A stretch of 36,741 nt of DNA from Candidatus Kuenenia stuttgartensis (GTDB lineage Bacteria > Planctomycetota > Planctomycetia > Planctomycetales > Planctomycetaceae): assembly GCA_945861465.1 (NCBI GenBank), contig CAMAVB010000049.1, positions 1 to 36,741 of the forward strand, read 5' to 3'. Under the pieces are notes generated by a model, which was given only the letters and a program-made list of their open reading frames with translations, was not told where the DNA came from and did no database searches. The translations under genes were made by a program, and so were the position numbers. Shown here piece after piece: positions 1 to 36,741 of the stretch. Each line of letters begins with the position of its first letter. Position 1 is the stretch's first letter.

Positions 1-153
1 ATCAGTCACAAACGCTACGCACTTCAACGCGACATGTCAGCGTTTGCCCAAAAATACAAAAAAGGCACAACCCTGTTCGTGCTGCTTGCGCTTTACGAAC
101 TGCCCATCCTGCTGCATTACCTCGCATTCGGCCGCAAAGACTGGGTCCGTTGA
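1..153 (+). CDS. C-terminal fragment of an unidentified membrane protein
   Basis: An open frame runs in from the left edge and stops with TGA at 151-153, giving 50 residues. It starts with a basic stretch (around SHKRYALQRD), then has one clear hydrophobic segment, roughly residues 24-44 (TLFVLLALYELPILLHYLAF), and ends with the basic tail GRKDWVR. This is the pattern of the last transmembrane helix of a polytopic inner-membrane protein. The family cannot be named from the fragment. The frame is judged real from its composition and because a 600-base non-coding stretch follows directly. Confidence 0.55.
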   Translation: MSHKRYALQRDMSAFAQKYKKGTTLFVLLALYELPILLHYLAFGRKDWVR

Positions 154-206
154 TTGTTCGGCTGTTTGACTGTCGACTTCAACGGCCTCAAGGACTGTTT
201 TCTGAA

Positions 207-274
207 TCGTTCAACGGCAAGCCGCAGGCGTCGTTGCGAGGCGTCGCCTGCGCCTGCGGCTCGCCGTTAAACGA
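207..274. repeat. Palindromic repeat family A, copy 1
   Basis: The left arm at 207-230 (starts TCGTTCAACGGCAAGCCGC) pairs with the right arm at 251-274 over 24 bases with two mismatches. The loop is about 20 bases. A second, perfect copy is at 16234-16303. The element lies in non-coding DNA. Confidence 0.85.
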
Positions 275-544
275 AGTTGCCGACATTGGGGACAAGAACG
301 ACACACCCCAGGCTGGGTGGGGTCTTAGATGCGAAAGACAAACAGTCCCTGCAGCGAACTGGAAAACGTTCACTCATGCCATCCCACCTTCAACCTGTGG
401 ATCGGATTTGGCTGACAGCCATTTGGTAGAAATGGGATTCTTCAATTCTTAATAGTCTCTTCACGAGATCTTCTTGCCGCTCTTCAAGATGCCTGGGAGT
501 AGATGATTGTGAAATGCATTTGAACGGGAGCCGTGACTCCCGGC
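275..544. other. Non-coding spacer
   Basis: No convincing gene is seen on either strand; the short open frames here have no ribosome site and overlap each other. Two imperfect hairpins are visible, around 303-325 (ACACCCC...GGGGT) and 525-545 (GGGAG...CTCCC). Neither has a T-run. Confidence 0.5.
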
Positions 545-650
545 TTAGGACCGCTCGAGAAATAACTGTCTCTTTTACACCCCTCACCCCGCCCTCTCCC
601 CTTCGCAGGGGAGAGGAGGATGCGGTCAATTATTTCTCGAACGGTCCTTA
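545..650. repeat. Palindromic element family E, copy 1, with exchanged core
   Basis: Ends are 545-565 (TTAGGACCGCTCGAGAAATA...) and 630-650, which are reverse complements at 19 of 21 positions. The core carries its own hairpin, CCTCTCCCCT at 593-602 with AGGGGAGAGG at 607-616. The end plus the next bases (GAAATAACTGTC then TCTTTT) match the reverse complement of copies 2 and 3 at 20306-20410 and 24280-24384, but the remaining core is unrelated. Confidence 0.75.
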
Positions 651-749
651 CATTCTCAAGAGCAGTCTGATCCACGATTGCTGAAATCAGTCAGCCGCCT
701 GCATGACGTTTTGCGCGGCACAATTTGGATGAACACAGGAGGTTGATGA

Positions 750-2126
750 ATGAGTCGTTCAGGGATCCCAAGGCGTCGTGAGTTTCTGTTGCAGACCGCT
801 GCGGTGCTCGGTTCATGGGCAGTACCGCAGTCGTTTCGCAGGCTGCTCGCGGCACCTGTCCGGAGCGTTGTGGCAGGAGGCGTCTGCCCGGCTCCGGACG
901 AAACCACCGGCCTCCCGCTGCTGATGCTGCCCGAGGGCTTTCGGTATGTGTCATTTGGATGGACCGGTGATCTGATGAGTGATGGAGTGGTGACGCCGAA
1001 TCAGCATGATGGCATGGGGATCGTGCAGGAAAGCGACGGAGTGTTGACCATCTGTCGCAATCATGAATGCAAACACCGTGGAACGTCATTTGGTCAAGCA
1101 GATCTGGCCTATGACCCGATGGCCACCGCCGGGTGCTCGAATCTGACATTTGACACTGTGCGTGGCCGCTGGGACAAGGCCTGGAGCAGTCTGTCCGGCA
1201 CTCTGAAGAACTGTGCTGGTGGTCCGACGCCTTGGGGTACATGGTTAAGCTGTGAAGAAACCGTGCTTCAGGATGGCGACGAAGACGCCGGCGTTGTCAT
1301 CAAATTGGAGCAACCGCATGGTTACGTGTTCGAGGTCGCGGTCGATGGTGCCATTCCGCCGGTTCCGTTGAAAGCCATGGGCCGATTTGTGCATGAAGCG
1401 GTTGCCGTCAATCCCATGACCGGCATTGTCTATCAGACAGAAGATCGAGAACCAGCGGGATTGTATCGCTTTGTTCCTCTTCAAAAGGGAAGGCTTTCGA
1501 AGGGCGGATTGCTGGAAATGATGAAGGTCGAAGGCTGCAGCGATCTGAGTCTGGATGCTGAAACAGGGCGATCATACGACGTGAGCTGGGTGACGATCGA
1601 AGATCCGGATCGAGCTCATTCGCCTGGCACGAAGGACGAGGGTGGAGTCTTCGAACAGGGCCATGTTCAGGGTGGATCAGCGTTTCAGAAACTGGAAGGC
1701 TGCTGGTGGGGAAATGACCGCTGCTATTTTGTCGCGAGCCACGGCGGTCGAAGCGGGAAAGGTCAAATCTGGGCATACACGCCGCGAAGCGAGACTCTGG
1801 AAATGCTGTTCGAGTCACCCTCGTCCGCCGTGCTGGACTGTCCGGACAATTTGTGCGTCAGTCCGCGAGGCGGTCTTGTGCTGTGTGAAGACGGAGATCG
1901 GGTTCCTCAGAAGTTGCAGGCCCTGACACGAGCCGGCAGGCTCACGGAATTTGCCGCCATGAACGTACAGCTCAACGGGGAAAGAAACGGTCTGAAGGGC
2001 GACTTCAGAAATTCAGAATGGGCTGGAGCGACATTCAGCCCGGATGGGAAATGGTTGTTCGTAAACAATCAGGTGCCCGGCATCACCTTCGCCATCACCG
2101 GCGACTGGCAGATGCTTGGGATTTAG
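750..2126 (+). CDS. Tat-exported PhoX-like phosphatase (DUF839 family)
   Basis: The 458-residue product resembles the PhoX/DUF839 family of calcium- and iron-dependent phosphatases that release phosphate from organic esters outside the cytoplasm. The N-terminus has a twin-arginine signal (RRREFLLQ, residues 8-15, then a hydrophobic stretch). Family motifs seen are CRNHEC near residue 100, GPTPWGTWLSCEET near 160, GRFVHEA near 213, YQTEDRE and GLYRFVP near 230-245, and FSPDGKWLFVNNQ near the end. The start is set by AGGAGG at 737-742, seven bases before the ATG. A family B hairpin begins four bases after the stop. The call as an active phosphatase is an inference; many planctomycete DUF839 proteins are untested. 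Confidence 0.85.
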   Translation: MSRSGIPRRREFLLQTAAVLGSWAVPQSFRRLLAAPVRSVVAGGVCPAPDETTGLPLLMLPEGFRYVSFGWTGDLMSDGVVTPNQHDGMGIVQESDGVLTICRNHECKHRGTSFGQADLAYDPMATAGCSNLTFDTVRGRWDKAWSSLSGTLKNCAGGPTPWGTWLSCEETVLQDGDEDAGVVIKLEQPHGYVFEVAVDGAIPPVPLKAMGRFVHEAVAVNPMTGIVYQTEDREPAGLYRFVPLQKGRLSKGGLLEMMKVEGCSDLSLDAETGRSYDVSWVTIEDPDRAHSPGTKDEGGVFEQGHVQGGSAFQKLEGCWWGNDRCYFVASHGGRSGKGQIWAYTPRSETLEMLFESPSSAVLDCPDNLCVSPRGGLVLCEDGDRVPQKLQALTRAGRLTEFAAMNVQLNGERNGLKGDFRNSEWAGATFSPDGKWLFVNNQVPGITFAITGDWQMLGI

Positions 2127-2129
2127 TGC

Positions 2130-2271
2130 GGCGAGCGGTTGGGCGACAGCCCTCCGTGTCTCGTCGATGGCATTCGTAGATACAAGCAGACGCAGGGTCT
2201 GCAACCCTGAGAGCCACCACTGTGAACTGACGAGGCGTGCAACTCGGAGGGCTGACGCCCTGCCGCTCGCC
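2130..2271. repeat. Palindromic repeat family B, copy 1
   Basis: The left arm at 2130-2159 (GGCGAGCGGTTGGGCGACAG...) pairs with the right arm at 2243-2271 (ends CTGCCGCTCGCC). The loop is long, 83 bases, and holds a small stem CAGGGT/ACCCTG. The right arm is followed by TTTT, so on the plus strand it may end the upstream transcript. Marks in the arms (TT on the left, CA on the right-arm complement) give it an orientation. Confidence 0.85.
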
Positions 2272-2334
2272 TTTTGCGACAGTTCTGTTTGTTTTTTGTT
2301 CTGGTTCCAATTTTGAATTCAAGAGGAGTTAAAG

Positions 2335-3324
2335 ATGAAGTTGACGAAGAAGCGTTTGGGTTTCACATTGATTGAATTGCTGGTGGTGATTGCCATCATC
2401 GCGATTCTGATTGCACTGCTGCTGCCGGCGGTCCAGCAGGCACGAGAAGCGGCTCGCCGCACGCAGTGCAAGAATAATCTGAAGCAGATTGCGTTGGCTC
2501 TGCACAACTATGAAGGTATCTATGGAGTACTTCCGCATGCAATGTGGGCTAACGGGGTTCAGCCTTGCACGGCACTTCAGGACAATGGATTTGGCTGGAT
2601 GGTGTCCATTCTGCCAATGGTGGAACAATCAGCCCTGTTTCAACTGATCAACCCGCAGGGACAACCAGGCATCTTCAATGCGGCGATGATTGCGCAGTTT
2701 TATCCGGGAAACACGATCATCCCTGGGGGGAACACAATCGTTGCGGGCTACCTTTGCCCGTCATCTCCGATGCCGCAGATTGTTCCAGCCACCTGGACTA
2801 TTTCGGGAGGAGCGGGGGCTCTTGTTTCTGATAAGGTTGAAGCCGTCGGGTACGCGACGTCCAGTTACAAGGCCGCAGGGGGTTCAAATTCGGGCGACTT
2901 TGGGATGATGCATAAGGCATGCGAAGGTGGTGGCGTGCGTTTCCGTGACGTAACAGACGGGCTGAGCAACACGATCGTGGTTGGCGAATCGACCTATGCG
3001 AGTTCAGACGCCAGTACCGCCAATCGATTGCTTGGTACGGGGGCCACGGAATTCCGTGACTGGCCAATCTGGATTGGTTCAGGAAATCAGAGCGATGAAG
3101 CGATCCGCATCAATGGTCGTTTCAACAGTCCCATCAATGGTCGCACGAACTTCAACAGGATGTTCCAGGTAATCAACGACGACTGCGCCTTCAGCTACCA
3201 TGTCGGCGGGGCTCAGTTTGCTCTCGGAGACGGATCAGTTCGCTTCATCAGTGAGAATATCGACACCCAGACTTACGACTGGCTTCACGATAAACGCGAC
3301 GGCCAGGTTCTGGGTGACTTCTAA
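2335..3324 (+). CDS. DUF1559 pilin-like protein with H-X9-DG tail
   Basis: The 329-residue product begins with a type IV prepilin cleavage/methylation motif ([20 protein letters not shown], residues 9-28). A conserved stretch follows ([20 protein letters not shown]), which marks the DUF1559 (SBP_bac_10) family. Near the C-terminus [12 protein letters not shown] fits the H-X9-DG signature exactly. The family is hugely expanded in planctomycetes; the members are thought to be exported, pilin-like or surface proteins of unknown job. AAGAGGAG lies just before the ATG. A hairpin-plus-T terminator follows at 3353, and a small lipoprotein gene comes next, a common pairing for this family. Confidence 0.95.
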
Positions 3325-3352
3325 CATTGGCTGGAGTTAGGTGTGCCTGCGA

Positions 3353-3395
3353 GCGGCTTGTGACATACAGCAAGCCGCCCGTGTTTTCAGATTTT
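3353..3395 (+). terminator. Likely rho-independent terminator of the DUF1559 gene
   Basis: GCGGCTTG at 3353-3360 pairs perfectly with CAAGCCGC at 3371-3378. The stem is followed by T-rich DNA (GTGTTTTCAGATTTTGCTTT). It lies 28 bases after the DUF1559 stop codon. Confidence 0.6.
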
Positions 3396-3502
3396 GCTTT
3401 GATGTGTTCGGTCCTCCCACGGTATCGCGAGGCGTGAGGGGTTTTTCCGGTTTAGGATTTCTGATCCTCGAGTTATCTCTGTTTCTGGATTCAAAATTAA
3501 AA

Positions 3503-3964
3503 ATGAAACGCAATTTTTTGCTGGCGTCGCTGCTGGTTGTTTCCTGCGTCCTCGGTTGTTCGGAAGGACTCAAAGAGTTTCCCTGCGCTGAAGCTTCCGG
3601 AACTGTCCTCTGTGAAGGCTTACCGGTTCAAGGTGCTCAGGTCTACTTCTCGCCGAAGATGACCGGGAAATCGGCCGAGGTCGGAAAGCCGGGATTCGGA
3701 ATCACCGACATTGCTGGTCGCTTCGCATTGTCGACTTACGGTAATCAGGATGGTGCAGTTGTGGGTTCTCATGTGGTTCGCGTGACCACCAGCAATGAGT
3801 TCCCCTGCGATTGCGTTGGTGAAGAAACGATGAATCTTATGGATGTCGAGATCGTCGCTGACAAGACCAACGAATTTGAAATCAAACTACCATCAAGAAC
3901 AGCGCCTCCTAAAGTGAACCCGTTTGATGACGCGGAAAGCGCAGAGGACGCAGAGATGGAGTAG
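3503..3964 (+). CDS. Small lipoprotein, transthyretin-like/carboxypeptidase-regulatory fold
   Basis: The 153-residue product has a lipoprotein signal peptide: MKRNFLLASLLVVSCVLGC with the lipobox VLGC, cysteine at residue 19. The rest (SGTVLCEGLPVQGAQVYFSP, then GITDIAGRFALST and GSHVVRVTTS) is the pattern of small planctomycete proteins with a transthyretin-like or CnaB-like beta-sandwich that are encoded behind DUF1559 genes. An upstream extension of the frame to 3341 was rejected because it reads through the terminator hairpin. The acidic tail DDAESAEDAEME is encoded by a GCAGAGGACGCAGAG-like repeat and may be an added end. The function is unknown; the protein probably sits in a membrane facing the periplasm. 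Confidence 0.8.
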   Translation: MKRNFLLASLLVVSCVLGCSEGLKEFPCAEASGTVLCEGLPVQGAQVYFSPKMTGKSAEVGKPGFGITDIAGRFALSTYGNQDGAVVGSHVVRVTTSNEFPCDCVGEETMNLMDVEIVADKTNEFEIKLPSRTAPPKVNPFDDAESAEDAEME

Positions 3965-4033
3965 CTTTTCGTTTAGTAATCGATGGAAATCACGTTTTGC
4001 AAGTCGGCCTGCACAGAATGACGGTTGCCCCAG

Positions 4034-5554
4034 ATGACTGCAGTCAATACGAACGTCAAAACGAGCGAGCCCATGACATGGGAAGGCATGATTCATCGAT
4101 GGAGTGAAAACTCCGTACGCTGGTTGTCCAGTCCTGTTTCAGCGTATAGCCTGATCGCCTTCCGCGTGGCGTTTGGACTGATGCTGGCGTTCTGGGTCGT
4201 TGACTATCTTCGAACAGATCGAGTCCGGCTGCTATGTGCTCCGGACGTTTTTCACTTCACGTATCAGGGATTCTCATGGGTCAGGCCGTGGCCAGGAAAC
4301 GGTATGGTGATTGAGTTCGTCGCCATGCTGCTGGCCGCGATCTTGATGGCGGCAGGGGCAGTGTATCGCGCGGCAGCGCTGGTTTTTGCGCTCGGGTTTA
4401 CTCACTTCTTTTTGATCGATCGAACAAACTACCAGAATCATTATTATCTGATTCTGTTACTGAGCTGGCTGATGGTGCTGTTGCCCGCCAATCGGCTGGC
4501 GGCCCTGGATGTACTCAACGGCTCTGTGACTCGGTCAGAGACAGTTCCACGGTGGTGTTTGCTGCTGCTGCAGTTTCACATTGGATTGCCTTACTTCTTT
4601 GGCGGAATCGCAAAGATCGAAGGAGACTGGTTGTCGGGCGATCCAATGCGGAACATGCTGATGACTCAGTCCTCGGCGATCAATGCCAATTCGTGGTTCG
4701 ATCCCCAACTTGTTTCTTCCGCTCTGACGTGGGGAGGCTTATTGTTTGATCTTCTGATTGTGCCAGCGGTTCTGTGGCAGAGAACTCGGATGGCTGCCTT
4801 TCTGCTGGCCATCGTTTTTCATGTCTGCAATTCCTTCCTGTTCAGCATCCATGTGTTTCCCTGGCTGATGATCGCGGCGACCACTGTGTTCTTTGCAGCG
4901 GACTGGCCCAGGAGACTCCTTCCGAAACAGTCATCCGGACCATTCGATTCAGTACCAGGCGGCAACGCAATCGTCGAGAGTGTCTCGATCCGTTCTGGTC
5001 TCGTTTTGAGTGCTCTGCTTTTGTACTGCGGCTTTCATGTTTTGTGGCCTCTGCGGCATCTGATGTATGAAGGCAACACTGGCTGGACTGAGAGAGGTCA
5101 CTATTTCTCGTGGCGAATGATGCTGCGAGGAAAAACTGTTGGAATTCGATACTACCTGACAAATCCGGAGACCGGTGAAACGCTACAGGCAGACATCCGG
5201 GATTTCCTTAACCCTGAACAGCAGATCAAGTTCGTAAAGGACCCCGAGATGATTCTCGACCTTGCTCACGGTCTTGCAGACGAATATCGACGCCGAACCG
5301 AAAAATCCATGGAAGTGCGAGCACTCGTACTGGCGTCACTGAACGGTCGAAAGCCACAGTTACTGATCGATCCTGCCGTGAATTTGGCGGCAGAGCCCAA
5401 AGGCTGGCGCCGTCGCCGATGGATCATGCCTTTGACCGAACCACGACGAACCGATCCCTGGACGGTTCCTCTTAATGAATGGGAGCATCATGTCGATCTT
5501 CCCGACCTTCCGTTCCTGACAACATGCGTTCAAAACACAACCTCGCGCCTCTGA
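4034..5554 (+). CDS. HTTM-domain membrane protein (vitamin K carboxylase-like)
   Basis: The 506-residue product has many hydrophobic segments between about residues 40 and 360. Its core shows the HTTM/vitamin K-dependent gamma-carboxylase-like pattern, including FFLIDRTNYQNHYYL near 140 and GLPYFFGGIAKIEGDWL near 190, where the lysine region is the conserved heart of the family. The last 150 residues are soluble and contain GHYFSWRMMLRGK, typical of the second half of these proteins. No strong ribosome site is present, so the start is uncertain: ATG 4034 is chosen over TTG 4025, and ATG 4073 is possible. Bacterial HTTM proteins rarely have a known substrate, and a carboxylase activity is not claimed. 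Confidence 0.85.
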   Translation: MTAVNTNVKTSEPMTWEGMIHRWSENSVRWLSSPVSAYSLIAFRVAFGLMLAFWVVDYLRTDRVRLLCAPDVFHFTYQGFSWVRPWPGNGMVIEFVAMLLAAILMAAGAVYRAAALVFALGFTHFFLIDRTNYQNHYYLILLLSWLMVLLPANRLAALDVLNGSVTRSETVPRWCLLLLQFHIGLPYFFGGIAKIEGDWLSGDPMRNMLMTQSSAINANSWFDPQLVSSALTWGGLLFDLLIVPAVLWQRTRMAAFLLAIVFHVCNSFLFSIHVFPWLMIAATTVFFAADWPRRLLPKQSSGPFDSVPGGNAIVESVSIRSGLVLSALLLYCGFHVLWPLRHLMYEGNTGWTERGHYFSWRMMLRGKTVGIRYYLTNPETGETLQADIRDFLNPEQQIKFVKDPEMILDLAHGLADEYRRRTEKSMEVRALVLASLNGRKPQLLIDPAVNLAAEPKGWRRRRWIMPLTEPRRTDPWTVPLNEWEHHVDLPDLPFLTTCVQNTTSRL

Positions 5555-5568
5555 AAAAGGAGTACTTT

Positions 5569-6975
5569 ATGCTCTTCCGTCCTGTTCATCGACTTCTGTT
5601 ACTGGCCGTTTTCTCTGCGATATGTCCGGTGGCTGCGGATCATGTGGCCGCTCAGGATCCGACTCCTGATGTCATCAAGCTCGTTCCGAAGGTAGAACCT
5701 GTCGAATTCGCGCGACCTTCCATCCTGCCGGACAGAATTGTGCTCACCTGGGCTGCTGATCCGACAACCAGCCAGGCCGTGACCTGGCGAACGTCCGTCG
5801 ATGTCCCGCGCGGGCTTGCTGAGTTCACTGTCGCTGATGCCGGTCCCAACCTTGAAGCGAACAGCAGACAACTGGTTGCAGAAACTCAGTCCTTGACCAC
5901 GGATCTGAACACGGCCCATTTTCACACTGTCAAGTTCGAGGGACTGTCGCCGAAAACGAAGTATGCCTATCGAGTGGGCGACGGCGTCAACTGGAGTGAA
6001 TGGTTTCAGTTCTCCACCGCCTGCACAGATCCGGAACCGTTTTCGTTTATCTATTTCGGCGACGCCCAGAATGATATACGGTCGAAGTGGTCACGAGTGA
6101 TCCGCGAAGCCTATGGCGATGCACCCAAAGCGAAATTCATGATCCATGCCGGTGACCTCATCAACAACGCAGAATCTGATGTGCAGTGGCAGGAGTGGTT
6201 CGAAGCTGGAGCCTGGATGAATGCCATGGTGCCCAGCGTGCCGATTCCGGGGAATCATGAAATGGCTAAAGTAGATGAAAAGACTCGACGATTATCGCAT
6301 CACTGGCGGCCTCAGTTTGCCCTGCCAGAACACGGGCCAGCCGGAATGGAAGAAGCCTGCTTTACGCTGGTTTATCAGGGCGTACGCATCATCGGTATGA
6401 ACAGCAATGAGAAGCCAAAGGAGCAGGCTGAATGGCTGGACGGGATTCTGGCGGAGAACAAAGAGAAGTGGGTTGTCTGTTCTTTTCATCATCCGATGTT
6501 CTCCACCGGCAAGGATCGGGATAACGCGGAACTGCGAGCGATCTGGAAGCCGGTACTTGACAAGCATCGCGTCGATTTGGTGCTGCAGGGACACGATCAC
6601 ACCTATGGACGCACTGGCCTGGACACTCCGATGGGGCATGTGAACGCCGCGACGGGCGTGAACTCTGCGGACGTTTTCTCCGGCACGGTCTATGTGGTGT
6701 CCGTCAGCGGACCGAAGATGTACAGCCTTCAGCGACATCCGTTCATGTCGCGTCATGCCGAAGATACTCAGCTGTATCAGATCATTCACGTTGATAAGGA
6801 CAAGCTCCACTACGAAGCATTTACTGCAGTCGGCGAATTATACGACGCCTTCACGTTAACTAAACAATCGGGTGCTAAAAACATGCTCACTGAGGAAGCG
6901 CCTGCGACTCCGGAAAGACTCCGCCCGCCTGTTGTGGCGGAACCGGCAAAAAAAGCATCGGAAGTATTCAAGTAA
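5569..6975 (+). CDS. Exported purple acid phosphatase-like metallophosphoesterase
   Basis: The 468-residue product has a signal peptide (about residues 1-29, ending near VAAQ). A fibronectin-III-like N-terminal domain follows (RIVLTWAADPTTSQAVTWRT), as in purple acid phosphatases. The catalytic domain carries the five metal-site blocks: FGDAQND (D165), HAGDL (D196), GNHE (N229-H230), FHHP (H307-H308) and GHDHTYGR (H342, H344). Such enzymes use a two-metal centre to hydrolyse phosphate esters. The start is ATG 5569 with AAAAAGGAG seven bases upstream, not the earlier in-frame ATG 5479, which overlaps the previous gene. A family B palindrome follows the stop. Confidence 0.9.
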   Translation: MLFRPVHRLLLLAVFSAICPVAADHVAAQDPTPDVIKLVPKVEPVEFARPSILPDRIVLTWAADPTTSQAVTWRTSVDVPRGLAEFTVADAGPNLEANSRQLVAETQSLTTDLNTAHFHTVKFEGLSPKTKYAYRVGDGVNWSEWFQFSTACTDPEPFSFIYFGDAQNDIRSKWSRVIREAYGDAPKAKFMIHAGDLINNAESDVQWQEWFEAGAWMNAMVPSVPIPGNHEMAKVDEKTRRLSHHWRPQFALPEHGPAGMEEACFTLVYQGVRIIGMNSNEKPKEQAEWLDGILAENKEKWVVCSFHHPMFSTGKDRDNAELRAIWKPVLDKHRVDLVLQGHDHTYGRTGLDTPMGHVNAATGVNSADVFSGTVYVVSVSGPKMYSLQRHPFMSRHAEDTQLYQIIHVDKDKLHYEAFTAVGELYDAFTLTKQSGAKNMLTEEAPATPERLRPPVVAEPAKKASEVFK

Positions 6976-6983
6976 GACTTTCG

Positions 6984-7055
6984 GGCGAGCGGTTGGGCGT
7001 CAGCCCTCCGTGTAAACCACAACGCACACGGAGGGCTGACGCCCTGCCGCTCGCC
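6984..7055. repeat. Palindromic repeat family B, copy 2
   Basis: The 72-base element has arms 6984-7013 and 7026-7055 around a 12-base loop (AAACCACAACGC). It begins eight bases after a stop codon and is followed by TTTTCC, so it could act as a terminator. The copy at 12033-12104 is the same length and matches this one in reverse complement, loop included. Confidence 0.9.
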
Positions 7056-7136
7056 TTTTCCGCTGCGTACTTTCGAACCCACCATTCTCGTTCTGCGCTT
7101 GGTGCGCGCGTTGCTCATGTTAAACGAAGGAGAAGC

Positions 7137-7796
7137 ATGATGATTCGTAGTGTTCTCGTGGGCGGATTGATTCTGATGTCGGGCGTGAGTCTGACTTTGG
7201 GAACGGAGAAATCATCAGGCAATGCCAGAGTGACCGCGTCGTTTCGCAACGGCGTGAACGGATACAACGGGACGATCGATTCCGAGATCTGGGCCCTGGC
7301 TGCGACCACGATTCTGGATGGAAATGGAAATGCTTCAACCGACGCAGACAACGATGGTGGTGAGAGTCAGGTCCTGCTGCGATTCGACGGCATCATTGGA
7401 ACGGAAAAGGGACAGGTTCCGCCGAATGCTGTGATTCATTCAGCTCGTCTGCTGGTCAGTGCCTTTGATCAGGGCAGTACGGTGAATCTGCACCGCATGC
7501 TGGTTCCGTTTGATGAATCCGTCACCTGGAGCAGCGTAGTGTCTGGTGTGTCGGCCGACGGACTTGAGGCTTCCCGACACAAGGATGCGTTTACGTTCGG
7601 CAAGATCGCTGCCAACTCATCAGAGATTGTCTTTGATGTTTCGGACACCGTGCAGTTGTGGGTCAATGGGGAATCAAACCATGGCTGGGCATTTTTGAAT
7701 ACAGGCGGAAACGGATGGGACTTCTATGTCTCGGAGTTTGAGAACGTCGGACAGCGACCGAAGCTTGTGATCGAGTACAGCGTCGTAGAACCATAG
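7137..7796 (+). CDS. Exported DNRLRE-domain protein
   Basis: The 219-residue product has a signal peptide (MMIRSVLVGGLILMSGVSL). A single DNRLRE-type beta-sandwich follows: a stretch with GGESQVLLRFDGI, then AVIHSARLLVSAF, SVTWSSV, VSDTVQLWVNG and a final RPKLVIEYS. The family is found as a carbohydrate-binding or structural module in secreted proteins and is often joined to phosphoesterases or sulfatases. Here it stands alone, downstream of the purple acid phosphatase gene, so the two products may act together. That link is inferred from position only. AAGGAGAAG at 7127-7135 lies just before ATG 7137; the longer frame from 6993 reads through the palindrome and was rejected. Confidence 0.8.
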   Translation: MMIRSVLVGGLILMSGVSLTLGTEKSSGNARVTASFRNGVNGYNGTIDSEIWALAATTILDGNGNASTDADNDGGESQVLLRFDGIIGTEKGQVPPNAVIHSARLLVSAFDQGSTVNLHRMLVPFDESVTWSSVVSGVSADGLEASRHKDAFTFGKIAANSSEIVFDVSDTVQLWVNGESNHGWAFLNTGGNGWDFYVSEFENVGQRPKLVIEYSVVEP

Positions 7797-7831
7797 TCCG
7801 TGCTCGCTGCGCGAACAAAACGTCATCGTCG

Positions 7832-7872
7832 AAATTTCAAATTTCAAATTTCAAATCTCAAATCTCAAATTC
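7832..7872. repeat. AT-rich heptamer tandem repeat
   Basis: About six imperfect copies of a seven-base unit (AAATTTC, then AAATCTC) occupy the leader of the DUF1501 gene. They end 27 bases before its chosen start. A related tract on the other strand sits 28 bases before the PSCyt1-WD40 start at 14700. Confidence 0.8.
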
Positions 7873-7899
7873 ATGACCTTAACAATCAGGAACATTCCC

Positions 7900-9264
7900 A
7901 TGTCAACATCACAACCCGGCACATGGCATTCGGATGCTTCGCATTTTCGCAAGTCGGCTCGTCGTGATATTCTTTATGCTGGCTGGCTTGGCGGACTGGG
8001 ACTCAGCATGGGAAATCTCTTCCGGCTGCAGGCGGCTGAAAAATCCGATGCCACTGCAAAGTCACCAGAGCCAGTCGCGAAGTCGGTTATCCATATTTAT
8101 CTTCAGGGCGGCTTCGCCCATATGGACAGCTTTGATCCAAAGCCGGATGCACCGCTTGAGTATCGAGGAATTCTCGACAACATCGCCACGACGATTCCCG
8201 GAGTTCACTTCAGCTCGCACATGCAGGAAACGGCCAAGGTTGCTGACAGGCTGACGATCGTGCGGAGCATGACTCATACGGAAGTCGATCACGCTCGCGG
8301 CGAGCACAGCATGTTTACAGGTTATCGTCCCAGCCCGGCGCTGGTCTATCCAAGTGCGGGAAGCGTTGTGTCTCATGAGCTCGGGCCGCGCGGAGCAATG
8401 CCACCGTATGTCGTTGTCCCTACTGCCGGCAGTCAGTTTCTGGGAAGCGGATATCTGAGCAATGCGTTTGGGCCATTTGCACTGGGTGCCGATCCGGCTC
8501 GAACGGGATTTTCCGTGCGGGATCTGAATCATCCGGTCGGCATTGACGATGCCCGATTTGAAACCCGAAAGTCCTGGAAAGAGCTGGTCGATCAGCATTT
8601 CCGCAAGATGGGTGAAGATGATGCCATCGCGACGATGGATTCGTTCTATCAGCGAGCGTACCAGTTGCTGGATTCTCCGGAATCTAAAGCGGCGTTCAGC
8701 CTGAACGGCGAATCGGATGAAACCAAAGCTCTGTACGGAATGAAGCCGTGGGGACCAATCCTCCGACCGTCCGCTGGAGCAAGATTCCTGATGGCGCGCC
8801 GACTGGTCGAAGCGGGCGTTCGATTCGTCACTGTCACGTACGGCGCCTGGGATACTCATTCTTACCACTACCGCGGCATTCAGACTCAGTTGCCGGATCT
8901 CGACAAAGCATACGCGGGTCTGATACAGGATCTTGATCAGCGAGGCCTGCTGGATTCGACACTGGTTCTGATCACCAGTGAGTTTGGCAGAACTCCCAAG
9001 GTGAATGCAGGCGGTGGCCGCGACCATTGGCCTCGAGTTTTCAGCATCGTCATGGCTGGCGGCGGAGTCAAGCGTGGACATGTCTTCGGAGCGTCCGACG
9101 CACTAGCCGGGGAAGTGGCCGAACAGCCTCTGTCAATCGAAAACTATGCGACGACGATGTACCACCTGCTGGGCATTGATGCGGAGAAGTCGCTGATGTC
9201 ACCCGGTGATCGTCCGCAATCGATTGTGATGAATGGCAATGTTGAGAGTGACCTGCTGGCGTAA
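7900..9264 (+). CDS. Tat-exported DUF1501 protein
   Basis: The 454-residue product belongs to DUF1501, a planctomycete- and verrucomicrobia-rich branch of the alkaline phosphatase/sulfatase fold. A twin-arginine signal is present (SARRDILYAGW, arginines 21-22). Family motifs are IYLQGGFAHMDSFDPKPDAP near 67-86, SHMQETA, MTHTEVDHARGEHSMFTGY, GVRFVTVTYGAWDTH, TSEFGRTPKVN and GRDHWPRVFS. ATG 7900 is preferred because AGGA lies nine bases upstream; ATG 7873 has no ribosome site. The genes usually sit beside DUF1549/DUF1553 genes, as here (12141-14588). Substrate and reaction are unknown. Confidence 0.92.
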   Translation: MSTSQPGTWHSDASHFRKSARRDILYAGWLGGLGLSMGNLFRLQAAEKSDATAKSPEPVAKSVIHIYLQGGFAHMDSFDPKPDAPLEYRGILDNIATTIPGVHFSSHMQETAKVADRLTIVRSMTHTEVDHARGEHSMFTGYRPSPALVYPSAGSVVSHELGPRGAMPPYVVVPTAGSQFLGSGYLSNAFGPFALGADPARTGFSVRDLNHPVGIDDARFETRKSWKELVDQHFRKMGEDDAIATMDSFYQRAYQLLDSPESKAAFSLNGESDETKALYGMKPWGPILRPSAGARFLMARRLVEAGVRFVTVTYGAWDTHSYHYRGIQTQLPDLDKAYAGLIQDLDQRGLLDSTLVLITSEFGRTPKVNAGGGRDHWPRVFSIVMAGGGVKRGHVFGASDALAGEVAEQPLSIENYATTMYHLLGIDAEKSLMSPGDRPQSIVMNGNVESDLLA

Positions 9265-9275
9265 TGACACGTAAA

Positions 9276-9556
9276 GGCGAGCGGCAGGGCGTCAGCCCTC
9301 CGAGTGTACTCGCTGATCCGGTGCCCGCGATTGCAAGCCGGTTTGATCGAACGAATGATTTGACCGCAGCCAGTGTCTGTCACCCATTCATTGATGGGTT
9401 GTGTGCCACTGGCTTTGCCAGTGCTCCTCATGCGCAGGAAGCACTGGCAGAGCCAGTGGCACACATCGAAACACAACTGACAAAGCACCAGGTTCGCGAT
9501 GTTTTATCGCGAGATTGGAAAGAATGGCTCGGAGGGCTGACGCCCAACCGCTCGCC
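9276..9556. repeat. Palindromic repeat family B, copy 3, interrupted by another palindrome
   Basis: The left arm at 9276-9304 (GGCGAGCGGCAGGGCGTCAG...) pairs with the right arm at 9528-9556. The 223 bases between hold the complete family C hairpin at 9401-9464 and a small stem TCGCGAT/ATCGCGA at 9494-9512. The arm marks (CA left, TT right) are swapped relative to copies 1 and 2, so it is inserted in the opposite orientation. No gene is seen in this interval. Confidence 0.85.
9401..9464. repeat. Palindromic repeat family C, copy 1
   Basis: GTGTGCCACTGGCTTTGCCA... at 9401-9424 pairs with 9441-9464 with one mismatch. Further copies are at 20218-20280 and 27798-27986. The leading bases TTGATGGGTT are shared with copy 2. 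Confidence 0.9.
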
Positions 9557-9585
9557 AGTTTAAGAAATTTCAGGAGACTGGAAAC

Positions 9586-12015
9586 ATGTTCCGACATTCC
9601 CTCTTTATTGCGACAATCCTGCTGTTTTCGCATCTGCTGCAGGCGGCCCCGCCGTCTGTGGAACGTATCTTTCCTGCGGCCGGGCAGCGGGGGACGACGT
9701 TTCCTGTCACCGTCTTCGGAGCTGGCCTGGAGAATGCTGTCGAAGCGATGTTTTACAACTCAGACATCACTTGCGAGCGTTTGGAGCCAGAATCAGACAA
9801 CGTCCTGATTCTCCATCTGACGGCCGCAGAGAAATGTTCACCGGGGATGTATCCGTTTCGCATCCGTTCTGCAGACGGAATTTCGGAACTGCATGTCATC
9901 GGGATCTCGAGACTTCCCGTCGTGGTGGAGATCGAATTCAACGACGCCAGTGAAGATGCTCAGCCGCTGACAGTCAATAACACTGTCGTCGGCACCATCG
10001 AAGCGGGCGACGTTGACAGCTTTCGTGTCACGCTCAGAAAAGGCGATCGAATTTCTGCGGAAGCAGAAGCCATGCGTTCCGGCGGGACAATGCTGGACGC
10101 AGTTCTCAATGTCCTGAGCCCGCAAGGTGAATGGTTGGCATCAGTGGACGATACTCCGCTGCGACGGCAGGACCCGATAGTTTCGCTCAGCGCTCCTGTC
10201 GATGGCGACTATATCGTTCAGCTGCATGAGTCCAGCTTCGAGGGCAATGAAGCCAGCCGATACGCGCTGCATGTCGGTTCGTTTCCCGCACCGCAGTTCG
10301 TTTATCCGGTCGGCGGCCCGGTCGGAGAGACTGTTCCTGTGACATTTGGAGGTGATGCGAGCGGCCCGATGGCGCAGAGCATCTCATTGAAACAGAAATC
10401 TCACGGAACGACGCAGGTCTTCTGTGAGCAGAACGGTCAAGTTGCCCCGACGGGGCTGCCATTTCGAGTGAGCCAGTTTGCCAACGTCCTGGAGCAGGAG
10501 CCAAACGCGACATCGTCAGAAACTGCGGCTCCGGGCAGCGAACTTCCGATCGCTCTGAATGGTCTGATTCAGGAACCGGGAGACAAGGACTGTTTCCGGA
10601 TTCGAGCAGAGGCTGGCCTGAAGTTTGACGTCGAGGTTTTCGCAAGTCGACTGGGCAGTCCTGTCGATACTCTGCTGGAGATTCGAACGCCGGACGGGAC
10701 AGTCATTGCCGCCAGTGATGATGGGATCAGCCATGACAGTCATGTCTCCGTAACGTTTCCGACATCTGCGGAATATGTTGTGCAAGTCTCGGACAAACGT
10801 GGAAATGGTGGCGATGGTTTCTTCTATCGAGTCGAAATCACTCCGTTTGAACCAAAGTTGACCGCATTTCTGTCTCGACCGAATCGACTATCTCAAGAGC
10901 GACAAGCTATCGCGGTGCCTCGTGGCAATCGAGTGGTCACGTTCCTGGCGTGTCAGCGAAGTGGCTTTTCCGGCGATGTGCATCTGGCGGCCAGCGGACT
11001 TCCCGCAGGAGTTCATTTGCCTGTGACCGTCATTCCATCGGATCGCTACTGGGTTCCGATCGTGATTGAGGCCACATCCGATGCAGCTCTTACGGGCGCA
11101 CTTGTGAATGTGGAGGCATCGGCGTTAACCGAGGCTGGCAGTGTGATCGGTCACTTTCGGCAGGTCGTTGATCTGGTTGCTGCGTCGGCGGACCAGTTGT
11201 TTCAGTCCGCGGAGGTCGATCGGCTTGCTGTTGCTGTGGTGGATGAAGTGCCGTACTCCATCGCTCTATCGACACCGGCAACAAGCCTTGCTCCGGATGG
11301 AACTCTGAATCTGGCGGTCACGGCGACGCGGGCCGATGGGTTTACGGCACCGTTAGAGATTTCGTTTCCGTTCCTGCCACCATGGGTCGATGGGCCTGAC
11401 AAGGTCATCATTCCTTCGGGACAAACCAGCGTAAACTATACGATGCATGCGTGGTCCAAAGCGATTCCCCGAACCTGGCAGATCTGTGCCGAGGCGCGGC
11501 CCGGTCTGGCTCCCGATGCGGCTCCTGATCGAACCGGGATGGACGAGCGCGGCGGCCGTCGAACCAAGCCGCTTTCCCGAATGGTAGTGGCCTCAAATCT
11601 GATGGACCTGACGATCGCACATGCTCCGATTGCCGGATCAATTGAACCGGTTGTTGCAGAACAGGGTAAGACTCGTGAAGTGTCCTGCGCGCTTGAGCGA
11701 CGCGGTGAGTTGCCGGAAAAGCTGACGGCAGTCCTTGAGGGGCTGCCCAATCGAGTCACCGCAGGAACTGTGGAAGTGGCGACTTCGGATAATGCGATCC
11801 GTTTCGTTGTTAGCCCGGAGGACTCATGCCCGATCGGAACGTTTCCTGACCTCATGGTTCGTCTTACCGGAGAAGTCGATGGTCAGAACGTGTCCTGGCT
11901 CGTCGGACGAGGCAGCGTTTTGAGAATCGAACTCGCAGGAATGCTGGTCACCGATCAGGATGGCAAACCACTGAGCAAACTCGACGTCCTGCGTCAGCAG
12001 GCGAAGAAAAAGTGA
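9586..12015 (+). CDS. Large exported protein with PPC domains
   Basis: The 809-residue product has a signal peptide (residues 1-20, ending LLQA). An IPT/TIG-like start follows (PSVERIFPAAGQRGTTFPVT). Two bacterial pre-peptidase C-terminal (PPC) domains are seen at about 105-225 (EIEFNDASEDAQPL ... DVDSFRVTLRKGDRIS ... YIVQLHES) and 300-425 (LEQEPNATSS ... GDKDCFRIRAEAG ... YVVQVSDKRG). The rest is Ig-like beta structure without an enzyme motif. Proteins of this build are common beside DUF1501 and DUF1549/DUF1553 genes in planctomycetes and may act as periplasmic or surface scaffolds. AGGAG lies 11 bases before the ATG. The function is unknown. Confidence 0.88.
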   Translation: MFRHSLFIATILLFSHLLQAAPPSVERIFPAAGQRGTTFPVTVFGAGLENAVEAMFYNSDITCERLEPESDNVLILHLTAAEKCSPGMYPFRIRSADGISELHVIGISRLPVVVEIEFNDASEDAQPLTVNNTVVGTIEAGDVDSFRVTLRKGDRISAEAEAMRSGGTMLDAVLNVLSPQGEWLASVDDTPLRRQDPIVSLSAPVDGDYIVQLHESSFEGNEASRYALHVGSFPAPQFVYPVGGPVGETVPVTFGGDASGPMAQSISLKQKSHGTTQVFCEQNGQVAPTGLPFRVSQFANVLEQEPNATSSETAAPGSELPIALNGLIQEPGDKDCFRIRAEAGLKFDVEVFASRLGSPVDTLLEIRTPDGTVIAASDDGISHDSHVSVTFPTSAEYVVQVSDKRGNGGDGFFYRVEITPFEPKLTAFLSRPNRLSQERQAIAVPRGNRVVTFLACQRSGFSGDVHLAASGLPAGVHLPVTVIPSDRYWVPIVIEATSDAALTGALVNVEASALTEAGSVIGHFRQVVDLVAASADQLFQSAEVDRLAVAVVDEVPYSIALSTPATSLAPDGTLNLAVTATRADGFTAPLEISFPFLPPWVDGPDKVIIPSGQTSVNYTMHAWSKAIPRTWQICAEARPGLAPDAAPDRTGMDERGGRRTKPLSRMVVASNLMDLTIAHAPIAGSIEPVVAEQGKTREVSCALERRGELPEKLTAVLEGLPNRVTAGTVEVATSDNAIRFVVSPEDSCPIGTFPDLMVRLTGEVDGQNVSWLVGRGSVLRIELAGMLVTDQDGKPLSKLDVLRQQAKKK

Positions 12016-12032
12016 GGGAAACGAAAAGAAGG

Positions 12033-12104
12033 GGCGAGCGGTTGAGCGTCAGCCCTCCGTGTGCGTCCTGGTTTACACGGAGGGCTGACGCCCAGCCAAT
12101 CGCC
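12033..12104. repeat. Palindromic repeat family B, copy 4
   Basis: The 72-base element has arms 12033-12062 and 12075-12104 and the loop GCGTCCTGGTTT. Its reverse complement aligns end to end with copy 2, including the loop (AAACCAGGACGC against AAACCACAACGC). It lies 17 bases after one stop codon and 36 bases before the next start. Confidence 0.9.
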
Positions 12105-12140
12105 GAACTCATATCAATCCAAAACAACAGGCCACTCTCT

Positions 12141-14588
12141 ATGAATCTCCAACGCTCCGTTGCCACACTTGCATTGATACTCATCACTCCCGAAGTCTTC
12201 GCTCAGAATGCAGCGCGCCCCGATGCGGTGCAGGCTGAGCGGTCACTCAGGGTATTTCCTTCAGAGATCTCTTTGTCCGATGGCAGCGACTGGCAGCGGT
12301 TGTTGATTCTCGCCGAACGTGCGGACGGAAGCACTCAGGATGTCACAGCATCGGCATCGTGTACGGCAGGCGATTCTTCCATCGTCAAACTGGAAGGCGG
12401 ACTCGTTCAGCCTTTGGCAAACGGGGCGACTGAGATTCATGTAAGCGTTGACGGTCAGAAAGTCCTCGTCCCCGTGAAGGTCGCCGACTTCGACGTCATC
12501 CCTGAACTCAGTTTTCGCACAGACGTGCTGGCGACGCTGACAAAGGCGGGTTGTAACACGGGGAAGTGCCACGGATCTGCGTCCGGAAAGGACGGCTTTC
12601 GTCTGAGTCTTTTTGGCTACGATCCCGCGGGAGACCATTACCGTTTGACTCGAGAACTTCCGGGACGACGAATCAATCTCGTTTCACCGCAGGACAGTCT
12701 GCTGATCAATAAAGCTCTCGGCAACGTCGATCACACCGGTGGACAGTTGATCGTTGAAGCCTCGCACGAGTACGAAATCCTGATGACGTGGATGAAGAGC
12801 GGAGCGCCTGCGGATCCAGCCGACAGGCCTGTTCCGACTGCGATTCGAGTTTTCCCTGAGGAAGCGGTGTTTGCGGGAAAAGGTGAGACTCAGAGTCTGA
12901 TGGTGATTGCGAGCTTCAGCGATGGATCTGATCACGATGTGACAGATCGTTCGGTGTTTATCAGCAACAATGACGCGGCAGCCAGCGTCACTGAGGACGG
13001 CGATGTGTCATCAAACGGTCGTGGTTCAGCATTTGTGATGGCTCGTTTCGACCAGTTCACCGAAGGCTGTTCGATCGTCGTTCGCCCTGGAACGGCATAT
13101 ACCGCTCCGGACCTTTTGAGCAACAACTACGTGGACGAACTTGTTCAGGCTCGCTGGCGAGACCTTCACCTGCTTCCCTCCGAGCCGTGTTCGGATGAGG
13201 TCTTCCTTCGTCGAGTTTATGTCGATCTGATTGGAATGCTGCCGACAACTCAGGAGCGTTCGGAGTTCCTGGCTGAGACAGATTCTGAGAAGCGCAGTAA
13301 GCTGGTGGATGCCCTGTTGGCTCGGCCCGAGTTTCAGGATATCTGGGTTATGAAGTGGGCGGAAATGCTACAGATTCGCACGGTCAACGGCGTCAGCCCG
13401 AAAGGTCTGCAGCTCTACGATCGGTGGCTTCGTGAACGCATTCATTCTGGCGTTACGATTGATCAGGTCGTCCAGGAACTGATTCCCGCCACCGGAGGAA
13501 CCTTTGACAATCCGGCAACGAGCTACTATCAGACCGAGACAACACCACAGTTACTCGCCGAGAACATGGCTCAGGCGTTTCTGGGAACTCGCATCCAGTG
13601 TGCTCAGTGTCATAATCATCCGTTCGACCGCTGGACAATGGACGACTACTACGGCTTCGCAGCCTTCTTCAGCCAGGTCGGATACAAACAGGCTCAGGAT
13701 CCTCGCGAGATTATGATCTTCAACGCCGCGACGGGAAATCTGAAACATCCCATCGACGAGCGACCGGTTGTTCCGACATTTCTTGGTGCCGGGCCCGCTC
13801 CACTTCCGCCCGGCATCGACTACCGCGACGTTTTGGGGCGCTGGCTTGCGTCAGATCAGAATCCGGCGTTTGGAAGAAATCTGTCCAACATCGTCTGGGC
13901 TCACTTCTTCGGAGTCGGGATTGTTGATCCCGTCGATGACATTAGAGTCAGCAATCCTCCCTCCAACCCTGCATTGCTCAACACGCTTGGCGAGAAGTTG
14001 TCAGAATACAAATATGACATTAAACCGTTGATCCGCGATATCTGCACGTCAAACACATACCAGCTTGCAACCCGCCGGAATGAATCGAACATGCTGGACG
14101 AACGGCACTTTTCGCACGGTCGAATCCGCCGGATGCGAGCGGAAGTACTGCTCGACTGTCTGAACCAGGTCACGGAAACAACCGTGGAGTTTCGCGGACT
14201 TCCCACCGGCAGTCGAGCCGTCCAGATCGCGGATGGTGCAACGCCGAATTACTTCCTTTCCACATTCGGTCGCGCATCGAGAGCCACGGCATGTTCCTGC
14301 GAAGTCAAAACATCGCCGACGCTGTCTCAGGCGCTGCATTTGCTCAACGGTGAATCGACGACCGGCAAGATCGCCGAGGGCGGTGTGATCGATCGATTGC
14401 TGACAGAGAACTCTGATCACATGACTGTCGTCACCGGACTCTACGAACGTTGTCTCTCTCGCCAGCCAACGACGGAGGAATCGGCGGCAATTCATGAACG
14501 CCTGAAATCAAGTCTCGACGTGAAAGCATCACTCAGTGACCTGTTCTGGGCTCTGCTGAATTCCAACGAGTTCGTGTTCAATCATTAG
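12141..14588 (+). CDS. DUF1549/DUF1553 exported cytochrome-like protein with Big domains
   Basis: The 815-residue product has a signal peptide (residues 1-22). A Big-like domain is seen at about 32-115, then a heme-like motif CNTGKCH (C138, C143, H144, spacing CX4CH) followed by GSASGKDGFRLSLFGYDP. A second Big-like domain lies at about 232-315, then DUF1549 (PSCyt2, YVDELVQARWRDLHLLPSEP onward) with CAQCH at 487-491, and DUF1553 (PSD1) in the last 280 residues. The protein is probably periplasmic and redox active if hemes are attached; its partner and substrate are unknown. ATG 12141 is chosen because the longer frame from 12012 reads through a palindrome. No strong ribosome site is visible. 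It pairs with the DUF1501 gene at 7900. Confidence 0.92.
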   Translation: MNLQRSVATLALILITPEVFAQNAARPDAVQAERSLRVFPSEISLSDGSDWQRLLILAERADGSTQDVTASASCTAGDSSIVKLEGGLVQPLANGATEIHVSVDGQKVLVPVKVADFDVIPELSFRTDVLATLTKAGCNTGKCHGSASGKDGFRLSLFGYDPAGDHYRLTRELPGRRINLVSPQDSLLINKALGNVDHTGGQLIVEASHEYEILMTWMKSGAPADPADRPVPTAIRVFPEEAVFAGKGETQSLMVIASFSDGSDHDVTDRSVFISNNDAAASVTEDGDVSSNGRGSAFVMARFDQFTEGCSIVVRPGTAYTAPDLLSNNYVDELVQARWRDLHLLPSEPCSDEVFLRRVYVDLIGMLPTTQERSEFLAETDSEKRSKLVDALLARPEFQDIWVMKWAEMLQIRTVNGVSPKGLQLYDRWLRERIHSGVTIDQVVQELIPATGGTFDNPATSYYQTETTPQLLAENMAQAFLGTRIQCAQCHNHPFDRWTMDDYYGFAAFFSQVGYKQAQDPREIMIFNAATGNLKHPIDERPVVPTFLGAGPAPLPPGIDYRDVLGRWLASDQNPAFGRNLSNIVWAHFFGVGIVDPVDDIRVSNPPSNPALLNTLGEKLSEYKYDIKPLIRDICTSNTYQLATRRNESNMLDERHFSHGRIRRMRAEVLLDCLNQVTETTVEFRGLPTGSRAVQIADGATPNYFLSTFGRASRATACSCEVKTSPTLSQALHLLNGESTTGKIAEGGVIDRLLTENSDHMTVVTGLYERCLSRQPTTEESAAIHERLKSSLDVKASLSDLFWALLNSNEFVFNH

Positions 14589-14598
14589 CACCACTTCA

Positions 14599-14627
14599 GG
14601 CGAGCGGCAGGGCGTCAGCCCTCCGAG
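14599..14627. repeat. Solitary half of repeat family B, copy 5
   Basis: One arm (GGCGAGCGGCAGGGCGTCAG...) begins ten bases after the DUF1549 stop. No matching second arm is found before the next gene. It joins directly to GAGTCAGGAATTTT, which also occurs at the right edge of the palindrome at 16186-16375. Confidence 0.8.
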
Positions 14628-14635
14628 TCAGGAAT

Positions 14636-14671
14636 TTTTGATTTGAGATTTTTGATTTTTGATTTGAGACT
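14636..14671. repeat. AT-rich short tandem tract
   Basis: Irregular copies of GATTTTT and GATTTGA fill the leader of the PSCyt1-WD40 gene. The tract is similar, in reverse complement, to the one at 7832-7872. Confidence 0.7.
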
Positions 14672-14699
14672 AGTCCCCACCCAGATCGCAACTTCGATT

Positions 14700-16160
14700 A
14701 TGACCAAAACGAGACACAACATGCGAGATCTCGCGATCACCATTTTTACCATACTCACTCTGATACTCTTCACTGAGCGAAGCGCAGTATCTCAGGACAC
14801 TGCTGGTGCGGAAGTGACCTGGGACCAGGTGAAGCCAGTGTTTCAGAAACGATGCTTTGCCTGTCACCGGGGTGAGCAATCGCGCGGGGGGCTTGATCTT
14901 TCGACGGTCGGAGGCATCAAAGCAGGCTCCACATCCGGCGCAGCGGTTGTTTCAGGGAAGCCCGAAGAAAGCATGATCTATACCCTTCCCGCTCATCTGG
15001 AAGATCCTCAGATGCCTCCCAACGGCGCAAAGCTGCCGCAGCGCGAGCTGGATCTGATCTTTGGCTGGATTCACGGTGGTTTGTCGGAACGAGTCACTGC
15101 GGCCACAGCACCGTCGTCCAAACCCATTCGGCCCGCGATGAATCGCCCGCGACCGCGAATCGCTGCACCGGCAACGGCGAAAACAGAGATCGCGTCGCTG
15201 CCAATGGCCGAAGTTCAGGCAGCACTCATGGATATCTCTGCGACGAAGACTTTGGTCACGACAGCGCGTCCGTTGAAACATGTTGTTACGGCGGTTGCGA
15301 CAAGTCCAACCGCGTCGCTGGTCGCCGTCGCGGGTCATCGGGAAGTGATGATCTACCAATGGACCGATCAGTCTCTTGTCACAACCGTTCCTTTCTCGCC
15401 AGGTGATGTCTTTACGCTGCGATTTTCTCGTGACGGGAACATCCTGCTCGTCGGCGGAGGGATCGGCGGCACCTCAGGAAAAGCTGCTGGCTTTGACGTG
15501 GCGACAGGATCGACACTATTCGAAGTGGGAAGTGAATCTGATGTTGTGCTTGCCGCAGACCTGAGTCCCAATGGTCGGTTCGTCGCTCTGGGCGGTCCGT
15601 CACGAACCGTACGAGTTTTCGACACGATCAGCGGTGACAAAGTTGCTGAGATGAAAAAACACACTGACTGGGTACTGTCACTGGCCTTCAGCAACGATGG
15701 TTTGCTGCTGGCATCCGGAGATCGCTTTGGAAGCCTGCAGATCTGGGAGGCTGATTCCGGAAATCCATTCCATACGCTCCGCGGTCACTCAGGAGCCATT
15801 CACGGCCTTGTCTGGTCGGCTGATTCGAACACGGTGATGTCTGTCAGCGAAGATGCCACCGTGCGTGAGTGGGACCTGCATCAAGGGCGTCAGCTTCGAC
15901 TTCTCCGTGAGGAAATCGGCGGCCTGCTCGCGACAGATGCGACGGCGGCAGGTTCATTCATTGTCGGAGGTCGCGGTGGAAAACTGGCTGTCTGGCAGAA
16001 ACCGGATCACCGATTGCGTGAAATTTCCATGGACGATGAAGTCACCGATCTGGCGATCACTCAGGACGGTACTCATGTGATCGCCGCCGACGTGACTGGC
16101 AATGTGCGGCTCTTCAATCTGGAGTCGGGCATCGAAGCCGGCCAGTTCGTATTGCCATAG
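14700..16160 (+). CDS. PSCyt1 cytochrome c domain fused to WD40 propeller
   Basis: The 486-residue product has a signal peptide or anchor (about residues 8-30). A planctomycete cytochrome C (PSCyt1) domain follows, with CFACH at 52-56, GGLDLSTVGGIKAGSTSG, QMPPNGAKL and LIFGWIHGG. From about residue 175 to the end there are six to seven WD40-type blades (for example VLSLAFSNDGLLLASGDRFG, then LQIWEADSG). The protein is exported and may bind one heme; WD40 propellers usually hold other proteins. A start at 14643 would be made from the AT-rich repeat, so ATG 14700 (or 14721) is preferred. It lies just behind the DUF1549/DUF1553 gene. Confidence 0.88.
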   Translation: MTKTRHNMRDLAITIFTILTLILFTERSAVSQDTAGAEVTWDQVKPVFQKRCFACHRGEQSRGGLDLSTVGGIKAGSTSGAAVVSGKPEESMIYTLPAHLEDPQMPPNGAKLPQRELDLIFGWIHGGLSERVTAATAPSSKPIRPAMNRPRPRIAAPATAKTEIASLPMAEVQAALMDISATKTLVTTARPLKHVVTAVATSPTASLVAVAGHREVMIYQWTDQSLVTTVPFSPGDVFTLRFSRDGNILLVGGGIGGTSGKAAGFDVATGSTLFEVGSESDVVLAADLSPNGRFVALGGPSRTVRVFDTISGDKVAEMKKHTDWVLSLAFSNDGLLLASGDRFGSLQIWEADSGNPFHTLRGHSGAIHGLVWSADSNTVMSVSEDATVREWDLHQGRQLRLLREEIGGLLATDATAAGSFIVGGRGGKLAVWQKPDHRLREISMDDEVTDLAITQDGTHVIAADVTGNVRLFNLESGIEAGQFVLP

Positions 16161-16185
16161 TTGAGATTGAGTGATCCCTTGATTT

Positions 16186-16375
16186 TTCCTGACCCTACCG
16201 GATTCTACGTTTGTGTTATTACGGGAAAGTCATTCGTTTAACGGCGAGCCGCAGGCGCAGGCGAATTCTCTGCCGCCTACGCCTGCGGCTCGCCGTTAAA
16301 CGAAGCATTCTCCCACACTCGATTTTCACTTGAAAACCAGTTGGGAGCTGCACATAGAATCCGGTAGAGTCAGGA
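16186..16375. repeat. Outer palindrome around a family A element
   Basis: Arms 16186-16209 (TTCCTGACCCTACCGGATTC...) and 16352-16375 are reverse complements with two or three mismatches. The space between them contains the complete family A palindrome at 16234-16303. The whole lies in the 273-base gap between two genes, which otherwise shows no coding signal. Confidence 0.8.
16234..16303. repeat. Palindromic repeat family A, copy 2
   Basis: Arms 16234-16257 (TCGTTTAACGGCGAGCCGCA...) and 16280-16303 are perfect 24-base reverse complements around a 22-base loop. It is the intact version of the copy at 207-274. Confidence 0.9.
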
Positions 16376-16433
16376 ATTTTCGTGTCAACACAAAGACAAT
16401 TCCATAACCCACTACGAAACGATTGAGTAGAAC

Positions 16434-17678
16434 ATGTCCCGATCAGTTCAGTGCCTTCCACACATTTTCGCAGCGGGCATTCTCACGATTTTTACACTTG
16501 CAGCATCGCCTGCGGACGACTGGCCAGCGTGGCGCGGCCCAAACGGCAACGGCATCAGCACTGAATCTGTAGCGCCGATGAAGTGGAGTGCGTCGGAAAA
16601 CATTGCCTGGCGAATTGAGATTCCCGGACGAGGCCGATCGTCACCGATTGTGACTGGCGATCGTGTCTTTGTCACAACCGGCGTCGAAGAAGATCAATCG
16701 CGACGAGTGATCTGTATTCACCGAGCTGATGGCAGGATTCTCTGGTCGAAGTCAGTCCACACCGGGCCAGGCGGCAAAATGCATCAGGACAACACAATGG
16801 CGTCCTCTACGCCAGCCACGGACGGGGAGCGGGTCTTCGCGGCGTTTGTGGATGATCAGGGAATGAAGGTGGTCGCTCTGGACATGGACGGGAATCTTCT
16901 GTGGAACGCGACCCCGGGAACGTATTTTTCAAATCACGGCTTCGCCGCTTCGCCGGTGATTTACGGCGAAGGAGTGATTATCAACGGCCATCAGGATGGC
17001 ACAGCGTTCGTGGTCATGCTCGATCGCAGGACCGGTGATGAAGTCTGGCGATACACTCCCACCATCAATCAGCGATCTTTCTCGACACCTGTGCTGACAC
17101 AGTATGACGGCAAGGACCAGTTGATTCTGACAGGGTCGCAACAAACGCTCGGACTCAATCCCTCGACCGGCGAACTGCTCTGGAATGTCTCTGGCCCTTC
17201 CGAAAAATTCGTCTGCACGCCATCTGTGGGTCACGATATGGTTTTCAGCTTCGGTGGATCACCCGAAAAGAAATCGCTGGCGGTGAAACTCGGCGGAACA
17301 GGAGATGTCTCAGAAACACATGTCGTATGGCGAAGTGAGCGAGGAATGCCTTACGTGCCATCTCCGTTGCTCGTCGGCGACTACCTGCACATCATCAGCG
17401 ATCTGGGAGTGTACACGTGCGTCGAACCCGTTTCCGGAAAAGTCCTGCACACAGCGCGGGCCGCGGGATCGACCTACAGTTCTCCGATTGCTGTTGGCGA
17501 CAGAATTTACATGTTTGAAGATACTGGCACCTGCACGATCTTCGAGAACCGCCCCGGCTTCCATGTGCTCGCAAAGAACTCACTCGACGAGGAAATGTAT
17601 ACTACGCCGGCTGTTTCGAATGGGCAGATGTTTGTGCGAACAACCACTGCGCTGATTTGCATTATTCATGTTCAGTAG
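16434..17678 (+). CDS. Exported PQQ-type beta-propeller protein
   Basis: The 414-residue product has a signal peptide (residues 1-27). Repeated PQQ-like blades follow: DDWPAWRGPNGNGIS, VICIHRADGRILWSKS, VVALDMDGNLLWN, VVMLDRRTGDEVWRYTP and LGLNPSTGELLWNVSG. This is the BamB-like/quinoprotein propeller fold, but no quinoprotein dehydrogenase catalytic residues were recognised. Stand-alone propellers of this type are numerous in planctomycetes; the job is unknown. The gene is 27 bases upstream of the PhnZ-like gene on the same strand, so the two may be cotranscribed. Confidence 0.88.
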   Translation: MSRSVQCLPHIFAAGILTIFTLAASPADDWPAWRGPNGNGISTESVAPMKWSASENIAWRIEIPGRGRSSPIVTGDRVFVTTGVEEDQSRRVICIHRADGRILWSKSVHTGPGGKMHQDNTMASSTPATDGERVFAAFVDDQGMKVVALDMDGNLLWNATPGTYFSNHGFAASPVIYGEGVIINGHQDGTAFVVMLDRRTGDEVWRYTPTINQRSFSTPVLTQYDGKDQLILTGSQQTLGLNPSTGELLWNVSGPSEKFVCTPSVGHDMVFSFGGSPEKKSLAVKLGGTGDVSETHVVWRSERGMPYVPSPLLVGDYLHIISDLGVYTCVEPVSGKVLHTARAAGSTYSSPIAVGDRIYMFEDTGTCTIFENRPGFHVLAKNSLDEEMYTTPAVSNGQMFVRTTTALICIIHVQ

Positions 17679-17705
17679 TACCAGCAGGAGAAGCAGGAAA
17701 TCACT

Positions 17706-18272
17706 ATGACTCAATGCACTCACATGGCACCTGTTGATCGGATTTTCTCAATCTTTCAGCAGCACGGTCATCGCCACTACGGCGAGAACGTCAGCGAACT
17801 GGAGCATGCTCTTCAGACCGCAGAGTTCGCAAAGCAGTCTGGCGAATCAGACACGATCGTTCTGTCCTGCCTGCTGCATGATTATGGGCATATGCTGCAT
17901 GATCTCGGTGAAGAGATTGCTCAACACGGTGTGGACGCAAGGCATGAAGTGATCGGTGCCAGGTTGCTGCAGGATTTGTTTCCCGAAGTGATCCTGGAAC
18001 CGATCCGACAACACGTTGCGGCCAAGCGATACCTGTGCTGGAAGATTCCGACATATGCTCAAGAACTTTCCGAGTCATCCCGCCTGAGCCTGCAATTGCA
18101 GGGTGGGCCTATGAATGATGCTGAGGCACAAAATTTTGAAACCAATCCTCACTTTGCCGCGTGCCTCAAAGTACGTCGCTACGACGATATGGGGAAAGTG
18201 CCTGGGATGCAGACTGCGGACCTGGAAAGCTATCGCGGGCCGATTAATAGATTCCTCCTTGAGAGCCCTTAA
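17706..18272 (+). CDS. phnZ: PhnZ-like HD-domain phosphonate oxygenase
   Basis: The 188-residue product matches the phosphonate-operon HD family (TIGR03276), whose type member PhnZ is a mixed-valent di-iron oxygenase. PhnZ cleaves 1-hydroxy-2-aminoethylphosphonate with O2 to glycine and phosphate. The signature is complete: HYGENVSELEHALQTA with Y25, E27 and H34; LLHDYGHML with H58, D59 and H62; H80; a later H103 with K107; and RRYDDMGK with D160/D161. AGGA lies eight bases before the ATG. The partner hydroxylase PhnY is not in the window. Genes for an alcohol dehydrogenase, a DUF5690 carrier and an FAD oxidoreductase of phosphonate families lie within 6 kb and support the role. Confidence 0.88.
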   Translation: MTQCTHMAPVDRIFSIFQQHGHRHYGENVSELEHALQTAEFAKQSGESDTIVLSCLLHDYGHMLHDLGEEIAQHGVDARHEVIGARLLQDLFPEVILEPIRQHVAAKRYLCWKIPTYAQELSESSRLSLQLQGGPMNDAEAQNFETNPHFAACLKVRRYDDMGKVPGMQTADLESYRGPINRFLLESP

Positions 18273-18347
18273 ATAAACCTCCAGGGACGCTTGCGGGATG
18301 TTCGTCACAAACATGAACGGAATGGCGCTAGCCACCGGTGTTTTATG

Positions 18348-18426
18348 ACCGCGGATTTCGCGGATGATACGGATGAGTCACCTTGTGTTTATCTGTGAAA
18401 TCCGCGAAATCCGCGAAATCCGCGGT
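18348..18426. repeat. Palindromic repeat family F
   Basis: Arms 18348-18365 (ACCGCGGATTTCGCGGAT) and 18409-18426 are perfect reverse complements. The right part contains GAAATCCGC three times in tandem (18397-18423). ATTTTTCTC follows. The rest of the 18273-18600 gap shows no coding signal. Confidence 0.85.
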
Positions 18427-18600
18427 TAACATTTTTCTCACTCTCTTCCCTGAGTTGCGGGAAAAGCGCGCGATCGGTTGTTTCAGAACTTCACCGGCGG
18501 CTCGCGCCGAACCGCTCAATAAAACAACGAACCACTTGTCCTGTACTACGCTATCCAACTTTTCGTACCTTCTGACTCGTTCCCGGAAAAGAAATTCACG

Positions 18601-20172
18601 ATGCCAACTCAGCGTCAACTCTTCGAACTCGCAGTCACACGCAGAAACATGCTTCTTTCGGGAGCCTCATTGGCCATCCTTCCATGGCTGGGTCGATTCT
18701 CTGCAGGAGCTGTGATTCCTCGGCCAATCTTTGCACAGGATCCGTTTCAACTTGGTGTCGCTTCCGGAGATCCGACCAGCGATGGAGTGGTCTTGTGGAC
18801 CCGCCTTGCCACGGATCCCCTCAACGGCGGCGGCATGAAGTCGGAGAATTTCGAAGTAAAATGGGAAGTCGCGAGCGACGAAGGATTTCAGCAGATTGTG
18901 CAGTCAGGAACAGAACTGGCCACGCCTCAACTGGGCCACTCGGTTCACGTCGAACTTTCCGGTCTCAAGCCTGACGGTTGGTACTGGTATCGATTCCATG
19001 TCGGCGATGCGATCAGCCGCATCGGAAAGACTCGGACCATGCCGGCTGAAAACGTGATGCCCGAACGACTGCGGTTCGCATTTGCTTCCTGTCAGCATTA
19101 CGAAAGTGGATACTATACGGCCTATGATCACATGGCCAAAGAGAATCTCGATCTTGTCCTTCACCTGGGCGATTACATCTACGAATACGCCGGAATGGAC
19201 AACCGAGTTCGTAAGCATCACGGTCCCGAGATCACAACTCTGGAACATTATCGCAACCGCTATGCACAGTATCGCATGGACCCGTCGCTTCAAACCATGC
19301 ACGCACTGTGCCCCTGGGTCGTTGTCTGGGACGATCACGAATTTGACAACAACTGCGCCGGAGCCATTTCGGAAGAATCCCATGTCTACCCGGCTGAGTT
19401 CCTGCTGCGTCGAGCAAACTCATATCAGGCGTATTATGAAAACATGCCGCTGCGTCGCACGTGCTTGCCTCAGGGACCGGACATGACCCTTTATCGTACC
19501 ATTGACTTCGGTCGGTTGGCACGTTTTGAAATGCTTGACACTCGGCAGTATCGTACGGATCAACCAAACGGCGACAAACTGAAACCGCTCGAAGGTGGTG
19601 TGTTTGATCCGCTGGGTACAATGCTGGGAGACGCTCAGGAGAAGTGGCTGATGAGCGAACTTCTGATGTCCGAGGCAAAATGGAACGTCCTTGGGCAGCA
19701 GGTGATGATGGCTCGCGTCGATCGTACTGCAGGGTCGGAAGCGAAATTCAGCATGGATCAATGGTCCGGATATGATGTCGCTCGACGCCGACTGCTGGAT
19801 TTCCTGGCAACCCGTCGCATTCCGAACCCGGTAGTTCTGACAGGCGACATTCACTCGAACTGGGTGAACGATCTGAAAATCGACTTCGACAATGCGATGG
19901 CTCCAATTGTGGCTTCTGAATTCGTTGGCACCTCGATCTCTTCAGGTGGCAATGGGCTGCAGTTCGGGAAAAACCATGCGGAGCTGATGTCGGAAAACCC
20001 TTTTGTAAAGTTTCAGAATTCTGAGCGAGGCTACGTCAGTTGCACAGTGACTTCCAAAGAGTGGCGAAGCGACTATCAGATGGTCGAATACGTCGAAACC
20101 CCTGATGCCCCATTGGTCAATCGAGGCACGTTTGTGGTTGAAGACGGAAAACCGGGGGCAGTAAAGACATAG
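18601..20172 (+). CDS. phoD: PhoD-type alkaline phosphatase, Tat-exported
   Basis: The 523-residue product carries a twin-arginine signal (VTRRNMLLSGASLAIL, arginines 14-15). The PhoD N-terminal domain follows (FQLGVASGDPTSDGVVLWTR). The metallophosphatase core shows FAFASCQHYESGYY (metal-binding cysteine), HLGDYIYEY, WDDHEFDNN and LTGDIHSNW. PhoD enzymes use iron and calcium to release phosphate from mono- and diesters outside the cytoplasm. A GGAAAAG stretch upstream of the ATG is a weak ribosome site. It sits between the PhnZ-like gene and the other phosphonate genes. Regulation by phosphate starvation is likely, but no Pho box was identified. Confidence 0.92.
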   Translation: MPTQRQLFELAVTRRNMLLSGASLAILPWLGRFSAGAVIPRPIFAQDPFQLGVASGDPTSDGVVLWTRLATDPLNGGGMKSENFEVKWEVASDEGFQQIVQSGTELATPQLGHSVHVELSGLKPDGWYWYRFHVGDAISRIGKTRTMPAENVMPERLRFAFASCQHYESGYYTAYDHMAKENLDLVLHLGDYIYEYAGMDNRVRKHHGPEITTLEHYRNRYAQYRMDPSLQTMHALCPWVVVWDDHEFDNNCAGAISEESHVYPAEFLLRRANSYQAYYENMPLRRTCLPQGPDMTLYRTIDFGRLARFEMLDTRQYRTDQPNGDKLKPLEGGVFDPLGTMLGDAQEKWLMSELLMSEAKWNVLGQQVMMARVDRTAGSEAKFSMDQWSGYDVARRRLLDFLATRRIPNPVVLTGDIHSNWVNDLKIDFDNAMAPIVASEFVGTSISSGGNGLQFGKNHAELMSENPFVKFQNSERGYVSCTVTSKEWRSDYQMVEYVETPDAPLVNRGTFVVEDGKPGAVKT

Positions 20173-20217
20173 ACTCAACGGCACGCGAACGGTCTGTCAG
20201 TGATGGATTGATGGGTT

Positions 20218-20280
20218 GTGTGCCACTGGCTCTGCCAGTGCTTTATGCCGATGGAAAGCACTGGCAGAGCCAGTGGCACT
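20218..20280. repeat. Palindromic repeat family C, copy 2
   Basis: GTGCCACTGGCTCTGCCAGT... at 20220-20244 pairs perfectly with 20255-20279. The loop is ten bases. It lies between the PhoD gene and a family E element. Confidence 0.92.
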
Positions 20281-20305
20281 CATCAGCACACGGTTGACGA
20301 GGCAC

Positions 20306-20410
20306 TAAGGACTGAGACAGAAATAAGTGGGGCACGATTCCATCGTGCCGGGCACGTTACAAACGTGCCCCACGTCCAAAAGACGACAGTTATTTCTGCG
20401 CCGGTCTTAA
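20306..20410. repeat. Palindromic element family E, copy 2
   Basis: Ends at 20306-20326 (TAAGGACTGAGACAGAAATA...) and 20390-20410 are imperfect reverse complements. The core at 20327-20373 holds two adjacent hairpins, GGCACGATTCCATCGTGCC and GGCACGTT/AACGTGCC, inside an outer GTGGGGCACG/CGTGCCCCAC stem. Copy 3 at 24280-24384 is nearly identical and the same length. Confidence 0.9.
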
Positions 20411-20451
20411 TGCCTTGCCAGTGACGAAATCAGCGGTAATCAGACCGATTG

Positions 20452-21531
20452 CTATGGCTTCACGCCCACGCGGATGTTCGCAGGATTCATCGCCGCGCTC
20501 AGGGCCGATGCGACGTCCGGCAGGCTGAACCATTGTGAGACAATCGTTTCAAACGGCGACGTATTCTGTGCCTGCTGCAGAAAATCAACGGCCTGGGCCA
20601 GGTGTCGAGGCGCGTAGTTGTGGATGCCGCGAATTGTCAGATTGCGTCGCACGACTTCATCCATCGCCAATCGAATGGGTTCCGAAGGAAACACAGCACC
20701 CACAAGGACAAGCGTGCCTCCCAGTCTCAGGTGTGGCCACAGTGTATGAAACGCTGCCGGAGCTCCGGAGACTTCCAGCGCGACGTCGGCACCGTGGCCC
20801 CCGGTTTCGTCTTTCAGCACCGACGACAATTCATCCGGAGTTACACAATGCGTGGCCCCAAACTGCTTCGCGCGGGCTCGACGTTCTTCATGCAGATCAC
20901 ACACAATCACCGCCGCCGCACCTCGGCTTCGCGCCATCGCGCTGGCCGTCAGGCCGAGCAGGCCCGCACCTGTAATGCAGATGGTTCGATCCTGCATTGT
21001 GTCGATGGATTCGAGCGCTGCGGCAATTGTTGCTGTGGCACAACCGCAGGGGCTGATGACGTTCAGGCTCATTTCATCGGGAACCTGCACAATGGCTGTG
21101 CCAGGCATCAGCAGACAGTGCTCTGCAAGTCCCCCAAGCAGTTCATAACCAGGTCGAAACGCCTCATGGCCGTACTTTACGGAGCGCAGGCATTTTTGCC
21201 GCAGATCGCGCTGGCAGTAGAAGCATTCCCCACAGGAGGCAACCAGTCCCCAGACGACTCGACTTCCCAGCTCAAGACGACGGCTGGCGGCATCAGCGCG
21301 AACGGCATCGGGGCCAAATGCCTCAATTCGTCCGACAATTTCATGACCCAGAATGGTGGGGACTGGAACCTTTCTGCGGCCTTCGAAGCTATGCAGATCG
21401 CTTCCACACAAAGTACAGCTTTCGACGCGCACGAGGACCTCGCCACCACGTGGTGTTGGAGTCGGGACAGACTGCAATTCAATTTCCCCGGCGTTCCCGT
21501 GGAAAACAGCGGCGAGAGATTGGCCTGTCAT
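20452..21531 (-). CDS. Phosphonate-associated zinc-dependent alcohol dehydrogenase
   Basis: The 359-residue product is a medium-chain zinc alcohol dehydrogenase. CTLCGSDLHSFEG holds the catalytic C42 and H47, and GHEIVGRI follows with H63. The structural zinc site is the four-cysteine loop CGECFYCQRDLRQKC. The Rossmann motif is ITGAGLLGLTA. The short, H-rich N-terminal pattern fits the family proposed to act in phosphonate catabolism (TIGR03366, HpnZ), though its substrate is not settled. The start at 21531 is set by AAAGGAA about ten bases upstream; an earlier in-frame start would lie inside the next gene. The neighbours upstream are a carrier and an FAD enzyme of phosphonate clusters. It likely forms an operon with the DUF5690 gene, 35 bases away. 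Confidence 0.88.
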   Translation of the reverse strand: MTGQSLAAVFHGNAGEIELQSVPTPTPRGGEVLVRVESCTLCGSDLHSFEGRRKVPVPTILGHEIVGRIEAFGPDAVRADAASRRLELGSRVVWGLVASCGECFYCQRDLRQKCLRSVKYGHEAFRPGYELLGGLAEHCLLMPGTAIVQVPDEMSLNVISPCGCATATIAAALESIDTMQDRTICITGAGLLGLTASAMARSRGAAAVIVCDLHEERRARAKQFGATHCVTPDELSSVLKDETGGHGADVALEVSGAPAAFHTLWPHLRLGGTLVLVGAVFPSEPIRLAMDEVVRRNLTIRGIHNYAPRHLAQAVDFLQQAQNTSPFETIVSQWFSLPDVASALSAAMNPANIRVGVKP

Positions 21532-21566
21532 GAATCGTAATGTTCCTTTGAACCGAAATAACTGAA

Positions 21567-22901
21567 TCACTGAGATTCCGTCAGCCTCTGACCACCAAAA
21601 TAACGCATGGCTGCCACGATGCAAAGCACCGACAACACGCACGTGATCCAGCACGCGGTCGTGAAAAACGGCAGGAATTTTCCCTGATGATTGAACGCAC
21701 CTTTGAAGAGCATGCAACCCACGTAACCAAGATAACCTGTGGAATCCGCCAGATACATCAGAAAGCCAACGTTTCCCTTTTCACGAGTCATCGCAAGCAG
21801 ACGCTCGAAGATTGTGGCGTGCATCGCCACGTATGGCAGATACAAGCCAAGGCCAACCATGACCATAAAGCTGAACCCGCCCAGTCCAAACGATCTTCCA
21901 ATCAGAGCCGAGCCAAGTAAACAGAATCCTGCAAGACATGTCAGCAGCGACAGATTGAAAGCTCGCCTGTTGTCACGGACCCAAACCATACTCCCGTTGA
22001 TCACAACGACACCCAGTGCCACGATGATTTCAGAAGTTGTAAAAGTATGCGGCGCGGCAGGCTCACCGAGTCCGATCCAGATCTCAGTCGCAAAGTCAGC
22101 CCGGATGCTTCGCAGGATTGTGACGAGCAGATACATCACAATCAACATGGTCAGACCAAATCCATAGCGTCGCATCAGCAGCCAGCGATCATCGCGAGTC
22201 ATTCGGACCCGTTCTGATCGGGCGTCCACGTCCTGCCGGCTGGGCGGTGGTGTGCGCGCCAGCATTGTGACACCAATGATCAGCGGAATTGTGAAGAGTC
22301 CGCCCGCAGCAGCCGGCATCCAGTATTCCGAAACGCCCATTTCCAGTAACCAGGCGCCAACCGATTTTGTCGCTCCGTCCGCAAGAATGAAGCTGGCGCA
22401 TAGACCGGCGGAGAGAGCTTCGGTGACTCGTCGTCCTTCCAGAAACCCCATCACCAGTCCAAAGACCATGCCCAGGGGAAGCCCGTTGAAAAACATGAAC
22501 ACTGCATTCCAGGGCGGCGGCACAAGTCCGAACAGAATCAGTGCGACCTCACTAACTCCGATGAGCCCGAGCAAAGTCTGAGCCCGTTTTGAGGCGCGCA
22601 TTTCCGAGATCACTTTGATGCCGATAAATTTCGAGAGCGCATAACCAATCACCTGCGATGTCACCAGCACGGACTTAAATGTCAGTCCCATCCAGGTCAA
22701 GTCATCGAATCTTGCTGCTGTAAACGGCTTTCTGAAGGCGTACATGCAGAAGTACGTACCAAACGCAGCCAGTACGGCCCATAAAGCCCAGAGCGATTGT
22801 CGACGTGTTGACGCATTCGTCGGAACAGGTTCGAAGACAGCTGAGTCAAATGCGTCGGATTGTTTCTCTCTCAATTGAGGCCTCAATGCTTCGGAATTCA
22901 C
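21567..22901 (-). CDS. DUF5690 / MFS-like membrane transporter
   Basis: The product has about 12 hydrophobic segments, beginning with ALWAVLAAFGTYFCMYAFRK. A second conserved stretch follows soon after (IGYALSKFIGIKVISEM), which is the DUF5690 pattern within the major facilitator superfamily. No ATG occurs ahead of the first membrane segment. GTG at 22901 is proposed (444 residues), leaving a soluble N-terminus of about 35 residues; the frame is open to 23042, but the extra 47 residues look non-coding and overlap a likely divergent promoter. The gene is often found beside FAD oxidoreductases of the HpnW type, so phosphonate or aminophosphonate uptake is a fair inference. The substrate is unproven. 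Confidence 0.8.
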   Translation of the reverse strand: MNSEALRPQLREKQSDAFDSAVFEPVPTNASTRRQSLWALWAVLAAFGTYFCMYAFRKPFTAARFDDLTWMGLTFKSVLVTSQVIGYALSKFIGIKVISEMRASKRAQTLLGLIGVSEVALILFGLVPPPWNAVFMFFNGLPLGMVFGLVMGFLEGRRVTEALSAGLCASFILADGATKSVGAWLLEMGVSEYWMPAAAGGLFTIPLIIGVTMLARTPPPSRQDVDARSERVRMTRDDRWLLMRRYGFGLTMLIVMYLLVTILRSIRADFATEIWIGLGEPAAPHTFTTSEIIVALGVVVINGSMVWVRDNRRAFNLSLLTCLAGFCLLGSALIGRSFGLGGFSFMVMVGLGLYLPYVAMHATIFERLLAMTREKGNVGFLMYLADSTGYLGYVGCMLFKGAFNHQGKFLPFFTTACWITCVLSVLCIVAAMRYFGGQRLTESQ

Positions 22902-22957
22902 AGAATCTTCAGAAGACTTAAAAGAATGCAATCGCGGGATCACGCTACACTTTGTCG

Positions 22958-23009
22958 CACACAATTCTGTCTCACACAATATTCTGCAGCACAGTGTTAA
23001 GATAGTGTG
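22958..23009. promoter_or_regulatory. Possible shared operator between divergent phosphonate genes
   Basis: CACACAATTCTG at 22958-22969 is repeated as CACACAATATTCTG at 22973-22986, 15 bases on. CACAGTGTTAAGATAGTGTG at 22990-23009 has dyad-like CACA/TGTG ends. They lie in the 140-base gap between two divergent genes of the same pathway. No regulator gene is adjacent, so the role is a guess from position. Confidence 0.3.
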
Positions 23010-23041
23010 AGCGTGTCCGACCGCCAGCAAGGCGGCAGACA

Positions 23042-24289
23042 ATGACTTTTGTCCTGAAAGAAATCCTCGTGCGTCAATCCAAAGCAGCTATCGTTGGCGC
23101 CGGCATTGTCGGGCTGGCTCATGCATGGTCAGCGGCGGAACGTGGCTGTCAGGTGACCGTCTTTGAGAGAAATTCGCGAGCCTCAGGGGCCTCTATTCGA
23201 AACTTCGGAATGATCTGGCCGATTGGTCAGCCGCATGGCGAAAACTATGAAACCGCGATGCTCAGCCGCACGCGATGGCTGCGGCTTTCGACGGAAGCCG
23301 GATTGTGGGTGAATCCGTGCGGTTCAATTCATCTCGCACATCGACCGGACGAATGGATCGTGCTGCAGCAGTTCAGAGAACGAGCCGAATTTCTGGGAAT
23401 TGCCTGCGAGTTGCTGACGCCCGAGGAGGTTCAGCGACGCACACCCGCAGCAAACTTCCATGGACTTCTGGGGGGACTTTACAGTCCCACTGAATGCTGT
23501 GTGAATCCCCGCGAAGCAACACGATCGATCCCGGCATGGCTGGCGGCGAAGTACGGCGTCACGTTCCACTTTGAGACTCACATTGCTTCGGTCGAGTCGA
23601 TCGGAGACGACATGTGTGGCCGCACCAACGTGCGAGTCACAACAAGTCTCGGCGATTGCGAGCACTTTGAACGAGCCATAATATGCTGCGGCGCGGATAT
23701 GCAGTCGCTGTTCCCGAATGTTCTCGCTTCGTCAGATATGAAACGCTGCAAGCTGCAAATGATGAGCGTACGAGGCCACGGAACTGGGTGGACTCTGGGG
23801 CCGCACCTGGCCAGCGGCTTGACGCTTCGGCATTATCGCAACTTTGAAATCTGTCCCGGCATTGAAGATCTGAGAAAACGCATCTCGGACGAAACTCCGG
23901 AGCTGGATCACTTTGGAATTCACGTGATGGCGTCCCAGAATAATCATGGAGACATTATTTTAGGAGATTCACATGAGTACGGTGCCGACATCGAACCGTT
24001 CGACAAGGCGTCTGTCGATGAACTGATGTTGCGGGAACTCCGGAAAATTCTGCAGCTGCCCGACTGGACGGTGGCCGAGCACTGGCATGGTTTCTACGCA
24101 AAGCACCCGACACTTCCGGTGTTTGAAGCAACTCCCGAACCCGGCATCCATCTTTGTACGGGAACCGGTGGAGCGGGAATGACGATGTCTTTCGGACTTG
24201 CAGAACGCATGTGGGATCGATGGACTGACAGCAACCCCTTTTCATTTCCCTTTTCATTTCCCACGAGCTTTCGTTGGAATAAGGACTGA
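23042..24289 (+). CDS. HpnW-type FAD-dependent oxidoreductase (phosphonate clusters)
   Basis: The 415-residue product is a DAO-type flavoprotein with the dinucleotide motif AIVGAGIVGLAHAWSAAERG at residues 16-35. SIRNFGMIWPIGQPHGE near 58 is the hallmark of the TIGR03364 family found in phosphonate gene clusters. Its members are reported to oxidise aminophosphonates such as 2-aminoethylphosphonate or N-methyl forms; which one applies here cannot be told. GTGGAGMTMSFGLAERM closes the normal domain. The last 20 residues are extra: FSFPFSFP comes from a 12-base tandem repeat (24236-24262), and the stop codon lies in a family E palindrome. GGCGG at 23031-23035 is a possible ribosome site, but it is held in a small hairpin. 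Confidence 0.87.
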   Translation: MTFVLKEILVRQSKAAIVGAGIVGLAHAWSAAERGCQVTVFERNSRASGASIRNFGMIWPIGQPHGENYETAMLSRTRWLRLSTEAGLWVNPCGSIHLAHRPDEWIVLQQFRERAEFLGIACELLTPEEVQRRTPAANFHGLLGGLYSPTECCVNPREATRSIPAWLAAKYGVTFHFETHIASVESIGDDMCGRTNVRVTTSLGDCEHFERAIICCGADMQSLFPNVLASSDMKRCKLQMMSVRGHGTGWTLGPHLASGLTLRHYRNFEICPGIEDLRKRISDETPELDHFGIHVMASQNNHGDIILGDSHEYGADIEPFDKASVDELMLRELRKILQLPDWTVAEHWHGFYAKHPTLPVFEATPEPGIHLCTGTGGAGMTMSFGLAERMWDRWTDSNPFSFPFSFPTSFRWNKD

Positions 24290-24384
24290 GACAGAAACAA
24301 GTGGGGCACGATTCCATCGTGCCGAGCACGTTAAAAACGTGCTCCACGCCCGAAAGACGACAGCTAATTCTGCGCCGGTCCTTA
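24280..24384. repeat. Palindromic element family E, copy 3
   Basis: Ends at 24280-24300 and 24365-24384 and the core GTGGGGCACGATTCCATCGT... match copy 2 almost base for base over 105 bases. The TGA stop of the FAD oxidoreductase (24287-24289) is inside the left end. Confidence 0.9.
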
Positions 24385-24616
24385 GTAGTTTTTACGGCTC
24401 ACGGTCATACTAACCCGAAAATCAAATCTTGAGGGAGCACCAGGGCACTGCGGTGATACGAGTGGCGATCAATTCGAGTGACGGTGGACTGACGTCGCAA
24501 CGCTCGCCTGGGTAGCGCGCAGCCGAGAATATCGCTTTCGGACGCGGTCGCTATATCGAATGGGTCTAACATTGTAACATCAGGGAGTCTATCAGTTGTG
24601 AAACAAGGACCGCCGT
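24385..24616. other. Non-coding leader of the kinase gene
   Basis: No gene, hairpin or repeat of note is seen. The kinase promoter is probably here, but no convincing -35/-10 pair could be picked. AAGGA at 24605-24609 is the ribosome site. Confidence 0.45.
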
Positions 24617-27600
24617 GTGAATTTACGATCTTGTCCGGACAAATCGACGCTCAAGGCTTTTGCAGCCGGTCAACTTCCGGGTGAAAGCAGCGCGGAAGTT
24701 TCGCGCCATGTTGACGGTTGCCCAGCGTGTCGCGCGGCGGTCGCCGAGTACAATCCATCGTTTTTGGAAACACTCGCACCTGTCAGCGACAATGCGACCG
24801 AATGCATGGTCACCAAATCGCCGCAGTCGCTGCGATTCATTCCCCATCAGAACAGGGAGAGTCTTTCAGAAGAATCTCGAGGGATCGTAGACGGTTTCGC
24901 AGCCGCACTGCAGTCCGGTGCGGATGTCGACATCGCGCTGCATCTTGCAAATCATGGCATTAAGTCAGACTCGTTCGATCTGTCGGTGGAGCATGTATTA
25001 CTGTTGCTTGAGCTGCTGCACGTTGAACTGCAGCATGCCTGGGCAAACGAAGCGGCTTCAAGCGGCGGAGTCGATCCGGCTGCGGCCGGTTCCGATCACG
25101 ACTCTCCTGTACTTCCCACAACTGACCAGTATGTGCGCCGATTTCCCATCCTGCGGACATGCCCGCTGCTGGTTTCGGATCTGGCAAAACGGGAAGCCGT
25201 GATTCGTGGATTTCAGGTTGACGATCAGCGTTCAAACAGTGCCACTGACACTTCAGGGATCGAGCAGTTTGATCTGATCGAACCCATTGCAAGCGGCGGG
25301 ATGGGGGTCGTCTGGAGGGCACTGAATCGTGAACTGGGGCGGACCGTCGCAGTGAAGCTGATTCAGCAGAACAAAGTCGTTGGCAATCCGGAACGGCAAC
25401 AGCTTTACCAACAACGGTTTCTGGTGGAGGCCCAGGCCGCCGCGCGGCTGATGCACCCAAACATTGTCCAGATCCACAGCATCCATAATACGGCTGGGCA
25501 GTTGTATTACGAAATGGATTTGATCGAAGGCGGCAACCTGCGGGATCTCATCAAGGGCGACGCGACGGTGCCGGCACCACGTGCAGTGGAGTTGATGCGG
25601 GATATTGCCAGTGCCATCGATCACGCTCACCGTCGCGGCGTCATTCATCGTGACCTGAAGCCGGAAAACATCCTCATGCAGGATGGAATGATTCCGATGG
25701 TCACGGACTTCGGCCTCGCGAAGCTGGTCGATTCCGACACCGCGCTCACGCAGGATGACACGGCGATGGGAACCATGAGTTATATGGCCCCCGAGCAGTT
25801 TCGTGATGCAGCCAGTGTGACCGTGTCGGCGGATATCTATTCGCTGGGCAGCATGTTGTATGAATTGCTCGCCGGCGAGGTCCCGATTGCATACAAGGGG
25901 GATATCACCAGTTTCAGCGACAAAGTTGAGAATTTCGATCCGCTTCCGCCGCAGCGACGCGACCGTTCGATCTCAAAAGACATCCAGAATGTCTGTCTGA
26001 AGTGTCTGGCAAAAAAGCCCGAGCAGCGATATGCCTCTGCGGCTGACCTGACGGATGACCTGACGGCTTTCCTCGAAGGGCGACCGGTTTCCGCTCGTCG
26101 CGTCGGCCCGCTGGGACATTTCTGGCGAATCTGCAGACGTTACCCGAAGACCGCCAGTCTCGCCGGGCTGCCGGTGATGGCACTGCTGGTCGGTTTTCTG
26201 GTCTCGGTGAAATTTATGCTCGATGCGCGGCAACAGGCCATGCTGGGACTAGGGGCAGTCAATCAGTTTTATCTGCAAATTGACCAGAATGATGTGTTCC
26301 GACAGCCGGCGTTCAATGACCTCCGGGTGCGTTTGATGAAGGAAGGGCGCGACCGACTGAAAGAATTGACGTATGCGCCGGTCTCATCCCGTGACAAAAG
26401 CAACCAGCGTGCGATTGCCACGCTGCATTTCGTCAATGGACGCAGCCTGCAGGCGTCGGAGCAGTCAGCAGCGGCCTTCGCTGAATTTCGACTCGGAGAA
26501 TCGATCCAACGCGGGCTGTCTCAGGATGATCCGACGGACCTGGATTCCCAGGCGGATCTCGCCACGACCCTCGTCGCTATGGAACAAGTCAGTCCGCAGC
26601 ATGAGGATGTCCCGATCTGGCTGGAAGAAGCACAGTCACTTCGCCAGGGGGTCGCCGAGAGACTCCGCGATGATGATCCCAGAAAACCAAAATCCCTCCG
26701 GCTGCTCGCCAATGTCTTTATGGATAAAGCAAATCGACTGGCTAAACCGATCATCCAGGGGCACTTACAGGCGACTCCTGAAACGGTGGAGGAAGCACTG
26801 CGACTATTCCGTGAGGCAAGTCAGAAACGAAACCAGGCAGCCGCCCTGCTGCCGACACATACCATCGATCAGGGCGAGAAAGACGCTTTGGATCGCGACA
26901 TCATGATAGGGAAAGCAAACCTGGCCGCGCTTCTGTCACAGGTTAAGGAGCGTACTCCGGACGCAGTCGCTGCAATTCAGGATGCCGCTGCGGCGCTTTC
27001 CGACTATCTCAGGGACCACCCATGGGACGTTGAGGCCCGGCGTCAATATGCAGAATGCCAGTTGTCAAAGTATCTGATGGCAGACACAAAAGCAGATACG
27101 GAAATCAGCGCTATTGAGGAAGCTGAACGAGACGCCGACATCGTAGTGGCGATGATTCCGAATGATGTTTTCGTTCGCCACACAGTGGCCCGAATCGCTC
27201 TCGAACAAGCGGCCGAAGAGATCGCGGGGGCTCTGGATATCACAATGGAATCCAATGCTGAATCATTCACTCCTGCCGAATATTATACAGTAGCCATCGA
27301 ACAACTCAGCCGTGCATTCGAACACCTGCCCGCAGAACCCGAAGTCTCAGGGAAAAGTGCAGTCATCAACGACTCTGAGTTTTTGACAGCCGTGCGTCTT
27401 GCCAGGACGCTGGCAATTCTCATCCCGCTGGAAGGTCCCACGGCGGCAACGGATTCCGCTCCGGATGACCTTCGTAGGAACTATCTCAGTCAGTTGCAGA
27501 ACGCCCGACAGCATCTGTATCAACCGCCGCCGGATGCGCTCCAGATCACTTTGAATGATTTTCACGAAGCAAGAATCCAGATGCTTGCGTATTCAGCGGT

Positions 27601-27769
27601 TGTTGCGCACCTCAAGTTTCAAACATCGAAACTAGATGCCAAAGCTCGTGCGTGCCTTGACGCCATCGCGTCGCGTCGTCAGCGGGGCCACGACAGCAAT
27701 GCATTCGTACACTGCGAAACGATGGCTCGCCAACTACTGCAGTCGTCGCCGACGAACGTACAGCCTTGA
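24617..27769 (+). CDS. Membrane Ser/Thr protein kinase with N-terminal zinc-finger
   Basis: The 1050-residue product starts with an anti-sigma-type zinc finger (C6, H31-X3-C35-X2-C38, HVDGCPACRA). A PknB-like kinase domain follows at about 217-490: ASGGMGVVWRA glycine loop, VAVKL with K247, HRDLKPEN with D346, DFGLAK with D364, and MAPEQF. One membrane helix is at about 512-534 (ASLAGLPVMALLVGFLVSVK). The outer 500 residues are helical and TPR-like (SAAAFAEFRLGESIQRG, DAVAAIQDAAAALSDYL). GTG 24617 is the start: AAGGA lies seven bases before it and an in-frame stop is just upstream. Such kinases sense outside signals and often work with ECF sigma factors, but none is adjacent here. Confidence 0.92.
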   Translation: MNLRSCPDKSTLKAFAAGQLPGESSAEVSRHVDGCPACRAAVAEYNPSFLETLAPVSDNATECMVTKSPQSLRFIPHQNRESLSEESRGIVDGFAAALQSGADVDIALHLANHGIKSDSFDLSVEHVLLLLELLHVELQHAWANEAASSGGVDPAAAGSDHDSPVLPTTDQYVRRFPILRTCPLLVSDLAKREAVIRGFQVDDQRSNSATDTSGIEQFDLIEPIASGGMGVVWRALNRELGRTVAVKLIQQNKVVGNPERQQLYQQRFLVEAQAAARLMHPNIVQIHSIHNTAGQLYYEMDLIEGGNLRDLIKGDATVPAPRAVELMRDIASAIDHAHRRGVIHRDLKPENILMQDGMIPMVTDFGLAKLVDSDTALTQDDTAMGTMSYMAPEQFRDAASVTVSADIYSLGSMLYELLAGEVPIAYKGDITSFSDKVENFDPLPPQRRDRSISKDIQNVCLKCLAKKPEQRYASAADLTDDLTAFLEGRPVSARRVGPLGHFWRICRRYPKTASLAGLPVMALLVGFLVSVKFMLDARQQAMLGLGAVNQFYLQIDQNDVFRQPAFNDLRVRLMKEGRDRLKELTYAPVSSRDKSNQRAIATLHFVNGRSLQASEQSAAAFAEFRLGESIQRGLSQDDPTDLDSQADLATTLVAMEQVSPQHEDVPIWLEEAQSLRQGVAERLRDDDPRKPKSLRLLANVFMDKANRLAKPIIQGHLQATPETVEEALRLFREASQKRNQAAALLPTHTIDQGEKDALDRDIMIGKANLAALLSQVKERTPDAVAAIQDAAAALSDYLRDHPWDVEARRQYAECQLSKYLMADTKADTEISAIEEAERDADIVVAMIPNDVFVRHTVARIALEQAAEEIAGALDITMESNAESFTPAEYYTVAIEQLSRAFEHLPAEPEVSGKSAVINDSEFLTAVRLARTLAILIPLEGPTAATDSAPDDLRRNYLSQLQNARQHLYQPPPDALQITLNDFHEARIQMLAYSAVVAHLKFQTSKLDAKARACLDAIASRRQRGHDSNAFVHCETMARQLLQSSPTNVQP

Positions 27770-27797
27770 CCTCGTGCTCTGTCGGTCGTGTATTGCT

Positions 27798-27986
27798 GTG
27801 TGCCACTGGCTCTGCCAGTGTGCCCCCATTTAGTCGAGCGGCAGGAAGTTACTTACTAAAGTTGTAGCTGAATTCGCAAGAATTCAGTTCTTCGAGCAAG
27901 AGGTCTGAATTCTTGCGAATTCAGCTACGGAAAATCCATTGCTGCCGCTCGCCTTACAGGAAGCACTGGCAGAGCCAGTGGCACAC
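27798..27986. repeat. Three-level nested palindrome (families C, B-like, D)
   Basis: The outer family C arms are 27798-27820 and 27964-27986, perfect 23-base complements. Inside are B-type ends CGAGCGGCAG at 27835-27844 and CTGCCGCTCG at 27942-27951. Inside those, GTAGCTGAATTCGCAAGAAT... at 27864-27887 pairs perfectly over 24 bases with 27905-27928. In the other copies the family C loop is only 10-16 bases long. Confidence 0.92.
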
Positions 27987-28059
27987 AAAATAGGCGCTGA
28001 CAGCACACTATTGTGCGCATCGTCGACAGGACTTGAGCCTAGCTTTTCCCGACGGCGTT

Positions 28060-29448
28060 TCAGAAGAATCGGTTGATGCTCACGATCAACTCGCCGTCAA
28101 ATGCCCGGTGATTCCACGCATCACTCGCCGCCAGCGGAGCGGCAGCGGCCACCTGGATGCGAGTGTTTCGATGGATTTCGGCCGAAAGACCCGCCGTCAG
28201 ATTCAGCAGGTCAGTGATCCCGTTCTGGGAAAACACCAGCGACCCCGGCGAAGAACTGGAATTGAACGAACTTCCTCCGCCAATGTCCTTCGCATAATGG
28301 AGTTCCACACTGCCGTCGAGGCGCGTCAGATGCTTTGCAGTCGCCTTGTCGAAAAGATTGACCACGACTGCGGAACTCAGAAACATCAGTGTGGGTTCAC
28401 GAAAGCCGCCCGGCTGCTCGCCGGGTAACACAACTTCCTGGTCGTTCAACGCAAAATCGACTGAACCAAAGTATTGGAAAGTCGTACGGCTCAACAGTTT
28501 CGTCACGCCCGGTAACATGGAATCAAAACCATCGGTACTCGCCAATTGTGGGGTCAGAATCCCGCCAAAGAATGGTGCGAGATGCCAGGCTTCATTGTTG
28601 ACGCTGAAAGGACTTCCGAAAATCTGGCCTGTGACATCTCCGCCCGTGGGAGTAATGAGGCTTGATCCCACAACCACGCTGTACGAATCCTCCAGAAGAA
28701 TGGCTTGCTTCCACAAGATCGGAATGTTGCCGAATTCACCTGCTGATACGACGTAGCCGGGCTGATTGATATCCGCGTTGCCTGAGAACGGAAGGCGAAT
28801 CTCGACAGAGATGAGTTCATCTTCATTCAGGGTTTTTTCAACTCCAACCAGGAAACTGTCAAGGTCCTGACGACGCCCAAAGGAAGGAAGGCCGGGGTCG
28901 GTGGAGCCCGCTGCAATTGCGTTGTTGAAATGGCGATAGTCAGTGAACACGCGGTTCTGCGGCACGCCCTTGTTGTTATCTGCAATATTGAAGCGTGCGT
29001 TTCCACCCGCAGCGGGAATATCGGCGGAGAACCTCTTGGCTCCCTGGACATCCAGATTGGCACTGATCGACCCACTCGTCCCAAAGAAATTTCCATGAAA
29101 TTGAGCGGGGGCCAGAAGTGATTGATGTGACTGGCGACCTCGACGTGGACCTGTATCTGCAAGCTGCCGCCCACGCAGAAAATCGGGCGAACTGCTCCCA
29201 GCTGCCGACGTGCCCGGACGCCGCGTCCGCGGGGGTGTGTCCTGCAACTGCGGCAACTGATTCGCGCCGGGAGCGGGCTGATCGACTTGCGGGGCGCTGG
29301 TTTCGGTGTAGCCCTGCAAAACCTCTGCAGCATCAATCGGTGTGAATCCTGACAGTCCGCGTTCCTGAGCCCCAGCGCTCTCAAACAAGTGCGTTGACAA
29401 CACCGCAGATGCGAACAGAATTCCAGTGGCAATCTTGCTTCGTGGCAC
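28060..29448 (-). CDS. Outer-membrane beta-barrel-like protein of unknown function
   Basis: The 462-residue product has a signal peptide (PRSKIATGILFASAVLS, cut near ESAGAQ). A proline- and serine-rich linker follows at about 35-105. The rest has alternating short beta-strand patterns such as SFLVGVEKTLNEDELISVEI, DSYSVVVGSSLITP and RLDGSVELHYAKD, and a final phenylalanine (INRFF), the usual end of outer-membrane barrels. No named family was recognised. GTG 29448 is chosen: GGAG lies seven bases upstream and it opens exactly on the signal peptide; the frame continues upstream to 29514. The gene stands alone on the minus strand between repeat clusters. Confidence 0.75.
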   Translation of the reverse strand: MPRSKIATGILFASAVLSTHLFESAGAQERGLSGFTPIDAAEVLQGYTETSAPQVDQPAPGANQLPQLQDTPPRTRRPGTSAAGSSSPDFLRGRQLADTGPRRGRQSHQSLLAPAQFHGNFFGTSGSISANLDVQGAKRFSADIPAAGGNARFNIADNNKGVPQNRVFTDYRHFNNAIAAGSTDPGLPSFGRRQDLDSFLVGVEKTLNEDELISVEIRLPFSGNADINQPGYVVSAGEFGNIPILWKQAILLEDSYSVVVGSSLITPTGGDVTGQIFGSPFSVNNEAWHLAPFFGGILTPQLASTDGFDSMLPGVTKLLSRTTFQYFGSVDFALNDQEVVLPGEQPGGFREPTLMFLSSAVVVNLFDKATAKHLTRLDGSVELHYAKDIGGGSSFNSSSSPGSLVFSQNGITDLLNLTAGLSAEIHRNTRIQVAAAAPLAASDAWNHRAFDGELIVSINRFF

Positions 29449-29671
29449 AACTCTACTCCGTGAAACCAGACCGACGCTCCTGCGCACTTCGGCAGTTTCG
29501 GCTGCATGCGTCACGCACTTTCGTGGTCCAGTTTATGTATCGGAGTCTTCCCGTGGACTGCTTGAACCGGTCAGGACCGTGGCACCGATTTTTCCGAATC
29601 GATGAGAAGTGCCTCGCGTTCGGCCTCGACTGAATTGTGCATGAGGCAGACACATTCACGATGGTGTAATA
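29449..29671. other. Upstream region of the minus-strand barrel gene
   Basis: No gene, repeat or clear promoter is seen in this stretch. It should contain the promoter of the minus-strand gene. Confidence 0.4.
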
Positions 29672-29752
29672 CTCCGCGCGGCCAGATTTGGGTTTTTGTG
29701 AGCGGCTTGCGGCTGACTTAACAACACGTCCCTCAGTCCTGGCCGCGCGGAG
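29672..29752. repeat. Palindrome family H
   Basis: CTCCGCGCGGCCAG at 29672-29685 pairs perfectly with CTGGCCGCGCGGAG at 29739-29752. The 53-base loop includes GTGAGCGGCTTGCGGCTGAC. Confidence 0.75.
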
Positions 29753-29823
29753 AAGACAGTGTCGGCCGAAAAAAACAACGATCCGCCGCCGGGCTAAGAT
29801 CTATCGTCGGGCCTCAACATCAT

Positions 29824-29884
29824 GGGCAAAGAGATGTTGGGCAAAAAATGGCTGCTATTTTTCTGCCCATACATTCTTCTGCCC
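29824..29884. repeat. Palindrome family I
   Basis: The left arm at 29824-29849 (GGGCAAAGAGATGTTGGGCA...) pairs imperfectly with 29857-29884 (ATTTTTCTGCCCATACATTC...). The loop is seven bases. Confidence 0.7.
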
Positions 29885-29900
29885 CGAACGTCCTCGCTCT

Positions 29901-30027
29901 TAGGCGAGCGGCAGAAATGAATTTACCGGTACGACGGACTTCCTGTCCGTCGCAGGGTGCTACTCGACGGACTGGAAGTCCGTCGTCCAAATTGCGGATG
30001 GTAAGTTCTATCCTGCCGCTCGCCTTA
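29901..30027. repeat. Nested palindrome, family B-like ends with an inner hairpin
   Basis: The outer arms are 29901-29927 (TAGGCGAGCGGCAGAAATGA...) and 30000-30027, imperfect complements. The inner arms are ACGACGGACTTCCTGTCCGT... at 29931-29952 and 29965-29986, complements over 22 bases with one mismatch. The element lies about 85 bases before the sigma factor gene. Confidence 0.85.
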
Positions 30028-30110
30028 CTGGTTTTCTTGTGAGCGGTTGAAATAATGCGGAGTTGAGGTGCATCGTATGGGCGGAAGCAACTTTGAGTAA
30101 GGGGGACTTG

Positions 30111-30722
30111 TTGACGCAGGACGACGAAAATCGCTGTGAAAACGGGTCCGGATCGCAGCAGACGCCAGATGCCATGCGATCGATGGTTAAGGGTTCATGC
30201 GTACAGTGGGAAGCAGATCTGAAGGCTTTTTTACTGGGTGTGCTCAAGACTCGTGATCTTGCAGAAGACGCATTCCAGAAGATGGTGATTCGGGCAATTG
30301 AGTCGGCTCATTCGGCACGCCCGGCGACGCTTCGCGGCTGGTTATTTCGAATTGCTTTGAATGAAGCACGGCAGTATTTGAGGCAACAGAAACGAGACAC
30401 GAAGCATCGCGAGAGATTTTCAGAGCAGTCGGTCAGTGGTCAGATGGAGCGGCAGGCGAGTTCCAGTGCTCAGTGGATGATGGATCTGGGCGGGGTGAAC
30501 GAAGAGACCGTTCAGGCGATTCAGCGGTCGCTGATCAGGTTGCCTGAGGAACAGCAGGAAGTGATTCGAAGACGGATATACGGAGAGCAGACATTTGCGG
30601 AAATTGCCGAACAGATGCAACAGCCACTCGGAACTGTGCTGACATGGATGCGTCGGGGTTTGCTGCGGCTCAGAGAAGATTCGCAGTTGCGTGCATTCGT
30701 GGATGATTCCCACAGTCCCTGA
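30111..30722 (+). CDS. ECF-type RNA polymerase sigma factor
   Basis: The product is about 203 residues from TTG 30111. Sigma region 2 reads WEADLKAFLLGVLKTRDLAEDAFQKMVIRA and later LRGWLFRIALNEARQYLRQQKRD. Region 4 is QRSLIRLPEEQQEVIRRRIY, then GEQTFAEIAEQM, then QQPLGTVLTWMRRGLLRLRE, a clear helix-turn-helix that reads -35 DNA. The start is uncertain: AAGGGGG lies seven bases before TTG 30111; ATG 30174 has no ribosome site and TTG 30063 is also in frame. It heads a tight plus-strand run with a membrane anti-sigma-like gene, an exported coiled-coil gene and the DUF1549 and DUF1501 genes, which are its likely targets or partners. Confidence 0.88.
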   Translation: MTQDDENRCENGSGSQQTPDAMRSMVKGSCVQWEADLKAFLLGVLKTRDLAEDAFQKMVIRAIESAHSARPATLRGWLFRIALNEARQYLRQQKRDTKHRERFSEQSVSGQMERQASSSAQWMMDLGGVNEETVQAIQRSLIRLPEEQQEVIRRRIYGEQTFAEIAEQMQQPLGTVLTWMRRGLLRLREDSQLRAFVDDSHSP

Positions 30723-30739
30723 ATCATGGTGAAACAAAT

Positions 30740-31330
30740 ATGACACAAGACAAAGCAAGTGTTTCTCAGCCGGACCATGGTGACGTGCAGTGGTCCGCGA
30801 TGCAGTATGTGCTGGGCGAATTATCGAGCGAGCAGGCGGAGTTGTTTGAAACGGCGATGGCGGACGACGTGGCTCTGTGTGAAGCGGTGATCGCCGCGAC
30901 GCAATTGACATGCGGGATTGCTCTGGCTTGTACAATTCGACCATCAACTCGGCCGTTGATCATGGTTGGCGCGATGGTTGCTGAGCCTGTCCTGTTGCGT
31001 CGGCCCGCATTCGCGTGCTTCGGCGTTTTCACAGCGGCAGTCGCATTGATTCTCGCGGTGATCGCGATGGTGTCACAGCAGCGGCCGCGGCCGGGCGAGG
31101 TCGATTTTGCGGCCGTCGATGATGCAACAGCAGATGCCCTGGTTTTGCTACTGGACGATGCCTCTGCCATCGACATGAATGCGGAACTTGAAGAATGGAG
31201 TGTTTCTGATGATTCCGTTTCCAGTCTTGTCGCGCCGGAATGGTTGCTGACGGCTGTTGATCTGGACGCCGCAGCGGCCGCGGATGATCATCATGGGATT
31301 AAGACCGATGATGAAGCAGGGGTTTATTGA
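30740..31330 (+). CDS. Membrane anti-sigma-factor-like protein
   Basis: The 196-residue product has an N-terminal helical part (VQWSAMQYVLGELSSEQAEL, then FETAMADDVALCEAVIAAT) that resembles the planctomycete anti-sigma pattern but lacks the His-Cys-Cys zinc motif. One membrane helix is at about 90-113 (ACFGVFTAAVALILAVIAMV), followed by a very acidic outer domain rich in D and A. Its place directly after the sigma gene and its one-helix build suggest that it holds the sigma factor at the membrane. The family is inferred, not recognised by a named motif. Its stop overlaps the next start by one base (TGATG). Confidence 0.7.
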   Translation: MTQDKASVSQPDHGDVQWSAMQYVLGELSSEQAELFETAMADDVALCEAVIAATQLTCGIALACTIRPSTRPLIMVGAMVAEPVLLRRPAFACFGVFTAAVALILAVIAMVSQQRPRPGEVDFAAVDDATADALVLLLDDASAIDMNAELEEWSVSDDSVSSLVAPEWLLTAVDLDAAAAADDHHGIKTDDEAGVY

Positions 31331-31965
31331 TGAGTCGGGCATTCCTTTCGACACTGGCAATCGGCTTCCTCGCGGTCTTCATAATCGGTCGGGATGTCGT
31401 TGCGTTCGTACCGGAACCGCCTGCCGACGAACGGCGTTCCGACTCCCCAAAAACCGGCGACAGGACGGCTGATAAGAAGCCGCGGGCGGACGTTTCCGAA
31501 TCTGATCTTACCGTGACGATGGCATTTGCGTCTGAGCATCATCCGGAGCTTGCTCGGTTACTGGAACAGCTCCGGAAGTCTCGTCCCCACGAATTTCAAC
31601 GAGCCGTTCGTGAACTCATCCAGCAGATCCAGACGCTGGAAAAGCTGCAGGAGAGAAATTCGACCCGCTACGCACATCAGCTTGAGTTGTGGAAAAACGA
31701 CTCGCAGATCCGCGTGTTGGTCGCAAAGTGGTCTCACACTCAGAATGATGCACTGGAACAGGAAATTCGTGGATTGCTGCAACAGCGTCGCGACATGAAG
31801 CTCGCTCAGTTGAAGTTTGATCAGCAGCGATTGACAGAGCAATTGCAAAAGGTCGAAAAGCAGATTGCAACAGTGTCAGATTCGGAGCTTGAACGCGAAT
31901 GGGAACAACTGGCGAAGAAAACAAATTCCAGCCGTAAGGCTGGCAACAAGAACAGTTCAAACTGA
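31330..31965 (+). CDS. Exported coiled-coil protein, third gene of the sigma operon
   Basis: The 211-residue product has a signal peptide or anchor (residues 1-25, LSTLAIGFLAVFIIGRDVVA). A proline-rich, charged linker follows. From about residue 70 to the end there is one long helical, coiled-coil region (HPELARLLEQLRKSRPHEFQ, IQQIQTLEKLQERNS, QRLTEQLQKVEKQIATV). No named family was recognised. The position after sigma and anti-sigma genes, and the helical build, recall periplasmic sensors of the CpxP/Spy kind, but the LTXXQ motif is not seen. The ATG overlaps the previous stop, so it is translationally coupled. Confidence 0.75.
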   Translation: MSRAFLSTLAIGFLAVFIIGRDVVAFVPEPPADERRSDSPKTGDRTADKKPRADVSESDLTVTMAFASEHHPELARLLEQLRKSRPHEFQRAVRELIQQIQTLEKLQERNSTRYAHQLELWKNDSQIRVLVAKWSHTQNDALEQEIRGLLQQRRDMKLAQLKFDQQRLTEQLQKVEKQIATVSDSELEREWEQLAKKTNSSRKAGNKNSSN

Positions 31966-31984
31966 CACAGGATGAGGTCTCAGG

Positions 31985-34789
31985 ATGCGATTGATGAACA
32001 AAAGCATGACAATTCCGTCCGTGGTTGCAGCAGCGATGCTGTGTTTTGCCACAACCGCGTTGGCTCAGCAACCAACGTCAGACACTGCGATGCGTGAGTC
32101 TGTTGTATTGCGGTTTGCGCAGTCCGACGGGGCGGGTGAGGTGCCGGATTTTCAGCAGCATGTCGTTCCGCTGCTGGGCAAGCTCGGCTGCAACGGTCGT
32201 GCCTGTCATGGATCGTTTCAGGGTCGTGGTGGATTTCGCCTGAGTCTGTTTGGGTACGACTTTGAAAGTGATCACGATGAAATTTATGGGCGAATTGACC
32301 CGGAAGTCCCTGCTGACAGCGTGGTACTCCAGAAGCCACTGATGCAGGTTCAGCACGAAGGCGGGCAGCGTCTGAAAGAAGGCAGCTGGGAACAACATCT
32401 CCTGATGCGATGGATTGAAGGCGGCTCAAACGGCCAGATTGAAGAACCACCCACATTGGTCAGCCTGGAAGTCACTCCGAATGAAATCCTGTTCTCAGCG
32501 GATGGCCAGCAGGAACAACTCAAAGCGGTTGCGATTTGGTCGAATGGGATGAAGGAAGACGTGACAGCGCTTTGTCGCTTTCAGACGAACGACGATCAGA
32601 TTGCGGATATTTCTCAGGGCGGACTTGTGCTGGCTGGGATGTCCGGAGATACCCACGTTGTCGCGTTTTACGATAGTGCTGTTGTGCCGGTACCGGTGAT
32701 TCGTCCGGTGACAGATCAGTTCGGCGACAGATATCCAGCCACACCGACGCCGACCAGAATTGATGAACTCGTCGTACAGAAACTGCGCAAGATTGGCATC
32801 GTCCCTGCAGACCTGTGTACAGATGCAGAATTCCTGCGGCGGGTGAGTCTGGACGTTTCGGGCACGCTGCCGACAGCACAGGAGGTCCGCGAGTTTCTCG
32901 CGGATACGAACGCTGACAAGCGGAGTCGCAAGATTGATGAACTGCTGGAACGCCCCGGTTACGTGGCGTGGTGGACGACTCGACTCTGTGACTTCACCGG
33001 CAACAGCGACGACAAACTGAACAATGTGACGCCCGTGCAGCAGGAGGCTTCGAAGCAGTGGTATGCATGGATCGAAAAACGTGTTCGCGAAAACATGCCG
33101 TACGACGATATTGTCGAAGGCATCGTGATGGCTGTGAGTCGTGATCCGGGTGAATCGTATCAGCAGTACTGCGAGAACGTCTCAAAGTTGTATACCAAGG
33201 ATGGCCCGGGAGCGGATGGATATGCTGACCGTGCCAGTCTTCCGCACTACTGGGCGCGTCAGAACTTTCAGACATCGGAAGATCGGGTGATTGGTTTTGC
33301 TTACACGTTCCTCGGCACTCGCATCCAGTGTGCGCAGTGTCACAAGCATCCTTTTGACCAGTGGACTCAACAGGACTTCAAATCGTTTGAAGGCTTCTTC
33401 AAGGGCACAACGGCTCGACAAAATGCTCGACCGGACGCGAAAAGCGAATACGAAGCGATGGTCGCCGGATTTGACGGCACTGAGGGACTGAAGGGAAATG
33501 ACCTGCGAAAGCTCCTGGCAGCTCAGGTCACGACTGGTGCCACGATTCCGCTGGCGGAAGTGTTCTCGGTCAAAGCGAAAGCAGTTCCCGCAAAACGGGA
33601 CAACAAGAAGCCAAAGAATGGCAAACCAGATCGCGGTGGTGTTGCTCCGGCGAACGCGAAGATACTCGCCGGACCAGTTATCGATCTGACGTCCGTGGAC
33701 GATGTGCGGCAGCCGCTGATGGACTGGTTGCGTGCGCCGGACAATCCTCGATTCGCAAAAGCGTTCGTGAATCGCGTGTGGGCGAACTATTTCAATGTGG
33801 GTATTGTTCAACCGTCCGATGATCTGAATCTTGCCAATCCACCTGTGAATGCTCCCTTGCTGGATTATCTGGCGCAGGGTTTTATCGAACACAGTTTCGA
33901 CATGAAGTGGTTGCATCGCGAGATCCTCAACAGCCGGACGTATCAGCTCAGCTGGATTCCGAATTCGACCAATCGCCTGGATGAACGAAATTTCAGCCGT
34001 GCTGTCCCACGTCGCCTGCCGGCAGAAATCGCCTACGACATGATGACTCAGGCGACGCGGAATGATGCGAAGAATGCTGCATTTGTAACCGATGTGGATC
34101 AACGCGCGGTCGCGATTCCCGGGGCAGCGTTGAAGCAAAGAAACCGAAATCCGGCGGACTATGCGTTGACGGTCTTTGGTCGCTCAATTCGCGAGAGTAA
34201 CTGCGACTGTGATCGAACGGAAGAGCCCAGTCTGCTGCAGACAATTTTCGTGCGCAATGACGGGCAGGTGCTGTCGATGATCGACGACGCTGATGGTTGG
34301 CTGACGCAGGTAGCAGCTGCCAATGACCTGCCGTTCAGCCGAAAATCGCAACCAGATAACAACGGTGACAGAAACAAGCAGGCTGGTGTCGCGCGCCAAT
34401 TCAAGGCCAGGTTCCAGCAGCTACAACAGAAAATTGCCGAAGCTGAAAAATCAGGCAATGAACGACAGGTGGCGGATCTCGGGGACCGGCTCAGGAAACT
34501 CAGGAAGGAAGCGAAGAACCAAGGCGCATTGGCTCCTGAGGATGATGAGGAAATGCGTGTGACTGCTGTTGAAACCAACGCCACAGAGATCGCCACTCCG
34601 CCCGTCCCGACGTGGAACGTGACGGAAGTGATCAACGATGCCTACCTTCGTACCGTTTCCCGTTTTCCCACGGCTGACGAATTGCAGACTGCCCGGACGT
34701 ACATCGCTGACTCCACTGACCCGATTGGTGGCGTTCGGGATGTGCTCTGGGCGCTGATGAATACACGTGAATTTATTGTGAATCACTGA
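31985..34789 (+). CDS. DUF1549/DUF1553 exported cytochrome-like protein, second copy
   Basis: The 934-residue product has a signal peptide (residues 1-28, ending LAQ). The heme-like motif CNGRACH follows (C69, C74, H75; CX4CH), then GSFQGRGGFRLSLFGYDFES. One Big-like domain lies at about 158-245. DUF1549 follows with CAQCH at 449-453, then DUF1553. Compared with the copy at 12141 it lacks one Big domain and has two insertions: a lysine-rich stretch near 530-560 (PAKRDNKKPKNGKPDRGG) and a coiled-coil stretch near 800-850 (FKARFQQLQQKIAEAEKSG). GAGG lies nine bases before ATG 31985. It is 20 bases behind the coiled-coil gene, so cotranscription from the sigma promoter is likely. Confidence 0.92.
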   Translation: MRLMNKSMTIPSVVAAAMLCFATTALAQQPTSDTAMRESVVLRFAQSDGAGEVPDFQQHVVPLLGKLGCNGRACHGSFQGRGGFRLSLFGYDFESDHDEIYGRIDPEVPADSVVLQKPLMQVQHEGGQRLKEGSWEQHLLMRWIEGGSNGQIEEPPTLVSLEVTPNEILFSADGQQEQLKAVAIWSNGMKEDVTALCRFQTNDDQIADISQGGLVLAGMSGDTHVVAFYDSAVVPVPVIRPVTDQFGDRYPATPTPTRIDELVVQKLRKIGIVPADLCTDAEFLRRVSLDVSGTLPTAQEVREFLADTNADKRSRKIDELLERPGYVAWWTTRLCDFTGNSDDKLNNVTPVQQEASKQWYAWIEKRVRENMPYDDIVEGIVMAVSRDPGESYQQYCENVSKLYTKDGPGADGYADRASLPHYWARQNFQTSEDRVIGFAYTFLGTRIQCAQCHKHPFDQWTQQDFKSFEGFFKGTTARQNARPDAKSEYEAMVAGFDGTEGLKGNDLRKLLAAQVTTGATIPLAEVFSVKAKAVPAKRDNKKPKNGKPDRGGVAPANAKILAGPVIDLTSVDDVRQPLMDWLRAPDNPRFAKAFVNRVWANYFNVGIVQPSDDLNLANPPVNAPLLDYLAQGFIEHSFDMKWLHREILNSRTYQLSWIPNSTNRLDERNFSRAVPRRLPAEIAYDMMTQATRNDAKNAAFVTDVDQRAVAIPGAALKQRNRNPADYALTVFGRSIRESNCDCDRTEEPSLLQTIFVRNDGQVLSMIDDADGWLTQVAAANDLPFSRKSQPDNNGDRNKQAGVARQFKARFQQLQQKIAEAEKSGNERQVADLGDRLRKLRKEAKNQGALAPEDDEEMRVTAVETNATEIATPPVPTWNVTEVINDAYLRTVSRFPTADELQTARTYIADSTDPIGGVRDVLWALMNTREFIVNH

Positions 34790-34822
34790 TTCAACTGTCC
34801 CAGTTGATTTGAAGAAATGTCT

Positions 34823-34901
34823 GTAGGCCGGACCAAGCGAAGCGCAGTTCCGGCAATCGTCCGACACCTGCCGGAACTGCGCTTCGCTTGGTCCGGCCTA
34901 C
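34823..34901. repeat. Perfect 33-base palindrome family G
   Basis: GTAGGCCGGACCAAGCGAAG... at 34823-34855 is the exact reverse complement of 34869-34901, with a 13-base loop. It separates the DUF1549/DUF1553 and DUF1501 genes. A weak outer pair TTGATTT/AAATCAA lies at 34804-34810 and 34918-34924. No T-run follows. Confidence 0.92.
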
Positions 34902-34991
34902 CCTAATACCTTACTTTAAATCAAAAGCTCGCTGGGTGCGGTTGCTACTTCGCTGCGAGACGATGTTTTTTTACTCAGGAGTTTCCCTCGA

Positions 34992-36293
34992 ATGGCATTT
35001 TTTCGAACATGTGACGGAGTCGGACGACGCGATTTTCTCAAGGCAGGTGTCGTGGGAGCAAGCGGATTATCGCTTGCCAGTTACGCACAGCTTGCTGCGG
35101 CGAGCAACGTGGATCCCGGTGCAAAAGCGAAGTCAGCCATCTTTGTGAATTTGAATGGCGGTCCGTCGCATCTGGACACGTTTGACCCCAAACCCGATGC
35201 TCCATCCGAATATCGGGGCGAATTCAACACTATTCAGACATGCCTGCCGGGCGTTGTGATCTCGGAACATCTGCCGCGCATCGCCACATGCATGGACAAA
35301 TTCACTCTGCTTCGCGGGGTAAGCCATTCGGTTGCAGCACATGAATTGGGAACGAAGTACGTTAACACGGGCAACCGTCCGCTGCCATCATTAGAATTCC
35401 CTGGTTACGGTGCTGTCATCACAAAGGAACGCCCCGGCATTCCGGAACTGCCTCCGTTCGTCGCGATTCCAAACAGCGCCCAGCGACCCGGATACCTTGG
35501 TGTGCGGTACGCTCCAATGAACACCACTTCGACACCGACGATTGGCTCGCCATTCCGCGTCCGAGGCATCTCAATGTCAGGCGGGCTGACAGTGAACGAT
35601 GTCGAACGCCGGCGAAACCTGCTCTCGCAGCTCGATCGCACGTTCAGCGATGTGGAGCAGAACAGTCAGCTTCTCGAAGGCATGGATGAATTCGGCAAAC
35701 AGGCTCATACGGTCATTACGTCTGAGAGGGCCCGGGATGCATTTGATATCGGAAAGGAGTCGCCGGATTTTTCGAAGGCGTTCGGTTCATCGTCGCTGGG
35801 TGCCAGTTGTTTGCTGGCCCTGCGGCTTGTCGAATCCGGCGTCCGCTTTATTACGGTGTCAAACGGTGGCTGGGACACGCATCGTGATAACTGGAACGTG
35901 CTGAAGACCCGGCAGCTTCCAGCTCTGGACGATGCATTATTCGGCCTGTTCACGGGACTTGCGGCACGCGGTCTGCTGGATTCGACGATCGTCTATGTGA
36001 CTGGCGAATTCGGACGGACACCGAAGATCAACACCGAACGAGTGGGACGCGACCATTATCCTCGCAACATGTTTATGCTGCTGGGCGGAGGAGGCGTCAG
36101 GGGCGGACAGGTTCTTGGGGAGAGCGATGAAACGGCCAGCATGCCGAAGAGTGACGGTTTCTCGCCGGACGACGTCGCCGCCAGCTTTTACCACGCCCTG
36201 GGAATCGATCACAAGCAGGAATATCACACGACAACGGGTCGTCCGGTGATGATCGTCCGCGACGGCCATGTGATTCCTGAATTGTTTACGTAA
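34992..36293 (+). CDS. Tat-exported DUF1501 protein, second copy
   Basis: The 433-residue product has a classic twin-arginine signal (VGRRDFLKAGVVGASGLSL, arginines 12-13). DUF1501 motifs are VNLNGGPSHLDTFDPKPDAP, HLPRIATCMDKFTLLRGVSH, GVRFITVSNGGWDTH, VTGEFGRTPKIN and GRDHYPRNMF. AGGAG lies ten bases before the ATG. It is the partner of the DUF1549/DUF1553 gene just upstream, the standard planctomycete pair. It has the RRDFLK form of the Tat motif, where the copy at 7900 has RRDIL. Its reaction is unknown; the fold is that of alkaline phosphatases and sulfatases. Confidence 0.93.
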   Translation: MAFFRTCDGVGRRDFLKAGVVGASGLSLASYAQLAAASNVDPGAKAKSAIFVNLNGGPSHLDTFDPKPDAPSEYRGEFNTIQTCLPGVVISEHLPRIATCMDKFTLLRGVSHSVAAHELGTKYVNTGNRPLPSLEFPGYGAVITKERPGIPELPPFVAIPNSAQRPGYLGVRYAPMNTTSTPTIGSPFRVRGISMSGGLTVNDVERRRNLLSQLDRTFSDVEQNSQLLEGMDEFGKQAHTVITSERARDAFDIGKESPDFSKAFGSSSLGASCLLALRLVESGVRFITVSNGGWDTHRDNWNVLKTRQLPALDDALFGLFTGLAARGLLDSTIVYVTGEFGRTPKINTERVGRDHYPRNMFMLLGGGGVRGGQVLGESDETASMPKSDGFSPDDVAASFYHALGIDHKQEYHTTTGRPVMIVRDGHVIPELFT

Positions 36294-36327
36294 TCCGCTG
36301 CGTTTTTGCAGATCAAAAACACTTCCG

Positions 36328-36370
36328 ACGAGACTTTCGGCATCAGGCAGGAAGTCTCGTTCTGTTTTTG
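36328..36370 (+). terminator. Rho-independent terminator after the DUF1501 gene
   Basis: ACGAGACTT at 36328-36336 pairs perfectly with AAGTCTCGT at 36352-36360. TCTGTTTTTG follows. It closes the sigma-led operon before the next gene. Confidence 0.75.
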
Positions 36371-36424
36371 GTATCCTGCCTGGCTCAGGGTCGCCAATGA
36401 AAATCGTACGGAACAGGTGAAGTG

Positions 36425-36741
36425 ATGATCATTCAGAAAGATTACAAATTCTACGCTGCTCATCGCAACGAGACATTGAAAGACAAATGCAGCAATCTAC
36501 ACGGGCATCGTTATGGTCTGCGTTGCTTTTTTGAAGTCGAGCGCGATGGTGACATCAGCACGCTGTTTGGTGCGTTCGATGAAAAAATGGAACCGTGGCT
36601 GAAGGAGTATTACGACCATGGCATGCTCATCAATCGTAACGACCCGCTGTATGAATCGTTGCAGGATCACTGTCGGCGGACGGGGGAAAACTTCAAGATG
36701 AAGCTGTTCAATGGTCCGACGAGCGTCGAGAATCTCGCATG
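36425..36741 (+). CDS. QueD/6-pyruvoyl-tetrahydropterin synthase family enzyme (5' part)
   Basis: The frame runs to the right edge; 105 residues are visible. Zinc-binding histidines occur in FYAAHRNE and SNLHGHRYG, with the family cysteine just before (DKCSNLHGH). FGAFDEKMEPWLKEYYDHGM is the conserved middle block and PTSVENLA at the edge is the family PTSENLA motif. Members make 6-carboxy-tetrahydropterin for queuosine or handle 6-pyruvoyl-tetrahydropterin; which one cannot be decided from this part. AGGTGA lies just upstream of ATG 36425. Confidence 0.9.
   Translation, partial: MIIQKDYKFYAAHRNETLKDKCSNLHGHRYGLRCFFEVERDGDISTLFGAFDEKMEPWLKEYYDHGMLINRNDPLYESLQDHCRRTGENFKMKLFNGPTSVENLA

Follow-up and report, generated by a model that had tools for sequence, protein, structure and literature searches.

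We analysed a nested palindromic locus in a contig of 36,741 nucleotides from Candidatus Kuenenia stuttgartensis, hereafter the window, and find that it very probably consists of two nested non-autonomous elements, brought about by a single insertion of a unit termed B2[A] into the C loop of an older element, F[C], where the letter in brackets denotes a palindromic core and the one before it the surrounding shell. The original prediction of three palindromes nested inside one another at 27798-27986 was right about the locus and about the palindromes themselves, with C and A arms that are each perfect over 24 nt and with B-type ends, but its coordinates were shifted by one base (27797-27987) and a fourth layer, an F-type element outside C, had been missed. 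Since an F-type element with TGCTCTGTCA-like ends (27775-28005) has the C palindrome as its core, the anatomy reads F[C[B2[A]]], with the following parts:

27775-28005, no strand assigned: F[C] element, MITE-like, with ends TGCTCTGTC... and ...TGACAGCA around the C core
27797-27820, plus strand: left C arm
27821-27832, plus strand: original left part of the C loop, TGCCCCCATTTA, with the terminal TTA target at 27830-27832
27833-27953, plus strand: B2[A], MITE-like, 121 bp, 12-bp ends and subterminal arms flanking the A core
27864-27928, no strand assigned: A core, REPIN-like, two GTAG-tagged 24-nt arms, inverted, with a 17-nt loop
27954-27956, plus strand: target duplication, second TTA
27957-27963, plus strand: original right part of the C loop, CAGGAAG, kept in empty loops
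27964-27987, minus strand: right C arm

The C arms (27797-27820 and 27964-27987) are 24 nt each and 100% complementary with 143 nt between them, and the A arms (27864-27887 and 27905-27928), each built from a stem CTGAATTC, a GCAA loop and a stem GAATTCAG, are likewise 24 nt each and 100% complementary, 17 nt apart. Between C and A arms lie the B ends GTCGAGCGGCAG (27833-27844) and CTGCCGCTCGCC (27942-27953), with one mismatch to GGCGAGCGGCAG. A gene for a protein kinase (Pfam PF00069) ends in a stop codon at 27767-27769, 5 bp upstream of the F[C] element, which is placed between this gene and a convergent one on the minus strand (28060-29514). About 1.58 Mb of this genome (G000) were read directly, and the other ~6.6 of 8.2 Mb were covered by searches.

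As originally predicted, the family C loop was opened by insertion. The 1.58 Mb contain 55 C palindromes with an empty loop of 16-24 nt, compared to 143 nt at the nested locus, the insertion point is exact and the TTA is duplicated. Excision of 27833-27953 together with one TTA in silico restored a normal loop, TGCCCCCATTTACAGGAAG, nearest to empty loops such as CCCCCCATTTGCAGGAAG, and this similarity was equalled by none of 5000 shuffles. As the restored loop matches the empty loops, the site of insertion, directly after the TTA at 27830-27832, can be seen as well as the duplication. The full arrangement of ~190 bp occurred only once in a genome-wide search of its own genome. The assumption that the 190-base unit is no fixed repeat thus holds for the outer step, where the arrangement is unique, and effectively fails for the inner step, where B ends and A core together do form a fixed repeat. 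In relatives, the search for the orthologous locus returned only distant homologues of the neighbouring gene (31-34% identity), and the DNA of the window was matched via repeats only. The compact C copies cited in the original prediction (9401-9464 and 20218-20280) were confirmed, with loops of 14 and 10 nt by the C-arm definition of the window, and belong to these features:

9276-9556, plus strand: B1 repeat interrupted by an F[C] element (9374-9487), CCAG duplicated at 9370-9373 and 9488-9491
20200-20305 (outer limits approximate), no strand assigned: F[C] element, empty loop of 18 nt (10 nt by the C-arm definition of the window)

The first of these is a second, independent nesting within the window.

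In a fold computation, a 241-nt stretch of the nested locus taken as single-stranded DNA reached -86.8 kcal/mol, with shuffled sequences giving -33.7 +/- 3.4 (z -15.5). Such a very stable fold at a site between convergent genes could be read as a functional RNA or bidirectional terminator kept as a unit, which we regard as exceedingly unlikely, given that the arrangement is unique while its pieces are dispersed repeats; the lack of an Rfam match for the nested locus also counts against an RNA. A secondary effect of the locus on transcript ends is possible.

The inner two layers of the nested locus, the B ends and the A core, are one MITE-like unit (27833-27953). Comparing the surrounding kilobase with 40 related genomes, we found about ten matches of ~100-130 bp at up to 92% identity in G011, a genome of the same genus. 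These span the B ends as well as the A core, representing 121-bp copies of the form GGCGAGCGGCAG...GTAG[A core]CTAC...CTGCCGCTCGCC at separate sites. Nine copies are full, three of them equal to the consensus, to which the window copy is 91% identical. Seven of the nine additionally carry a 3-bp duplication in their flanks (such as TTA, TAA, CTA or TTG), and B2[A] in the window is flanked by an exact direct 3-bp repeat, TTA/TTA. Since few intact B2[A] copies are found in G000, the unit is defined mainly from G011. A search of 18 genomes of the genus with exact 12-mer ends revealed no coreless B2 shell, compact B1 REPs being the only matches of that size. Three successive insertions, as originally proposed, are therefore at odds with B and A moving as a single 121-bp block in G011, and the A palindrome very probably arrived as the fixed core of B2[A], without a separate later insertion at the window. 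B2[A] further resembles a MITE in its size of 121 bp, its lack of coding capacity, its 12-bp terminal inverted repeats and subterminal arms, its dispersed copies (170 matches to the B2 end pattern in G000 and nine complete B2[A] units in G011) and a target duplication fixed at 3 bp in B2[D] and B2[A] copies.

The length of this duplication is best seen from the sister element B2[D], which is found in the window as well:

29903-30024, plus strand: B2[D], same shell with an unrelated core, TTA duplicated at 29900-29902 and 30025-30027

The genome of the window holds 45 B2[D] copies of exactly 122 bp, the one at 29903-30024 included, with a mean identity of 98.9% to the consensus. The 3-mers left and right are identical in 45 of 53 B2[D] copies (TTA in 24, TAA in 20 and TAT in one), whereas shuffling of the right flanks gave a mean of 22.5 matches and a maximum of 35 in 20,000 rounds. 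The match extends to a fourth base in just one of the 53, indicating a duplication of 3 bp, which is a true one, being a direct repeat, since mere extension of the palindrome would yield TTA...TAA. B2[A] and B2[D] share their outer 25-bp arms (80% and 92%), while their cores are unrelated.

We propose a model in which an F[C] element with a normal C loop of ~19 nt would have been present between the convergent genes, into which the 121-bp B2[A] would have inserted once at TTA, duplicating 3 bp. Unit boundaries, duplication, restored empty loop and repetition of the block in a genome of the same genus can be read directly from the DNA, and we infer from it that F[C] preceded B2[A]. The insertion would most likely have been carried out by a DDE transposase of the cut-and-paste type, with the GGCGAGCGGCAG ends as its substrate. 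A TWA target with a 3-bp duplication, as displayed by B2, is also a feature of IS1031-type IS5 and of PIF/Harbinger elements.

The concentric nesting could alternatively result from an element that targets hairpin tips, with three palindromes inserted in succession and each hairpin receiving the next one at its tip. To score this, we fused the flanks of 57 B2 copies and rated the best inverted repeat surrounding each insertion point, values of at least 12 being considered strong. Only three of the 57 copies (window, L113 and L204) lie in strong palindrome loops, with 1.5% of random non-coding TTA/TAA sites doing so and ~0.9 copies expected; without the window copy, which is ascertained, having been picked as nested, 2 of 56 remain. 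One of these, L113, is a clean second landing of a B2[D] in a palindrome loop and fits targeting of tips, as does the position of A at palindrome centres in 6 of 44 cases compared to 1.35% of control points. However, B2 uses TWA, mostly outside palindromes (54 of 57 copies, although 57 insertions give low power), B and A move as one unit and no empty B2 shell was detected, rendering successive insertion by a tip-targeting element very unlikely. Elements directed to REPs or hairpins are recognised by most of their insertions lying inside palindromes, which is not the case for B2. B2 thus appears to have no preference for tips, with a weak one being possible, and the landing of B2[A] in a hairpin tip was probably due to chance, non-coding space being limited.

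A weaker form of the tip idea survives for the A core, not for the B unit, as A is centred in several unrelated palindromes. The 6 of 44 stem from A doublets outside G011 with a flanking palindrome scoring at least 9, the 1.35% from random non-coding points, and since copies of one composite were counted repeatedly, the independent cases number about 4-5. It is conceivable, yet in our estimation improbable, that core A and other REPIN-like palindromes favour the tips of unrelated hairpins, those of MITEs included, as entry sites and then spread via the MITE transposase. If true, this would amount to a two-engine hitchhiking in planctomycetes and could also account for published REP dimers within palindromes.

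What is unusual about the system is that shared outer ends enclose palindromic cores which are unrelated and exchangeable, the remainder being mostly ordinary. B2 shells hold A, D or a 111-bp variant, D2, F shells hold C (43 copies), J (six) or D (L025), and an E shell with CCCCTGACAAAAC ends holds A. Core A has the form of a REPIN, with GTAG-tagged stem-loops arranged as an inverted doublet, and its arm is matched 42 times in the genome compared to 0 for the reversed control pattern. Within shells it is often accompanied by a target duplication, which movement of the IS200/IS605 type is not known to make. The exact A-arm 24-mer is shared by numerous further MAGs, most of them from planctomycetes, and the assignment of some to Poribacteria, Nealsonbacteria and the like may reflect misbinning. 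In these MAGs core A is mostly bare, with at least four further palindromic settings: an M shell with duplicated TTAG (L222, L244), an N shell (L234, L256), L233, and the loop of a GTAG palindrome (L262). In the latter case (L262:2257-2380) the loop of a GTAGGTCCGGC palindrome is occupied by an A doublet, and a copy of this palindrome at L240:7419-7500 of the same planctomycete MAG is empty. No duplication is evident around the A doublet at L262.

How cores came into shells allows for several candidates: REPINs may have inserted at hairpin tips, elements may have recombined with each other, or cores may have been captured by new ends. Two of these were weighed for the origin of B2[A], and both are compatible with the single insertion of B2[A] at the window. 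In the first, a RAYT-mobilised REPIN would have entered the tip of an ancestral B2 MITE by single-strand HUH transposition, the composite then spreading via its DDE-type ends. This would explain the REPIN form of A, its occurrence alone and in unrelated shells, and the filled and empty versions of one GTAG palindrome in one MAG, and REP dimers within palindromes have been published (PMC3733652). We nevertheless consider it somewhat unlikely, as neither a RAYT flanked by A, C or D nor a coreless B2 was detected. Slightly better placed, though still tentative, is an exchange of cores by recombination or template switching between MITEs sharing outer ends, without any insertion directed to tips. 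Here the common outer 25-bp arms of B2[A] and B2[D] around unrelated cores can be taken into account, as well as a chimera at L100:17560-17760 with a left F[J] and a right F[C] part and its junction inside the first C hairpin. It is, however, the one clear chimera, and the presence of A in shells with unrelated ends is left unexplained by homologous exchange of ends.

Searches for mobilising partners were carried out for both kinds of element. For an autonomous element with B2 ends, the Pfam profiles PF13340, PF13359 and PF13586 gave no match in G000 or G011, none of the PF01609 matches had B2 ends as termini, and a scan of the sample for long end pairs with a duplication returned only pairs of separate MITEs. 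Neither the 19 Y1_Tnp genes of the own genome nor ~30 loci from seven relatives included a RAYT with A, C or D on its flanks, and no clear RAYT was present near 65 A loci, so that the cognate RAYT flanked by the same REP, which characterises REPINs, was not found for core A. The sole nearby case is an F[D] element near the Y1_Tnp gene of L025, whose own flanking repeats differ. Other RAYT-like Y1_Tnp genes of the data set (L021/L080 on C111, L022 on C9 and L026 on C94) have arrays or pairs of their own repeats alongside, with B1-type repeats flanking L021/L080 and L022, and a CGTTTAACGGCGAGCCGCAGGCG family, also present at 207-274 and 16223-16314 of the window, flanking L026.

Nested MITEs and REPs are already known kinds. 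Like B2[A], bacterial MITEs such as Nezha, Correia/NEMIS, ERIC and RUP are short and non-coding with terminal inverted repeats and a duplication of fixed length, and as here they are intergenic, occur in many copies and can be nested; in contrast, the centres described here are interchangeable REPIN-like palindromes, and no autonomous partner was found. Core A shares with REPINs the GTAG tag, the short stem-loop, the inverted doublet and a mostly extragenic location (Bertels and Rainey 2011, PMC3116915), but no RAYT is flanked by it and it often resides in a shell with a target duplication. REP dimers, GTAG or CGTC, were reported within long palindromes of Anabaena variabilis and Halothiobacillus neapolitanus, where no empty palindromes were described (Di Nocera et al. 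2013, PMC3733652), whereas the outer palindrome is here a shell that transposes and duplicates its target, and one such shell can hold several unrelated cores. ISPpu9, ISPpu10 and others insert specifically into REPs (Tobes and Pareja 2006, PMC1525189), which is alike in placing mobile DNA in a repeated palindrome and unlike B2, found mostly elsewhere, at TWA. Novel aspects are that cores are exchanged among shells and that a shell and its core are mobilised jointly, as the 3-bp duplication demonstrates; within an incomplete coverage of the literature, we found no paper on shell/core mosaics in planctomycetes. The locus can thus be considered a nested MITE insertion precise to the base, in which the order of events is readable, and indicates that REPIN-like palindromes can travel as exchangeable cores in target-duplicating MITE shells. 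This offers a testable reading of REP dimers in palindromes and a route for REPs to multiply without their own RAYT.

Regarding the outer shell, both F ends surround the core in 43 of 56 REPIN-type copies with a C core. Intact F[C] copies measure ~115 bp and are flanked by duplications of CTAG, CCAG, CTGG or TTAG. F is a candidate IS5-like MITE, for which a YTAR-like duplication of 4 bp would be expected. A strict search, selecting for exactly matching flanks, yielded just eight F copies (CTAG five times, CCAG, CTGG and TTAG once each), because ends and duplications have decayed, and at 27775-28005 the F[C] element has lost any recognisable duplication of 4 bp (CTCG/CACT).

Other long C loops were inspected as parallel cases and rejected: L122 harbours another element, L200 shows either decay or an insert of 120 nt that is not palindromic, and L107 and L172 represent wrong pairing or degenerate copies. 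At L122:3719-4155 the C arm is broken by an element with GTGCGACAAATAG ends and a palindromic centre of its own, having ~20 bp, the entire hairpin GCCACTGGCTCTGCCAGTGC, on both sides, which is unusually long as a target duplication. At L169:707-2431 (C1), an insertion sequence of ~1.65 kb with a DDE_Tnp_1 gene and TTGGACAGCGCCA ends resides within one A hairpin belonging to a B2[A] copy, and CTAA is found on each side. In the window itself, a bare J doublet (GTAGGCCGGACCAAGCG...) is located at 34823-34901, J being the core of F shells elsewhere.
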